DNA of 64,000 nucleotides from contig JAUQQP010000039.1 in NCBI GenBank assembly GCA_030549855.1, positions 1 through 64,000 on the forward strand, given 5' to 3'. Below, piece after piece: positions 1-64,000 of this stretch. The position numbers and the translations under genes are program-made. Source of the DNA: Cyanobacteriota bacterium SRBZ.bins.94.201705 (lineage in GTDB: Bacteria > Cyanobacteriota > Cyanobacteriia > Cyanobacteriales > Cyanobacteriaceae). Within the stretch, counting starts at the first letter, position 1. Each line of letters starts with the position of its first letter. The notes beneath the pieces were generated by a model. The model had not been told where the DNA came from and searched no databases. It saw only the letters and a program-made list of their open reading frames with translations.

Positions 1-37
1 ACTTTTTTACGGTTTTACTGGGTTTTAGAGTCACTAG

Positions 38-62
38 TTGGGTTCGAATCCCATCGCTCGCC
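38..62 (+). tRNA. 3' remnant of a tRNA (tRNA-His-like T-arm and acceptor strand)
   Basis: The sequence shows a T-stem and loop (TTGGG TTCGAAT CCCAT, outermost pair U-U) followed by CGCTCGC and a C at the discriminator position. A C73 after such an acceptor strand is typical of tRNA-His. The 37 bases before it do not form a matching anticodon arm: the bases where positions 27-43 should lie do not pair. A complete tRNA is therefore not visible, although the window edge hides anything further upstream. It may be a degraded gene or the 3'-end duplication left by integration of an element. CCA is not encoded. Confidence 0.4.
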
Positions 63-1165
63 CGGGGTGATATTGTCATTTTTTTAATACTCTGAGCTAT
101 CTGACAAGTAAATCAACATTAGGTTTTCGACCTAACCTCCACCTACAAGCAACGTTCTAACACAACATATTAGAATTTGTCAAGTACAACATTGTTTTTT
201 TATAGACGGCCGGGTCATGAGTATTATATAGTAGCTAAAGGGTGCTGCTACCATTTGGTCACAACATTATACTGCCTGCCTCTTTCTGGGGGTGTTTCTG
301 TTAGGTTAGTTATCTTTCTCCTAGCCTGAAATCTGTTTCTTCCTGGTTATTATTTTCCACTGAATCTGTTTTCTGCTGGCATCTCCTGGTAACTATTTTT
401 TTGGGACGTTTGTCGTCTTTTTCCTTCCTTATTCGCCTCTTAAAATCCTTATCACTCCGGTATTATTTCTACTATTTTTCTCATCGTTTTATTCTACTTG
501 TTTAGTTGTCTCTTTTTACTGGTATCTCTTTTTTTACTGGCCGTATTGCCCTGTTTCATCTATATTTTTCTTCTTTCTGTGCTTATCTATTTATAGGACT
601 TTAGTGAGGCTTAAACGACGAAACATACCCTATTAATGAACTTACTCATTCTCTAGTCAACCCATCTTTTCTTCCACAATATTCTAGCAATACTAGTATT
701 ATTGTCCTCTTGTTATATAGACAAAACGTCTCCTATTGGCCTTATTTTCCTCCAAATTTGTAATCTTGTGTAAAACTCATATAATTGAAATTCCCCGCTT
801 TTAAATGCAAAATTTAATCATTTAAACCGCCAATCCCTCTGATGACACTTCCAATGACAATACCGCTAACCCCCACTACCCCCGCCTCTTTCCGATATTT
901 GTCACCCCCTCACCTATTCTTGTAATAGGCGATTATATTGATATACATTTGCAAATAAAAAGTGCCCAGGCGCGGCCCTTGCAGTCACCCACTCCTGCCG
1001 TACTACGTATCTATTCTAACAAAAAAAGGCGCCGGTTGGGGTTAAAATTTAAGAAATGTAAACGGGTAGGGGTGGGGCAAGTCTCCACCAGGGGTTGGGT
1101 TTTGCTACGGATGAACGTAAAATTAAGCTTGATTGTAAAGTGATGAGGCAATCTAAACTAACCCT
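63..1165. other. Gene-free stretch of about 1.1 kb
   Basis: No convincing gene on either strand. From about 280 to 620 the + strand is strongly pyrimidine-rich (runs of CTTT, TTCC). The only longer open frame starts with TTG at 949 (64 codons, basic, no recognisable motif, no ribosome-binding site) and I do not call it. No tRNA, repeat array or clear terminator is seen apart from the tRNA remnant at the left edge. Confidence 0.6.
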
Positions 1166-1774
1166 GTGAGACAAAAAAATAAACCGGAAGGAATATCGGC
1201 TATCAATGAATTTTTTTGGGCTTTAATTGGTTTAATGTTAACGGTGATGGGCACGTTTGTGGAGGTATTTGTGGTGTTGCCGGGGGAGGGAAATGTGAAA
1301 ATAACCTCTCTGGGGATTACCTATCAGCTGGCAGGGGTGTTTTTGACGGGAATGTTGGCAGGGAAAAATGCTGCTGCCGCCGCCCAGATTGCTTATGTTA
1401 TCATGGGACTGTTTAAACTGCCTATCTTCTACCTGGGGGGAAGTTTCGACTATCTCCAATACCCTAGTTTCGGCTATATCCTCGGTTTTATTCCTGGGGC
1501 TTGGCTGTGTGGTTTTCTTGTAATGCCAGGTAAACGTCGTTTGGAATTATTTGCTTTGAGTGCTTTTTGTGGGTTAATAGTAGTACACGTCTGTGGGATT
1601 CTGTATCTGGTGGGTTATACTTATATCACCCCTTTATTGGGAAACCAGTTGAGTGAAAGTTATCTTTGGGATGCCATTCGCCTGTATACCATTACCCCCT
1701 TTGTCTCCCAACTGGCTTTGATTTGTGCTGTCTCTGTGGTGGCGTTTATAATCCGTCTGATATTGTTATACTAG
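1166..1774 (+). CDS. bioY: BioY-family biotin transporter (ECF S component)
   Basis: 202 aa, GTG start. BioY is the membrane-embedded substrate-binding (S) component for biotin uptake, working alone or with an energy-coupling module. The sequence shows about six hydrophobic segments and the family signature GYILGFIPGAWLCG at residues 103-116, preceded by the conserved loop with GLFKLPIF at 81-88. Length fits the family (about 190-200 aa). No ecfA or ecfT genes lie beside it, as is usual in cyanobacteria, where the coupling module is unlinked or absent. A 55-codon membrane ORF begins 4 nt after its stop. Family assignment is good; biotin specificity is inferred from the family. Confidence 0.85.
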   Translation: MRQKNKPEGISAINEFFWALIGLMLTVMGTFVEVFVVLPGEGNVKITSLGITYQLAGVFLTGMLAGKNAAAAAQIAYVIMGLFKLPIFYLGGSFDYLQYPSFGYILGFIPGAWLCGFLVMPGKRRLELFALSAFCGLIVVHVCGILYLVGYTYITPLLGNQLSESYLWDAIRLYTITPFVSQLALICAVSVVAFIIRLILLY

Positions 1775-1778
1775 GCCT

Positions 1779-1946
1779 ATGAATTTGCTGTTTTTTTGTA
1801 TTATAATCCTACTGACTACTAATTTTTTTTGTTGGCTAATTATCTCCGTTATCCACCCCCTCTTTATCTCAATTTCTGGTTATTTGCTGTGGTTTCTGTT
1901 TTTAGTTGTTTTGGGTTTTCTAGCCTGGTGTTTTAATGACAGTTGA
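1779..1946 (+). CDS. Small two-helix membrane peptide (55 aa), hypothetical
   Basis: ATG start 4 nt downstream of the bioY stop codon, 55 codons, ending in TGA. The product is almost entirely hydrophobic: one helix from about residue 3 to 30 with a break at HP (26-27), a second from about 34 to 51, and the C-terminus CFNDS. The spacing suggests translational coupling to bioY. No ribosome-binding site is visible and I recognise no family. It could be chance in AT-rich DNA, but a full hydrophobic frame directly behind a membrane transporter gene is suggestive. Confidence 0.35.
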   Translation: MNLLFFCIIILLTTNFFCWLIISVIHPLFISISGYLLWFLFLVVLGFLAWCFNDS

Positions 1947-1968
1947 GGGAAAAGCACAACACCCCCCC

Positions 1969-2934
1969 TCACTCTGAGGAGGGAGAATAAGCAGAAAGTG
2001 GCTCTTTAATCCAACGAATGTAAAGGTGTCTGAAGGTGGATTTTATCACCTTGGGCAAGCCAAAGTCAATAGGCATTAAGGTGTCGGGAAGACGCCAGTC
2101 AGATACCCTTAAGTCTTCTGGGTTTAACAGAGGAAATTCTATCTGTTGTGTGTCACCGCAATAGCCCAATCTTTTCTGGGCGACTAAAGTGGGCACTATC
2201 CTCCAGTCTACACCTAGTATATCAGCTATTGCCCAGTCCAGAGCAAAAACATCGGCAGAGGCGGCTAAAATGCCTAATTCTCTTGGCTCACCATTACTGG
2301 GGCCATTGCCCTCATGGGCTATAATTGCATCCATAATAGTCAAGTCAGGATTGATGGCCTTAGCAGTTTCTACCAACATCTCGGCGAAACTTTGGGCATC
2401 TTTGCCAGCCTCCATATGCCACCAGGCTTTCATTTTACCAGGCACACAGCCGAAGAGATTTTTCACCCCCATTGTCAGGGTTAACTGGCTATGGGATTTG
2501 AGTTTGGGCAGATTTATCACCACATCCGCCTCCATTGCCTCTTTGGAGAGTCTTAGATAGGGGAATTTTTCACTGCCTGTACTATATTTGTCGCCTTTAA
2601 ACTCGACTATGGGAAGATTCAATTTTCGACACAGAGGCAGGTAACCGTTAGCTTTGGCTACCCCTTTTGCACTACCAAAAGCTGGACTATCTCCCAGAAA
2701 CGGTTTGCCCCCCGCCTCCTGTACCATTTTTGCCACACAGTAAACTATCTCTTTTCTGGTGATACACTCTTTAGTGGGGCGAGAGGCGGTTAGAAGATTT
2801 GGCTTGAGTAAGACTCTGTCGCCTGGCTTTACGAAGGCGGCAATACCCCCCAAAGGCGCGAGGAGGGTTTCAAGACTTTTTCTCAACTGGTCTATTTGGT
2901 ATGAATTGGCCCTCGTCAGTGCTACTTTTACCAT
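1969..2934 (-). CDS. DUF362 domain-containing protein
   Basis: 321 aa. DUF362 proteins are widespread in bacteria and archaea and poorly characterised; several are fused to or associated with iron-sulfur proteins. Conserved parts visible here: VLLKPNLL at about 41-48, a GDSPAFGSAKGV region near 80-91, and a central NLPKLKSHSQLTLTMGVKNL block at about 141-160. No CxxCxxC ferredoxin cluster is present, so this is the short form without a 4Fe-4S domain. It converges on bioY and the 55-aa ORF. Family assignment is firm; function unknown. Confidence 0.8.
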   Translation of the reverse strand: MVKVALTRANSYQIDQLRKSLETLLAPLGGIAAFVKPGDRVLLKPNLLTASRPTKECITRKEIVYCVAKMVQEAGGKPFLGDSPAFGSAKGVAKANGYLPLCRKLNLPIVEFKGDKYSTGSEKFPYLRLSKEAMEADVVINLPKLKSHSQLTLTMGVKNLFGCVPGKMKAWWHMEAGKDAQSFAEMLVETAKAINPDLTIMDAIIAHEGNGPSNGEPRELGILAASADVFALDWAIADILGVDWRIVPTLVAQKRLGYCGDTQQIEFPLLNPEDLRVSDWRLPDTLMPIDFGLPKVIKSTFRHLYIRWIKEPLSAYSPSSE

Positions 2935-3259
2935 TCTTCCATTCTACCATGAATGGGATTAGTTTTTGTAGTCTTCTTTTTTTTTATAGAAGTCTCCTCC
3001 TACAATCCCGGGATTTGGAAAATCCTCCCACGGGGCATTATCCCCTTTAAACACCCCTCAGTATGCCTCTAAAACCCACTAGGGATATGCTTTTTCAAAG
3101 TGAAGTATAAAAGCCGAGAAAAGGAGTTACCTCCAGGGCTATCCTTAATGGTAGGGCATATTTTCTTATTTGTCAAATGAGAACATTTAACTATAAGCAT
3201 CAACAGGTTTATATTTTGAGCAACTGGTTTCTAATACTATCCTATGAGAGGGCAGGATG
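2935..3259. other. Intergenic region, 325 bp, nothing recognised
   Basis: It lies upstream of the DUF362 gene and downstream of the cytochrome b561-like gene, so it must hold the DUF362 promoter. A TATAAA box and an AAAAGGAG sequence occur at about 3106-3125 on the + strand, but the only ATG after them opens a 10-codon frame. No RNA gene or repeat was recognised. Confidence 0.4.
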
Positions 3260-3973
3260 TTAGATTTTCCCTAGCAAAGGTATTAGCCAAGCCATAAGGA
3301 TTACTAGCAGGATAAACAATTCGATTTTTTTGGACAAGGGGGAAATTTTGTTCCACTGTTGTGGTATAATCCTCCTATAGTCTCGGAGGAACTGTTGTAC
3401 TTTTCTCGGCCAGTAGCGAGGGTTGTCTTTGTGGATAAACCCCCACTTCCACATTGATGCTATTAAACTGACGCCCCCTATTTGGCTGATTGTTAACAAA
3501 TGTAAACTTACACTTAAAACAACTACAATCAGGGAAACAAGATGCAAGTAGTAGACAAAATGATTTAACTGTCCCTTTGGCAACCAGGTTTCATCCATCA
3601 TTTTACCCGTAAAAGTAGCAAAAGTTAGGGCTAGCAGGTTAAAAGTATTGACTAGACGATGGATGCTGTATTTGCCGATGGGAGTGTGGATTAGTTGGAT
3701 TTTGGCAAGGGTGTCTTTTTGGATGAGTTTGGCGTTGCCGCGGTGGAAGCAATAGATGACAAAAAAAGGTAGAATTAGGATTGTTAATAGGCCAAAAGTG
3801 CCATGGACGCCCTCAATTTCCCGCCAGGCAGGCAAGAAGGGGATTTTTATCATCCTGGCGTCATAGGTGTTATATGTCCATAAGGCGGTGAGGATGGCGC
3901 CGATGGTAGATAATGCTAACAGGTTATGAAGGATTCTAAGGAGGAATTTCTGATAGGGGGAAGTGGGATTCAT
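3260..3973 (-). CDS. Cytochrome b561-like membrane protein
   Basis: 237 aa with five or more hydrophobic segments. Histidines sit in or next to these helices: H16, H57 (VHGTF), H105 (IHR), H144 and H158 (YYLHL, SLHLL). This pattern suits binding of b-type haem in a four-helix cytochrome b561 or cytochrome b-like fold. It lies 7 nt downstream of the ABC-2 type permease gene on the same strand, so the two are probably one operon. A role in membrane electron transfer is inferred from histidine spacing; the substrate is unknown. Confidence 0.55.
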   Translation of the reverse strand: MNPTSPYQKFLLRILHNLLALSTIGAILTALWTYNTYDARMIKIPFLPAWREIEGVHGTFGLLTILILPFFVIYCFHRGNAKLIQKDTLAKIQLIHTPIGKYSIHRLVNTFNLLALTFATFTGKMMDETWLPKGQLNHFVYYLHLVSLIVVVLSVSLHLLTISQIGGVSLIASMWKWGFIHKDNPRYWPRKVQQFLRDYRRIIPQQWNKISPLSKKIELFILLVILMAWLIPLLGKI

Positions 3974-3980
3974 AACTGGT

Positions 3981-5642
3981 TTACTTGTTGTTTGTAGCTT
4001 CTAACAAGGCTTTGGTTTCAGAAATCCCGGCTTGTTGCAATACCCGTTTTAGTTGATAGTTTAAGCCGATGACAAGGATTACTTGTGTGAGGATGCCGCC
4101 GAGGATAGCATGGATTGGCAGACGATTAACTACAAGGGGTGAGAAGGGGGAAAACAACCAGACTAAGGCAGAAGAGGTGGGATGGGGGTGAATTGTCATG
4201 GCTATTGATGGGGAAAAGACAAGACTGGTTAACAAGGCAATGGCTATGAGATTCCTCTTTCTAGTTTTTAACATCAAAACCAGTTGATAGATGGTGGCAT
4301 AGGTTAACATGACAAAGACTATGGAGAAAAAGCCAAGGGAGATTAACAGTGGCGGGAATTGGCTGTTGTATAGCCAGAAAGAGGGGAGGGAGTATAGAAA
4401 GATGATAATACTGTTGAGGGGGATACAAAAGACTGCTGGACTTTTTTCTCCTATAATCAAATCGGAGAGAATATGACGGTGGTGAGGGTTTTCATGACGG
4501 AAACGACTCCAATCGAGAAGAATTTGTCTGTGGGGGGTTAATGCTAGGGTAAGCAGAAGGAGATAGAGGAAGTTGAAACCGAGAAAAACGGCTAATTTCT
4601 CCGTCTCAAGAAAAATGTCGAGGGGTTGTTGTAGACTAAAGCCTAGATTGAAGAAGACAAAACAGGCAGACATCAAGTAACTATCCCGTTTGGCAAAAAT
4701 CACCCCCTCAGGATTGTGGAAACTACGTTTAATAGCTTGCCATACCCAGAAACCCCAGACGAGGTGATTAAGGAGAATAAAGATAAAACCGGAAATACTA
4801 TTCTGCCACAGAGGAGTACCATAAAAATGTAGTTGTTTAATACTGTCTGGGGGGAGATAGCCTACAGTCTCAGGGGAGAGGAAGGTAGCATTGACGAGGT
4901 AGGGAAGAAATAAGAGAGGGGAAAATAGTAACAACCAGTCGAAGGAGTTACCAGTAAAACCACTGGCATCCATGAGGATAGGGGTGGTAAAGCAGAGGAA
5001 GAGGAAAACAAAAAGACTCGTCACCCATGTTTGGAAGTTTCCCAGGTTGTGGGTGGCTAATACGAATAAGGCGGCGGCAGAGTAGAAGAAAAGGCAACCG
5101 GCAGCCAGGACAATATAAAAGGCTATAATCAGAGGGAAGGGGATACCCGCCTGAATACCGGCAAACAGGTGTAGGGGTATGGCGAGGGAGGTGAAGATGT
5201 AGAGTATAATGGGGACACCTATAATTTTTCCGGAAATTACGGTAAAAGCCGACTGTGGGGAGAGACGGAGAAGATTGAGGGTTTGACGACGATTTTCCCT
5301 GCCTATGTCGTCTACTAGCAGATATACACCCCCCACCAGCAGGAGGAAAGTGAAAATTATACTGATGGTGACAAATAAGTCTAGCCACCAGAGAGGTTTT
5401 ATTGTCTGAAAGTTACCCAGTAAGTCTTGACTGCAGGGCTGACTGGTACAATAGCGATTGTAGGGAGGATATTGTGCCTTATGGTCGGGCAGGAGATTGA
5501 CAAAATAGAGGTATAACAGGTATTGTCCTACTAGGGAGACTAGGGATAATATTAGAAGGGTTTTTGGTTTGAGTCTAGATTTTAATTCCCTGAATAACTG
5601 GGGATTGACGTTGCCGGCGATTTCAATTACAGAGGAAAGCAT
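3981..5642 (-). CDS. ABC-2 type permease-like membrane protein
   Basis: 553 aa with about 12 hydrophobic segments. The N-terminus (NPQLFRELKSRLKPKTLLIL, residues 13-32) is the cytoplasmic start typical of a cyanobacterial ABC transporter permease family. A loop near residues 60-90 follows helix 1, and DDIGRENRRQTLNLLRLSPQS (from about 111) resembles the coupling region of ABC-2 permeases. No ATP-binding subunit is encoded nearby, so its partner must be elsewhere. It is the first gene of a probable operon with the b561-like gene. Substrate unknown. Confidence 0.6.
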   Translation of the reverse strand: MLSSVIEIAGNVNPQLFRELKSRLKPKTLLILSLVSLVGQYLLYLYFVNLLPDHKAQYPPYNRYCTSQPCSQDLLGNFQTIKPLWWLDLFVTISIIFTFLLLVGGVYLLVDDIGRENRRQTLNLLRLSPQSAFTVISGKIIGVPIILYIFTSLAIPLHLFAGIQAGIPFPLIIAFYIVLAAGCLFFYSAAALFVLATHNLGNFQTWVTSLFVFLFLCFTTPILMDASGFTGNSFDWLLLFSPLLFLPYLVNATFLSPETVGYLPPDSIKQLHFYGTPLWQNSISGFIFILLNHLVWGFWVWQAIKRSFHNPEGVIFAKRDSYLMSACFVFFNLGFSLQQPLDIFLETEKLAVFLGFNFLYLLLLTLALTPHRQILLDWSRFRHENPHHRHILSDLIIGEKSPAVFCIPLNSIIIFLYSLPSFWLYNSQFPPLLISLGFFSIVFVMLTYATIYQLVLMLKTRKRNLIAIALLTSLVFSPSIAMTIHPHPTSSALVWLFSPFSPLVVNRLPIHAILGGILTQVILVIGLNYQLKRVLQQAGISETKALLEATNNK

Positions 5643-5719
5643 ATGGGGGGTTTAAGGTAGAGTGAGTGAATTTATACCAATGATAACGTAACCAATAGGC
5701 CATAGGTTCCCCGAGGGTG

Positions 5720-6094
5720 TTATTCTTCCAGGATTGAGAGTATGATATTGCCCAATGCCATGGGGTTGAAGGGTTTAGCGATAATTCCTTTTACCCCTGC
5801 CGTTTGCCAGTGGAATTCCATACTAGGCTTTGCCGTTAAAAATATAACAGGGGTGTTGTTAACCAGAGACAAATCCCTGAGTTTTTGTAAAAACTCTTCC
5901 CCGGTGTATTCTGGCATGAGATAGTCTAAGAGGATAACATCCACCTGTTGGTTAGCCAGGATGTCTACGGCTTGTTGCCAGGTGTTAGCGACGACAACAT
6001 CCCACCTTTTAGTAGTCTCCAGGGATAATTTTATCAGCTTAGTGATTTCTATTTGGTCGTCTATGGCCAAAACCTTAAGTTGTTTTTCACCCAT
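5720..6094 (-). CDS. Stand-alone receiver-domain response regulator
   Basis: 124 aa from the ATG chosen here; an in-frame TTG at 6151 would add 19 residues that look unlike a receiver. It is a single CheY-like domain: acidic pair D12-D13, phospho-acceptor D57 (LLDYLMP), T87 and K107 (AKPF). There is no output domain, so it probably acts by protein contact or as a phosphorelay carrier. It follows the 630-aa multidomain regulator by 70 nt on the same strand. That gene contains an HPt domain, so the two may form one relay. Confidence 0.8.
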   Translation of the reverse strand: MGEKQLKVLAIDDQIEITKLIKLSLETTKRWDVVVANTWQQAVDILANQQVDVILLDYLMPEYTGEEFLQKLRDLSLVNNTPVIFLTAKPSMEFHWQTAGVKGIIAKPFNPMALGNIILSILEE

Positions 6095-6164
6095 AGAGGA
6101 TTGGGGATGTGGTATCAGGGGTATGATAACATAGATTTCCCCCGAAAACAAAAATCCCTAACAC

Positions 6165-8057
6165 TCAAGACAGGTGTCGTAGGTGGGTAACAATTCGCGG
6201 GTATAATTCCACATCTATTTTGGATTTGCTGATGAAGTCGTCACCGCCTGCTTTTACCAGTTGATTGATTAGGGTTGGGGTGAGATTCCCGGTGAGGAAG
6301 AGGAAGGGAATGTTACTGAGGAGAGGGTCTTTTTTTACTATTCTACAGATGTCTAGCCCATTCAACTTAGGCATTTGCACATCCACAATCATTAAGTCTG
6401 GTTTTATCTTTCTGATTTTGTCTAAAAACCCCTCGCTATCCACGATGGCATCCACTTCCACAGGCAAGCCACTATTTTTAAGTTTGTGAATCAAGACATC
6501 AACAAACCGCTTGTCGTCGTCTATGAGGAGGATTTTGTGTCTTTTTCCGCCAGACTTACCAGTTGTCAGACAGTTTTCCACGTATTGCCAGAGGGTAGAG
6601 ATGGGATTTTCCTTGCTAAGGAAGGCGGAGATAGGGTAGGCTGAACAGTAGAGACGATTTTCCACACTGTCGTCTTGGGTGTAAATGATAACAGAGGTGG
6701 TGTGTTTTTTTGCCAGGGTGGAGAGGAGGGAATCGTTTATTGCCTTAACATTGCCACTGACTTTTTGCCAGAGGGTTTCTAGGATTACCACATGGAAATT
6801 TTCATGGGTTATGTAGTCTAGGGCGGTTTCAGGTGTATGGGCGAATCGGAAATTGACATTGGGGTTTTCTACAAATAGGATGAGTTGATTAGCGATTTTT
6901 TGGTTTTCGTCTATAACTAGAATCTCATAGGTTTGGGATGTGGGGGGTTGAGGATTAGATGGCAGAGGGTTGTCATTATAGACTACCTGGGGGATGGTTG
7001 TTTCGGTGAGTGTATCTTGAGGGGGAAAGAGGGTTGATTGTAGTTGGTTTAAAAGCTGGAGGATTTGATAGCTAGCCTGTGGGGTTATGGTTTCCTGGCA
7101 GGCTTTGAGGAGGTTTTCAATCTGTCGACAAATTTCACTAGCCTTTGTAAAGCCAAGACTTCCCAGAAAGCCAACCAGATTGTGACTTTTTCTGACAGCC
7201 TCTTCATAGCAGAGGTGGGGGTGTTTGCCTTGGATATATAAAGAGAGAGTCTGACAGTCTGCCAAGACATTTTGTTGGTATTCCTGCCACAACTGCTGTA
7301 TCATTGAATCCATTTTTTGTGGGGAGTCATCTTTACTGTCATTGTCTTGTTTTTCTTCTTGTGGTTTCCCTTGTGGGGAAAGAGGTTTAAGACGATAACC
7401 AACGCCATATACTGTTTGGATTAAATCTTTGCCCAAGCCTGCCTGTTGTAATTTTTTTCGTAGAGACTTAATATGGGAGCGTAGGGTAGTGGCAGTGGGT
7501 GTGGCTTCTATATCCCAGAGTTCATTTATTATCTTATCTTGTTCTAGTATCTGTTGGGGGTATTCCAGGAATAACTTTAGAATATGATACTCGGTGCGAG
7601 TTAAAACCAATTCCTCATCTCCACATTTTACTGTCCTAGTGATGGGGTCTAGTGTCAGTTTCCCATATGTTAGAATTCTAGCCTGGGGATTGTTTTTCTT
7701 ATTCCTTCTCACCAAGGCTTTCACTCGCAAAATCAACTCCTGCAAGTCGAAGGGTTTTAGGAGATAATCATCTGCTCCAGCTTCAAATGCCCTTATTTTA
7801 TCATTCTTGTTGTTCAAAGCGGTAATAAATAAGACTGCCACCTCTATGTTATTCCTTCTCAATTCCCGACATATGTCTATGCCATTTTTTTCTGGCAACA
7901 AAACGTCTAGGATGATGACATCATAATCTTTTTTTTTTACCGTCTCCAAGACACTCCCCCCTTTTTCCAACACATCAACCGCCTCCGCCTCTGGCAGTAG
8001 ACAGTCTCTAATCAGTTTGCTTAGACGGGTATCATCTTCCACTAGTAACACCTTCAT
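6165..8057 (-). CDS. Multidomain response regulator (REC, winged helix, HPt, pseudo-REC, REC)
   Basis: 630 aa. Order seen: receiver 1 (1-117; D8, D9, acceptor D51, T79, K101); OmpR/PhoB winged-helix DNA-binding domain (about 128-226, ending IQTVYGVGYRL); linker; HPt-like helix bundle (about 255-345) with candidate phospho-histidine H292 in SHNLVGFLGSLG; a second receiver-like domain (378-495) with E427 where the acceptor Asp should be (VILETLW); and a C-terminal receiver (508-628; D513-D515, D559, T589, K611). Phosphate could pass among D559, H292 and D51 while the middle domain is a non-phosphorylatable pseudo-receiver. No histidine kinase lies next to it. The target genes are unknown. Confidence 0.85.
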   Translation of the reverse strand: MKVLLVEDDTRLSKLIRDCLLPEAEAVDVLEKGGSVLETVKKKDYDVIILDVLLPEKNGIDICRELRRNNIEVAVLFITALNNKNDKIRAFEAGADDYLLKPFDLQELILRVKALVRRNKKNNPQARILTYGKLTLDPITRTVKCGDEELVLTRTEYHILKLFLEYPQQILEQDKIINELWDIEATPTATTLRSHIKSLRKKLQQAGLGKDLIQTVYGVGYRLKPLSPQGKPQEEKQDNDSKDDSPQKMDSMIQQLWQEYQQNVLADCQTLSLYIQGKHPHLCYEEAVRKSHNLVGFLGSLGFTKASEICRQIENLLKACQETITPQASYQILQLLNQLQSTLFPPQDTLTETTIPQVVYNDNPLPSNPQPPTSQTYEILVIDENQKIANQLILFVENPNVNFRFAHTPETALDYITHENFHVVILETLWQKVSGNVKAINDSLLSTLAKKHTTSVIIYTQDDSVENRLYCSAYPISAFLSKENPISTLWQYVENCLTTGKSGGKRHKILLIDDDKRFVDVLIHKLKNSGLPVEVDAIVDSEGFLDKIRKIKPDLMIVDVQMPKLNGLDICRIVKKDPLLSNIPFLFLTGNLTPTLINQLVKAGGDDFISKSKIDVELYPRIVTHLRHLS

Positions 8058-8114
8058 GAAATACTACCAATCCCCCTCACAAGTCTAATCCCATGTTTTC
8101 ATTGTAACAACAGT

Positions 8115-8179
8115 AGGGGTGAGGGTTTATCCCTACCCAGGGGTGAGGGTTTATCCCTACCCAGGGGTGAGGGTTTATA
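8115..8179. repeat. 24-bp tandem repeat, 2.7 copies, hairpin-forming
   Basis: The unit AGGGGTGAGGGTTTATCCCTACCC starts at 8115, 8139 and 8163; the third copy is cut after 17 bases. Within each unit GGGTGAGGG and CCCTACCC can pair with one bulged G around a TTTAT loop, so each copy forms a hairpin. It lies between the pentapeptide-repeat gene and the 630-aa regulator gene, both on the minus strand, so it would act as terminator or leader structure between them. Confidence 0.75.
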
Positions 8180-8192
8180 TGGCAAGTGTTTG

Positions 8193-9128
8193 TTAGGCAT
8201 AGGCGTATACTAGCAGACGGTTGTGGCAGGATTCAGAGGAAAGGTGATTGTAAATGACATCTTCAAAGTTGTTGATAACATGAGAACAGAGTTTAAAATA
8301 TTTCTTTACCCACATCCTATACCACTGGATTTGAAAGTCGTCCAGATACTGGTTTTTATCCCCATTGACTGCTATATTGCCTTTGTCGTCGATGACGAAT
8401 TGGCGACACCAATTGACATCTGGTTGGCTAGCCTTCCAGTATTTGGCAACCAATCCCACCCCTAGGTAACGTTGACTATGTTTGCTAATGTGGTTGAGGA
8501 TGTCAAGCAAATCTGCCAGGGTGATGTCATTGCGTTGGAGAAATACCATTTTTTTCTGTCGAGGGTCAAAATTTTGGGGGAAAAGGGTTTTATTATTGTA
8601 CTGGGCGTTGTAGAAACAAGCCATCTCAAACTTGGTTGCTACCAAACTGGCATCACAGAGATTGGCTTCTACTAGGTTGGCATCAGTCAGGTTAGCACCG
8701 GTTAGGAAAGCATTTTGGAATATCGCATGTTTCAAATTTGCCCCTTGGATATTGGCGTTATTCAAGGCAGCCTGGGTGAAATCGGCATGGCTGAGATAGG
8801 CTTTTTCCAGGTTGGCGGAATTCAAGTGGCAGTTTTGGAATTTAGCATTTCTAGCGTGGATACCGGTGAGGTTAGCCTTATTTAGTTGGCTATAACTCAA
8901 ATCAGCATTGTCTAGGATGGCATTGGTTAAATCTGCCCCTTTTAGGTTAGCACATTTCAGACTACAGCCCGTCAAGTCTGCGCCACTGAGGTTAGCATTT
9001 TCCAAGTCAGCAAATGTCAAGTCACTGTTTCTAAGACAGGCATTAGCCAGGTTAATGCCTTTTAAATCTGCTTTGACTAGATTCTGGTTTTGTAGCTGTT
9101 TATGGGTTTTAAACAAGACTGTTTCCAT
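8193..9128 (-). CDS. Pentapeptide-repeat protein with unique C-terminal domain
   Basis: 311 aa. I chose the ATG at 9128: AGAGAGGTG lies about 7 nt upstream, and the in-frame GTG at 9137 falls inside that ribosome-binding site. Residues from about 14 to 170 are tandem A(D/N)LXX pentapeptides (ADLKGINLANA, ANLSGADLTGC and so on), which fold as a right-handed quadrilateral beta helix. The last 130 residues are a separate, non-repeat domain rich in aromatic residues, with HISKHSQRYLG and VNWCRQFVIDD segments. No signal peptide, so probably cytoplasmic. Pentapeptide proteins are numerous in cyanobacteria; the function is unknown. Confidence 0.85.
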   Translation of the reverse strand: METVLFKTHKQLQNQNLVKADLKGINLANACLRNSDLTFADLENANLSGADLTGCSLKCANLKGADLTNAILDNADLSYSQLNKANLTGIHARNAKFQNCHLNSANLEKAYLSHADFTQAALNNANIQGANLKHAIFQNAFLTGANLTDANLVEANLCDASLVATKFEMACFYNAQYNNKTLFPQNFDPRQKKMVFLQRNDITLADLLDILNHISKHSQRYLGVGLVAKYWKASQPDVNWCRQFVIDDKGNIAVNGDKNQYLDDFQIQWYRMWVKKYFKLCSHVINNFEDVIYNHLSSESCHNRLLVYAYA

Positions 9129-9437
9129 GATTTTCACCTCTCTTTTGTCTTTCTGAACACAAGGCTACAAGGCAATTGTGGAGAAATTGTGGAGAAATTT
9201 CTCGGTTTAATTGTATTTTACAAAACGTAATCTCTCTTAAAACTTTAGCATTTTTTGTATACTAGATTACTGGAATTTAGTTACCTCCTAGGAGCATTAT
9301 ACTCCACAGAAACGGGGTAGAAGATTAAAAATTCTTGATGACAATGGTAAGTAATTTTTCTCGGTCTAAACTGGGGAAGGAGGGTAGGGTTTCCTCTACA
9401 ATGGAGATAGGGTTAACCGGTAGTATAGGGGGAAAAT
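9129..9437. other. Divergent intergenic region
   Basis: 309 bp between the divergently transcribed pentapeptide-repeat and CAP-domain genes; it should hold both promoters. A duplicated GTGGAGAAATT is seen at about 9178-9200. No small gene recognised; the minus-strand open frame at 9325-9609 lies opposite the CAP gene and has no family features. Confidence 0.4.
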
Positions 9438-9938
9438 ATGGAAAAAACGTGGAGGAAAACCAGTTTAACTGTAGGTTTGATAGGTGTGGGGGTTTCTTTT
9501 CTGACATTTGCAGGGGGGATAACTGTAGCCCAAAAAACAAATATCCAGGGAGAGATTGCCGTCTTGGAAAACGAGGTTTATTTTCGCGTGAATCAGTATC
9601 GTCAGTCACGGAATTTACCTCCCTTAAAAAGGGATAGCCGTATAGACGCCGCCGCCAGAAAACACAGTGAAAATATGGCTAACAAAATAGTTAGTTTCAG
9701 CCATGACGGCTTTGAAGAGAGAGTCTATAGTACAAAAATAAAGTTTCGTAGTGCAGCAGAGAATATAGCATATAGTTGGAATATTCCTTCTCCGGCTACT
9801 GAGGCGGTGAGGGGGTGGATAAACAGTCCATCTCATCACAAAAACATGATAGGCAATTTTAACTTAACAGGGGTAGGTGTTGCCAAAAATGCTAGGGGGG
9901 AGTATTATTTTACCCAGATATTTATTCTGACCAGATAA
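9438..9938 (+). CDS. CAP (SCP/PR1) domain secreted protein
   Basis: 166 aa. N-terminal signal peptide: basic start, hydrophobic stretch about 9-30, likely cleavage after TVAQ. The mature part is one CAP domain: ENEVYFRVNQYRQSRNLPPL (44-63), H76, H89, AENIAYSW (107-114), and the WINSPSHHKNMI block (127-138), ending GEYYFTQIF. These match the conserved CAP cavity motifs of bacterial YkwD-like proteins. Exported to the periplasm or cell surface; the substrate or ligand is unknown. Its short length is normal for a single CAP domain. Confidence 0.9.
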   Translation: MEKTWRKTSLTVGLIGVGVSFLTFAGGITVAQKTNIQGEIAVLENEVYFRVNQYRQSRNLPPLKRDSRIDAAARKHSENMANKIVSFSHDGFEERVYSTKIKFRSAAENIAYSWNIPSPATEAVRGWINSPSHHKNMIGNFNLTGVGVAKNARGEYYFTQIFILTR

Positions 9939-9980
9939 GCGGCTAAAAGCCATCTTAAGCCCACACCAACAGAAACCCTG

Positions 9981-10670
9981 TCAGTCTGTTAACCCTTCTT
10001 TTAGGGCAAAACGCACCAATTCTGTCCGACTGGTAGTGCCAGTTTTGCTAAAGAGACGGCTTACATATTTTTCCACATTTCGGACACTGGTGTTAAGGGC
10101 TTTGGCAATTTCCTTATTCATCATCCCCTTAGCCACCAAGTCTAAGACACTTTTCTCCCTCGGCGTCAACTCTATTTTCACCTCTGACTCCTTTTTGGGG
10201 GGGTTAGCTGTTAATTTCTCCTTGATGTCTTTAACATCCCTTAACAATTCTTCTATTTGGAGACTATTACCCTGGGAGGCTTCTAAATCCCGCTTTTTAG
10301 CCAACAGATTAGCCACAATAGCCTCTAATTCTTCTGGATCAAAGGGTTTAGGCAAATAAGCATCACAGCCTGCCATGTATCCCTCGATTCTATCGCTAGT
10401 CATCCCCTTGGCGGTGAGAAACACCACAGGCAGATGACGGTAGCGACTATCACTGCGTAACTGTGTGAGGAATTGGAGGCCATTAACCCCTGGCATCATT
10501 ATATCAGAAATAATCAAATCGGGGGTACTCTCTTTAATTTTTTCCCATGCCTCTTCGGCATTACTAGCCACTTCTACCTCCCAATTGTCATGACAACTGA
10601 GGTAGGCTTGTACAGATTCTCTTATCCCTGGTTCATCGTCTACTAGTAAAATTTTTTCTACATCCGTCAT
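9981..10670 (-). CDS. NarL/LuxR-type response regulator (Ycf29/Rre1-like)
   Basis: 229 aa. Receiver domain 1-125 (D11, D12, phospho-acceptor D56, T86, K108), a charged helical linker 126-165, and a LuxR-type helix-turn-helix at 167-225 (LTPREKSVLDLVAKGMMNKE, RNVEKYVSRLF). This architecture and the receiver sequence resemble cyanobacterial and plastid Ycf29 and the stress regulator Rre1, but NblR-like proteins share the layout, so I do not assign a symbol. It is transcribed alone; no kinase is adjacent. Likely a DNA-binding transcription regulator. Confidence 0.85.
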   Translation of the reverse strand: MTDVEKILLVDDEPGIRESVQAYLSCHDNWEVEVASNAEEAWEKIKESTPDLIISDIMMPGVNGLQFLTQLRSDSRYRHLPVVFLTAKGMTSDRIEGYMAGCDAYLPKPFDPEELEAIVANLLAKKRDLEASQGNSLQIEELLRDVKDIKEKLTANPPKKESEVKIELTPREKSVLDLVAKGMMNKEIAKALNTSVRNVEKYVSRLFSKTGTTSRTELVRFALKEGLTD

Positions 10671-11235
10671 ATTGTCCTTCCCGGGTAGTGGACACTTAAT
10701 ATCTAGATTTTTATTTTACTACACCTGGTTCGCGGATATTCACTACTAAATTTTTAACCTACTACAACCAGCAGACTTAGACTAAATTACAAGTGATAGA
10801 AAATCCACATTCTAATTGGTATTGGACTGCAACCAGAAGGCAGGAATTCAACCTTTTGCCCTAATTATACTTTGCATGGGGCTGGGATTTCTATTCAACT
10901 TTTTGTCTTATTTCCCCCTAATGGTGGAAAGAATTTTCCCTTCTCTGCTGGCAGAAATTCCCCGTCAAACTTGCATTTTACTTTTTACGGCATGCCTTTG
11001 CCTTTTGTCTTTCGCAATTCTGGCATAACAGGTGGAAGAGTAAAACATAAATCTGCCTTTTTAATTCTAAAGACGACAAGAAATCTTCCCAAAAAGGCTT
11101 TCCAATTCAAAAGGCAAATGGCTGGCATATGTTGCTTGTTGAAATAACTAGGGGATGGGGGGATAATGGCATGATGGGATGCTGTGACAGCTAGGAGGTT
11201 TTTCTCGTTTAAAGGCAAAGAGGCTGGGGGTGACA
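10671..11235. other. Gene-poor stretch upstream of the NarL regulator
   Basis: 565 bp. The left end should contain the promoter of the NarL-type regulator. A possible small membrane ORF (10816-11028) is listed separately. No RNA gene recognised. Confidence 0.4.
10816..11028 (+). CDS. Possible small membrane protein (doubtful)
   Basis: 70 codons from a TTG, or 51 from the ATG at 10876. Two hydrophobic stretches (about 14-36 and 52-70) separated by MVERIFPSLLAEIPRQT. No ribosome-binding site is clear and no family is recognised. The composition would suit a two-helix peptide, but an open frame of this size can occur by chance in pyrimidine-rich DNA. Confidence 0.25.
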   Translation: MVLDCNQKAGIQPFALIILCMGLGFLFNFLSYFPLMVERIFPSLLAEIPRQTCILLFTACLCLLSFAILA

Positions 11236-11565
11236 TTAACGCCATTTGTAAAGTTTGCAGTGGAGGAAAGGTGAAGGCGATAATGTGAAGGCGATGGGGA
11301 AGAAGGTTACTATAAAGCCATTATTATCCCAGGGGATACATGTGTTTTTAGGCGGGGGATTTGGTAGGGTTAGCCACTTTTCTACTGGGGGTTTCCGAGG
11401 GGGGTTATGTTTTTGACTATCCGAATTTTGATTACCCGATTTTGTTTTCCCTGGCTTTCGCATTTCTTTTAACTTTTCTAGCAACTCTTTTTTTTCAGTA
11501 ACTTTTTTTGGGTAACTCTCTTTTGATAACTCTTTTCTGATAACACCCTTGTTAGGGGAAGACAT
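11236..11565 (-). CDS. Hypothetical protein, low complexity (doubtful)
   Basis: 109 codons from an ATG. The first 60 residues are Lys/Glu/Pro-rich and look disordered (KKVTEKKELLEKLKEMRKPG could form a short amphipathic helix); the end is hydrophobic and lacks a family signature. The DNA contains short internal duplications (GTGAAGGCGAT twice near 11270-11297). I cannot tell a real gene from chance here. Confidence 0.25.
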   Translation of the reverse strand: MSSPNKGVIRKELSKESYPKKVTEKKELLEKLKEMRKPGKTKSGNQNSDSQKHNPPRKPPVEKWLTLPNPPPKNTCIPWDNNGFIVTFFPIAFTLSPSPFLHCKLYKWR

Positions 11566-12133
11566 TTTGCCGAAAACATGATGGCGGCTTGTGAAAGGTA
11601 TTACCCAGCAGTCGGCTAATAATAGTCATCTCGTTGATTCCTGTCATCGGTAAGTAGATGGTAGCCTTTATGACACATGTTAATCTGCTAATTTGCCAGT
11701 AGTAGTTATCCTGTAATAGTCATCCTGTGATAGTTATCCTGTTATATTTAACCTGTTGGGTTATGTCATTGGTGACTAGATGGTGGGGGTGGTAGATGTT
11801 ACCCGGCAATTGGCTGTTAGTGGTAGGTTTGTCAGGGAAGCAATTATAGTTGGCTTGCGATTTTTCCCACCAAGATATTATATTAAAGTTGCTGCCGTTT
11901 TTTCTTGGATTTTCTCCGGCAAATGTTTCAGATTTTGCCGCAGATATTTTTACAGGCAGTTTGGTGTCAACTGTCTCATTTTTCATAAACCAAAAAAAAA
12001 AACATAAGCTGGGGGGAAGGAATATAAAATTAGGCTTAGACAATTACAGACAAGGAAAAGAGGGATAAGGGGATAGGGATAGAGTTAGGCGATTACAGAC
12101 AAGGAAAAAAAAAGGGGGGGAAACAAGAGGCAT
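11566..12133. other. Gene-free stretch with short degenerate repeats
   Basis: 568 bp with no convincing gene. It contains three 14-bp tandem units (listed separately) and a looser duplication: GTCATCGGTAAGTAGATGGT near 11646 resembles GTCATTGGTGACTAGATGGT near 11765. Near 12040 and 12095 the phrase AATTACAGACAAGGAAAA or GATTACAGACAAGGAAAA occurs twice. Confidence 0.5.
11703..11744. repeat. Three imperfect 14-bp tandem repeats
   Basis: TAGTTATCCTGTAA, TAGTCATCCTGTGA and TAGTTATCCTGTTA follow one another without gaps. They differ at one or two positions each. No gene overlaps them. Confidence 0.7.
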
Positions 12134-13582
12134 TTAACCTTGAAATAGAAAAGCGGTTTTGTGGATAAATTGGCTGAGGAAGTTTTGATTTTTCAGACTG
12201 GCAAAAACCTGTTGCATCCTCTCCTGGATTTGCTGGATATTAATCTCCTGGGTGTTGGCTTCATAGTTGTTTTGATAATATTCTACAAAAGTCAAACCAC
12301 AAACACGGGTGAGATAGGCTGCACTTACCCCCTGAATTATTCCCGTTGCCACAAGGGTTACAGGGTTAGTTTTTAGGATGTGGGTGATAAGTTGAGTGGA
12401 AAACTCTACCATACCCAGTTTTAACATCAATTCTGCTATCTGGAGGGCAATTTGTTTAGCTTGGGAGAGGGAGAGGGGTTGTTGATAAATTTGTGCCAAA
12501 TCGAAAATCATTTGGGAGTTGATAGCGGCGGCGGCTAACAAGTCTATACTAGCAACGGGGTTGGCAAAGGTGGCAGTGGCTGTGAGGATTTGATACTTTT
12601 CAATTACTTTTAAGGCTTTTTGTCTTCTTATAGTGTTTAATTCTGTAATGACTTCCTTTTCCAGACTAACAGCCTGACGGTAGGCGGTAGCTAGCATCAG
12701 TTTTTCCCTGTGGGAGTTGTTGTCAATGACTTCTGTCATGTTTTCATACAGCTTCTGGTAGTTGGCAGCTGATTTCTCCTCCCACTCTTCGTATCTAGTT
12801 TCGTCTAAATACCTTCTGACTTTTGTTACTTTTTCGCGGCTGGAAATGGTTACAATCTCAGTTTTATCTACCAGATTAGCCAGAGAGTGTATGATGCTGT
12901 TAATCACCAAACTCTTTTCTGCGGGCAACACATAGTTTATATCATCAAAAAGGATGAGAATATGGTGCCATTTCTCTTTCAGACTGCGTATCAAATCTCT
13001 CTGGCTAGCCATTAAATCTTCGCCGAGGATAACCAGCAGCAAATCGTGTTTTTCACAGGATTTGACTATGGCGTCATTTCCCTCAGCTTCCTCGATTACC
13101 TGTATTTTAATAACGGAGGCAAATTTTTCTGTAAGTTTCTCTACTAAGTCAGTTATACTAGTAGTCGGGTTAGCCTTCAAAATTCCAACATTTATATAGT
13201 CCCTTTGAAGGGAGTTTTTAATCTCCTCCAGTCTGGATTCAAATACCTTATATTCTTCTATTATATCAGTTTCTTTTGTATCGTATTCTATGTCTTGTAC
13301 TTCCTTGGTAAGAAGGTCAATTTTCTGGGCTATTTTTTCAATTTTTTCGGACAAAATGCGGCCATCTAAGGGGTAATTCTGTGTGGGGGGAGAGACGCTT
13401 TTGCCTTTAGGTATTTTGGAGAGGAGAAAGAAGACAATGCCCAAAAACACGAGAGAATTCAAAGTAATCTCGTCTAATTGTTGTCCTAACCATAGGAGAA
13501 GACAAAGTACACCCCCCACTACTATAATTGGCTTTCTCTGCCAAATTGCTAATATCATATTGTGAGACGAGCCAAGATTCAT
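12134..13582 (-). CDS. DUF697 membrane protein with vestigial GTPase region
   Basis: 482 aa from the ATG chosen at 13582; an in-frame TTG at 13642 would add 20 residues. Order: two hydrophobic segments (about 18-55), a coiled-coil-like charged stretch (about 75-125), a domain of about 130-260 that sits where the GTPase of DUF697 proteins is normally found, a helical linker, and the DUF697 membrane-associated domain (about 320-440, TATFANPVASIDLLAAAAIN). The GTPase region begins NVGILKANPTTSITDL where GxxxxGK(S/T) is expected; a DxxG and an NKxD motif are also missing. It is therefore unlikely to bind GTP in the usual way. Role unknown. Confidence 0.65.
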   Translation of the reverse strand: MNLGSSHNMILAIWQRKPIIVVGGVLCLLLWLGQQLDEITLNSLVFLGIVFFLLSKIPKGKSVSPPTQNYPLDGRILSEKIEKIAQKIDLLTKEVQDIEYDTKETDIIEEYKVFESRLEEIKNSLQRDYINVGILKANPTTSITDLVEKLTEKFASVIKIQVIEEAEGNDAIVKSCEKHDLLLVILGEDLMASQRDLIRSLKEKWHHILILFDDINYVLPAEKSLVINSIIHSLANLVDKTEIVTISSREKVTKVRRYLDETRYEEWEEKSAANYQKLYENMTEVIDNNSHREKLMLATAYRQAVSLEKEVITELNTIRRQKALKVIEKYQILTATATFANPVASIDLLAAAAINSQMIFDLAQIYQQPLSLSQAKQIALQIAELMLKLGMVEFSTQLITHILKTNPVTLVATGIIQGVSAAYLTRVCGLTFVEYYQNNYEANTQEINIQQIQERMQQVFASLKNQNFLSQFIHKTAFLFQG

Positions 13583-13889
13583 ATTTTTGTTACCATAGAG
13601 TAGTGGAAATAGTGGTAGAAATAAAACATAAGAATAAGACAAACCAAAGGGCGCCCCTGGGAAACACCAATCTTGTTAAGATCTGATTAAGCCCACAACC
13701 ATGCTATCATTTTTTTAGCTTAATAATCTGGGGAATCAGAGAGGATTTACATAAATTTACAAATGGAAAAGGAGGGAGAGGGAAAAGACAAGGGTAAGAG
13801 TATTAGGATGAAAGAGGGAGAAACCAGGAAATAATGATAGTCTAAAAAGGGGTAACAGTCAAAGAAATAGTCAGGAGAGGGAAATTGGG
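13583..13889. other. Divergent promoter region between the DUF697 gene and lpxC
   Basis: 307 bp, purine-rich before lpxC. It must contain promoters for both divergent genes. No small ORF or RNA gene recognised. Confidence 0.4.
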
Positions 13890-14723
13890 ATGTCAGATGT
13901 GTTCAAGCCATTCGTAGTATCTGGAATAACATTGCATTCGGGGGAAACCACCACAGTGAGGGTGTCGCCAGCCGGGGAGGAGGAGGGATATTATTTTGTG
14001 AGGGTAGACTTGCCAGGGAAGCCCATCATAAAGGCTAATGTGCAATCGGTAGTGTCTACAACCCTATCTACAGAATTAGGGGAGGGAGAGGCTAAAATTA
14101 GGACAGTGGAACATTTGTTGGCGGCTTTGTGGGGGTGTGGGGTAAAGGGTGCTAGAATAGAGGTGGAGGGTGGGGAAATCCCACTGTTGGATGGGTCAGC
14201 CTTGGTTTGGGTGGAAAAACTGAATCTTACTAACCCTTTCCCTCCTAAAAGCAGTATAGCCATAAAAGAGCCCATTTGGGTGGGGAGGGGGGATTCTTTC
14301 TGTATGGCATTGCCTTGTGAGGAGATGAGATTCACCTATGGTATTGACTTTCCCTACCCGGTGTTGCAAAATCAGTGGTATACCTGGTATCCGCAACGGG
14401 AGAGTTTCCAGTCGGCTATCGCGCCAGCAAGGACTTTTGGTTTTGCAGACCAGGTGACAAAATTAAGGGATAGGGGGTTAATAAAGGGGGGGAGTCTGGA
14501 TAATGCCTTGGTATGTGATGGGAATGGCTGGTTGAATCCTCCCCTGCGATTTGATAATGAGGCAGTTAGACACAAACTGTTGGACTTTATAGGGGATTTA
14601 AGTCTGCTTAAGGACATTCCCACTGGGCATTATATAGCATACAAGGCTAGTCATCAACTCCATTGGGAATTGGCAAAAAAAATCGCCCTGTACTGTCTCA
14701 ACAGCCCCCTGATGATGAAATAA
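13890..14723 (+). CDS. lpxC: UDP-3-O-acyl-N-acetylglucosamine deacetylase
   Basis: 277 aa, ATG preceded by AGGAGAGGG. LpxC carries out the committed, zinc-dependent deacetylation step of lipid A synthesis in the cytoplasm. Expected residues are present: zinc ligands H75 ([10 protein letters not shown]), H228 and D232 ([11 protein letters not shown]), and the catalytic histidine H255 (YKASHQLH). SGITLHSGE at 11-19 is the conserved N-terminus. Length agrees with cyanobacterial LpxC. pdhA begins 33 nt after its stop on the same strand and may share the transcript. Confidence 0.95.
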
Positions 14724-14756
14724 TGGTGAATCGGTGTCTAAAAGGGAAATACCAGT

Positions 14757-15788
14757 ATGTACAAGGAAAGGACTGTACCAGTATTCGATCATAGTACTGT
14801 AAAGATTACTAAGGAAGAAGCCCTCCTGCTGTATGAGGACATGGTGTTAGGGCGGAAGTTTGAAGACAAATGTGCTGAGATGTACTACCGGGGGCGGATG
14901 TTTGGCTTTGTCCACCTCTACAATGGCCAGGAGGCGGTTTCTACGGGTGTCATCAAGTCTTTGCGTCTTGGTTTTGACTATATCTGTAGTACGTACAGGG
15001 ACCATGTGCATGCCTTGAGTGCGGGGATACCGGCAAGGGAGGTAATGGCGGAGTTGTTTGGCAAGGAGACGGGATGTAGTAAGGGGCGTGGGGGCTCAAT
15101 GCACCTATTTTCTGCTAAACATAATTTCCTGGGGGGTTATGCCTTTGTGGCGGAGGGGATTCCCGTGGCTACTGGGGCTGCCTATCAGAGTCTGTATCGT
15201 CGTGTGGTGTTGGGGGAGAAGGATTTTGATCAGGTGACGGTTTGTTTCTTTGGGGATGGGGCTACTAACAATGGCCAGTTTTTCGAGTGTCTGAATATGG
15301 CCGCCCTCTGGAAACTGCCTATTATCTATGTAGTAGAGAATAATAAATGGGCTATTGGCATGGCACACGAAAGGGCTTCCTCACAGCCGGAAATCTACAA
15401 AAAGGCCAGTGTGTTTAACATGGAGGGTTATGAGGTGGATGGCATGGACGTTTTGGCAGTGAGGGATGTAGCACAAAAGGCTATTGCCCGCGCCCGTGCT
15501 GGTGAAGGCCCTACCCTCATAGAAGCCTTGACTTATCGTTTTCGTGGCCATTCCCTTGCCGACCCTGATGAGTTAAGATCCTTAGAGGAAAAGGAATTCT
15601 GGGCTAAGAGGGATCCTATTGTTAGATTTTCTCAATATATTCTCGAAAACAACCTTGCTACAAAGGAAGAATTGGAGGCTGTTGACAAGAAAGTGGACGA
15701 AATCATCCAGGATGCGGTTTTATTCGCCGAAAATAGTCCTGAGCCCAGTCCAAATGACCTTTTCCGCTACGTTTTTGCTGATGATTGA
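14757..15788 (+). CDS. pdhA: Pyruvate dehydrogenase E1 component, alpha subunit
   Basis: 343 aa. E1 alpha binds thiamine diphosphate and, with E1 beta, decarboxylates pyruvate and transfers the acetyl group to lipoyl-E2. The thiamine diphosphate motif is clear: GDG at 166-168 through [10 protein letters not shown] to NN at 195-196. The phosphorylation-loop-like region [11 protein letters not shown] follows. The N-terminus matches the cyanobacterial and plastid form. The E1 beta gene is not adjacent, as is usual in cyanobacteria. Confidence 0.95.
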
Positions 15789-15828
15789 CTCTAGAGGCCT
15801 TTTCTAGGGTGGATGACTTTAGGCATTC

Positions 15829-17019
15829 CTAGAGGGTAAAATAGAAGGTGGACCCTTCGTTTACCACAGAGTCACACCAGATATACCCTCCGTGGCTTTC
15901 GATAATTCTCTTAACGATGGACAACCCCAATCCATAGCCTTCCACCCTCTCTTTGTCTTCCCGGAGGCGGGTTAGGGGTAGGAAGATTTCTTGCACTTTA
16001 TCTAACTCAAAACCCCTACCATTGTCTTTGAGGAAAAACACCTCCGGGGGGGGACTTTTTGGCAGGGGATAAAGACGAGAAAATGCTTCTGGTTTCCAGT
16101 CAGATGTTTTCCCAAATTCCAGGCAGATTTCCTCTCTGAAATAACTGTACTTCCAGGCATTCCCCAGCAAGTTTTCTAGGGCGGCTTTTATCAGAGGTAG
16201 ATTCCCCATTGCTATTAATCCTTTTTCCACCTTAACTTCTGTCTTTTTGCTGGGATTTTTACTTTTTAAATCCTCGATAATTTCTAATACCAAATCTGAC
16301 AGGTTTATTGGGATTTTTTCCAATTCAGTACTAGGGCTACAGAAAAGCAATAGACTCTCGAGAAGCCTGTTCATTTGTAGGGCCTTGTCATGAATGATGT
16401 TTAGCCAGGCTTTTACTTCTTTATCCAGGGAGTAGAAATTTAAAAGACAGTTGGCGGCACCAATGATAACTGATATATAATTGCGCAAATCATGGGAAAG
16501 ACTGCGGTTAAAAAGTTGCAAGTCTCCATTAAGCCTCTGCAAGTCCTCATTATTCTTCTTTAGCTGTAACTCAGCCAGTCGCCGCCTTTCCACTTCTTCT
16601 CTTAGCCTCTTTTCTTGCTTTTTTATGCGCAAATGGGTGGCTATTCTTGCCAAAACTTCCTCTTCCTGGAAGGGTTTGGTAACATAATCTACTCCGCCAA
16701 CTTCAAAGGCTTTTATCTTATCTGAGGTGTCATCTAAGGCGCTGATAAAAATGATGGGTATGTCAGTAAATTCGGGGTTGGACTTTATTTTTTCGGCCAC
16801 CTGATAGCCATCCATATTGGGCATTTTTATATCCAGCAAAATTAAGTCTGGCTTGAAATTGTTTAAACTTTTTAAGGCCAATTCTCCACTTCTACAAGCC
16901 CTAACATCATAACCATTCTTGCTAAGAATTTCCAGTAAAACACTAAGATTTTCGGGCAAGTCATCTACCACCAAGATAATATCCCTTGTATTTCCCGAAA
17001 TATTGTCTTTAGTACACAT
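15829..17019 (-). CDS. Hybrid receiver / histidine kinase
   Basis: 396 aa. Receiver domain 13-130 (D19, D20, acceptor D63, S93 in the usual Thr position, K115), then a coiled-coil linker (about 132-170, EKRLREEVERRRLAELQLKK), an H-box with H176 in SLSHDLRNYIS, and a HATPase_c domain: N287 (LLGNAWKYS), DNGRG at 332-336, GYGLGLSIV at 361-369. No transmembrane segment, so a soluble kinase whose input is the phosphorylation state of its own receiver; this receiver-first layout is common in cyanobacteria. It is transcribed towards pdhA and alone. The cognate partner is unknown. Confidence 0.88.
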   Translation of the reverse strand: MCTKDNISGNTRDIILVVDDLPENLSVLLEILSKNGYDVRACRSGELALKSLNNFKPDLILLDIKMPNMDGYQVAEKIKSNPEFTDIPIIFISALDDTSDKIKAFEVGGVDYVTKPFQEEEVLARIATHLRIKKQEKRLREEVERRRLAELQLKKNNEDLQRLNGDLQLFNRSLSHDLRNYISVIIGAANCLLNFYSLDKEVKAWLNIIHDKALQMNRLLESLLLFCSPSTELEKIPINLSDLVLEIIEDLKSKNPSKKTEVKVEKGLIAMGNLPLIKAALENLLGNAWKYSYFREEICLEFGKTSDWKPEAFSRLYPLPKSPPPEVFFLKDNGRGFELDKVQEIFLPLTRLREDKERVEGYGLGLSIVKRIIESHGGYIWCDSVVNEGSTFYFTL

Positions 17020-17193
17020 TTTCTTGTTTTTTGCCTGCGAGACGAGACAGCCGCCACCCTCTAGTGGGTATCCCCTCTAAATATACACCCAAGAAGACAG
17101 GTTGGAATTGGAATTTTCCTGAGAGGGTTTGATAAGAGATGGGAATAAATACCTTACAATTAAGCAGAGAAGCTATAGTGAAAGGATACAAGT

Positions 17194-18183
17194 ATGATGC
17201 GCATTTTAGCTATTGTACCGGGCGGAATTAGAGATCAAATTCTTTTTTTTCCAACCCTGGAGTCACTGAAGAAAAAATATCCAAAGGCTGCTATAGATGT
17301 GATTGTAGAGCCGAGGAGCAAAAACAGCTATACTATCTGTCCATACGTGCAAGAGGTGTTGGTATTCGATTTTCAGGATCAAAATGGCCTAGCAGACTAT
17401 CTTAACCTACTGGGGATGATCAAAGATAGGGAATATGAATTGGCTATCACCCTGGAGGATGACTGGATTATCAGCTTTTTATTGTGGCTGGATGGTATTC
17501 CTACTCGTGTCGGCTATAAAAGCAAAACCTCCTGGTTTCTCAATTGTACTGTGCCTAAAAAAACAGAACAATACCTCCCCTACACGTATCATGACCTATT
17601 AAAACCACTTCACATCACTACTCCTTGTCCACCCCTAAGCATCCATATACCCCAAGAAGACATAAATTGGGCTACTGCGGAAAAAAACCGTCTTAATCTA
17701 AAGGACGGCAACTATATTCTAATCCATGGGGGGGCCAGTGTGGTAACCGCTTCCCAGGGAATCAATAAAATCTACCCTGTGCCTAAATGGCAGCGTATTA
17801 TTGATGAAACTCAAAAAATACAAGCCATACCGGTAGTGTTACTGTGTGGCCCGGATGATGTAGACTGGACTAAGGAATTAATAAGCCTCTGTCCACAGGT
17901 AAAGGTGGTAGCACCCCCCTCCATCGGCAAACTAGCGGCTATAATAGGTGGGGCAAAACTGATGGTATGCACCGACAGTGCCCCTATGCAATTGGCTATA
18001 GCCCAGAAAGTGCCTACTATAGGCCTGTTTGGCCCTACCCAAGCCTCTCAACTAATACCCCCGGGGTGTGACTATGCAGTGGGGATACAGTCCCTCAGCC
18101 AGGACATAACTGACATTGTACCAGATCAAATCCTGGAAAAAATCCGACAGTTTTTGACACCCCAGGAGGCAGTTAGGGGATAA
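17194..18183 (+). CDS. Glycosyltransferase family 9 (heptosyltransferase-like)
   Basis: 329 aa, ATG at 17194 with AAAGGATA before it. GT9 enzymes add ADP-heptose or related sugars to lipopolysaccharide core. Seen: N-terminal MRILAIVPGGIRDQILFFPT (acceptor-side Rossmann domain), YILIHGGAS near 180, and the C-terminal nucleotide-sugar part with MVCTDSAPMQLAIAQKVPTI and GLFGPTQ near 250-280. The donor sugar cannot be read from the sequence. The last 11 nt overlap the end of the convergent dehydrogenase gene. Confidence 0.8.
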   Translation: MMRILAIVPGGIRDQILFFPTLESLKKKYPKAAIDVIVEPRSKNSYTICPYVQEVLVFDFQDQNGLADYLNLLGMIKDREYELAITLEDDWIISFLLWLDGIPTRVGYKSKTSWFLNCTVPKKTEQYLPYTYHDLLKPLHITTPCPPLSIHIPQEDINWATAEKNRLNLKDGNYILIHGGASVVTASQGINKIYPVPKWQRIIDETQKIQAIPVVLLCGPDDVDWTKELISLCPQVKVVAPPSIGKLAAIIGGAKLMVCTDSAPMQLAIAQKVPTIGLFGPTQASQLIPPGCDYAVGIQSLSQDITDIVPDQILEKIRQFLTPQEAVRG

Positions 18184-19186
18184 CTAAGGCTATTTTACCA
18201 GTCACAGAACCCTCCTCAATCATCTGATGGGCAAGGGCAACTTTTTCCAGGGGGAAGGTGTGTGACAGATGGATACTCAGTTTCCCCTCATCAAACCAAC
18301 GGGCACATTGTTCTAATATACTACATTGGTGTTGGAGGGCAGCCGCTAAATTCATCAATGCCGGTGTCAGCATCAATTCCAGACTAATACGCAGATTGCG
18401 GTTGCGGGCGGTTTTTAAGCTGCCTAGGCTAAAATCTGGTTCTAAAATAGTTACCAAGTCTCCATACACCCTTACCGCCTCACAGGTGTCAAAAAAGGTT
18501 TTACCTCCCACCGTATCAAACCCTACATCTACCCCCTCTCCCCTTGTCCATTCCATAATGGCCTTGACGAAATTCTGTTGGCGGTATAGAATGGGATAAT
18601 CGGCACCAAGTTTCCTCACTAGTCTTTCCTTGTCGGGATTGCTGACAGTGGTGGCTACTTCTGCGCCTCTCAGCTTGGCCAGTTGAATAGCCACATGTCC
18701 CACCCCCCCGGCACCAGCGTGGATTAACACCTTTTGTCCCGATTTTAGCTCAACCCTATCATAAAGGGACTCCCAGGCGGTAATTAGTACCAACGGTGCC
18801 GCCGCTGCTTCTTCAAATGACAGGGATTTGGGTTTGTGAGCCACGTAATCTTGTTCCACTACGGCATATTGGGCATAGTTGCCGCTATTGGCCTTCCCTA
18901 AGCCTCCCTGACAGAAGTATACCTCGTCTCCCACTTTAAACTTTGTCACATCTTGACCTACTGCTTCTACTACACCAGCCCCATCACATCCCAATACCGC
19001 CGGTGTAGTCTCTTCGGGATAAAAAGTGCCTCTGCGGCGGATTTTGGTATCAATGGGGTTAACTCCGGCTGCCTTCAGACGCACTAGTATCTGGGTTGGT
19101 GATTCTATTTCTGGGCGTGGGATTTCTCTTAATTCCAATACTCCTACGTCTCCTGGTTTTGTCATTACCACTGCCTGCATTTTCAT
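18173..19186 (-). CDS. Zinc-type alcohol dehydrogenase-like / quinone oxidoreductase family
   Basis: 337 aa. I chose the ATG at 19186: AAGGAGGG lies 8 nt upstream; an in-frame start at 19207 would place that site inside the gene. MDR superfamily, NAD(P)H-dependent: GroES-like fold at the N-terminus (AAGVNPIDTKIRRR), then the Rossmann motif HAGAGGVGHVAIQLAKL (about 158-174), and a C-terminal FPLEKVALAHQMIEEGSVTGK. Catalytic-zinc cysteines are not seen, which favours a quinone reductase or enoyl reductase over a zinc alcohol dehydrogenase. Substrate unknown. Confidence 0.8.
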   Translation of the reverse strand: MKMQAVVMTKPGDVGVLELREIPRPEIESPTQILVRLKAAGVNPIDTKIRRRGTFYPEETTPAVLGCDGAGVVEAVGQDVTKFKVGDEVYFCQGGLGKANSGNYAQYAVVEQDYVAHKPKSLSFEEAAAAPLVLITAWESLYDRVELKSGQKVLIHAGAGGVGHVAIQLAKLRGAEVATTVSNPDKERLVRKLGADYPILYRQQNFVKAIMEWTRGEGVDVGFDTVGGKTFFDTCEAVRVYGDLVTILEPDFSLGSLKTARNRNLRISLELMLTPALMNLAAALQHQCSILEQCARWFDEGKLSIHLSHTFPLEKVALAHQMIEEGSVTGKIALVIP

Positions 19187-19383
19187 TGTTTCATCCCTCC
19201 TTTCCACTCCATGTCTTTCTTTCTTTATAGCCTATCTTCTCATTTTATTTTCAAGGATAAAAAAAAGGGCATCCTTCCCTTAGTCTTTCAGGAAAGGCCT
19301 ACTCTTACTCCCTCTTTTAAACCTCTAATTTACTTTTGGCTTTTCTCCTTGAATTATAGACGAGGGGAAATTATAGGTTTTTG

Positions 19384-20211
19384 TTATTTCTCCTCTAAAA
19401 CTGGGGCCAATTTAATGTTTTTTGCTAAACCTAAAAAAGCCAAAAATTTTATAGTCAACCAGGTAATATCAATCTCCCACCACTTAAAACCATGACGGGC
19501 AGAATATTGAAAAGCATGGTGATTATTATGCCAACCCTCCCCGAAGGCTAACAAGGCTACCCACCAACAATTGCGAGAATTGTCATTAGATTCGTAGCTT
19601 TTATAGCCAAATTTATGAGTAGCACTATTAACAAACCAAGTTACGTGAAATACCCAAACTAAACGGAAGAAAATTCCCCAAACAACTAATGGCCATCCTC
19701 CCCACCAGTATAATATTAAACCTAACACCACCTGAATGGGAATAAAATACTTCTCACAGAAAACATAAAAGGGATCATTTTGAATATCTTTAGTATACTG
19801 GGGAATGAGTTTATTGGCAGGATTGTCCACTAACATCCAACCTACGTGACTCCACCAAAAACCTTTGTTAGAATCATGAGGGTCTCCTGGATGATCGGAA
19901 TACTTATGGTGAACTCTATGTAATCCTACCCAAGAAATAGGACCACCCTGACAAGCTAGTGTACCACAAAAGACCAAAAAATATTCCAACCATTTTGGTG
20001 TTTCAAAACTGCGGTGAGACACCAAACGATGGTATCCTAAGGTAATACCTATACAACCCGTTAGCCAGTATAAAAATGCGGCTACAGCTACTGCCTGCCA
20101 ACTAAAATTACTTGGTAGCAACACCAGTAAGGCTGCCAAGTGAAGGCTACCCAGGTAGATAATAATATGCCATGCTGGTGCTGGTTTTTCTATGTTTGTT
20201 CCTACTGTCAT
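19384..20211 (-). CDS. desC: Acyl-lipid delta-9 fatty acid desaturase
   Basis: 275 aa from the ATG at 20211 (a TTG four codons upstream is less likely). A membrane di-iron desaturase that puts the first double bond into fatty acids of thylakoid and plasma-membrane lipids. The three histidine boxes are intact: HRLVSH, HRVHH and HNNHH, plus the fourth conserved site NSATH, and four hydrophobic segments in two pairs. The length and sequence fit cyanobacterial DesC. Transcribed alone. Confidence 0.92.
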   Translation of the reverse strand: MTVGTNIEKPAPAWHIIIYLGSLHLAALLVLLPSNFSWQAVAVAAFLYWLTGCIGITLGYHRLVSHRSFETPKWLEYFLVFCGTLACQGGPISWVGLHRVHHKYSDHPGDPHDSNKGFWWSHVGWMLVDNPANKLIPQYTKDIQNDPFYVFCEKYFIPIQVVLGLILYWWGGWPLVVWGIFFRLVWVFHVTWFVNSATHKFGYKSYESNDNSRNCWWVALLAFGEGWHNNHHAFQYSARHGFKWWEIDITWLTIKFLAFLGLAKNIKLAPVLEEK

Positions 20212-20359
20212 CTCTAACGCCAAATCCTAAAACAACAACCGAAAATCAATTTTATCAGAGCAAGGGCTCTCAGATTCCAACAAAAAGCTGGTATAATTGC
20301 CAGTATTTTCCTCTTCCAATCCTCTTTTTCCTTCTTATTTAGGTATCTGCCGGCTGAAA

Positions 20360-21658
20360 ATGGAAAACGAATCCCTCCTGGCAATTCTTGAAACAAAACT
20401 AAACAACTCCCATCTAAACTCCCTAACCGTTATTGACTGGCTAAACGACCCACAGTGGAGAGATGATTGGGAGAATAAAGACTTGACAGACTATCTTCCT
20501 CGCCATTTAATCATCCCTCACAACAATTACATCTTATCACAAATAGTGGAAGTGGCCCAGGAGAAAAAATGGCGGTTATTACCCCTTGGCAATGGCACAA
20601 AGTTAGACTGGGGAAAGTTACCAGAAAAGGCAGATATATTGGTAAGCACTTCCAGACTCAACCAAATAGTAGAATATTTACAAGAGGACTTAGTGATAAC
20701 CGTACAGTCTGGGGTAAAATTAAAAGACTTACAACAATTTTTAGCACCCTTTGGCCAATTTTTGCCCGTCGACCCTTATAATCCTCAAAAGGCAACCATC
20801 GGCGGGATTGTGGCTACTGCTAATACCGGCAGCTGGCGACAACGTTATGGGGGGGTAAGAGACTTGGTGTTGGGAATCTCTTTTATCCGCAGTGATGGCA
20901 AGGAAGCTAAGGCGGGTGGCAAAGTGGTAAAAAATGTTGCCGGTTATGACTTGATGAAACTGTTTACTGGCTCCTATGGTAACCTGGGAATTATAACTCA
21001 AGTCACCTTCCGTCTCTATCCCCTGCCAGAAGCCTCTAAAACCCTGTTTGTTACCGGTGACGAGGAAGGCATCCGCCGTATACAAAAAACCGTCTTATTG
21101 TCAGGATTAACCCCTACAGCAGCAGATATAGTCTCCTCTCTTCTAGTTGACAGTCTAGATTTACCCAAAGGTTTAGGATTAGCCATCCGTTTCCAAAGCA
21201 TCCCCGAAAGTGTTAAACAACAGGCAGAAAGAGTCAAACAGTGGGGGGAAGAAATTAACTTGTCTGTCACCGGTTTTGAGGGAGAGACAGAAACCTTACT
21301 CTGGCAACAGTTACAGCAGAAAAGTTATCTGGGGGTGGAAAGTCAGAGAATCTGTTGTAAAATCGGCATCAAACCCAGTGAAATAGTTAAATTTTTCTCC
21401 CAGTGGCAAGGGTATGGTTTAGTGAATATAAGTGGCGGCATAGGATATATCTCCCTGCCACAGGAGACAACCATTAGCCAAATCAAACAACTACGACAAT
21501 TCTGTGAAGACAACGGTGGTTTTCTAACTATCCTCTCCGCCAAAGCCTCCCTTAAACAACAAATAGACTGCTGGGGATATGTGGGTAACAGTCTTCCCCT
21601 CCAGCAGAGGCTAAAGTCAGAATTCGACACCGCTGGTATTTTTGTCAACCGCCTTTGA
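20360..21658 (+). CDS. FAD-binding oxidoreductase, glycolate oxidase GlcE-like
   Basis: 432 aa from the ATG at 20360; the open frame also starts at a TTG at 20297 without a ribosome-binding site. PCMH-type FAD domain: LPLGNGTKLDWG, VDPYNPQKATIGGIVATAN (about 130-148), GGVRDLVLGISFIRSDG and KNVAGYDLMKLFTGSYGNLG. These are typical of GlcE, the FAD-binding subunit of glycolate oxidase. A GlcD-like subunit is encoded 41 kb away at 61393-62847. Together they could oxidise glycolate from photorespiration. Symbol withheld because related lactate and glycolate oxidases share this domain. Confidence 0.8.
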   Translation: MENESLLAILETKLNNSHLNSLTVIDWLNDPQWRDDWENKDLTDYLPRHLIIPHNNYILSQIVEVAQEKKWRLLPLGNGTKLDWGKLPEKADILVSTSRLNQIVEYLQEDLVITVQSGVKLKDLQQFLAPFGQFLPVDPYNPQKATIGGIVATANTGSWRQRYGGVRDLVLGISFIRSDGKEAKAGGKVVKNVAGYDLMKLFTGSYGNLGIITQVTFRLYPLPEASKTLFVTGDEEGIRRIQKTVLLSGLTPTAADIVSSLLVDSLDLPKGLGLAIRFQSIPESVKQQAERVKQWGEEINLSVTGFEGETETLLWQQLQQKSYLGVESQRICCKIGIKPSEIVKFFSQWQGYGLVNISGGIGYISLPQETTISQIKQLRQFCEDNGGFLTILSAKASLKQQIDCWGYVGNSLPLQQRLKSEFDTAGIFVNRL

Positions 21659-22050
21659 CTGCTGCCAAGACGAGATGGCAAAGGAGTTTTCCCAATACCT
21701 TGGCCCCCCTAACACTAGGGTAGTGTACAATTTTCCTAGAATCACGTCTACATGTGTCTATGACAAATCTAAGTCTATCCCCCTTTCTTTTTCCTCTATC
21801 CCCACTTGTTTTCTTTGGGATTTTGTCTGGCTTACCCCCTACCCCCTATTGTTAGTATATCACCCTCTCTCCCTTCGTTGGCAGAGGCGCCTGTGACTGT
21901 GAAAACTACTGACTATAAAAACTACTATAGACTGTAAAAACGGCTATAAAGACAAAACACACATCCCGGTGAGGTGTGGCTAGACTTTGTGAATACAGTT
22001 ATCATGGGGAAAACTTGTTTTATTTCCTAACAGTTTGACTGAAAAAACCC
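21659..22050. other. Intergenic region with a short tandem repeat
   Basis: 392 bp upstream of the MFS gene. The open frame reading in from 21642 is pyrimidine-rich and has no features of a protein. A repeat at 21895-21945 is listed separately. Nothing else recognised. Confidence 0.4.
21895..21945. repeat. Imperfect 16-bp repeat, three copies
   Basis: GACTGTGAAAACTACT (21895), GACTATAAAAACTACT (21911) and GACTGTAAAAACGGCT (21930); the first two are contiguous and the third follows after 3 bp. About 100 bp upstream of the MFS gene, so it could be leader or promoter sequence. Confidence 0.55.
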
Positions 22051-23256
22051 ATGAAACTCACTGGGAAAAGTGCATTTACCCTAGTCCTCTTATTTGGCAT
22101 TATAAGCCTACTGGGGGATATTATCTACGAGGGGGCCAGAAGTGTCAATGGTCAATATTTAAACATTCTTGGTGTATCCGCCTTTACAGTCGGTTTTGTG
22201 GTAGGCATAGGAGAATTCCTTGGTTATTTTGTCAGGCTGTTTTCGGGTTACATCGCCGATAGAATTAGCTCCTATTGGTTTTTTGTTATTCTAGGTTATG
22301 GACTGTTAATATCAGTGCCCCTATTGGCTACTTCCGATTTTTGGGGGGTAGCCTCTCTTCTTATTATACTGGAAAGAATAGGCAAGGGTTTGAGGAGTCC
22401 CGCCAAAGACACACTAGTATCCCATGGTACTAAAAATATCGGCACCGGCTTAGGTTTTGGTATTCTAGAATTTATAGACCAAATTGGTGCAGTTGTAGGG
22501 CCATTGCTTTTTACTCTTCTTTTTATTTCCCTTCAAACCCCCCAAAAAACGGCTGCTGACTACCAAAAAGGATATGCCTTATTTTGGATTCCCTTTATCC
22601 TCCTTATTTTGGTTTTGTTATTCACTTTCTTTAGGTTTAAAACCCTAGATAAATTTCAGGGAGAGACTGCCGATAAAGGTTATTCAAATATCCCAAAAGT
22701 TTTCTGGAAGTTTTCCGCCTTTACCTTTATATCTACCCTAGGGTTTGTCAACTTTGCTTTGATAGGTTATCACATAAAGTCTAACCAAATTCTTCCCGAT
22801 AGCTACATACCATTTCTGTATGCAGTGGCAATGATAGTTGATGCTATTTTTGGGATAATACTAGGCCGTCTGTATGACAGTTTAAAACCACAGAATCGCC
22901 ATGTATACATCTTTATGACGCTTCCTATCTTGACAGCAATAACCGTAGGTTTGGCCTTCTCAAAAAGTGTTATCCTGATATTTTTCGCCATAGGCTTATG
23001 GGGCATCATAATGGGGGCTCATGAGACTATAATGAAGGCCATAGTGTCAGATATAACCCCCATCTCAACCCGTGGCACCAGCTTTGGTATTTTTCACACT
23101 ATCTACGGCTTAGCCACTTTTTTGGGTGGGGTGTTAGCCGGTTTTCTCTATGACATTTCCCTAGGGTTAATGATAGGGGTATTGGTATTGATTGAGTCTT
23201 TGGCTACGGCTGTTTTCTTTGTTTTTAAAATGCCACTTTATCCTCAAAATAGGTAG
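22051..23256 (+). CDS. Major facilitator superfamily transporter
   Basis: 401 aa with about 11-12 transmembrane helices. MFS features: a first-half loop with GYIADRISS (about 68-76) in place of the G-x-x-x-D-R motif, RIGKGLRSPAKDTLVS (about 110-125), and the equivalent second-half loop GRLYDSLKPQNRH. Secondary transport driven by an ion gradient; the substrate cannot be inferred. ERIGKGLRSPAKD is typical of a widespread bacterial MFS subgroup annotated only as MFS transporter. No gene partner: the next 1.7 kb is empty. Confidence 0.8.
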   Translation: MKLTGKSAFTLVLLFGIISLLGDIIYEGARSVNGQYLNILGVSAFTVGFVVGIGEFLGYFVRLFSGYIADRISSYWFFVILGYGLLISVPLLATSDFWGVASLLIILERIGKGLRSPAKDTLVSHGTKNIGTGLGFGILEFIDQIGAVVGPLLFTLLFISLQTPQKTAADYQKGYALFWIPFILLILVLLFTFFRFKTLDKFQGETADKGYSNIPKVFWKFSAFTFISTLGFVNFALIGYHIKSNQILPDSYIPFLYAVAMIVDAIFGIILGRLYDSLKPQNRHVYIFMTLPILTAITVGLAFSKSVILIFFAIGLWGIIMGAHETIMKAIVSDITPISTRGTSFGIFHTIYGLATFLGGVLAGFLYDISLGLMIGVLVLIESLATAVFFVFKMPLYPQNR

Positions 23257-24950
23257 TCAATTTGCCTTGGGATTAACGCGGAGTATAGCTTCCGACAAAA
23301 TCATTCCCCTATGGCTAAGAAAAACTCAATAAAAAGAAGAGATTATCCCTCGATATGGGGAAAAAATAGATATAAAATTTACAACTGAATAGCCTGTTAT
23401 ATTAATTGGGTAAAACAACAGGGTTCAAACTAATACCGTCAGGGGATTATACATCATATTTAGAGTATTTTACCCTAGATGCAAACAGGATTGTGGCTAT
23501 GAGTTACCATTAATATCTTGAGGAATGTTCTAACCGCGACTCAGGAAATAGAATAACTACTGATGCCCTTCCGGCTTTCGGCAATAGGGCCAAATCCGCC
23601 ATTTGAATCTATAATTTTTATGCTGAATAGAAGAGACAGAAAAACTAAACTAGCCTTATAATGATAATGCCCAGCTTAGGAATAGGGCTGAAAGACTAAG
23701 ACAAAAATTGTCGTTATTATTCCTGACAAGTGAACAAAATCCATATTATCAGTTAAGCCATGCTTCCAAGTGTACAACATTCCGTGAAATACCCACATCT
23801 AAACAACAAACAACCCTCGTATTTTTAGCCCTTTTGATGAGGTCTGGATTCTTCTAGGTATCTTGATAATAATCTATGCTACATTTTGCCTAATTTATTA
23901 TACTGTTAAAGTGCTCCTGGATTTTGTCTACAATCCTTAGTCTGGTAAAATAGTTAGGATATATCATACAATTAAGCCGCGGAAAAATAGTAATTTTTGT
24001 AATTGGATAAACCGGGCCAGGTAAGCCCTAAGATATAGGCAATGTTTTCCGGATAAGTTTCAGAAAAAAATGGTTGGCAAAAACGAGGATATAAAATAGG
24101 GTAAAGGTGGGTTGAATAACATTTCAATTACAGGCTTTCAGTGCTAAATTTGCATGACGCGGAAGGATATGCCAGGCAGACAGTTATAACCTCTATTTGT
24201 CGCCAATAATCTCCATTATTTTGTTGATTTAAAACTACCTTAAGGCATCTTTTTAGCAGTAAAAAATGGTAAACTTTACCTAGGTTATAAGAAGGAGGAA
24301 GAAGCTGGCTAACTTCTGTCTAACCCCCGGTTTTTATTTGGTAGTAAACCCCAATTATGATAGCCGAAATGACCCCGTCTGGCTAGGGGGGGTTAGGACT
24401 ATCTTCCGATTCTAATCCCCCACCTTTTCTTTTCCCCCACCTTACCTTTTTCTTGACCTCTTCTCATTTTCGGAGCGCCATTTCTTATTTTACCCTTCCT
24501 CTCCCGCCGTTATTATTAGTTTTTGTTATAAATTGCCGAATTGCGGCCTTTTTTCTGACCCCAAAATCCTTTTTTTCTTTTTCCTAGACCCCCTTTTTAC
24601 ACACACACCTTCCCCATCTTGATCAAATTGTATCATAAAATTCTATACTACACCGTAATTATTCATGAATCTTTACATTATAATGTAAATAATTATTAAG
24701 TTCAAGCAGAAAAGTGAGGACAGGGAGTATAATGGTAGATAGAATGGGGTGGGTGTGTGTGTTTTAAAAACGGTTTTAGGGGAAAAAACAAAGGGGTAAA
24801 ACCCTGAAAAGAACGCCGCCTTTTTGTGAAGTATAAATTTAAATTATAGCAGCATAACCATTGCAAAAAGGGGGGAGGGAGGCGGGGAGGTAAGGGCTAC
24901 AAGTGTAATTGGAGATTTCCCCCCTGAGACAATATATCCCCAAACCTGCC
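23257..24950. other. 1.7-kb gene desert
   Basis: No open frame of 60 codons or more on either strand. A stop-free + strand stretch at 23803-23940 encodes a hydrophobic segment ending in stop (about ILLGILIIIYATFCLIYYT) but has no start codon; it could be the tail of a decayed gene. Small palindromes lie at 24268-24280 (GGTAAAcTTTACC), 24661-24670 and 24672-24689. About 24400-24620 is pyrimidine-rich on the + strand. No tmRNA, RNase P RNA, intron domain or tRNA was recognised. Confidence 0.6.
24661..24689. promoter_or_regulatory. Adjacent perfect palindromes, possible operator
   Basis: ATTCATGAAT (24661-24670) is a perfect 10-bp palindrome; one base later TTTACATTATAATGTAAA (24672-24689) is a perfect 18-bp palindrome. 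Dyads of this size often bind homodimeric regulators. No gene begins nearby on either strand, so the target, if any, would be an unannotated transcript or the 3' region of the tauE operon. Confidence 0.35.
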
Positions 24951-25733
24951 TTATCGGGCGATTAAAACGAAAACGGCAACGGCCAAAACAAAGTATCCGA
25001 AAGCCTTTTGGAGGGATTTAGCCTGTATTTTCTTGGCAAGGTTAGCCCCAAAGACAATGCCGCCACTGGCAGCAAGGGAAAAAGAAATCATAATTGTCCA
25101 GTTTAAGGCTACCTGATTCCAGTAACCAAGAAAGCCACTGAAGGCATTAGTGGCAATGATGAGAAGAGAGGTGCCTACCGCCTCCTTCATGGGGATGCCA
25201 CCAATCAACACCAAGGAGGGAATAATTAAAAAGCCACCACCAACCCCCACAAATCCAGTGAGAATACCTACACCTAACCCCTGAAAAATTGTTAAGATTA
25301 TCTTTGTTGCCAGAGGAGGGGGTTTGTCAGGGGAGGCAGTTGGTGTATCGGCATTGTCAGGTTTCTGGGAATTGCTTTTCTTGATCATAAAAAAACTGGC
25401 TAACGCCATGACAATGCCAAAACACACCATTTGAATGGTGTCGGTGATGAAGGGGAGTTTGCTAAGTTTTGCCCCTAAAAAAGCACCCACCATGGCAGGA
25501 GGGATAAAGGTTATTGCCACTGGTAGGTTGACATTGCCCTGTTGCCAATGGGGAATTACCCCCACCACGCTGACAATGCCTACTATAAAAAGACTCATGG
25601 CGATTGCCTCCTTGGCTGTAACCCCCACTACATATTTAAGGATAGGCACAGCCAAAATGGAGCCACCGCCACCGATTAACCCCAGACTCAAACCAACAAG
25701 AATGGCAAGGAGTAAGGCAAAAGTATAACGCAT
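24951..25733 (-). CDS. Sulfite exporter TauE/SafE family protein
   Basis: 260 aa with seven to eight helices in two related halves: GLSLGLIGGGGSILAVPIL near the N-terminus and GVGILTGFVGVGGGFLIIPS in the second half, both followed by (K/V)EA(I/V)(A/G)xSL. These are the family's paired motifs. Members export sulfite or sulfoacetate, or take up related anions. It is the last gene of a three-gene operon with a rhodanese (9 nt gap) and an ETHE1-like persulfide dioxygenase, which supports removal of the sulfite produced by persulfide oxidation. Confidence 0.85.
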   Translation of the reverse strand: MRYTFALLLAILVGLSLGLIGGGGSILAVPILKYVVGVTAKEAIAMSLFIVGIVSVVGVIPHWQQGNVNLPVAITFIPPAMVGAFLGAKLSKLPFITDTIQMVCFGIVMALASFFMIKKSNSQKPDNADTPTASPDKPPPLATKIILTIFQGLGVGILTGFVGVGGGFLIIPSLVLIGGIPMKEAVGTSLLIIATNAFSGFLGYWNQVALNWTIMISFSLAASGGIVFGANLAKKIQAKSLQKAFGYFVLAVAVFVLIAR

Positions 25734-25742
25734 GATTATTGT

Positions 25743-26078
25743 TTATTCTACTGGAAGGTTAGCCTCCTGCCAGGCTATTATCCCCCCTTGTAGGTCAAAT
25801 ACACACTGTTTACCAAGAGAAACTAGTTTTTCTGCCACTTGACGGGAACGTCTGCCAGAGCGACAATAAAGCACTAGATTCTCCCATTCTAACAGTTGTT
25901 TCATGTCCGAGTCACTGAGGGTAGATGAGGGTTTGAGAATGGCACCAGGTATATGTGCCTGTTGATACTCCGACAACTCCCTCACATCTACCAGAGTCAC
26001 CGACTCGGTAGCCAGTTTTTGTTGCAACTGTTGGGGGGAGATGGCGATTATCTTCTCTGTTATTGTAAAAGATGTCAT
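25743..26078 (-). CDS. Single-domain rhodanese (sulfurtransferase)
   Basis: 111 aa, one rhodanese domain. VDVRELSEYQQAHIPGA (30-46) is the conserved N-terminal motif and the active-site loop is CRSGRR with C72 as the persulfide-carrying cysteine; DLQGGIIAWQ near 95-104 is the C-terminal signature. It transfers sulfane sulfur between persulfide and acceptor such as glutathione or sulfite. Middle gene of the operon between ETHE1-like and TauE genes. Confidence 0.9.
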   Translation of the reverse strand: MTSFTITEKIIAISPQQLQQKLATESVTLVDVRELSEYQQAHIPGAILKPSSTLSDSDMKQLLEWENLVLYCRSGRRSRQVAEKLVSLGKQCVFDLQGGIIAWQEANLPVE

Positions 26079-26093
26079 GACCGTCCACTCCCT

Positions 26094-26795
26094 TTAAACT
26101 GCAGCGGCGGCTACGTTGCCACACTGTCTGTTAGCTGGGATAGCTTCCATGATTTTGGCGGGGTTAGGCAGATTCAGGTTATTCATGATGTCAATGAATT
26201 CCTCCCTGGTTTTGTTAGCCAGTCTGGGGTTGTACTGTTTCTCCTCGCCAATGGTAGAAACTGTATGGCCACGGTAGTCATGTCCGGGGTATACTAGAGT
26301 GCTATCGGGGAGAGTAAACAGTTTCTGGGTGATAGAATCGTAAAGTTGGCCTGCATCCCCACTTTGGAAATCGGTGCGTCCACAACCCCTGATAAACAAC
26401 GCATCTCCTGTTAGCAGGTGTGTGCCATTGACAAGGTAGGCGAAGTGACAGTCGGTATGCCCTGGGGTGTATATGGCCTTGATTTCTACACTACCTACTT
26501 TCAATACTTCCCCATCCTTCAGGTAAATATCAGCACACTCTACTTTTGCTTTCTCTGGTACTACCCCCTTGCAACCAGTCAATTCTTTCAGTTTTCCAGT
26601 CCCGGTAATATGGTCAGCATGCACGTGAGTTTCAATACAGTATACCAGTTTCAACCCCAATTCCCGAATCAATTGTAAATCCCGTTCTACCTTTTCTAAA
26701 ACCGGATCAACTAAGGCAGCTTCCTTGGTTTCTTCATCGGCAATCAGGTAGGTATAAGTCCAGGTGTCCTGATCAAACAACTGACGGAATAACAT
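26094..26795 (-). CDS. ETHE1-like persulfide dioxygenase (MBL fold)
   Basis: 233 aa, first gene of the sulfur operon. Metallo-beta-lactamase fold with the ETHE1/Blh arrangement: THVHADHITG (56-65; H57, H59, D61, H62), H113 (YTPGHTDCH), D131 (LTGDALFIRGCGRTDFQ) and H172 (YPGHDY). Enzymes of this group use one iron to oxidise glutathione persulfide to sulfite. GCGRTDFQSG at 138-147 is highly typical of the group and separates it from glyoxalase II. No regulator gene is adjacent. Confidence 0.9.
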   Translation of the reverse strand: MLFRQLFDQDTWTYTYLIADEETKEAALVDPVLEKVERDLQLIRELGLKLVYCIETHVHADHITGTGKLKELTGCKGVVPEKAKVECADIYLKDGEVLKVGSVEIKAIYTPGHTDCHFAYLVNGTHLLTGDALFIRGCGRTDFQSGDAGQLYDSITQKLFTLPDSTLVYPGHDYRGHTVSTIGEEKQYNPRLANKTREEFIDIMNNLNLPNPAKIMEAIPANRQCGNVAAAAV

Positions 26796-26927
26796 TTCTT
26801 CCCCTTTGCTATAACAACTCTACTTTCCTATATTATATCATCAGTTGTTCATATGGTAATATCTGATGGCAAAAAAGGGCTGGCAGGGATGGGGCTTGTT
26901 TTTGCCAGGTGGGTCCTTGTTTCTATC

Positions 26928-27524
26928 CTAGGGTTTGGTGGGGATAGGGTTTGTCTCTACAGTGGGAGGTGTAGGGAGGAAGGGATTGACGCCAGGGGTG
27001 GAGGGAGTTTCTGGAGGTTTTTGGGATTTACCGGGAAGGGTAGCCAAAGCAACACGATCGCCACCCACCTCTTTGAGCATGTCTAATACCTCTACCACCT
27101 GACTGTAAAGGGCATCTTTGGAGGCGTGTAACACCATTAAACCACTGGGATTGAGACTGTGGTAGTTTTTGATGGCACTGTACAACTGTATTCGGGTAAC
27201 CGGCTGTTTTTCCAAATACAACTGTCCTCTACTATCTAAACTTACCACCAACATCTCCCGCATCTGTGGCGTGCCAGTGGCTGCCTTTGGTAGATTTAAA
27301 GTTATGGCCTGCTGACGGGAGAAACCAACTGCGGCTAGGATAAAGAAGGTGAGGATACAGAAAATTACGTCAATCATGGGTACAATTTCAATACGTACCT
27401 CTTGACCCTGAATATCCTGCCACAGTCTAAAAGGTTTTACCGGGGATTTGCCACCAGCAGGGGTTGTTTTTTTCTCAGCCGCCTCGGGAGAATTGCCAAG
27501 GGGTGAATTAGAAAGGGTAGTCAT
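26928..27524 (-). CDS. ExbD/TolR-type biopolymer transport protein
   Basis: 198 aa from the ATG at 27524, which has GTAGGTGG 4 nt upstream; earlier TTG/ATG starts at 27557 and 27554 are less likely. A long Pro/Gly-rich cytoplasmic N-terminus, one transmembrane helix with the essential Asp (IVPMIDVIFCILTFFILAAVG), and a periplasmic TolR-like domain (TLNLPKAATG, VVSLDSRGQLYLEKQPVT). With the ExbB-like protein encoded 51 nt upstream it forms an inner-membrane proton-driven motor that energises outer-membrane import or envelope maintenance. No TonB gene is adjacent. Confidence 0.87.
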   Translation of the reverse strand: MTTLSNSPLGNSPEAAEKKTTPAGGKSPVKPFRLWQDIQGQEVRIEIVPMIDVIFCILTFFILAAVGFSRQQAITLNLPKAATGTPQMREMLVVSLDSRGQLYLEKQPVTRIQLYSAIKNYHSLNPSGLMVLHASKDALYSQVVEVLDMLKEVGGDRVALATLPGKSQKPPETPSTPGVNPFLPTPPTVETNPIPTKP

Positions 27525-27575
27525 TTTTCCACCTACAGGGGTATAATACGTCATCAATTCTAGAAAAAAAATCTC

Positions 27576-28211
27576 TTAGTGGTGGGCAAGTTTATTCAAA
27601 CGCTGACGATAAATTACCTCCAAGTCACTGCCAGCCTTCCTAAAAATGCGTACTTGATTAAACCAGAAAGCCTGGAAGAGACGATAAAAAGCCACACTGA
27701 TAATGGCTACAATCAAACCGACGGCAGTGGAAATAAGAGACTCGCCTATACCCAGAGTAACACCACTAGTAGAGGCCGTACCCAAGTCACTGATAGAAAT
27801 AGAACCAAGGGAACGAATTAAACCCAAGACAGTACCCAATAAACCCAACAGCGGTGCTAAGGCTATCACCCCCTCCAGTATTTTATCACCCTTGCGCATC
27901 AAAGCCAATTCTTCATCGGCAGCAGTTTCCAAGGCAAGATGGAATACCTCCGGCTCAGGATTATCCAATTGTAAGGGATAATAGAGAAATCTGCCCAGAG
28001 GGTGATGACGATAACGGGAAGCCACCTCCTCTGCCTTTGGCCAGTTGGTCATAGCCACATCCATGATATTATTGAGTATCTGTTCCTCTCGGAATAGGAC
28101 TCTTGTCCAAAACCAAAGACGTTCAATAATTGTCCCCAAAGCGAGGATTGACAGGAATAACAAAGGCCAAATGGCCACACCGCCCTTCTCAATTAATTCT
28201 GTAAAAGTCAC
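27576..28211 (-). CDS. MotA/TolQ/ExbB proton channel family protein
   Basis: 211 aa from the GTG at 28211 (AAGGGAT upstream; the product then starts [18 protein letters not shown], the usual N-terminus of cyanobacterial members). Open frame also extends to a TTG at 28283. Three transmembrane helices: about 12-32, and a pair at about 100-185 with the conserved block [16 protein letters not shown] and [13 protein letters not shown]. It forms the pentameric channel around the ExbD helix. First gene of a two-gene operon, divergent from glgB. Confidence 0.87.
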
Positions 28212-28451
28212 CGCTTTATCCCTTTTCTTATATCCCTCCACAACAGGGGTGCTCTTACACACCCCGTCTCTAGATTTTAACAATTATTAACATCTAGCGC
28301 AGAGGAAGGCTGGGGGGAGAAAAATAAAGAAATTGTTAAAAGGATTTGCTAATTGTAAAGTAAATTGTACTGTCTCCCGGCAATTTACCAGGGATACAAA
28401 ACCAGATATTATGATTAAACAATAGGAAAAGCATTGAGCCTCTTGAACTAG

Positions 28452-30752
28452 ATGCCTAGCAAAGTCACTGTTGAGGAAGTAAATAAAATTGTAAACAATC
28501 TGCATCATAGGCCCTTTGAAATTCTGGGCTGTCACGCCACAACGGGGATTTTGAGACAGAAAACCTGGGCAATTCGTGCTTATCTGCCGACAGCGACAGA
28601 AGTATCTGTGATTTTGCCAGAGGAGAAGAGAGAATACCCCATGAAGCCAGTACACCACCCCAACTTCTTCGAGTGTGAGATTAGGCGGGAAAAATTGGGG
28701 ATTTACCAGTTGAGGATTAAAGAGGGAGACCGAGAGAAAATTATATACGATCCCTACCAATTTCAGAAGTTGCCCCTGACAGACTACGATATCTACCTGT
28801 TTGGCGAGGGGAATCACCACCGCATATACGAAAAAATGGGGGCTCATGTGGTAGAAATAGACGGAGTCAGGGGAGTATACTTTGCTGTATGGGCGCCCAA
28901 TGCCCGCAACGTCTCTGTCATCGGCGACTGGAATAACTGGGATGGCAGAGTCCACCAGATGAATAAACGAGAAAATATGATCTGGGAATTGTTCATCCCA
29001 GGGTTAGACTATGGTACCAAGTACAAGTATGAGGTGAAAAACTGGGAGGGCCATATATATGTTAAATCAGATCCCTTTGGCTTTTGGCAAGAACCTAGGC
29101 CAAAAACCGCTTCCATAGTAGCAGACTTGGACAGCTACCAGTGGCACGATCAAGAATGGCTCGAAAGACGACGTACTACTGACCCCCTCACCCAACCTAT
29201 TGCTGTCTATGAAGTACACTTGGGTTCATGGCTACACACATCTATAGACGAGCCCATCAAACAGTATGGCACAGGGGCAGAACCAGTACAAGCCTCGGAA
29301 TATAAACCAGGCGCCCGTTTCCTTACCTACTACGAACTAGCAGAAAAACTCATCCCCTACGTCAAGGAAATGGGTTATACCCACATAGAAATTCTCCCCA
29401 TAGCCGAACATCCTTTCGATGGTTCTTGGGGTTATCAAGTTACAGGGTACTACGCGGCCACTTCCCGCTATGGCACCCCCCAAGACTTGATGTATTTTAT
29501 CGATCAGTGTCACCAAAATAATATAGGAGTAATACTAGATTGGGTGCCAGGACACTTCCCCAAAGACGCCCACGGCTTGGCTTACTTCGATGGAACACAC
29601 TTGTATGAACACCAAGATCCCCGCAGAGGAGAACATAAAAATTGGGGGACGCTTGTATTTAACTATAGCAGAAATGAAGTTAGGAATTTCCTGGTGGCCA
29701 ATGCCCTCTTCTGGTTTGACAAGTATCATATCGATGGCATCAGAGTAGACGCTGTGGCTTCCATGCTCTATTTAGACTACGATCGTAAGGAGGGAGAGTG
29801 GATTCCTAACGAGTATGGAGGCAGGGAAAATATCGAAGCCGTAGAGTTTCTAAGACAGGTAAACACCCTTATCTTCCAAGAATACCCGGGTATTCTCTCT
29901 ATTGCCGAGGAATCCACTGCCTGGCCAATGGTATCCCGTCCAGCTTATATGGGAGGTTTGGGATTCAATCTCAAGTGGAACATGGGGTGGATGCATGACG
30001 TCCTGGACTATTTTAGCATGGACCCCTGGTTCCGCCAATTCCATCAAAACAATATTACCTTCAGCATGTGGTACCACCACAACGAAAACTTCATGCTGGC
30101 ATTATCCCATGATGAGGTGGTCCATGGCAAAAGTAGCATGCTGGGCAAAATGCCGGGGGATGACTGGCAGAAGTTTGCCAATCTCCGTAGCCTCTTCAGC
30201 TACATGTATGCCCACCCAGGCAAGAAAACCATGTTCATGGGGATGGAATTCGGCCAGTGGAGTGAGTGGAATGTGTATGCGGACCTAGAATGGCACCTTT
30301 TGCAGTATGATAGACACAAACAACTGCAGAAATTCTTTAAAGACCTAAATCGAGTTTATACCAGCCAGCCGGCGTTGTATGAAAGGGACTTTGAACAGGA
30401 CGGTTTCCAGTGGATAGACTGCAGTGATAATCGTCATAGTGTTGTGTCTTTCATCCGTAGAGCAAAAGATCCCAATGATTTTCTGGTGATAGTCTGCAAC
30501 TTTACACCCCAACCCCATAGCCATTATCGCATAGGCGTGCCAAAACCAGGATTTTACCGGGAAATCTTCAACAGCGACTCCCGGGAATATGGCGGCAGCA
30601 ACATGGGTAATCTGGGAGGTAAAATGACAGACCAATGGTTTTTCCATAACTATGAACACTCCCTGGATTTGTGTTTGCCACCCCTTGGAGTCTTGATGTT
30701 AAAGTGGGTGCCTGACAGTGTCCCATCCAACCCTTCTGGGGAAGAGAAATAA
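28452..30752 (+). CDS. glgB: 1,4-alpha-glucan branching enzyme
   Basis: 766 aa. Makes alpha-1,6 branches in glycogen. An N-terminal extension domain and a CBM48 domain ([22 protein letters not shown]) precede the GH13 barrel. Catalytic residues are visible as D433 ([10 protein letters not shown]), E486 (SIAEEST) and D554 (LSHDEVVHG). The C-terminal all-beta domain is complete. Length is in the normal cyanobacterial range. Its TAA stop and the ATG of the next gene share one A (TAATG), so the amidohydrolase is probably translated by coupling. Confidence 0.97.
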
Positions 30753-31945
30753 TGTTAGAAAAGATTAAGCAAATTGCCGCAGAGATAGCCCCAAGACTCA
30801 TAGAAATCCGTCGTCACCTCCACGCCCACCCGGAATTGAGTGGCCAAGAATACCAAACTGCCGCCTATGTGGCCGGGGTGTTGTCTTCCTGCGGTTTGAC
30901 CGTGAAAGAGGGGGTGGGCAAAACGGGAGTCGTCGGCGAGTTGAAGGGCAATGGCACTAGTGACCTATTCCTGGCCATCCGCACCGATATGGACGCCCTG
31001 CCCATCCAAGAAGCCACAGGACTAGAATTTGCCTCCAAAATCCCCGGCGTCATGCATGCCTGTGGCCATGATGTACACACCACCGTGGGCTTGGGCACTG
31101 CCATGGTGTTATCCCGGCTACAAGACCAGTTACCCGGAAGAGTTCGTTTCCTGTTTCAACCCGCCGAAGAAATCGCTCAGGGAGCCCTCTGGATGGTTGC
31201 TGACGGGGCGATGGAGGGCATTGACGCCATTTTTGGCCTCCACGTCTTTCCAACCCTGCCTGCGGGCACTGTAGGAGTCCGCTATGGGGCTCTCACCGCC
31301 GCCATGGACGACCTGGAAATCATCATCCAGGGGGAAGCAGGACATGGCGCCCGGCCCCATCAAGCCATCGATGCCATCTGGATTGCCGCCCAGGTGATCA
31401 CCGGCCTGCAACAGGCCATCAGTCGCACCCACAATCCTTTACATCCCCTGGTGTTGACCCTGGGACAAATCAGTGGCGGCCATGCCCCCAATATCATCGC
31501 CGAACAGGTAAAAATGGTGGGCACCGTCCGCTCCCTCCATCCCGAGGTAAGAGAGAATTTGCCAGACTGGACCAGAAGGATAGTAGAGGGCATCTGCCAG
31601 ACCTATGGTGCCAGGTGCGAAATTAAATATAACCGTCGTCTTCCCAGCGTCCAAAACGACTGGCGACTTACCAAGATTGTAGAAAGGGCGGCGATTGAAG
31701 CACTGGGAGAACAAAATGTAATTCTAATCAACGAACCCTCCCTGGGCGCAGAAGACTTTGCCGTATATTTGGACTATGCCCGCGGGACAATGTTTCGTTT
31801 GGGAATTGGCCTGAAGGAGGGAAAAAATTACCCCCTCCATCATCCCCGTTTCCAAGTAGACGAGTCCAGCATCCTCACCGGCGTCATCACCATGGCCTAT
31901 AGCGCTTTCCTCTACTTTGAACAGTCTGCCAGTACCCCCACATGA
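30752..31945 (+). CDS. M20 family amidohydrolase (peptidase M20D)
   Basis: 397 aa. Members hydrolyse N-acyl amino acids such as N-acetyl-cysteine or indole-acetyl amino acids, using two metal ions. Metal-site residues are present: C104, H106 and H109 region (MHACGHDVHTTVG), E139-E140 (PAEEIAQGA), H164 (GLHVFP), and H367 region (PLHHPRFQVDE). The dimerisation domain lies in the middle (about 185-300). It overlaps the glgB stop by one base. Substrate unknown; no metabolic link to glycogen is evident. Confidence 0.85.
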   Translation: MLEKIKQIAAEIAPRLIEIRRHLHAHPELSGQEYQTAAYVAGVLSSCGLTVKEGVGKTGVVGELKGNGTSDLFLAIRTDMDALPIQEATGLEFASKIPGVMHACGHDVHTTVGLGTAMVLSRLQDQLPGRVRFLFQPAEEIAQGALWMVADGAMEGIDAIFGLHVFPTLPAGTVGVRYGALTAAMDDLEIIIQGEAGHGARPHQAIDAIWIAAQVITGLQQAISRTHNPLHPLVLTLGQISGGHAPNIIAEQVKMVGTVRSLHPEVRENLPDWTRRIVEGICQTYGARCEIKYNRRLPSVQNDWRLTKIVERAAIEALGEQNVILINEPSLGAEDFAVYLDYARGTMFRLGIGLKEGKNYPLHHPRFQVDESSILTGVITMAYSAFLYFEQSASTPT

Positions 31946-32110
31946 CCCAGAAAGTGCTATAATCCCCATCATGGGTCAGGGAAAGAGACAAAATCTCTTT
32001 TTTATGCTCCTGTTGGCTCAACCACCTCTGACAAATAAAGCCTAACCATTGCAGCAACCAGGAGAGATGCTATAGGGCCGCCTGGCAAATCCCAAGGCCG
32101 TCAAAGACAG

Positions 32111-32183
32111 TCCAGGGTGCAGGAGTTGAACCTGCCTAACACGGATTATGAGTCCGTTGCCTCAACCGCTCGGCCAACCCTGG
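32111..32183 (-). tRNA. tRNA-Met(CAU) (elongator-like; Ile2 not excluded)
   Basis: Folds as a complete cloverleaf on the minus strand: acceptor CCAGGGT/ACCCTGG, D-arm with GCCGAGCGGTTGAGGC, anticodon stem ACGGA/TCCGT around loop CTCATAA (anticodon CAU), five-base variable loop GTTAG, T-arm GCAGG TTCAACT CCTGC, discriminator A73. CCA is not encoded. A CAU anticodon can belong to Met or, after lysidine modification, to Ile(AUA); identity was not resolved. Confidence 0.9.
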
Positions 32184-32241
32184 AGGCAGTACAACAACCA
32201 GCCCTTTACTATTATAAAATAAAACACTGGGAGTTTGTCAA

Positions 32242-32577
32242 ATGTTGTGTATAACCCAGGAGGGCATGAGAGTTGTGGTCAACCCCGCCGTAGTGGCCAG
32301 TTTTTTTGTTATCCTCAGCAGTGTCTCTGTGGGCGTCGTCAGCGGCATAACTGCCTTTTATCTGGGAAGTGAGTCCTTGAAAACCGTCAATAGTCCGGAA
32401 GAAAACCCAACCCAGAAACTGGGTAAATGGGAAACTGTGGATTTGAAGAAATACCATTTCCAACCAGTGGCGGAAAAGACTATCCTAGTAAAAGTGTATA
32501 ATTATGTGCAGGAACAAAGAAAAGCAGCCAAGGGGGAAGTTAAAAACAAGGCAAAACCAAAAGAGAAGGGTAAATAA
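32242..32577 (+). CDS. Small single-helix membrane protein, unknown function
   Basis: 111 codons from the ATG at 32242; an AGGAGGG at 32258-32264 lies too close to the in-frame ATG at 32266, so a start further in, such as the GTG at 32275, is also possible. One hydrophobic helix (about 14-41, VVASFFVILSSVSVGVVSG) near the N-terminus, then a charged, Lys/Glu/Pro-rich tail (EQRKAAKGEVKNKAKPKEKG). It probably sits in the membrane with a cytoplasmic tail. I recognise no family. It lies between the tRNA-Met gene and the CNNM-type transporter gene. Confidence 0.6.
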   Translation: MLCITQEGMRVVVNPAVVASFFVILSSVSVGVVSGITAFYLGSESLKTVNSPEENPTQKLGKWETVDLKKYHFQPVAEKTILVKVYNYVQEQRKAAKGEVKNKAKPKEKGK

Positions 32578-32615
32578 AAACAACTGCCTAGCCGACTGGG
32601 AATAGGGAAACTGAG

Positions 32616-33971
32616 ATGGGTTGGGATGAGGTTGTAGTGCGGTTGTCGGCCGTATTCCTGTTGATTGCCATTAACGCTTTTTTTGTAGCCGCGGAATTCG
32701 CCATAGTGGCGGTGCGTAAGTCAAGAATAGACCACCTAGTAAGAGAAGGCGACGTCCAAGCCTCTACTATCCAGTCTCTTCAACAAAGTTTAGACCGTCT
32801 TCTCTCTAGTACCCAGTTGGGCATCACCCTTTCCAGTTTAGCACTGGGATGGATTGGGGAGGAAACTATAGCTGTTTTGGTAAAATCCTTTTTCATATCC
32901 CTACCCCTACCAGCGACGGCAGTTTCTCTTTTGAGTCACTCTCTGGCTATTCCCATAGCTTTCCTGTTGCTGGTATATATACAAATCGTTTTGGGGGAAT
33001 TATGTCCCAAGTCTGTAGCCTTGTTGTATCCGGAAAAAGTAGCCCGTCTTCTGGCACCACCTGTCAGTGTTGTCATTAGGATTTTTAATCCCTTTGTGGC
33101 CATTCTCAACAATTCTACTCGTTTCCTGTTGAAACTGTTTGGGGTAGAATATACTGGGGGAGGCTGGTACACAAGAGTTACCCCGGAGGAATTACAGTTG
33201 ATTATCACCACGGAAAAAGACTCTTCTGGCTTGGAAGAGGAAGAAAGAGAGTTGTTGAGTAACGTATTAGAATTCTGCGATGTCCAAGCTAGTGAAATTA
33301 TGACTCCCCGGGTGAAAATAAAGGCTGTAGAATTATCTGCTACTTGTGGGGAATTGTTACAAAAGGTAAAGGAAACCAAACATTCTCTCTATCCGGTAAT
33401 AGGAGAGTCTTTAGATGACATCAGGGGGATAGTAGATGTAAAAGACTTGTTATCTTTGCTGGCAGACAACCCCCATAATCTGGACAGCCCCATAGAAGAC
33501 TATGTCAAACCAGTACGCTTTTTGGGCGAGTCTACCCTCCTGAGTGAATTACTCACCACCATGCAACAGTCACGCCTGAAAATGGTAATCATTGTAGACG
33601 AATATGGGGGCACTTCAGGTTTGGTGACAATGCAAGACTTGATATATCAGATTTTTGGAGGTAACGAGTCGGATACAGAAGATGACGATAACAGCATCTG
33701 TGTGGTGGATGAACAAAATTTTATTGTCTCTGCCCAAATCAATCTGGAACAATTAAATGACTTATTGGATTTAGACTTGCCCATTACTGACGAATATCAA
33801 ACCCTAGGTGGCTTTTTAGTCTACCACTGGCAAAAAATCCCTAAAGCCAACGAGGTTTTCCATTTTGACCACCTTCAGTTTACCGTCTTGGACATGGACG
33901 GCCCAAGGATTAACAAAATAAAAATTACTATCCAGGACCCTGAACAGCTCCCCTCCGAGAGGTTAAAATAG
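32616..33971 (+). CDS. Hemolysin C/CorC (CNNM) family transporter
   Basis: 451 aa. N-terminal DUF21 transmembrane domain (about 1-190, four helices; INAFFVAAEFAIVAVRKSRI, STQLGITLSSLALGWIGE), a CBS pair (about 210-340, MTPRVKIKAVE, VIIVDEYGGTSGLVTMQDL), and a C-terminal CorC_HlyC domain (about 355-435, DEYQTLGGFLVYHWQKIP). Eukaryotic CNNM and bacterial CorC homologues move magnesium; the name hemolysin is historic. Likely an inner-membrane magnesium or divalent-cation efflux protein. Confidence 0.88.
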   Translation: MGWDEVVVRLSAVFLLIAINAFFVAAEFAIVAVRKSRIDHLVREGDVQASTIQSLQQSLDRLLSSTQLGITLSSLALGWIGEETIAVLVKSFFISLPLPATAVSLLSHSLAIPIAFLLLVYIQIVLGELCPKSVALLYPEKVARLLAPPVSVVIRIFNPFVAILNNSTRFLLKLFGVEYTGGGWYTRVTPEELQLIITTEKDSSGLEEEERELLSNVLEFCDVQASEIMTPRVKIKAVELSATCGELLQKVKETKHSLYPVIGESLDDIRGIVDVKDLLSLLADNPHNLDSPIEDYVKPVRFLGESTLLSELLTTMQQSRLKMVIIVDEYGGTSGLVTMQDLIYQIFGGNESDTEDDDNSICVVDEQNFIVSAQINLEQLNDLLDLDLPITDEYQTLGGFLVYHWQKIPKANEVFHFDHLQFTVLDMDGPRINKIKITIQDPEQLPSERLK

Positions 33972-34030
33972 GTAAAGTAGTGGTCTTATTTTTAGTGGTT
34001 ATCTTTGACTATTAGAAAGAAAAATAGGTA

Positions 34031-35146
34031 ATGGCGGAATCCTTTTTGATAGAAAAATTAGACTCTATTGAAAGAACATTTAAAGAATTAACCCGACGTC
34101 TGGGGGATCCCGATGTGGCTACAAACCCGGAGGAACTACAAAAAATAGCAAAAATGCGTTCCTCCCTAGAAGAAACTGTGAACACCTACCAGGAATGGAA
34201 AAAAGCTCAAGAAGACCTAAAAGGAGCTAAAGAAATCCTTAAAGAAGCCCAGGGAGACCCAGAATTACAAGAGATGGCCCGCGCAGAAATCGACACCCTG
34301 GAGGAACGTATTGAAGAATTGGAAAGAAAACTCAAAATCCTCCTCCTGCCTAAGGATCCTAACGATGAAAAGAACATTATGCTTGAAATACGTGCTGGGA
34401 CAGGGGGAGACGAGGCGGCAATCTGGGCAGGAGACTTGGTGAGGATGTACTCCCGTTATGCAGAAATGATGAATTGGGAGGTGAGGCTGTTGAGTGAATC
34501 TCCCTCAGAAATGGGAGGCTTCAAAGAAGCTATCCTGGAAATCAAGGGAGAAAACGTCTATAGTAGACTCAAATACGAAGCGGGAGTACACCGAGTCCAA
34601 AGGGTGCCCGTGACGGAGGCTAGTGGCCGAGTCCATACCTCCACTGCTACCGTGGCCGTTATGCCCGAGGTGGACGAGGTGGAAGTACATATTGACCCCA
34701 AAGACGTGGAAATCACTACCGCCAGATCAGGTGGTGCCGGTGGCCAAAACGTCAACAAGGTAGAAACCGCTGTCGACCTTTACCACAAACCTACCGGTAT
34801 CCGCGTTTTCTGTACCGAGGAGCGCTCCCAGTTGAAAAACAAGGAACGAGCCTTCCAAATCCTCCGGGCCAAACTCTACCAAATGAAATTAAAAGAACAA
34901 CAAGAGGCCGTCTCCTCCATGAGACGCTCTCAAGTTGGCACTGGGGCTCGCTCCGAGAAAATACGTACGTATAACTACAAAGACAACAGGGCAACCGACC
35001 ACCGTCTGGGGCGTAACTTCGACTTGGCTTCCGTTTTAGACGGGCATCTAGATGAAATCATCACCGCTTGTATTGCCCAGGAACAACAGCAGAAACTGGA
35101 ACAGATGGCCCATAATGCCACTACCACCGCCCCTACCTCTCCCTAG
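34031..35146 (+). CDS. prfA: Peptide chain release factor 1
   Basis: 371 aa. Reads UAA and UAG and triggers peptide release. The GGQ loop is intact ([15 protein letters not shown]) and the stop-codon recognition tripeptide is PVT ([12 protein letters not shown]). The class I N-terminal helical domain, [16 protein letters not shown] and the C-terminal [19 protein letters not shown] block are all present. A few extra C-terminal residues after EQQQKLEQM are not conserved. Transcribed alone; it converges on trpE. Confidence 0.96.
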
Positions 35147-35160
35147 GACCTTGCTGGAGG

Positions 35161-35211
35161 GCCTATAATTATAAGTCCAAGTACTCCCATAAAAGGCTTA
35201 TAATTGTAGGC
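35161..35211. terminator. Inverted repeat between convergent prfA and trpE
   Basis: GCCTATAATTATAAG (35161-35175) pairs with CTTATAATTGTAGGC (35197-35211): a 15-bp stem with one G-U, closing a 21-nt loop. It lies 15 nt after the prfA stop and 76 nt after the trpE stop on the other strand. No T-tract follows, so either a bidirectional factor-dependent end or an RNA-stabilising structure is possible. Confidence 0.5.
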
Positions 35212-35286
35212 TCCTAGAAACGGACTTCCCCTTGACAGCACCAATAAACCCATTTTTCCCTCTCTCTCCTGCCCACCTCCCTAAGC

Positions 35287-36807
35287 TCAACTCACGCTAC
35301 CAATGGCCACCAGCAGCCCCATGGCCTTGTTAATGGTTTCTTGGTATTCCCTTTCGGGCACCGAATCCGCTACGATGCCTGCCCCTGCCTGTACTGACAC
35401 TTGATATTGTTCACTACTGCCGGGGAGGGGTTGTACTATCATTGTCCTGATGGTAATGGCAGTATTCAGTTGCCCCTCAAAGTCATAATAGCCGTAGACG
35501 CCAGAATAAGGGCCCCTTCTTTCTGGTTCCAGTTCATGTATTATCTCCATAGCCCGGATTTTGGGGGCGCCACTGACTGTCCCTGCCGGAAAGGCCGCCT
35601 TAAGGGCATCCCAGGCATTGTATTGAGGCTCCAACTCTCCCACAATGTTGCTGACAATGTGCATTACATGGGAATACCGTTCAATTACCATTAGCTCGTC
35701 CACATGAACACTACCTTTGACACATACCCGTCCTAGGTCATTTCTCCCCAAATCCACCAACATCACATGTTCCGCCCTCTCCTTGGGATCATTTAACAAC
35801 TCCTTGGCCAGTTGTTGATCCTCCTTCTGGGTTTTACCCCGTGGACGAGTCCCAGCAATTGGTCTGATAATGGCCTTAGTCTTCCCCTCCTCCGTCTTTT
35901 CCACCTTTACCATCACCTCTGGGGATGACCCTATCAACTGCCAGCCGTCAAAATTGTAGTAGGCCATGTAGGGGGACGGATTTATTACCCTTAAAGCCCT
36001 GTATAATTCAAACGGGTTACCTCTATAATTGGCCTTTAATTTTTGTGATATTACAACCTGGAATATATCACCGGCCCTTATATATTCCTTGGCCTTGACA
36101 ACACTGGCACAAAAGGCCTCTTTACTAAAATTACTCTGATAGGAGACTTTTTGGGGGCGGGGATTCAATTCAAAAGGCCTAGCAGAAACCGGCAGTGGCA
36201 GTTGTAACTTTAGTACCAGTTTGGAGATTTTCTCGCAGGCCTGTTGATATATTTGTTCTAAACTGAGTCCAGATTGTCTCAAATCAGCATAGGCAATAGC
36301 CCATATTTTCCTCTTCACCTGGTCAAAAATTAAAAGATGGTCAACCTGCATCCAGATACCATCGGGCAGACTGTCATTGTCGGGAGGATACACCTTCACC
36401 CGTGGCTCAATCCAAGAAATTAACTCGTATCCCCAATAGCCAAACAAGCCGCCAATCCCCGGAGGCAACTCTGGCAGTTTTACCGGTTTGATAGACTGGA
36501 TGCACTCTTGGACAATCTCCAGGGGATTACCATAAAATTTCACCACCCGGCCATCCCTGTGAATCTGTTTTGTCTCATTGCCCCTGGATTCTAACACCCA
36601 AACAGGATCACATCCTAGCAGACTATATCTACCCAGATTTTCACCACCCTCCACTGACTCCAACAAAAAGCTGTAAGGGTGATCAGCACACACCTTATAC
36701 CACGCCGACACCGGTGTTTCCAAGTCTGCCACTAATTCCCTATATACCGGAATAAAATTCCCCTGGTCTACTAATTGTGAGAAGGTGGTAAAATCGGGAA
36801 AGATCAT
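35287..36807 (-). CDS. trpE: Anthranilate synthase component I
   Basis: 506 aa. Makes anthranilate from chorismate with the TrpG amidotransferase. The tryptophan feedback motif LLES is at 48-51; the chorismate-binding half is complete: PYMAYYNFDGWQLIGSSPEV, RPIAGTRPRG, EHVMLVDLGRNDLGRV, SGAPKIRAMEIIHELEP, QAGAGIVADS. The presence of LLES suggests tryptophan inhibition. trpG is not adjacent. Other chorismate-binding enzymes (PabB, isochorismate synthase) are less likely because of the LLES motif and length. Confidence 0.92.
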   Translation of the reverse strand: MIFPDFTTFSQLVDQGNFIPVYRELVADLETPVSAWYKVCADHPYSFLLESVEGGENLGRYSLLGCDPVWVLESRGNETKQIHRDGRVVKFYGNPLEIVQECIQSIKPVKLPELPPGIGGLFGYWGYELISWIEPRVKVYPPDNDSLPDGIWMQVDHLLIFDQVKRKIWAIAYADLRQSGLSLEQIYQQACEKISKLVLKLQLPLPVSARPFELNPRPQKVSYQSNFSKEAFCASVVKAKEYIRAGDIFQVVISQKLKANYRGNPFELYRALRVINPSPYMAYYNFDGWQLIGSSPEVMVKVEKTEEGKTKAIIRPIAGTRPRGKTQKEDQQLAKELLNDPKERAEHVMLVDLGRNDLGRVCVKGSVHVDELMVIERYSHVMHIVSNIVGELEPQYNAWDALKAAFPAGTVSGAPKIRAMEIIHELEPERRGPYSGVYGYYDFEGQLNTAITIRTMIVQPLPGSSEQYQVSVQAGAGIVADSVPEREYQETINKAMGLLVAIGSVS

Positions 36808-36864
36808 GAGAAATTCAACCGTCTTGGTCGCCTTTGCTTTTGTTTATGTCAAGACAATTTTACC

Positions 36865-37608
36865 CTAAATTTCCTCCCCATTTCCCTTTTTGTTAACCCC
36901 ATAGTGGACAAAAATCTCCTCTCCCACTACCTTCACCTCCACCAGCTTCAGACTAACAGGAAGGGGGAAATCTGCCAACAGGGAGGGGGAAACAATGCCT
37001 AAAGCAGAAGTCTTGCCCATCAACAAAGGGCAAATAGTCAACCACAAATCGTCAACCAGCCCCAATTTCAGAAGAGAAGAAAATAAATTAGCACCACCTA
37101 AAACCCCTATTTTTCTGTAACCCAGACTATAAAACTTGGCCATCAACTCCACCCAATCCAAAGGATAATCTACTATAAAAAACTCCTGGAAAAAACCCGA
37201 CTTACCCCTCCCCTCTCCCAAAACACCAGCCTCCGCCTCCCGCCTCTGCCAATTCTGCAATCCCTCAAAGGTGGTAATTAAACCACGGGGCAAAGGTTGG
37301 GAAAAAAAACGCCAATGGGGCAGCAACTGTCCTGAAATGGAACACACCACATGCAAGGGTTGGGGCGGCTGTTGTCTTTCTTCTCTTTCTCGTAATAATT
37401 CTGGCTCCCTTACCACTATACTGGTCTGATAGGCCCTCAGAGTATTAGCCCCAAATATCACCGCATCACATTGGGCCACCTGCCTTTCTAGATGCCTTAA
37501 ATCCGCCTTTGAACTAAACCTGGCCGCCTGGTACACCCCCTCACTTATCTTCCCATCCACACTTATGGCCATAATGGCCGTCACATAAGGCAATTTCTTT
37601 TCCCTCAC
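36865..37608 (-). CDS. RibD C-terminal (dihydrofolate-reductase-like) family protein
   Basis: 247 aa from the GTG at 37608, which has GGGGGGAG upstream; the frame can also start with GTG at 37656. Reductase domain of the RibD/HTP type: YVTAIMAISVDGKIS at the start, RHLERQVAQCDAVIFGANTLRAY, and KIGVLGGANLFSSLLKLGLVDDLWLTICPLLMG. These enzymes reduce 5-amino-6-(ribosylamino)uracil phosphate in flavin synthesis with NADPH. No deaminase domain is fused, so this is a stand-alone reductase or a related enzyme. Confidence 0.75.
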   Translation of the reverse strand: MREKKLPYVTAIMAISVDGKISEGVYQAARFSSKADLRHLERQVAQCDAVIFGANTLRAYQTSIVVREPELLREREERQQPPQPLHVVCSISGQLLPHWRFFSQPLPRGLITTFEGLQNWQRREAEAGVLGEGRGKSGFFQEFFIVDYPLDWVELMAKFYSLGYRKIGVLGGANLFSSLLKLGLVDDLWLTICPLLMGKTSALGIVSPSLLADFPLPVSLKLVEVKVVGEEIFVHYGVNKKGNGEEI

Positions 37609-37730
37609 CTTCTCCCCCCTTTTTAAGGACAAAGGCCGCCCCTCCTCCACCGCCACGGGCGAAGAAAAGACGGCCTATGGTACACATCACCATTATAGCA
37701 AAAAAAAAAGAAGTTGTCAAGGCCCATTAG

Positions 37731-37764
37731 AAAAAAAAACCTAACCCCCCCCTTCCCGGGAGGG
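37731..37764 (-). terminator. Rho-independent terminator of the cpeBA operon
   Basis: On the minus strand CCCTCCC (37758-37764) pairs with GGGGGGG (37746-37752, one U-G) around a GGGAA loop, then TTAG and a nine-T tract (37731-37739). It lies 53 nt downstream of the cpeA stop and directly upstream of the RibD-like gene transcribed the same way, so it ends the phycoerythrin transcript. Confidence 0.75.
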
Positions 37765-37816
37765 CATTGGAGTGACTTGGAGGCAGGGGCAAAAGGGCAC
37801 CCCTACCGTTGTAAAA

Positions 37817-38344
<528 letters not shown>

Positions 38345-38411
38345 CTAAAGTGTTGGACTTTATGTGGACTTCCCCTGTAGGGCAATTGGCCTTTTCAAAT
38401 CTCCCTTCAGC

Positions 38412-38993
<582 letters not shown>

Positions 38994-39009
38994 CTACTTT
39001 ACTTTGCTT

Positions 39010-39105
39010 CAGTTCCCTGTGGAACTGTCCGACTATCAAGATAAAACATTTCCCCAGATTTTTCCCTTTTTGAGAAAACTAATTAATAATCTGTAACATT
39101 TCCCC
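39010..39105 (-). promoter_or_regulatory. cpeB leader hairpin and repeated promoter element
   Basis: A hairpin CAGTTCC-CTGT-GGAACTG lies at 39010-39027, 38 nt upstream of the cpeB ATG. Further upstream the element GGGGAAATGTT (minus strand) occurs twice, at 39045-39055 and 39095-39105, exactly 50 bp apart. The spacing is close to five DNA turns, so a regulator could bind on one face. Light or chromatic control is a possibility but not shown by the sequence. Confidence 0.4.
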
Positions 39106-39202
39106 AAAAAACTGATTCTTTCCACGTATTTCCTTGGTTTTCATCTCCTCGTTCTTCTTTTTCTTTAAAAAAGTTTACATTTTTTTACATTTATTTAAAA
39201 GA

Positions 39203-40951
39203 CTAGGCGAGAATCTCCTCCAGTTGATGTTGCAGCCAAAGAGACTTGTAGAGGCCATCCTGAGACAAGAGGGATTCATGGGTGCCAGTTTGGACAATGA
39301 GGCCATCCTTCATCACCAAAATGCGATCGGCTAGGGGTGCCGCCGATAACTGATGGGTGATAAAGATGATGGTTTTGCCCTTTTGTTGTTTTAGATTTTC
39401 TAGAATCTGGCTGGCAGTCTTATTGTCTACACTAGAGAGAGCGTCATCCAGAATCAAAATGGGAGCATTGGCGTATAATGCCCTAGCAAGACAGGTGCGT
39501 TGTCTTTGCCCCCCAGAAAGAGAAATCCCCCTTTCTCCCACCAGGGTTTCATATTGTTGGGGGAAGGTGATGATTTCCTGGTGGATTTGTGCTTCCTTAG
39601 CAGCGTATATCACCTCCATCATTTCCCCTGGAGGGTTAGCATAGGCTATATTGTCTTTTACAGTGGTGGAAAACAGAAAACTCTCCTGGGGCACATAGGC
39701 TATCGCCCTACGCAAATCCGCCAACGCTATCTTTGTCACATCAATGCCATCTATAAACAGCTGTCCTGGGGAAATATCCAATAGGCGAGGGATAGCACTA
39801 GCCAGAGTAGACTTGCCGGCACCAATCAACCCCACAATAGCTACCAATTCCCCCGGTTGGATTTCAAAATTAATATTCTTCAACGCCGGTTTGTTACTGT
39901 TAGGATAGCTATAGGTCAGATTCACTGCCTTAATTTCCCCACGCACCTTTTCCAAGGGTAGGGGGATGGCGTCGGGGGCATCTTTAATTTTCGGTTGTGC
40001 CTCCATAATCGCTTCCACCCTGTCAATACTTACTTCTCCCCTCTGATAGGTGGTAATCGTAAATCCCAGCAAGGCTGTGGGGAAAACTAGTCTCTCTACA
40101 TAGATAATTAGGGCAATGAAATCCCCCACCGTAATGGCCCCTTTTTCAATATCCCCCGTCCCAAACCACAGTACAATCAAAAGACTTATGTTAGCGATTC
40201 CTGCAATTATAGGAAACAGTAAATTCCTGGTTAGCGCTAGTTTTAAATTTGCCTTTAACAGCCTCTTATTTTTTTCCGCAAATGCCCTCCTTTCATTCTC
40301 TTCTTGGGCGTATATTTTTATCAGCGAAATCCCACTTATATCCTCTTGAATCAACTCGCTAATATCCGACAATCTCTCTTGCACCTCTAGTTGGGCTGCC
40401 CTCAGTTTATCGCTAAACAATTGCACGGTTATTAACATCAAAGGATAAATAGCCAACGCCATCAAACTCAGCTTTACATCAATAAGCAACATGGCTGGCA
40501 AAGTCAAACCATAGGCAAAAATGGTATTAGCCAGACTGAGGATGGCAAATCCCACTAGACGGCGGATATTATCTACATCACTGGTTGCCCTATTGATTAA
40601 GTCTCCCGAGGTATTAGTATAAAAATAGGATGGTTCCAGGGTTAAAATATGCTCAAAAATTCTCTGTTTTAGGTCAAATTCTACCTGTCTTCCCACTCCA
40701 AATATTAGTATCCTGGATGCCATCCTTATCGCCCACATTATACAGGCCAAAACGAAAAGAAAAATTACATAGGCTCCCAGCAGTCTAAAACTAAAACTTT
40801 TCTGTAAATCGTCAAAAATTTTCTTTATCAGCCATGGGATATAAACTCCGAGAATGTTGACAACAAATAAGGCAGAAATCCCCCAGTATAAAGATTTTTT
40901 GTAGGGGCCTAAATAGGAAAGCAATTTGCGAAAACGAGTGCGTCTCCCCAT
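39203..40951 (-). CDS. ABC exporter, fused permease and ATPase
   Basis: 582 aa. Type IV ABC half-transporter: six transmembrane helices (about 1-310), then a nucleotide-binding domain with Walker A GLIGAGKST (K380), Q-loop QESFLFS, signature LSGGQRQR, Walker B ILILDDALSSVD and the H-loop ITHQ. MsbA-like lipid or drug exporters have this layout; it works as a homodimer. Transcribed alone between the cpe operon and a sugar transferase. Substrate unknown; a lipid flippase role is only a guess. Confidence 0.88.
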   Translation of the reverse strand: MGRRTRFRKLLSYLGPYKKSLYWGISALFVVNILGVYIPWLIKKIFDDLQKSFSFRLLGAYVIFLFVLACIMWAIRMASRILIFGVGRQVEFDLKQRIFEHILTLEPSYFYTNTSGDLINRATSDVDNIRRLVGFAILSLANTIFAYGLTLPAMLLIDVKLSLMALAIYPLMLITVQLFSDKLRAAQLEVQERLSDISELIQEDISGISLIKIYAQEENERRAFAEKNKRLLKANLKLALTRNLLFPIIAGIANISLLIVLWFGTGDIEKGAITVGDFIALIIYVERLVFPTALLGFTITTYQRGEVSIDRVEAIMEAQPKIKDAPDAIPLPLEKVRGEIKAVNLTYSYPNSNKPALKNINFEIQPGELVAIVGLIGAGKSTLASAIPRLLDISPGQLFIDGIDVTKIALADLRRAIAYVPQESFLFSTTVKDNIAYANPPGEMMEVIYAAKEAQIHQEIITFPQQYETLVGERGISLSGGQRQRTCLARALYANAPILILDDALSSVDNKTASQILENLKQQKGKTIIFITHQLSAAPLADRILVMKDGLIVQTGTHESLLSQDGLYKSLWLQHQLEEILA

Positions 40952-41051
40952 CTGATGACCATTTGTAAATTTTGTTTACAATTATTTTAAACCGGAAGGG
41001 GATTACGGGTTGGTAGGGAAAAGGCTTTGTCCTTTTCCAGGGGGATAGGGA

Positions 41052-41765
41052 TTAATAGGCACCATTTTTGTGGGGGAAAAGAATCACGCCAATGGTTTTG
41101 ATGATAATCCAGAGATCCAGTAACCAGTTGTAGTGATTCACGTAGTACACATCAATGAGGACTCGTTGGGGATAAGGGAGGTCATTCCGTCCAGACACCT
41201 GCCATAATCCAGTAATACCGGGTTTAATAGTCAAAACCTTGTAGATTTTGTTACCATACTTATGTAACTCTTCAGGTACAAGAGGACGAGGCCCTACCAC
41301 ACTCATGTCACCTTTTAAAACATTCCAGAATTGGGGAAACTCGTCCAGACTGGTAACCCTTAAAAATCTACCAATGGGGGTGACACGGGGGTCGTTTTTC
41401 AGCTTAAAATTCTCCTCAAACTCCCTTCTCATCTCCGGGTTTTCCGCCAGCATTTTTGCTAAAACCTTGTCCGCATCTACCACCATGGTGCGAAACTTGA
41501 TACACTTGAAATGTTTAAAATTCTTTCCCACCCTCTCTTGAGTGTAGAAAATGGGCCCTGGGGAACTAATGGCTATCAGAATGGAGATGATAAGATAAAG
41601 GGGGGAGAATACTATTAACACAGTGGCGGAAAAAACGATGTCGAAGGCCCGTTTATAGAATTCTTTGCTGATTCTAACCCGTTTTCGACTGGGGGGGTTT
41701 ATTAATCTAAGTCTTGCCAGGCTTTGAATCACCCTGACAGACAACGGTTGGCTGTTGACAGTCAT
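41052..41765 (-). CDS. Undecaprenyl-phosphate sugar phosphotransferase (bacterial sugar transferase)
   Basis: 237 aa. One transmembrane helix (about 35-65, FDIVFSATVLIVFSPLYL) and the catalytic core: SSPGPIFYTQERVGKNFKHFKCIKFRTM, RVTPIGRFLRVTSLDEFPQFWNVLKGDMSVVGPRPL, KPGITGLWQVSGRND. This is the WcaJ/PglC-type monotopic phosphoglycosyltransferase that starts exopolysaccharide or O-antigen repeat assembly on the lipid carrier. It lacks the long N-terminal membrane domain of WbaP. The adjacent GT4 gene (141 nt upstream) could add the next sugar. Confidence 0.9.
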   Translation of the reverse strand: MTVNSQPLSVRVIQSLARLRLINPPSRKRVRISKEFYKRAFDIVFSATVLIVFSPLYLIISILIAISSPGPIFYTQERVGKNFKHFKCIKFRTMVVDADKVLAKMLAENPEMRREFEENFKLKNDPRVTPIGRFLRVTSLDEFPQFWNVLKGDMSVVGPRPLVPEELHKYGNKIYKVLTIKPGITGLWQVSGRNDLPYPQRVLIDVYYVNHYNWLLDLWIIIKTIGVILFPHKNGAY

Positions 41766-41905
41766 TTTTCTCCTTCACTCCACACCAAATTGTTACAGTA
41801 TTTGCAACAGTTAAACCCTAATGGTAACCGGCGATAATACTGTAACTAAGGCTTTAGATACCAATTGACTAGAATTAATTTGATTTACTATTATGACGAG
41901 AAAAT

Positions 41906-43060
41906 CTAAAATTTAAAACGTTCCTGGGGGAAGTTTTGACAACAATAGTCAAAAAAATTGAGAAACTCCCTTTGGAAGATGGGGGCATTGAATTTTTCCG
42001 CCTGTTTACGGGCATTTTCCGGTTGAAATTGTTTTTCCCAGGTGATAAAAGTGTCAATAGCCTCTAGCAAACCCTCTACCGTCTGAGGATAGAATAATAT
42101 ACCGGTACCCTGGGAAGGATTCTGGCGAATATCCACTACAGTTTCGAGGGCCCCTCCCCCAGCATAAGCTATTACAGGGGTACCACAGGCTTGAGCCTCC
42201 ACCAGGGCAATGCCAAAATCCTCACAGGCAGCATAGACAAAAGCCTTTGCCTGGGCCATATATTGTTTTAGGGTAGTTTGGTCTACTCGTCCCAGAAAGG
42301 TGATATTATTCTTAGCAATCTTCTTGAGTTTTTTAAACTCGGCCCCATCTCCGATAACCACTAGAGGCAGTCCATTGCGATTAAAGGCTTCCACTATGAG
42401 ATTCACCTTTTTGTAGCTGACTAGACGGGAGACTGTGAGGTAATAGTCAGACTTTTGTGGCTGAAAGGGAAACTGGGAAACCTGTACTGGCGGGTAGATT
42501 ACTTTAGCATGACGACGATAACAACGCCAAATACGACGGGCAGTATGCTGAGAATTAGCAATAAAAAAATCCACCCTGTTGGCAGAAATTACATCCCACT
42601 GACGCAGACGATGTAACAGATAGCGGGTAAGGATTCCCGGGATTCCCCTCCCTGCTTTTGTATTTTTCAGGTAGTCGAAGGTCAAATCCCAGGCATAGCG
42701 CATGGGCGTATGACAATAACAAATATGGGGTTGATCGGGACGGGTGATAACCCCCTTGGCTACTGCATGGGAGGAAGACAGGACTACATCATATTCTGTC
42801 ACGTCTAATTGCTCAATGGCAAGGGGCAACAGTGGCAGATACTTCTGGACACCACTACGACTGAAGGGGAAATATTGAAGGAAGGAAGTTATTATCTGTC
42901 TGTTGTAAAGATAGCTGTGGGGGTTGGTGGATTCAAAGTCAATGAGGGCAAACAGTTGGGCGTCAATGAGTTGGAGTATTTCCTTTACTACTAATTCTGA
43001 GCCTCCTGTAGCCTCGGGGGTAAGCCACTCATGGACTAGGGCTACTTTCATGTTTTCCAT
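41906..43060 (-). CDS. Glycosyltransferase family 4
   Basis: 384 aa. MKVALVHEWLTPEATGGSELVV at the N-terminus is the acceptor-domain start; SRLVSYKKVNLIVEAFN (about 210) and ACEDFGIALVEAQACGTPVIAYAGGGALETV (about 293-323) form the nucleotide-sugar site with the EX7E-like pair. GT-B retaining fold. It lies just after ssb (9 nt) and before the sugar transferase, so the two sugar genes probably act in one polysaccharide pathway. Donor sugar unknown. Confidence 0.88.
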   Translation of the reverse strand: MENMKVALVHEWLTPEATGGSELVVKEILQLIDAQLFALIDFESTNPHSYLYNRQIITSFLQYFPFSRSGVQKYLPLLPLAIEQLDVTEYDVVLSSSHAVAKGVITRPDQPHICYCHTPMRYAWDLTFDYLKNTKAGRGIPGILTRYLLHRLRQWDVISANRVDFFIANSQHTARRIWRCYRRHAKVIYPPVQVSQFPFQPQKSDYYLTVSRLVSYKKVNLIVEAFNRNGLPLVVIGDGAEFKKLKKIAKNNITFLGRVDQTTLKQYMAQAKAFVYAACEDFGIALVEAQACGTPVIAYAGGGALETVVDIRQNPSQGTGILFYPQTVEGLLEAIDTFITWEKQFQPENARKQAEKFNAPIFQREFLNFFDYCCQNFPQERFKF

Positions 43061-43069
43061 TTAAGCCAT

Positions 43070-43444
43070 TTAAAAGGGTAGAGAATCCTCTTCCTCGTCC
43101 ACCACAGTCTCCTGTCCTTCCCCATTATCCCGTTTTGAGCCCAACAATTCAAGTCTATCCACCCTTATAATGGGTCTAGTGCGGGTTTTGCCAGTAGTAC
43201 TATCCACCCAACTGTCAAATCTTAGCACCCCCTGCACGCCAATCAAAGAGCCTTTTCTCACGTATTCAGCGGCCGTTTTAGCATTTTTGTCCCAGAATTC
43301 CAAATCAAACCAATCCGGTTCATCTTCTTTTCTGCGACGCTTCACCGCCAATGTTACAGTGCACTTCATTTTTCCCGACTCGAAATATCGCACTTCCGGG
43401 TCTCTCCCTGCCCTTCCTACCAAATGTACTATGTTGAGTTTCAT
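43070..43444 (-). CDS. ssb: Single-stranded DNA-binding protein
   Basis: 124 aa. OB-fold: MKLNIVHLVGRAGRDPEVRYFESGK, VTLAVKRRRKEDEPDWFDLEFWDKNAKTAAEYV (KxxxxxPxW DNA-binding stretch) and GSLIGVQGVLRF. The C-terminus is the acidic recruiting tip (EEEDSLPF). Short and without a long Gly/Gln linker, as in cyanobacteria. It precedes the GT4 gene by 9 nt, an odd but probably incidental partnership. Confidence 0.93.
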   Translation of the reverse strand: MKLNIVHLVGRAGRDPEVRYFESGKMKCTVTLAVKRRRKEDEPDWFDLEFWDKNAKTAAEYVRKGSLIGVQGVLRFDSWVDSTTGKTRTRPIIRVDRLELLGSKRDNGEGQETVVDEEEDSLPF

Positions 43445-43543
43445 ATCAAAGGGGAAAATGAGGCTATGCTAGTTTAATATTTATGATAGCATGGGAGAAG
43501 GAGTGAGCCATTCCCTTTTGTTTGCTCAAGCAGCAGTTTTGTC

Positions 43544-44296
43544 ATGGATGAGATTCCCGTAGCCCAGAGAGAGACTAGCGAGTATTATAGCCAGTGGCGA
43601 AGCGATGCAGGCAGAAAAAATCTCCTTTTCGGGGGGGGGATGATTTTGGCTTTATTAATGCTGTCGTGGTTTGTCCTAAGGGGGATGGTGCCGGCAACAA
43701 CTGGTCAGACAGAGGGGAAGACTGTGGAGTCGGAGATGTCAACGGTAGCCTCTTCTTCAGAGGAAGTCTCGGACAGTCTCTTAGGACATTTACCCTATGA
43801 GGAGGCACCAGCAAAAGAGTTAAAACCCATCACCCGGGATGGGAAAATCAGGCTACGGGAAAAAGCGGCAGACAAGTTTTTGCAGATGCAGAGGGATGCG
43901 GCAAAAGAGGGGGTAAAATTAGTACCCCTTTCCGGCTTTAGGAGTAAACAGGAACAAGAATACCTGTTTTTCCGGGTAAAGGAACAAAGAAAACAGGATA
44001 CTATAACTAGGGCACAGGTGAGTGCCCCTCCAGGCTATAGTGAACATCATACTGGTTATGCGGTGGACATAGGGGATGGTAATGCCCCAGGCACCAACTT
44101 AACTATAGACTTTGAAAAGACTGCCGCTTTCAGGTGGTTGAAGGCTAATGCTGCCAGATACGGCTTCGAGTTGTCCTTTCCCCGCGACAACCCCCAGGGG
44201 ATTAGTTATGAGCCATGGCACTGGCGTTATGTGGGGGATTCTCACAGTTTAGAAACCTTTTATCGGGCGCGTCAACTGGGGAGAAAAACTCCATGA
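43544..44296 (+). CDS. VanY-like D,D- or L,D-carboxypeptidase (M15B)
   Basis: 250 aa. N-terminal membrane anchor (about 28-46, LLFGGGMILALLMLSWFVL) then a flexible Ser/Glu-rich linker, then the peptidase. Zinc site of the M15B family: SEHHTGYAVDIGD (HxxxxxxD) and EPWHW (ExxH). SGFRSKQEQEYLF is the typical substrate loop. It trims the stem peptide of peptidoglycan in the periplasm. The last bases overlap the start of the Uma2 gene (ATGA), so the two are coupled. Confidence 0.9.
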   Translation: MDEIPVAQRETSEYYSQWRSDAGRKNLLFGGGMILALLMLSWFVLRGMVPATTGQTEGKTVESEMSTVASSSEEVSDSLLGHLPYEEAPAKELKPITRDGKIRLREKAADKFLQMQRDAAKEGVKLVPLSGFRSKQEQEYLFFRVKEQRKQDTITRAQVSAPPGYSEHHTGYAVDIGDGNAPGTNLTIDFEKTAAFRWLKANAARYGFELSFPRDNPQGISYEPWHWRYVGDSHSLETFYRARQLGRKTP

Positions 44297-44829
44297 CGGG
44301 AGAAGTGGGACTTGAGAAATTCTTGCAATTGCCGGAAACACAGCCGCCTCTTGAGTATCTTGAGAGGGAGATTATTCAAAAGCCCATTCCCTCCTTCCCG
44401 GAGGTGGTAGTCAGACATAAACTGTTAACAAAACTTAACGGCATAGCCTCGTCGGATTCTTCCTGGAAGGCTTTTCTGGAGTTGCGGTGTACTTTTAATG
44501 ACTATTCCCTCGTCCCTGATATAGTTGTATTAACCAGAGAACACTTCCCAGCTGAGGACAATTCTCGTATTTTTTTTCCTCCCGACTGGAGTATTGACGT
44601 CTTTTCCCCCGAACAGAGTCAGACAATAATTCTCAAGAAGGTGATTCGTTGTTTGGAGGCAGGCACCCAGCTGGCTTGGGTTATAGACATAGAAGAGAAG
44701 ACAGTTTTTGTCTATTTTCCTCAGAGAGTGGTTTTCTTTGACAGACAGGAGGATTTACTCCCCACACCCCCTTTTGCCTCTCATGTAAGCCTTACTGGGG
44801 GGGAAATTTTTTCCTGGTTGCATTTTTGA
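44293..44829 (+). CDS. Uma2 family protein (PD-(D/E)XK nuclease-like fold, DUF820)
   Basis: 178 aa from the ATG at 44293, which overlaps the TGA of the previous gene. SLVPDIVVL, WSIDVFSPEQSQ and AGTQLAWVIDIEEKTVFVY make up the DUF820 core; the usual ExLSP acidic residue is Asp here (SIDVFSP). Uma2 genes are very numerous in cyanobacteria and their biological role is unknown. Nuclease activity is inferred from the fold only. Coupling to a cell-wall peptidase is probably incidental. Confidence 0.82.
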   Translation: MTGEVGLEKFLQLPETQPPLEYLEREIIQKPIPSFPEVVVRHKLLTKLNGIASSDSSWKAFLELRCTFNDYSLVPDIVVLTREHFPAEDNSRIFFPPDWSIDVFSPEQSQTIILKKVIRCLEAGTQLAWVIDIEEKTVFVYFPQRVVFFDRQEDLLPTPPFASHVSLTGGEIFSWLHF

Positions 44830-44879
44830 TGGGGTATGGGTGGGGGTAGTGGGGCACAGGGTTATAATGGCAGGGATAA

Positions 44880-45683
44880 TCAGCTGGTAGTGGTTTGCTG
44901 GCTGACGATGGGGGAGAAGTAGGCTACTAGTGCCCCTAGGATAAAGCCTATGACATTGCGAAACACCGGTAACCAGTCAGAGGTGCGTGACACTACTGGG
45001 CCCATACCGAAGGCTACAAAGAGAATCCCCCACAAAGGTGACATGATTAATACCCACTGCCAGGCGAAAATTTGACCTGGTTTACGGGGTAGGGCGGCCA
45101 GACCAAAGACTACACCTCCTACAATAGATGTTACTAGGGTTAAAATCCACTGTTCTTTAGGCAAACCCGGTACTACCAAACAGCCTCCCTGTAGTAGACA
45201 GCTTTCCACGGTGTGTACTGTATTGACGATGGCATTATTTTCCCCATTTTCCCTGACATAGTACATGTTGCCGAAACGGGTTTGTAGTTCAATCCAAAAA
45301 GTCCTAGGCAACAATTCATATACTTTATCTCCCACACTGAAGGCTAACAGGTTTCCCCCTCTGCCATCTGCCACCAGGAGAATACTTTTCTCGTCCAAAT
45401 CCCAGAATTTTATCACAGCCCTTCCTGGGGATTGGTCATATTGGGTTAACACTCTCAACTTCCATCCCGTTTTTGCCTCAAAGTCTTCTAATTCCTTCAC
45501 CAACGACTCTTGTTGAATATCTGGCAAATAGTTAGCTAAATCCACCACTGGTGTGACTTCCTTCGGCAACAGTTGGGGGTTGTTTACTGCTTTGGCAGTG
45601 GCGGGGAGGACTAACCAACAACTTAGAATTACCACTAATAGGCATAAAATTTGGCCTATTGCTCTTTTTACACCACCTTTCAT
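44880..45683 (-). CDS. TPM domain protein, Psb32-like
   Basis: 267 aa. Signal peptide (about 10-32, LCLLVVILSCWLVLPATAKA), TPM phosphatase-like domain (about 45-180, VVDLANYLPDIQQESLVKELEDFEAKTGWKL), then about three hydrophobic segments near the C-terminus. Psb32 in cyanobacteria is a TPM protein linked to photosystem II assembly and repair; the same domain is found in plant TLP18.3. Only one pair of Cys (C186, C192) is present. The Psb32 identity is a family-level guess. Confidence 0.65.
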   Translation of the reverse strand: MKGGVKRAIGQILCLLVVILSCWLVLPATAKAVNNPQLLPKEVTPVVDLANYLPDIQQESLVKELEDFEAKTGWKLRVLTQYDQSPGRAVIKFWDLDEKSILLVADGRGGNLLAFSVGDKVYELLPRTFWIELQTRFGNMYYVRENGENNAIVNTVHTVESCLLQGGCLVVPGLPKEQWILTLVTSIVGGVVFGLAALPRKPGQIFAWQWVLIMSPLWGILFVAFGMGPVVSRTSDWLPVFRNVIGFILGALVAYFSPIVSQQTTTS

Positions 45684-45754
45684 ATCACCCTGTGGATTAA
45701 CAACGAGAGATTTTTTTAAGTTTCTTTACAAATATTAACTTTTATTTTAACCTA

Positions 45755-46819
45755 CTAGTAAGAGTTTTCGTCAGTTTCAATTTCCTCTTCCAGACTGGTC
45801 AAAACCTCCTGATGGCTGACTTTACGGGAGGGACGACGGTATTTTTTAAGCGCCAATTTAGGTTCGGTGTATTGTTTGCCCTTGGCTTTAACCTTAACCT
45901 TGACTGTGGTTTCTTCTTCGCCGCGACGTTGGAGCTGTTGCTGATATTCGATGGCTTCAGTTAAGAATAGAAGATAAATAGGATAACGCTCCCAATCGCC
46001 TCTTACCACACAACCAGGTTCATTGCGGTGTAAGCAGTCTTGGAATTTACAGCTTTTTTCGGCCAGTCTCATTCTGCCTTCGGGGAAGTAGTAGATGAGG
46101 GATTGGGGGGGGATGTCCAACTGTGGCTGGTTGAAGCCGGGGCTATCAGCAATAAATCCCCCTTGGGGCAGTTGGAACAATTCCACGTGACGGGTGGTAT
46201 GTCTGCCGCGGTGGAGTTTAGCGGAGACGGCGCCGATTCGCACCTTCACTTGGGGTATAAGGAGGGAGATTAAACTAGACTTGCCCACGCCACTAGGTCC
46301 TGCTAGGATGGTTATTTTGTCTTTTAGTGCCTCTCGGAGCGGTTCTATACCAATATTGTGACTTACACTAAAAAAATAAGGGCTATAGCCCCAAGAATGG
46401 AGGGTTTGTTGCCATTTTTCTATCTCTGCCTCCTCCACCAAATCTATCTTGTTTAGGCCCAACAACAGGTTTAAACGGGTGGACTCGGCCTTGACCAGAA
46501 AACGACTCAATTGAATAGGCTCCAGGGGAGGGTCTTGTAGGGAGAAGACCAAGAAAACCTGCTGGGCGTTGGCCATAGGGGGGCGTTCCAAAACTGTAGT
46601 TCTTGGTAATACTTCAGCAATAGCCCCCCTTTCAGCATCGCTGGCCTTGACTAGGACTCTATCTCCCACCAGGACGGACTGGCCTATTTTTTTCAGACGG
46701 GTGGGGCGGACACACAAAAGAGTATCTCCCGAATCCAAACGCACTTGATAGAAGTTAGCCTGGGCGGAGATTACAGTACCAGGTTTGTAGTCCTGCTGGT
46801 TACTGGTGTCTAAGGTCAT
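45755..46819 (-). CDS. rsgA: Ribosome small subunit-dependent GTPase A
   Basis: 354 aa. Circularly permuted GTPase that checks 30S subunit maturation: NKID (G4, 123-126), P-loop GPSGVGKS (174-181), GRHTT (205-209), DSPG (G3, 225-228). OB fold at the N-terminus and a zinc-binding CKFQDCLHRNEPGC at the end. A basic tail extends beyond the core by about 50 residues (KVKVKAKGKQYTEPKLALKK). It follows tusA by 6 nt; dnaJ-tusA-rsgA is a known cyanobacterial gene order. Confidence 0.95.
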   Translation of the reverse strand: MTLDTSNQQDYKPGTVISAQANFYQVRLDSGDTLLCVRPTRLKKIGQSVLVGDRVLVKASDAERGAIAEVLPRTTVLERPPMANAQQVFLVFSLQDPPLEPIQLSRFLVKAESTRLNLLLGLNKIDLVEEAEIEKWQQTLHSWGYSPYFFSVSHNIGIEPLREALKDKITILAGPSGVGKSSLISLLIPQVKVRIGAVSAKLHRGRHTTRHVELFQLPQGGFIADSPGFNQPQLDIPPQSLIYYFPEGRMRLAEKSCKFQDCLHRNEPGCVVRGDWERYPIYLLFLTEAIEYQQQLQRRGEEETTVKVKVKAKGKQYTEPKLALKKYRRPSRKVSHQEVLTSLEEEIETDENSY

Positions 46820-46825
46820 ATCAAC

Positions 46826-47083
46826 TCATGCCCTCACACATACCGCAAAGAAGCCATCTCTCTCTTCGATCCCTTCTATATTGTAGCCCTCTGTAGAAAG
46901 ACTATTAGGTACTTGTTCGATAGGTTCCCCTGCATCTAACCAGATTTCCAATAACTCTCCGGGCTTCATTTTTTCCAGTTGTAACTTGCTACGGATAAAA
47001 TTGATGGGACAAGGGGTACCCCGCAAGTCCAGTAAAACCACTTGGCTCATAGTCGTAGTCTGGCTGTCTAAAGGTGGTGACAT
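46826..47083 (-). CDS. TusA-family sulfurtransferase-like protein
   Basis: 85 aa from the ATG at 47083 (an inner ATG at 47050 is also possible). The TusA signature is LDLRGTPCPINFIRSKLQLEKM with the active cysteine C25. TusA carries sulfur for tRNA thiolation or other sulfur routes; cyanobacterial members are often unlinked to the E. coli partners. It sits between dnaJ (86 nt upstream) and rsgA (6 nt downstream) on one strand. Confidence 0.85.
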   Translation of the reverse strand: MSPPLDSQTTTMSQVVLLDLRGTPCPINFIRSKLQLEKMKPGELLEIWLDAGEPIEQVPNSLSTEGYNIEGIEERDGFFAVCVRA

Positions 47084-47169
47084 TTGAGGGACGACCAAGG
47101 GGTATATAAAGACAGTTAGACAGTGGTAATAGTCTCGTCCCCTTGGGGGTGGGAGGGGTTAAAATGCCC

Positions 47170-48294
47170 TTAACGGTGGAAGATGCTTTCCAAAAAGCCC
47201 TCAAAACCCTTCTTGGAATTGTGCTCCCCCTTAATTTTAGCTAATTTTTCCAACAACTCTCTTTCCTCATGGGTGATTTTGGTGGGAATTTCTACCCTGA
47301 TGGTCAACAGATGGTCACCACGGCTGACGGGATTACCCAATTTAGGGACACCTTTTCCTTCCAGGGTGATGACGGTATTGGGTTGTGTGCCGGGGGGTAT
47401 ATGCAGTTCATAATCCCCGTCAATGGTAGGTACCTTCAGACGACAACCCAGAATAGCCTGGAGATAGCTAATGGTGATTTCAGAGAGGATATTGATGCCC
47501 TCTCTGCGGAAATGGGGGTGGGGTTTGACGTTCAGATAGACATACAAATCGCCGGGGGGGCCCCCTCTAGTGCCCGCGTCTCCCTCACCACTTACCCTTA
47601 GACGGGTCCCACTGTCTACCCCTGCGGGTATGGTGATTTTCAACCTCTTGGTGACCTGTTTTCTCCCTGTACCTCCACATACTTCACACTTAGCCTCAAT
47701 GACTATACCCTCGCCCCCACAGGTAGGACAGGTGGAGATTTGGGCAAAACTGCCAAAGGGGGTCCTAGTAGCGCGTCTCACCTGGCCGCTGCCGCCACAA
47801 GTAGGACAAGTCCTAGGCTTGGAGCCTCGTTTAGCCCCGGTGCCGTCACAAGCCTTACAGGTTTCCAGATGGGAGATTTTGATTTCCTTTTCACCGCCGA
47901 ATACCGCCTCTTGGAATTCCAGGGTCAAATCGTAGCGCAGATCATCCCCGCGGGTGGGGCCACGACGACGACTGGTACTCCCAACCCCACCAAACCCGCC
48001 GAAAAAGGTCTCAAAGATGTCTGCAAAGCCGACAAAGTCGCTGACATCGAAGTCGACACCCCCGCTGCCAACCCCCGAGACGCCAGCTTCCCCAAAACGG
48101 TCATAACGGGCCCTTTTTTCCGGATCTGACAAGACTTCGTAGGCACGGCTGATTTCTTTGAATTTCTCCTCTGCCCCGGGATCTTTATTTACATCGGGGT
48201 GGTATTTTTTTGCTAGTCTGCGGTAGGCTTCCTTTATTTCCCTTTCCGTAGCCGTCCTTGGCACTCCCAGAATTTCGTAGTAGTCGCCTGCCAT
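47170..48294 (-). CDS. dnaJ: Molecular chaperone DnaJ (type I)
   Basis: 374 aa. J-domain 1-70 with the HPD motif at 32-34; Gly/Phe-rich segment (about 72-130); the zinc region has four CxxCxGxG-type units, [24 protein letters not shown] and CEVCGGTG; then the C-terminal substrate-binding domains. Stimulates the DnaK ATPase. No dnaK or grpE gene is adjacent here. An ACTTACTTTACTTTAGTTT-type leader lies upstream on the + strand. Confidence 0.96.
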
Positions 48295-48448
48295 ATTTTT
48301 TCCTCTATCCCCTGTATTAAGGACAATTTAACTTACTTTACTTTAGTTTACTTTACAGTTTACTCTACCCTAGGGGGCATCCCATCCATTCTATCCTAGG
48401 AAGGGGCCTAGATGACAAAACACCCCAACGGGCTTGACGACGAGATAC

Positions 48449-49261
48449 TCATTGGTACACCTTTTCCACTATGGCCATTACCTCACTGCGAGACAGTTTC
48501 GGCTTACCAAGGACTAATACTTCTAAAGTAGCATGGGCCAGAGCCAGAGGGATTTGACAAAATTGTAAAGCTGGGCCTTTAGGCAAAGACCTGGTATAAG
48601 AATCTGCTAAACTGAGATTATGGCGGGCATACTCGTGCATATCTTCCAAACACCAACCCTCCGGGAAGAAATTAACCCCCCTTTGTTTATCCTCCTGGTG
48701 GTTGCGAAGGATGTTCACTGCCTGTAAGCCTCTCCCAAAGCCAATGGCCTCCTCTCGATTGGTTTGGGTGTTATCATACCAGGCCCACAAGTCAGACAAC
48801 AATAGGCCCACTGCTCCTGCCACACTAAAGGTATACTGATCCAAATCCTGTTTAGTCTTGATAGCCCAGTTTCTTGCCACCCAATAGGCCATCCTATCTG
48901 CCATAGCCGCGGTGGCATCCCATATTCTCCCCGCGATGGAGGGGGGCGCCAGGAATGCCCAATCTGCAATATGATAACTTACCTCTGGTAGAATATCTTT
49001 GTATGGTTTTAGTACTGCTGTTATCTCTTCTTTGGCGGTACTACTTGTAATTGACTGTAAGCTGCAGCTAATGCGGTTGAGGATTGCTATCTTGGTAGTG
49101 GAATCCATGTGGGGGTGGTCTTCCACTTCGTCGATGGCGCGCATGCACAGGTAAGCGGCAGTCACTGCTTCTTGTAATCCCTCTGGAAGACGTACAATGG
49201 GTATATAAAAAGTCCGACTAGTTTGTTTTAGGGTTTTCAAGGCATAGTCTTTTAAATCCAT
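48449..49261 (-). CDS. Phytoene/squalene synthase family protein
   Basis: 270 aa from the ATG at 49261 (GAGGAG 9 nt upstream; the earlier GTG at 49279 is less likely). Trans-isoprenyl head-to-head condensing fold: SRTFYIPIVRLPE, the first Asp-rich motif RAIDEVEDHP, and the second site LQAVNILRNHQEDKQRG in which the DxxxD pattern is replaced by NxxED. It lacks the N-terminal part typical of cyanobacterial CrtB and is shorter than squalene synthase. Substrate and product cannot be read. The altered second Asp-rich motif is worth attention. Confidence 0.75.
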   Translation of the reverse strand: MDLKDYALKTLKQTSRTFYIPIVRLPEGLQEAVTAAYLCMRAIDEVEDHPHMDSTTKIAILNRISCSLQSITSSTAKEEITAVLKPYKDILPEVSYHIADWAFLAPPSIAGRIWDATAAMADRMAYWVARNWAIKTKQDLDQYTFSVAGAVGLLLSDLWAWYDNTQTNREEAIGFGRGLQAVNILRNHQEDKQRGVNFFPEGWCLEDMHEYARHNLSLADSYTRSLPKGPALQFCQIPLALAHATLEVLVLGKPKLSRSEVMAIVEKVYQ

Positions 49262-50092
49262 TGGTGTTTTACTCCTCACGCCCTTTTTAATTGTTTTCTA
49301 GGTAATCTTAACCCAGAAATCTACCCTATCTTATAGAAACCTGTTAAAAATTTTATCCTGTCTGGCTTCTCCCTATGGGGCTTGCTTCTCTGTCCCCCTG
49401 CTTCTGCATTGCCTTTTTCCTTGCTTAAATTCAATTCCTGCCCTTATTTTCTCCATTATTCCTCCCATTAGATAACTCATATTATTTTAAAATATTGACT
49501 GGTCAATTGTCTATTATCTCGGCTATTTTAACTATATTATTTTCGCTTTTATTCCCCTTATCCCAATCATTTAATCCCATTTATTCTCTTTCCCAAATAA
49601 ACAAGCTTATCCTTCCATTACTTCTGTCTCCATCCTTTTGCTTTTTAGGCTTCCTCCTAGTATTAATCCCTCTTATCCCTCTTCAGGCTATCTACCGCCT
49701 AACCCTCCATTTTTCTCTGATTTAAATTCTTCACTATCTCGTTCAAAATTCCCTCCTTTTTCCCCAAATATTTCCTGGTATCAACAGCTAGAAAAAATCC
49801 TCCTTTGTAATCCTATGCCTTTTTATTTCTCTTTTATATTTTCTCTATCTACCCCCAAGAATACCGGGATTTATCTTAGAAAAATTGATTCCTTACTAGC
49901 TTCGGAATTAACTCCCAGCGAAATTTTCTTCCCCCTTTTGGCTTTTTGATAATTTTAAATCCTTCCTAGGGCATTTATTTTAAGATAAATCTGGGGTTTA
50001 TGTTATTATTTAATAATAGTAGTAAAATATAGAGTAATAGGTACCTTAAAATTTCTAAACCTATAATAGCTGAGGGGAATAGGAGAAAGAAA
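49262..50092. other. 831-bp gene-poor, pyrimidine-rich stretch
   Basis: Between about 49370 and 49960 the + strand is very C/T-rich. Two overlapping + strand open frames (49495-49725 and 49638-49949) start with TTG and look like low-complexity Leu/Ser/Pro-rich reading of this sequence; stop codons are scarce in pyrimidine-rich DNA, so such frames are expected by chance. I do not call them. The right end is the nadK leader with a strong AGGAG site. Confidence 0.5.
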
Positions 50093-51175
50093 ATGGATTT
50101 ATATTTGAGAGTTAGGAAAGAAAGAACAGGGCAAAAATTTTCCAAGAAAATGAAGAAAGATTGTCCGAGGGAGAGAAAGGGAGGCGGAGTTATTCTGAGG
50201 GAAAAAATTTCGCTAGAATTAAAAAAGAAAATTGGGAAGGTGAGGGAATACGTGCGGCTACAACAGGTGATTATAGCCTATAAGGCTGAGGAGCCAAACA
50301 GCAAAAAATGGGCAGAAAGATGCGCCTTTGAGTTGGAAAATCGCAATTGCAAGGTAATGTTAGGGCCAAGTGGCATTAAAAATAACCCTTATCCGGTATT
50401 TTTAGACTCAGCAAAGCAAAAAATCGACCTGGGAATCGTTTTTGGCGGCGATGGAACAGTTTTGGCAGCAGCACGTCACTTGGCACCAGAAAACATCCCT
50501 ATTCTAGCAGTAAATGTGGGGGGACACCTAGGCTTTTTAACCGAACCTTTTGAATTATTTGAGAATACAGAGGAAGTATGGAGACGATTGGAAAATGACT
50601 TGTATGCGGTGGAAAGACGAATGATGTTAGAGGCAAGGGTGTGGGAGAGGAATCAAAACAATGAGGTGGTAGCAGTAAGTGAGCGGTATTACTGTTTGAA
50701 CGAGATGTGTGTCAAACCAGGATATTTGGAAAGAATGCCCACCTGTCTTTTGGAAATGGAAGTAGACGGAGAGGTGGTAGATCAGTACCACGGTGATGGT
50801 TTAATTGTAGCTACGCCAACCGGGTCTACCTGTTACACCGCCTCCGCCCATGGCCCTATTATACACCCAGGAATGAGTGCCATCGCCGTAACCCCCATTT
50901 GCCCCCTGAGTCTATCCAGTCGTCCCCTTATTTTACCACCTCGTTCTCTTGTTAGCATTTGGCCCTTGGGAGATTATGAAACCCAAAACAAACTCTGGAC
51001 AGATGGCGTACTAGCTACTACAATTTGGCCAGGACAATGGGTACAGATAAAAATGGCAGAATGTCAAGCCCAATTTATTATCCTCCGGGAATTCTATTCA
51101 TTCTACCAAACCCTCAGGGATAAGTTACACTGGGCAGGGACACGTATTCATCACAAAAACAACCGACGTCACTAA
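50093..51175 (+). CDS. nadK: NAD kinase
   Basis: 360 aa from the ATG at 50093, which has AGGAG 7 nt upstream. Phosphorylates NAD+ to NADP+. The family core (from about residue 56) is complete: FGGDGTVLAAARH, NVGGHLGFLTEPFE, DGLIVATPTGSTCYTASAHGP and SSRPLILPP. The first 53 residues are a Lys/Arg-rich extension absent from many homologues; a GTG at 50252 (GGTGAGGGAATAC upstream) would give the usual 307-aa form. Both starts may be used. nadK, cyanoP and maf follow on one strand with short gaps. Confidence 0.93.
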   Translation: MDLYLRVRKERTGQKFSKKMKKDCPRERKGGGVILREKISLELKKKIGKVREYVRLQQVIIAYKAEEPNSKKWAERCAFELENRNCKVMLGPSGIKNNPYPVFLDSAKQKIDLGIVFGGDGTVLAAARHLAPENIPILAVNVGGHLGFLTEPFELFENTEEVWRRLENDLYAVERRMMLEARVWERNQNNEVVAVSERYYCLNEMCVKPGYLERMPTCLLEMEVDGEVVDQYHGDGLIVATPTGSTCYTASAHGPIIHPGMSAIAVTPICPLSLSSRPLILPPRSLVSIWPLGDYETQNKLWTDGVLATTIWPGQWVQIKMAECQAQFIILREFYSFYQTLRDKLHWAGTRIHHKNNRRH

Positions 51176-51257
51176 AACCCCCCACCCCCTGGATATTTCC
51201 CCGAGACAGCAAAAATGGGATAATAACTCCAGGATAGTCCATCAAAGAGAAGAAAAT

Positions 51258-51818
51258 ATGTTTAAGTCCTTTTTCCTTCGGATAGTAGCCTCCCTCATTA
51301 TAGCCCTTAGTTTATGTGGCTGTGTTTCCACCACGGCTGCTGGTTTAAAGGCATATGTGGATGGTGCTGACGGCTATCAATTCCTTTATCCTATTGGTTG
51401 GATACAGGTAGACGTAAAAAATGCTAACCAGGGGGTAGATGTAGTTTTCCGGGATTTGATAGAAAGAAGTGAAAATCTGAGTGTCGTTATCAGCCAAGTA
51501 GACAAAAATATCAAATTAGAAGACTTGGGTAGTCCTTCTGACGTAGGATATCGTTTTATGCAACTGGTTAACCAAAATCCCAACAGTCAAATTGAGGCAG
51601 AATTGATTGCCGCAGAGAAAAAAGAGGAAAAGAAGCAGAACTATTATCTGTTAGAATATAGGGTTAAACAGCCTGATGGCAATTATCGTCACAACATAGC
51701 CACCGTTGCCACCAAAAACGGCAAACTTTACACCTTCAATATTTCTACCACCGAAGCCCGTTGGTCTCAAGTGGAAAACCTGTTTAAAACCATGGCTAAG
51801 TCTTTTTCCCTCTCCTAG
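51258..51818 (+). CDS. CyanoP (PsbP-like photosystem II lipoprotein)
   Basis: 186 aa. Lipoprotein signal: hydrophobic 10-19 then lipobox L19-C20-G21-C22 with the lipidated Cys22. The mature part matches the PsbP domain: [59 protein letters not shown] and a final [10 protein letters not shown]. CyanoP attaches to the lumen side of photosystem II and affects its assembly. It precedes maf by 14 nt. Confidence 0.92.
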
Positions 51819-51832
51819 GGTTGCCACCAGTT

Positions 51833-52447
51833 ATGATTAAGTTTGTACTTGCTTCTGCCTCCCCTGCCAGGAAAAAGCTACTAGAAACCGTGGGTATTAA
51901 CCCCATCGTCACCCCCAGTGACTATGATGAATCCTGCGTCAGCCTCTCCAAACCCTATGATTTAGCCGCCACCCTAGCAGAAAGAAAGGCCACTGTGGTT
52001 GCTAAACTCTACCAAGATGCCTTGGTGTTAGGGTGTGACTCCCTTTTGGAAGTAGAAGGACAAATCTATGGTAAACCCTCCGACGCCAAGGAGGCCATCT
52101 CCCGTTGGCAACTGATGCGTGGCAAGAAGGGTCTACTTTATACCGGTCATGCTTTAATAGATACTACCCAACAAAGAAAAATCGTCCGTTGTGCTGTAAC
52201 TGAAGTGTATTTTTCTAATATCACAGACGCAGAAATTGAAGCCTATGTGGCTACAGGTGAACCACTTAGGTGTGCCGGTTGTTTTGCCTTGGAGGGGAAA
52301 GGGGGATTGTTTGTGGAGAGGATTGTGGGGTGTCACAGTAATGTGATTGGCTTGAGTCTCCCCCTTCTGCGTACCATGTTAGCAGACCTGGGTTACACTG
52401 TTAGTGACTTTTGGGAAGAAAAATCCCTCAATTGTGGCGTAAACTAA
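51833..52447 (+). CDS. Maf-like nucleoside triphosphate pyrophosphatase
   Basis: 204 aa from the ATG at 51833 (the open frame also begins with TTG at 51821). House-cleaning enzyme that hydrolyses non-canonical or methylated nucleotides to monophosphate. [13 protein letters not shown] is the P-loop-like start; [16 protein letters not shown] carries the metal-binding Asp; a GxG(K)GGLF(V)E loop is visible ([10 protein letters not shown]). Which of dTTP, UTP or CTP derivatives is used is not clear. Confidence 0.88.
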
Positions 52448-52472
52448 TTGGCGTCATCATATAGGAATTGTT

Positions 52473-52778
52473 ATGAACACTCTAGAACAAGTCCAGGCTA
52501 AAATCAGAGAGGGTAAAATTGAAGAAGCTAAGGCTATTGCTTTTGCCTCTCTTCTTAGAATCGAAATTGAAACCAGTAGTACTCTTGATGATAAATCCTC
52601 TTGTTGCCGGAGTATTATTGACATTTTGGAAAACCAAATCGAGCATCATTTAAAAGATGAATCTCTCACCCAGCTGCATCTTCAAGAAGTACAAAAATCC
52701 CAGGAATATCTGGTTAAAAACAGTAAGACTTTTCAACATTTGCTATCCTGTTTGCAAAAGATTGATGAGATTATTTGA
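52473..52778 (+). CDS. Unknown protein, paralogue of the next gene's N-terminus
   Basis: 101 aa, predicted all-helical, no signal peptide or transmembrane part. The pattern MxxLExVQAKIREGKIEEAKAIAF followed by LLRIEIETSS is echoed in the following gene (YEEFRELLKEGKNREAFLLAL, LQLTIKTASS). Two cysteines (C44, C45) lie before the second helix. I recognise no family. It follows maf by 25 nt and precedes its paralogue by 32 nt, so it may be one operon with nadK, cyanoP and maf. Confidence 0.7.
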   Translation: MNTLEQVQAKIREGKIEEAKAIAFASLLRIEIETSSTLDDKSSCCRSIIDILENQIEHHLKDESLTQLHLQEVQKSQEYLVKNSKTFQHLLSCLQKIDEII

Positions 52779-52810
52779 GATAACTTTCTGAGGCTACAGG
52801 GAGAAGAAAA

Positions 52811-53623
52811 ATGAGCAGCTATGAGGAATTTAGAGAATTACTGAAGGAAGGGAAAAACAGGGAGGCATTCCTTCTGGCTTTAAGTAACAGTCTCCAATTG
52901 ACCATTAAAACCGCTTCCAGCAAAACCCAACTCTCCCTAGAAACTCAAATCAATTTACTGAAGGGAATAAGCAACATAATAACCAGCCCAGAAGCTGTCA
53001 AAAATCCAAAAACTCCCCTGGAAATAGAGGTTATAAAATTTCACGAAGCACAAAAAAAACAGGCGTATCAAATATGGCGAAAAAATAGAGAAACCCTGAT
53101 AAAGATATTTCAAATAATCACAGGCAAAGACACGGAAGAAGGCGTAGAAACTGAAACAGAGAGATATGAGGGGGAAAAACAAGAATACCAACAGGAAATA
53201 CACAGTTGGCTAGACAGGATAACAGACGACATTTTAGGGGAAGAGGAGGCAATGGGAGGTGAGGAAAGAGAAGAAACCCTTTCGGCAGAAAAGGAAATTG
53301 CCCATAATAACGGCGTGTATAGGGATTCTAGCACCTCTGTGCCGAAATTGGAATTAGAAGCAGAGGAAGAGGAGATGATGATAGAAGCAGCTGCGACATT
53401 GGAATCGCCAATGGAATTGGAGGAGGAAGAGGAAGGAGGAAAAGAAGACAAACCAGAAGTAGAAATAGAAATAGGGGAGGAATGGGAAGAATGGCTAAAA
53501 GAAGATGAAGACGAAAACTCCTCTCACCAGCATCTAGAAGAAATCGACTGGCGTGAGGAAGATTGGAGTGAGGGGGAGGAGGAGGGAGAAGAAGGAGGAA
53601 TTGGGAGTAACCACAAAAGTTAA
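52811..53623 (+). CDS. Unknown protein with very acidic C-terminal tail
   Basis: 270 aa. Residues 1-105 are helical and paralogous to the preceding 101-aa protein (a GKxxEAxxxAL motif and xIKTASS). From about 120 to 260 the sequence is low-complexity and extremely acidic (long Glu runs such as EAEEEEMMIEAAA and EDEDENSS), ending in Gly/Glu/Ser. No signal peptide. Acidic tails bind basic proteins, nucleic-acid-binding partners or cations, but no function can be inferred. At its 3' end a frame-shifted small ORF carries a hydrophobic helix. Confidence 0.7.
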   Translation: MSSYEEFRELLKEGKNREAFLLALSNSLQLTIKTASSKTQLSLETQINLLKGISNIITSPEAVKNPKTPLEIEVIKFHEAQKKQAYQIWRKNRETLIKIFQIITGKDTEEGVETETERYEGEKQEYQQEIHSWLDRITDDILGEEEAMGGEEREETLSAEKEIAHNNGVYRDSSTSVPKLELEAEEEEMMIEAAATLESPMELEEEEEGGKEDKPEVEIEIGEEWEEWLKEDEDENSSHQHLEEIDWREEDWSEGEEEGEEGGIGSNHKS

Positions 53624-53702
53624 CATCACACCTCCCTGGTTTATCTTGTTACTCCTCCTGTTGGCGGCTACCATAAGTTATCTGATTGTCACAATTAGCT
53701 AA
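53601..53702 (+). CDS. Possible 33-aa single-helix membrane peptide
   Basis: TTG start in the +1 frame relative to the acidic protein, overlapping its last 23 nt. GAAGGAGG lies 2 nt upstream, closer than usual for a start. The product is MGVTTKVNITPPW followed by a hydrophobic helix (FILLLLLLAATISYLIV). It could be an independent peptide or, if ribosomes slip in the purine-rich run before it, a membrane anchor fused to the acidic tail. Not seen as a known photosystem peptide. Confidence 0.3.
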   Translation: MGVTTKVNITPPWFILLLLLLAATISYLIVTIS

Positions 53703-53884
53703 GCCGACTATTCCACTTCATTTCCTCCATCTCAATCCCAGGCAACTCATTTAAACCGGAAAAGAAGCCAGCCATTTTTTTTTTTGTAATTTTCTTGCTC
53801 ACCCGGGATATTTGAGTTATCATCAAATAATAGGAAGATCTCCCTAGAGGGGGGTTATTTTTTTTGAGAGGGTAATAGGAAGAG
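53703..53884. other. Intergenic region before speA, nothing recognised
   Basis: 182 bp; contains poly-T runs and the speA leader (GGTAATAGGAAGAG before the ATG). No small gene seen. Confidence 0.4.
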
Positions 53885-55810
53885 ATGGGCGATTTATGGA
53901 CTATTGAAGACAGCAGAAAATTATATCAAATTGAAGGCTGGGGTCATCCTTATTTTGATATAAATGAAGAAGGACACGTCACAGTTGCGCCTCGAGGTGA
54001 CGGCTACAAAATCGACCTATTCCACCTAGTAGAAAGCCTCAAGAAAAGAGATATTCATCTTCCTCTACTAATTCGCTTTTCTGACATTTTAGCTGACCGC
54101 CTCCACCGACTACACCAATGCATGTACAACGCCATCGACCGTTATGGCTATCAAAATGTTTACAGAGGTGTTTATCCAATAAAATGTAATCAGCACCGTC
54201 AGTTAGTGGAGGCATTGGTAAAATACGGCAAACAGTACCATTTTGGCTTAGAAGTTGGCTCCAAGCCAGAGTTGATGATTGCTTTAGCCACTTTAGATGT
54301 GGATAAAACCGGCGAAACCTTGTTGATTTGTAATGGCTATAAGGATGAAGATTACCTTGAAACCGCCCTTTTAGCCCAGCAAGTAGGCCATAATCTAATA
54401 GTAGTAATTGAGCAAATAAACGAATTATTTACTATACTAAAATTGAGCGATAAATATGACCTAAAACCTCAGTTAGGCGTCAGGGCAAAATTGCAGACAA
54501 AAGGGACAGGGCACTGGGGAAACTCTACAGGAGAAAAGGCAAAATTTGGACTTACTATTCCCGAGATTGTAATGGTAGTGGAACATCTGCGGCAAGAGGG
54601 AAAATTAGACTGTTTGAAGTTATTGCATTTCCATATTGGCTCACAAATATCCTCCATTGCGGTAATAAAAGATGCTATTCGGGAAGCAAGTCAAATCTAT
54701 GTGCAATTGTATACCATGGGCGCCGGGATGAAATATCTAGACGTAGGCGGGGGTTTAGCAGTAGATTATGATGGCTCAAAAACCAACTTTTATGCCTCTA
54801 AAAACTACAACATGCAAAATTATGCCAACGACATTGTAGCGGCAGTGAGGGATGCCTGTGACGCAAAAGATGTGCCCCATCCTATCTTAATTAGTGAAAG
54901 CGGAAGGGCAATTGCCGCCCATCATTCCGTTTTAATTTTCAATGTAGTAAACAGCAATAACCCTCTGCTAAACATCCCTATTTCCAAACCAGAAAAAGCC
55001 CACCCCGTCTTGCGTAATTTGTGGGAAACCTATCATAGCATTGACGAAACCAACTATCAGGAAATGTACCATGATGCTATCCAGTTTAAGGAAGAGGCGA
55101 TTAGTCTATTTAACTTCGGCTATTTAACTCTGGCCGAAAGGGCACAAGCTGAACAATTGTACTGGGCTTGCTGTCAAAAAATATACCTAATTACCCAGAA
55201 TGAAAGCTATGTTAGTGATGATTTAAATGACTTGCAAGATTTAATGACTTCCACTTATTACATCAATTTGTCTGTATTTCAATCCGCTCCAGACACATGG
55301 GCCATAGACCAACTTTTCCCAATTCTTCCTATTCATCGCCTCAACGAAAAGCCTACTGTAAAGGCAATTTTGGCTGATTTAACCTGTGATAGTGATGGTA
55401 AGATTGACAAATTTATTGACCTTTTAGACGTAAAACATGCCCTAGAATTACATCCTCTGGAATTAAATGGAAGCCCCCCAGAAGAGAGAAAATTTAAGCC
55501 CTATTATTTGGGTATGTTTTTGGTGGGGGCATACCAGGAAATTATGGGCAACCTCCACAATCTTTTTGGAGATATAAATGTCGTCCACATCGAAAGTAAT
55601 GGGGATAGCTATAACATCAAACATGTTGTCAAGGGCGACACAGTAACAGACGTCCTAAAATATGTAGAATATTCCCCCGAAGATTTGATGGAAAAAATGC
55701 GTTGCCTGGCAGAAATGGCCATATCGGAAAGAAAAATTGAAATCGAACATTCCCAACGCCTCCTGAAAAATTATGAGCGAAACTTGCGTAGTTATACCTA
55801 TCTAAGATAA
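53885..55810 (+). CDS. speA: Biosynthetic arginine decarboxylase
   Basis: 641 aa. PLP-dependent fold III (alanine racemase-like barrel) plus the C-terminal beta domain; makes agmatine for polyamine synthesis. PLP lysine K100 (VYPIKCNQHRQ), HFHIGSQIS, LDVGGGLAVDYDGS and SGRAIAAHHS. C-terminal ESNGDSYNIKHVVKGDTV is typical of SpeA. Length agrees with cyanobacterial SpeA. Transcribed alone, followed by the M16-like gene. Confidence 0.96.
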   Translation: MGDLWTIEDSRKLYQIEGWGHPYFDINEEGHVTVAPRGDGYKIDLFHLVESLKKRDIHLPLLIRFSDILADRLHRLHQCMYNAIDRYGYQNVYRGVYPIKCNQHRQLVEALVKYGKQYHFGLEVGSKPELMIALATLDVDKTGETLLICNGYKDEDYLETALLAQQVGHNLIVVIEQINELFTILKLSDKYDLKPQLGVRAKLQTKGTGHWGNSTGEKAKFGLTIPEIVMVVEHLRQEGKLDCLKLLHFHIGSQISSIAVIKDAIREASQIYVQLYTMGAGMKYLDVGGGLAVDYDGSKTNFYASKNYNMQNYANDIVAAVRDACDAKDVPHPILISESGRAIAAHHSVLIFNVVNSNNPLLNIPISKPEKAHPVLRNLWETYHSIDETNYQEMYHDAIQFKEEAISLFNFGYLTLAERAQAEQLYWACCQKIYLITQNESYVSDDLNDLQDLMTSTYYINLSVFQSAPDTWAIDQLFPILPIHRLNEKPTVKAILADLTCDSDGKIDKFIDLLDVKHALELHPLELNGSPPEERKFKPYYLGMFLVGAYQEIMGNLHNLFGDINVVHIESNGDSYNIKHVVKGDTVTDVLKYVEYSPEDLMEKMRCLAEMAISERKIEIEHSQRLLKNYERNLRSYTYLR

Positions 55811-55830
55811 ACTAAACCGGGGAGGAGACA

Positions 55831-56001
55831 ATGGACCACCATATACAGGATAATAGACAGGATAAATGTAACAAAATTAACAGCAAACACCATAAGTCTC
55901 CTCCCCCAGACAAAGACTATGAAAGTAGCAAACAAAAGCAAAAAAAGACGATGGCATTGGCTGGCGATAATCGCCGTTTTTGTTATAATTGTATTTTATA
56001 G
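55831..56001 (+). CDS. Possible small ORF overlapping the M16-like gene
   Basis: 56 codons from an ATG with GGGGAGGAGACA directly before it, the strongest ribosome-binding site in this area; the M16-like gene itself has none. The product is hydrophilic, Lys/His/Gln-rich, then a short end (NRRFCYNCIL) and stops inside the M16 signal-anchor region in another frame. Translation here could act as a leader for the downstream gene. No family. Confidence 0.3.
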   Translation: MDHHIQDNRQDKCNKINSKHHKSPPPDKDYESSKQKQKKTMALAGDNRRFCYNCIL

Positions 56002-57379
56002 TAATAAAGCCAAAGCAGACGTAATACCAGGATATAAGAGGCTGAAATACCCGCCGCTGGCACCAATTACCATACCCAGTTATGAGCGGTATCAGTTGGA
56101 CAATGGTATGGTAGTGTATTTAATGGAGGATCACAATTGGCCCCTGGTAAGTGGCAGTGTGTTGATAAGAATGGGCTCAATATTTGAGCCTCCCTCTCAG
56201 GTAGGGTTAGCAGAATTAACTGGGGAATTGTTGCGTTTAGGGGGCACAGTCCACTACTCTCCCGAACAGTTGAATGCTATACTGGAACAAAAGGCAGCGT
56301 CTATAGAAACCAGTGTTACACGCACCTCGGCTAGCGTTAGTTTTTCCAGCCTAAGTTACGATATAGACACAGTATTGCCCATCTTTGCGGAAATTCTTCA
56401 GTCGCCTCGTTTTGACAATCAACAGTTAGAATTGTTAAAAACCCAAGTTCGTGGTACAATTGCCCGTCGTAATGACTATCCTGGGGATATTGCCAGGAGG
56501 GAGTTTGCCAAGTTAATATATGGCCAGGATAGCCCCTATGCCAGGGTGATAGAATATGTGCATTTGGATAACATTCAAAGGGGGGATATAGAAAGATTCT
56601 ACCGCCAGTATGTACGTCCGGAGGCGATGATTTTAGGAATAGTGGGGGATTTCGATTCAGCCAGGATGAAGCAGTTGATTCAAAAACTATTTGCCTCTTG
56701 GCAGGGGGATGTCACTGTAACGCCAGATTATAATACCAGTGAGCCTCGGCAGGTAACTAGCGGCGGGGTATTTATTGTCAATCGCCCACAGTTAACTCAA
56801 AGTAATATTCTACTAGGGCATATAGGGGTAAAATTAAACGACGCCAACTATCCCGTCTTGAGTGTTATCAATGGGGTATTAAACGGTTTTGGAGGGAGAC
56901 TGTTTAAGGAAATTCGGAGTAGACAGGGGTTAGCCTATTCCGTGTATGGTAGCTGGCAGGCTAACTACGATTATCCCGGCGTATTTGTTGCTGGAGGGCA
57001 GACAGGAAGTGAAACCACAGCCCAGTTTATAACATCCATTCTAGAACAAATCCAACGACTTCGCAATGAGCCCATTACAGAGACAGAATTGAGTTATGCC
57101 AAGGATTCCATTCTCAACTCCTTTGTCTTCCAATTCCAACATCCCTCTCAAACCCTTTCCCGTCTGATGACATATGAATATTATGGGTATCCCCAGGATT
57201 TTATTTTTCAATACCAACAAGGTGTGAAGAATACCAGCAGAGAGGATGTTTTAAAAGTAGCGCAAAAATATTTTCAGCCAGACAAGATTGTCACCCTCAT
57301 AGTAGGCAATGAAAATGCCATCAAAGCCGACTTAATCACCCTTGGCAAAAACATTCAGAAGATAAACATTACTAACTAG
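55919..57379 (+). CDS. M16 peptidase-like protein lacking the zinc site
   Basis: 486 aa. N-terminal hydrophobic anchor (about 13-27) with a basic start. Two M16 lobes follow, with ERYQLDNGMVVYLMEDHNWPLVSGSV, the central RGDIERFYRQYVRPEAMILGIVGDF and the second-lobe R/Y region RSRQGLAYSVYGS. The zinc motif HxxEH is replaced: the aligned stretch is GLAELTGELLRLGGT (about 96-110). This is the catalytically inactive partner of M16 pairs; its active partner with HxxEH is not in this window. No ribosome-binding site is visible before the ATG. Confidence 0.82.
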   Translation: MKVANKSKKRRWHWLAIIAVFVIIVFYSNKAKADVIPGYKRLKYPPLAPITIPSYERYQLDNGMVVYLMEDHNWPLVSGSVLIRMGSIFEPPSQVGLAELTGELLRLGGTVHYSPEQLNAILEQKAASIETSVTRTSASVSFSSLSYDIDTVLPIFAEILQSPRFDNQQLELLKTQVRGTIARRNDYPGDIARREFAKLIYGQDSPYARVIEYVHLDNIQRGDIERFYRQYVRPEAMILGIVGDFDSARMKQLIQKLFASWQGDVTVTPDYNTSEPRQVTSGGVFIVNRPQLTQSNILLGHIGVKLNDANYPVLSVINGVLNGFGGRLFKEIRSRQGLAYSVYGSWQANYDYPGVFVAGGQTGSETTAQFITSILEQIQRLRNEPITETELSYAKDSILNSFVFQFQHPSQTLSRLMTYEYYGYPQDFIFQYQQGVKNTSREDVLKVAQKYFQPDKIVTLIVGNENAIKADLITLGKNIQKINITN

Positions 57380-57839
57380 TAGCAACCGGTTAGCCGCCAG
57401 CCACTAGTAAACAAATCCTTCCCCTACAAGTGGTAGACTACGGCCAGTAGCAAACAAATCCCCTCTCCTCCCGACACCGGGTAACAGGTGGTAGACTGCG
57501 ACTGGCTGGTGGCAAACAAATCCTTCCTTTTAGACAACTAGACAATGGATGATAAGTGATAGACAGCTACTAGCAGCCGGCAGCAGACGAATCCCCCTCT
57601 CCAGTAGCAAACAAACCCTCCCCACGCTAGGTAGTAACTTGCCAATAACAAACAAATTCTTCTCCCCAGGATAAATGGTTGGCGACAGTCTAGTGGCAAA
57701 AAAACCCTTTTTTCGGATAACATGACTGAATAACAGGGGAGGTGGTAGACTACGGCCAGTAGCAAATAAATCCCCTCTCCCCGCTGAGGCGGTTGGCCCC
57801 CAGGCTAACATAACAGTTACAGGGATTGTTATACTAGTC
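57380..57839. other. Intergenic stretch holding a dispersed repeat cluster
   Basis: 460 bp between the M16-like gene and the glycan cassette. Apart from the repeats described separately I see no gene; the minus-strand frames across it are repeat-derived. The last 50 bp should contain the promoter of the glycan cassette. Confidence 0.5.
57406..57780. repeat. Degenerate dispersed repeat cluster
   Basis: Core AGTAGCAAACAAATCCCCTC recurs, with variation, at about 57406, 57444, 57509, 57591, 57602, 57642, 57694 and 57756. The best pair is TGGTAGACTACGGCCAGTAG plus CAAAYAAATCCCCTCTCC at 57431-57468 and 57743-57780, 37 of 38 bases identical and 312 bp apart. Spacing of the copies is irregular (about 14-80 bp), so this is not a CRISPR or a simple microsatellite. 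Confidence 0.75.
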
Positions 57840-59045
57840 ATGAAACTGGCTATTTTAGACGTTGCTTGGCACCACCATAAGTGTTTTAGGGAAATACAAG
57901 AGACTATTTACTACGCCGCCAGGGAGTTGGGATACGATTGTATTTTCACCTCCGACACTACTCTTGATGACCGTATCTATATCGTATTTTCCGTCAACAT
58001 ATGTAGAATTCCCTTGGAAAACCTGCCACGGCGTATTATCCTTTACAATTTGGAACAAATATACCCCGATTCTCCTTTCTTCAAAGAGGGATGGAATTAT
58101 CAGGATTATTTATTCCAGTATTCCCTTTGGGATTACAGTTTGGCTAACATTCGTCAATTGAAACAGTGGGGTATTGACAGAATCGAGTATCTGCCTGTGG
58201 GGTATATGCCGCAATTAACTCGCATTCCCCATGCTGCCAAAAAGGACATAGATGTGCTATTTTATGGTTCTATGAATTCACGTCGTCAGACAATCCTCGA
58301 TTCCCTGTCGGCAAAAGGCGCAAAAGTGGAATACTTATTTGGTGTTTATGGGGAGGAGAGAGACAGTTATATAGCTAGGGCTAAAATTGTTTTGAATATG
58401 CACTTTTATGATGCTAAACTATTCGAGATAGTCAGAGTATCTTACTTGTTGGCCAATAGAGTTTTTGTAATTTCAGAGACAGGCGACAATAGCGAGGAAG
58501 AAAACTATTTCGCCGGTGGCTTAGTTTCTTGCGACTATGACAGTCTAGTAGATACCTGTATGGAGTATTTAGATAGGCAAGAAGAGAGGGATAAAATAGC
58601 AGAAAAAGGCTTTCAACTAATATCCCAACGCCCAGCTACTTTGTATTTGCAAAACGCCCTTAATTCTACCTTGGAGACTGGCATCAATGACACTGCATTC
58701 GTTGTAGATTTCTGTCGGAAGAAGGCTGCCAAAACTTGCTTTGAAAATGGACAATATCATGAGGCTATCCAATTATATGAACAGAGTCTGAATATAGACT
58801 ATTACTGTTGGGATAGCTACATCTATTTGGGATTGAGTTATCTGTATCAGGGAGACGATTTAACGGCATATTTAACCTGGGGTAAAGGGATGGCCACCAT
58901 AGTAGAAAAAACTGGCATTAAAATAGAGGATTTGGAATCTCATTTCAAAAAATTGCTTCTGTCAGAAATGGCCAAACACAAAACAAAAGGTAACCACCAC
59001 TTGCTGCTAAAATTAGAACAAGCCCTACAGGAGGAAATTTTCTGA
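57840..59045 (+). CDS. Glycosyltransferase-like protein with C-terminal TPR part
   Basis: 401 aa. The first 250 residues look like a GT-B type glycosyltransferase of the CgeB/spore-protein-like group: LAILDVAWHHHKCFREIQET, a YNLEQIYPDSPFF segment, LFYGSMNSRRQTILDSL, NMHFYDAKLFEIVRVSYLLANRVFVISE. Residues about 280-350 resemble a TPR repeat (CFENGQYHEAIQLYEQSLNI), followed by a helical end. First of three genes on one strand; the next starts 1 nt after its stop. Confidence 0.7.
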   Translation: MKLAILDVAWHHHKCFREIQETIYYAARELGYDCIFTSDTTLDDRIYIVFSVNICRIPLENLPRRIILYNLEQIYPDSPFFKEGWNYQDYLFQYSLWDYSLANIRQLKQWGIDRIEYLPVGYMPQLTRIPHAAKKDIDVLFYGSMNSRRQTILDSLSAKGAKVEYLFGVYGEERDSYIARAKIVLNMHFYDAKLFEIVRVSYLLANRVFVISETGDNSEEENYFAGGLVSCDYDSLVDTCMEYLDRQEERDKIAEKGFQLISQRPATLYLQNALNSTLETGINDTAFVVDFCRKKAAKTCFENGQYHEAIQLYEQSLNIDYYCWDSYIYLGLSYLYQGDDLTAYLTWGKGMATIVEKTGIKIEDLESHFKKLLLSEMAKHKTKGNHHLLLKLEQALQEEIF

Positions 59046-59046
59046 C

Positions 59047-59790
59047 ATGGAAAAAATACAGTTCAACCTGAAAGACTATATCAAGTTTGTCACCGAGGAA
59101 ATAGATAATAATATTTATAGGCCAGTAAGGGGGAATAGCTATCTGGAGGTGTTGAAGGCACTTCACGAATACCTCAAACCCAATACTTACTTGGAAATAG
59201 GAGTTGCCGGGGGGGGAAGTCTGGCTTTGGCAGATGCAGAAAGGATAATAGGAGTTGACCCGGCACCCAATTTAGCGGAAAATGAGAGGTATAAAATATA
59301 CCCAAAAACCAGTGATTTATTTTTTGAAGAAGATGCCCCTCAGTTGTTTGCCCAGCAGAAAATCGACTTGGCTTTTATAGACGGCATGCATTTATTCGAG
59401 TTTGCCCTAAGAGACTTTATAAACATAGAAAGATACAGTCACAAGGAGGGGTATATAGCAATTCATGACATACTGCCGCGCACTTTTTCCGAGGCGAGTA
59501 GGGGAAGAATGACTGTAAATTGGACTGGGGATGTTTGGCGTTTAATTATTACCCTCAGAAAATATCGTCCCGACTTAAATATAATTGTACTAGATTCTGC
59601 CCCCACTGGCCTAGCTGTAGTTACTAATTTAAACCCTGACTCTAACTTTTTGAGGGAAAATTTTGAAGACATATTCAAAGAGATTATGGAAGTTAAAACC
59701 ATGTCATTCCTGGAAGCAAGGGATTTGGTTATGCACACCTTTAGCACTCAATTATACTTGATGAATCTGGTAATGAAGGACATGTCATGA
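59047..59790 (+). CDS. Class I SAM-dependent methyltransferase (Methyltransf_24-like)
   Basis: 247 aa. SAM-binding motif I is TYLEIGVAGGGSLALADA (about 38-55), followed by GVDPAP and the acidic motif LAFIDGMHLFEFALRDF; IAIHDILPR is the usual motif after strand 5. It is 1 nt downstream of the GT-TPR gene and overlaps the next gene by the four bases ATGA. It probably methylates a sugar residue made by its neighbours; the target is inferred from context only. Confidence 0.78.
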   Translation: MEKIQFNLKDYIKFVTEEIDNNIYRPVRGNSYLEVLKALHEYLKPNTYLEIGVAGGGSLALADAERIIGVDPAPNLAENERYKIYPKTSDLFFEEDAPQLFAQQKIDLAFIDGMHLFEFALRDFINIERYSHKEGYIAIHDILPRTFSEASRGRMTVNWTGDVWRLIITLRKYRPDLNIIVLDSAPTGLAVVTNLNPDSNFLRENFEDIFKEIMEVKTMSFLEARDLVMHTFSTQLYLMNLVMKDMS

Positions 59791-60668
59791 AAATCTTGTT
59801 TATTTCCCCTGGAAACCAGCCAGACTATCAGTGTGATTCTCTGTTTCATGGTTTAAGATGCCTTTTGGGCGATTCCGTAGTTGATGTCAATAAGATTCCC
59901 TACATGTATAAGAGTTTCTCTGAGGAAAAAAGAAGACAATTATATGGAAAGGGGTTTACCTTATATGGCTTGTTGGATGACATAGAGATAGACAGGGGAG
60001 ATATAGAAAACAAGATAAAAACCCATTATTTCGATTGGGTTGTTTACGGCAGCATTTGGCGTTGTCAGGATTTTTTGCCCCTAGTTTTTGAGAGTTATCC
60101 CCCCGAAAAAATAATTTTCATCGATGGAGAAGACCATTCCAAAATTATAATGCCCCTCTTAACAAGAGGAATATACTTTAAGAGAGAGTTATACTCCGAA
60201 AACAGATGGGTACATCCCATTCACTTTGCCATACCAGAAGAAAAATTTGTAAGGGATATAGCCAGTCTAGAGAAAACCGATTTTTTTGCCCCTTGTAACC
60301 CCACAGATAGGACTACTTACATATATGAAACAGAGGAATCTTACTATAAACAATACCGGGAAAGTTTTTACGGGGTTACTATGAAAAAAGCCGGCTGGGA
60401 TTGTCTTCGTCATTATGAAATAATATCCCAAGGATGTGCCCCCTATTTTTACGAAATTTACAACTGTCCTTATTTAACGATGCATCGATTTCCCCGTTAT
60501 GAGGTTATAAAGCTAATGACAATAGCAGACGACTATTTTCGGGGAGGAAATTTCGACTTGCAGGGGTATATTACCTACCTAGAATTTCTATTTGCCTATG
60601 CTAAAAAATACCTAACAACCATTGCCTTGGCAAAATACTTACTAGACACCTGCAAACAATCCCAGTAG
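59787..60668 (+). CDS. Glycosyltransferase-like protein, unknown
   Basis: 293 aa. The start KILFISPGNQPDYQCDSLFHGLRCLLG resembles a GT-B N-terminal Rossmann domain, and the end MKKAGWDCLRHYEIISQGCAPYF (about 205-227) resembles the nucleotide-sugar-binding region of bacterial glycosyltransferases, so a glycan role is likely. No signal peptide. Last gene of the cassette; not identified with a named family. Confidence 0.55.
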   Translation: MKILFISPGNQPDYQCDSLFHGLRCLLGDSVVDVNKIPYMYKSFSEEKRRQLYGKGFTLYGLLDDIEIDRGDIENKIKTHYFDWVVYGSIWRCQDFLPLVFESYPPEKIIFIDGEDHSKIIMPLLTRGIYFKRELYSENRWVHPIHFAIPEEKFVRDIASLEKTDFFAPCNPTDRTTYIYETEESYYKQYRESFYGVTMKKAGWDCLRHYEIISQGCAPYFYEIYNCPYLTMHRFPRYEVIKLMTIADDYFRGGNFDLQGYITYLEFLFAYAKKYLTTIALAKYLLDTCKQSQ

Positions 60669-60762
60669 ACAAGGAAAATGTTTCCCCACCTGGCTTTTGT
60701 TCTAGAATGTTACTAAGTTTTATTAAGCCTTTTCAGCAAACAAGGAAGGATTCGGGGAGATA

Positions 60763-61488
60763 ATGAGTTTTTTTAAGCAGCAACAGCCGATATTACAAAA
60801 AAAACAACTGGACTGTAATGAGGAAACCTATAAGCATATGAGGTGTGTAAGGGTGGGGGTAGCAGAGAAATTACACCTTTCAGGGATATACACTTGTGTA
60901 GACCAGGCCATGTTAGTATGGGGGTTAATAACAGGGATAGTCTTTCTGGGAGGGCAATTTCTGACTATAAGTTGGCAGATTCAGGCCGTTTTTTGGTCAA
61001 TTCTCACCCTAATAGGCATAATCCTCATGATAATATTAACCTACAGCTGGACAGTGTGGGAGAGAATAACAGGGTTGCTGTATACTTGGGCAATTCTGAT
61101 GTTGTTAGGGATGGCATTGACGGATAGTGCCATTTTCCTGGGTTGGGGTTATATTCTATCCCATTTGTGTCACCTGTGGTTGATTTTGAGCGCCATAGGC
61201 TATAGTATAACTGGTTGGATGATTCACTCCCGTGCCTTTTTCCTGTCTGCCTTGATTCATGCCATCATGGTATTGCTGTTGCCGCTGTTTGGGGGTTGGC
61301 AATTTGCAGCTACTGGCATAGTAATGACGGGGAATTTATGGCTTTTCTCGGAGGCACAGTGGGATATGCTATTACCAAGGGAATTAAAACAGTTAAAAAG
61401 CGAAGGCGCCTTTGAATTGACTCCTGCCGGCATTAGCCGTTTCACCACAAGTGGGAGGGGTGGGAAAGATTTTGCCGGGATTGGCTAA
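60763..61488 (+). CDS. Membrane protein of unknown function
   Basis: 241 aa with about six to seven hydrophobic segments (about 48-215), short polar ends and several His residues at helix edges. Many cyanobacterial hypothetical proteins look like this and I do not recognise the family. Its last 96 bp overlap the 3' end of glcD on the other strand, including the last 32 residues (TPAGISRFTTSGRGGKDFAG...). The final stop may be a mutation-extended one. The start has GGGGAGATA upstream. Confidence 0.65.
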   Translation: MSFFKQQQPILQKKQLDCNEETYKHMRCVRVGVAEKLHLSGIYTCVDQAMLVWGLITGIVFLGGQFLTISWQIQAVFWSILTLIGIILMIILTYSWTVWERITGLLYTWAILMLLGMALTDSAIFLGWGYILSHLCHLWLILSAIGYSITGWMIHSRAFFLSALIHAIMVLLLPLFGGWQFAATGIVMTGNLWLFSEAQWDMLLPRELKQLKSEGAFELTPAGISRFTTSGRGGKDFAGIG

Positions 61489-62847
61489 ACCATAGGGGTT
61501 AAAACAGCGACGCACATATTGCTGTGTTTCTAAGTCGACTTCTGTAAACATTTCCGTCATGTAGCACTTCTTGTCACTACCAATACCATGTTCACCGGAA
61601 ATACTACCACCCATTCGCACACAGAGTTTAAGGATTTCTCCCCCCAATTCTTCCACCTTGGCAAAGGCGCCTTCTACTGACTGGTCGTATAGAATTAAGG
61701 GATGTAAATTGCCATCACCAGCATGGAAAACATTAGCAATGGGGAAACCATACTTTTCACTGAGACGATTAATTTCTGCTAAGACTTGAGGTAATTTAGA
61801 GCGAGGCACCACTCCATCCTGTACAAAATAATTAGGGCTAATTTTCCCCATAGCAGCAAAAGCCGCTTTTCTCCCCTTCCACAACTTCATCCTGGTAGCC
61901 TCATCACTGGCGGAGGTAATACTTCTTGCGCCACAACGACGACAAATCTCTGCCACCTTCTCCTTGTAGGCTTCAACCTCCACCTGTAAGCCGTCCAATT
62001 CTACCAACAGGATAGCCTGGGCATCCCGGGGGTAACAATCAGTGGCTACCACATCCTCCACCGCATTGATGCTAAAATTGTCCATCATCTCCATTCCCGC
62101 CGGGATAATCCCCGCCTGGATGATACCCGCCACCGCACTCCCGGCTTCCTCAATACTGTTGAAGTCCGCAAGTATCACACCCACAGACTCGGGCCTTTTT
62201 AATATTTTTAACACAATTTCTGTAGCTATGCCCAAAGTCCCCTCTGAGCCAACAAACAAGCCTGTCAAGTCAAATAGGGGCATTTCCGATACCATTCCCC
62301 CCGTCTTCACAATCTCCCCTTCCCCCGTCACTATAGTCAACCCCAACACGTGATTTGTAGTAACTCCATACTTTAGACAGTGTACGCCCCCAGAATTTTC
62401 CGCCACGTTACCACCAATAGAACAGATTATCTGACTAGAGGGATCTGGGGCATAATAGAAACCAGCACCACTGACAGCCTGGGTAACCCAGTTGTTGATT
62501 ACCCCGGGTTGCACCACCACCCTCTGATTTTCCAAATCGATAGCCAGTATTTGCCTCATTCTGGCCGTTACAATAAGAATACAGTCCTCCACTGGTAGGG
62601 CGCCACCCGACAAGCCTGTGCCTGCACCTCTTGCCACCCAGGGGATTTTATGCTTGTTACAAATTTTAACAATTTCTGCTACCTGTTGGGTGGTGCGAGG
62701 AAGAGTAACCAAAGCGGGGCGTTGGCGGTATTGAGGCAGGCCGTCACACTCATAGGTCAACAGTTCCTCCTTCCGCTTGACAACCCCGTCGGAACCCAGT
62801 ATCCTTTCTAATTGTACAATAATAGACTGCCATTGTCTAGTGGTCAT
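61393..62847 (-). CDS. glcD: FAD-linked oxidase, glycolate dehydrogenase GlcD-like
   Basis: 484 aa. PCMH FAD domain: WVARGAGTGLSGGALPVED, YAPDPSSQIICSIGGNVAENSGG and LKYGVTTNHVLGL; C-terminal FAD-oxidase domain with VFHAGDGNLHPLILYD and SGEHGIGSDKKCYM, then NPYGLANPGKIFP. This is GlcD, which oxidises glycolate (or D-lactate) and passes electrons to a quinone or FAD/Fe-S partner. About 21 residues beyond the usual NPGKIFPTP end lie over the 3' end of the convergent membrane-protein gene. The GlcE-like protein at 20360 is a possible partner. Confidence 0.9.
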   Translation of the reverse strand: MTTRQWQSIIVQLERILGSDGVVKRKEELLTYECDGLPQYRQRPALVTLPRTTQQVAEIVKICNKHKIPWVARGAGTGLSGGALPVEDCILIVTARMRQILAIDLENQRVVVQPGVINNWVTQAVSGAGFYYAPDPSSQIICSIGGNVAENSGGVHCLKYGVTTNHVLGLTIVTGEGEIVKTGGMVSEMPLFDLTGLFVGSEGTLGIATEIVLKILKRPESVGVILADFNSIEEAGSAVAGIIQAGIIPAGMEMMDNFSINAVEDVVATDCYPRDAQAILLVELDGLQVEVEAYKEKVAEICRRCGARSITSASDEATRMKLWKGRKAAFAAMGKISPNYFVQDGVVPRSKLPQVLAEINRLSEKYGFPIANVFHAGDGNLHPLILYDQSVEGAFAKVEELGGEILKLCVRMGGSISGEHGIGSDKKCYMTEMFTEVDLETQQYVRRCFNPYGLANPGKIFPTPPTCGETANAGRSQFKGAFAF

Positions 62848-62979
62848 AGGTGGGTGGCGTGGTAGATGTGGGGCTTTCTCCCTTATATAGGGCTAACTGG
62901 TAATATCATATCAAAAGGTTGTACAGTAGTGCCAAGGGTAAACTAGTTTAAGAGGAAGTAGTAGACAGCCGATTATCCT

Positions 62980-64000
62980 ATGCAAAATCCCTATAAACCC
63001 AGTGAAATCGAGGCTAAGTGGCAAAAACAATGGTCTGACAGTCAACTATACCTGACAGAGGAAAATAGCGACAAGCCCAAATTTTATGCCCTCTCCATGT
63101 TTCCCTATCCTTCAGGCAAGTTACACATGGGGCACGTGCGGAATTATGTTATCACAGATGTCATTGCCCGTTACAAGAGGATGAGGGGGTATAGGGTATT
63201 ACACCCCATGGGATGGGATGCCTTCGGTTTGCCAGCAGAAAATGCCGCCATAGACAGAGGAATCCATCCTGCCAAATGGACTTATGAGAATATAGCCCAG
63301 ATGCGCGCCCAATTGAAAGACTTGGGCTTGTCTATCGACTGGACGAGGGAAGTTACCACTTGTTCCCCAGAATATTATAAGTGGACTCAGTGGCTGTTTT
63401 TGCAATTTTTTGAAGCAGGACTAGCCTATCAGAAAGAAGCTGCGGTAAACTGGGATCCAGTAGACCAAACGGTATTAGCCAATGAACAAGTCTCTGCCGA
63501 TGGCTACTCCTGGCGTAGTGGCGCTAAGGTAGAAAAGAGGATGTTAAAACAGTGGTTTCTCCGAATTACCGCCTATGCCGAGGAGTTGCTAGAAGACTTG
63601 AAAAAATTGCCGGGGTGGCCAGAAAAGGTTAAAGTAATGCAGGAAAACTGGATAGGCAAATCCCTAGGCGCCTATCTGGAATTCCCTATAGTCGGCAGGG
63701 AGGAAAAAATCCCCGTCTTCACCACTCGCCCTGATACCGTTTTTGGTGTAACCTATGTGGTATTAGCCCCCGAACATCCCCTGACTCTGCAAGTTACCAC
63801 CCCAGACAGAAAAGAGGCAGTGGAGGCTTTTATAAAAGAGGTTACCCAAGAAAGTGAAATCGAGCGCACTGCTGAGGATAAGCCCAAAAGAGGCATTCTG
63901 ACTGGTGGTAAGGCCATTAACCCCTTCACCGGCGAAGAAATCCCTATCCTCGTTGCCGATTATGTGCTATATGAATATGGTACTGGGGCAGTAATGGGGG
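62980..64000 (+). CDS. leuS: Leucyl-tRNA synthetase (5' part, cut by window end)
   Basis: 340 codons are visible from the ATG at 62980; the gene runs off the right edge. Class Ia synthetase: HMGH (the HIGH-type ATP motif) with the fold start [37 protein letters not shown] and the beginning of the CP1 editing domain ([22 protein letters not shown]). The rest of the editing domain and the KMSKS motif are outside the window. AGGAAGTAG precedes the start by about 20 nt. Confidence 0.95.

Follow-up and report, generated by a model that had tools for sequence, protein, structure and literature searches.

What are the two genes that follow cyanoP and maf in this cyanobacterial genome, and does the hydrophobic reading frame that runs past the end of the second one belong to them? 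The window, the 64,000-nucleotide stretch of DNA that we analysed, belongs to a cyanobacterial genome of 2.87 Mb, in which it lies on contig 27. Its + strand carries, in order, cyanoP (PsbP family, 51258–51818) and the maf nucleotide pyrophosphatase gene (51833–52447), both identified by library scans and gene-order comparison, then ORF A, ORF B, a hydrophobic stretch in the +1 frame and a hairpin at 53837, followed by speA. Translation, alignment and AlphaFold2 modelling describe ORF A (52473–52778, 101 amino acids) as a bare family domain with the predicted element order H-H-E-E-E-H, and ORF B (52811–53623, 270 amino acids, stop codon TAA at 53621–53623) as the same family domain in residues 1–106 with an acidic tail in residues 107–270. 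The +1-frame ORF, which extends from a GTG at 53568 to a TAA at 53702 and ends in ...TKVNITPPWFILLLLLLAATISYLIVTIS, has an Arg/Lys-rich start and then a hydrophobic helix of about 20 residues. The anatomy proposed by the earlier note, with A, B, an acidic tail and a +1 helix, is thus present in every listed part.

A and B are true tandem paralogues, as judged from profile matches and a joint alignment. A profile built on A also recovers B in relatives, and finds the B of the window at E 6.6e-11. The domains of the two proteins align as one family of 30 sequences, both window proteins among them, and T34, H69 and N83 (A numbering) are invariant in 30 of 30 shared domains. The earlier suggestion of tandem paralogues with a common N-terminal motif is borne out by these matches, and we regard the paralogy and the conservation of the domain as established. 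A tree of the two genes has little resolution: the majority of B rows group together, as do the majority of A rows, and a few A/B pairs look locally duplicated or converted, so that the split between A and B, as read from the aligned sequences, is not one clean duplication.

The family is spread patchily but widely across the sampled genomes of the phylum, with the A profile finding the shared domain in 32 of 291 genomes and 21 of 115 genera. B was detected in 17 of 40 genomes of relatives at the first search pass; with a better B profile, 14 of the 15 genomes of the window's bacterial family carry it, nearly always adjoining A. Nostocaceae-like genomes have a single, tailless A-like gene, and the tail therefore appears dispensable for some roles of the family. 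Two metagenome-assembled genomes, one of them a Geminocystis, gave matches in a named genome collection, and the viral contigs and plasmids that were searched gave none. Scans of A and B against Pfam, NCBIfam, PHROGs and PADLOC returned no family, and sequence-profile searches of the PDB yielded chance-level matches and no solved relative. A and B are a cyanobacterial family without a name in curated libraries, in agreement with the earlier note, which had recognised no family for them.

Comparison of loci brings in a third gene, C, of about 180–350 amino acids, with the pattern TALEVNTMVV ... LDGDI ... H..GV.AGE.QWRG and no Pfam or NCBIfam match. In most genera outside the window's bacterial family it follows A and B, or the lone A-like gene of the Nostocaceae-like family (for example at loci L014, L034, L041 and L042). 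It adjoins A/B in about 20 of the 41 loci scanned, none of them from the window's bacterial family (Geminocystis and relatives), from whose genomes C is absent altogether. Profile–profile comparison of C with A/B scored 34.2, at a probability of 61%; none of 100 column shuffles exceeded 17.5, and the reversed profile reached 15.4. Three C proteins also fell below E 0.001 in a direct profile search at a nominal size of 10,000, and the C-terminal part of C repeats the A/B core T-x-LDGDI-...-H...V. Because the profile score lies far above the shuffles and direct matches exist, C is best read, from its sequence, as a divergent third paralogue with an insertion. Near the A–C pair of loci L041 (123–932) and L042 (2445–3275) both from large genomes, we also observed a conserved gene that is transcribed divergently, has a hydrophobic N terminus and lacks a Pfam match; both loci have another unnamed conserved gene 3′ of C.

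Where loci of the order contain both A and B, maf precedes A in the majority of cases, often together with cyanoP. This gene order is established, and the location behind cyanoP–maf pointed out earlier is kept in many relatives according to the gene-order scan. One genus of the window's bacterial family lacks maf and cyanoP in the flanks examined, and elsewhere other genes occupy their place upstream of A. The linkage is therefore common, but it offers no strong clue to function.

At the other end of the locus, a terminator-like hairpin with a T run (53837–53866, + strand) lies between the +1 helix and speA, and its sequence is largely kept in the sister species. It falls largely within a stretch 5′ of speA (53761–53864) that is strongly conserved in that species; in Rfam it has no more than a weak match below threshold, to Phe_leader (E 0.46). 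The stretch is possibly an attenuator, or simply a terminator.

The tail of B (53129–53620, + strand) is rich in Glu and Asp, and its composition confirms the super-acidic character first noticed in the window. In 24 B proteins the tails contain 23–45% Asp+Glu and 0–10% Lys+Arg, with lengths among relatives from 60 to 1809 residues; full B proteins in other genera are much longer than the 270 residues of the window's B. Tryptophans are set in acidic surroundings, with flanks that are 50% acidic versus 33% for the 24 tails overall, in boxes such as EEWEEW, EDWGDW, EENWEETD and ESLWEETP, some of which are in tandem. Within the window's own tail, a WEEW box (W225, W228) and an IDW-EEDW box are conserved across relatives, and both tryptophans of W225xxW228 are invariant in 15 aligned B proteins. 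The acidic tail and the invariant Trp motif are established; tail length and number of motifs differ greatly between species. Giant acidic-tailed B proteins were seen at L110 (1336–7167) and L116 (a B copy), one of 1931 amino acids with 29 Trp and tandem ESLWEETP, the other with repeated EENWEETD. Repetition of short motifs in a predicted disordered acidic chain suggests multivalent binding. Most other genomes of the bacterial family have a B that terminates near an EDWQEE box, so the purine-rich end that underlies the start of the +1 ORF is a genus-specific extension. A purine-rich run before the frame change does exist, as the earlier note described, and consists of the codons of the acidic tail.

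We then consider the +1 helix itself. The sister species, which is the only other sampled genome of the window's genus, is organised alike (...TAKVNITLPRFISLLLLLLLAVAIWWLQWIGL): its frame-0 stop falls at the identical place, it carries a 6-base in-frame insertion, and it matches the helix at E 7e-8. The helix was not found in any other sampled genome, including the rest of the family and the order. The earlier note had named a lack of tail or helix in relatives as a refuting outcome, and here the two part company: the tail is kept in relatives, and the helix is absent outside one genus.

The helix may be an accident, an untranslated open stretch that is alike in two sister species through recent common ancestry, and we give this explanation an even chance. 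Among 152 alternative-frame ORFs that run across a gene stop in a 184-kb sample of the window's genome, the helix ranks as the most hydrophobic. On that sample, with the class set at a KD18 of 2.4 or more, 3 of the 152 ORFs, the +1 helix included, qualify, which corresponds to a chance rate of about 2% and to dozens of frames about as hydrophobic expected per genome; the helix is therefore not exceptional alone. An accident would also fit its absence from all other family and order genomes searched, a basic ORF start imposed by B's acidic codons, and a post-stop nucleotide identity to the sister of 57%, which is ordinary beside the 48–93% of other post-stop stretches nearby.

The pattern of substitutions speaks against an accident. 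Across the 19 gap-free codons aligned from GTT (53619) in the two genomes, seven changed codons are silent and four are replacing, with simulated P values of 0.002–0.005 for the silent count and 0.009–0.022 for the replacement count. Over the whole post-stop stretch, eight changed codons are silent in the +1 phase, versus two and one in the other phases. This excess of silent changes, together with an insertion that keeps the frame, is joined by two further points: neutral change leaves the frame open and encoding such a helix in about 3% of simulations, and the +1 frames of both species end at nearly the same place. Within the overlap with B, however, comparison of the sister species gives four replaced codons and one silent in the +1 frame, so that no constraint is visible in this part; it seems to set in around the TTG or farther downstream.

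The helix is either a chance product or a young micro-protein in its own right. If it is translated, a separate young membrane micro-protein with a start inside the end of B is more likely than a frameshift product. Candidate starts are GTG 53568, GTG 53553 and TTG 53601. The first and last of these lie in purine-rich sequence able to pair with the anti-Shine–Dalgarno (SD) of 16S RNA, as would be expected anyway in such a run, and the SD-like spacing for TTG 53601 is short. The Glu/Asp codons of B, read as Arg/Lys in the +1 frame, would give a hydrophobic helix running past the stop codon of B a positive-inside start that is already in place. That a new membrane micro-protein arose in this manner from the acidic tail, within one cyanobacterial genus, is in our estimate less likely than not. 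The candidate resembles the overprinted de novo bacterial small genes of PMC4683798 in being short, taxonomically restricted and placed in an alternative frame over an older gene; it differs in overlapping B only at its start and on the same strand, and in being known here from sequence alone. Like the cyanobacterial micro-proteins of fewer than 80 amino acids in PMC5126843, it would be a single hydrophobic helix of under 50 residues, but one without a match in the libraries searched, confined to one genus and known only as a reading frame. If the helix is translated, it would illustrate an uncomplicated way for acidic tails to generate membrane peptides.

Ribosomal slippage into the +1 frame towards the end of B (at AAA-A just before the stop, for instance, with GGAGG upstream) would instead yield a tail-anchored acidic fusion, as the earlier note had envisaged. 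We consider this very improbable. Both species share an identical CAAAAGTTAAC, the segment that contains the frame-0 stop, with an SD-like purine run upstream of it. Since the bases AAA-AGT-TAA are conserved in the sister, a +1 slip at this point is conceivable, but nothing else supports it. However, the SD-like run is about 15 bases from the AAA, whereas in a +1 frameshift gene of the prfB type the SD-like element lies only a few bases before the slippery codon and stop, and AAA-AGT-TAA is not known to be a +1 frameshift site. The sister species does not retain the alternative GGG-A near the purine run. The shift would have to be +1, no long homopolymer is present, and no relative has the helix in frame with B. 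The continuation in the +1 frame is kept in the one sister species and is absent from the other genomes searched. An acidic segment beside the helix on the cytoplasmic side would also be unusual.

Turning to the shared domain, its fold and the disorder of the tail are model predictions. In the AlphaFold2 model of A (mean pLDDT 87), two short helices are followed by three strands and a long helix; that of B has the same domain, mostly at pLDDT 68–88, and a tail mostly under 50. With its predicted three-stranded sheet, the domain is not all-helical, which corrects the earlier description of A as a helical protein. Foldseek returned nothing under E 0.28, and VIA-align gave no clear fold. The size of the domain and its order of helices and strands in the predicted model are like those of YbaB/EbfC (PF02575), and HP0035 (3f42), a member of the YbaB family, ranked second in VIA-align (Z 5.0, rmsd 5.2 over 75 residues). 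A relationship to these nucleoid-associated proteins, with B a DNA-binding protein whose acidic tail masks itself, is nevertheless highly unlikely, given that the Z score is tied with unrelated chains in a range that VIA-align calls uninformative, that Foldseek is silent at the limit above, that YbaB/EbfC has no sequence or profile similarity to A/B and lacks the acidic tail that the window's B has, that PF02575 is not among 25 of the 26 Pfam families listed for members of the A alignment, and that the window's genome has a separate true YbaB. Homology to YbaB was dropped at a profile–profile probability of 2%, in a comparison for which an E. coli YbaB sequence served solely to select YbaB ORFs.

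The reading that we prefer, held tentatively and at a little under even confidence, is that A and B are two of three paralogues, that B is a multivalent scaffold or chaperone-like hub that pairs with A, and that the +1 helix is genus-specific. The family would comprise A, B and C, each built on the small helix/three-strand/long-helix domain, with C missing and A and B remaining in Geminocystis and its relatives. A and B may pair through the shared domain, while the negatively charged tail of B, with its repeated acidic-Trp motifs, could bind a basic or grooved partner in several copies, B thereby acting as a hub for a candidate client; the +1 helix would be an addition 3′ of B in one genus. 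A scaffold role for B is probable in light of tail composition and motif conservation. With no curated name and Trp-studded acidic tails of up to about 1800 residues, the A/B/C family is a clear place to look for an undescribed scaffold or chaperone together with the client it serves.
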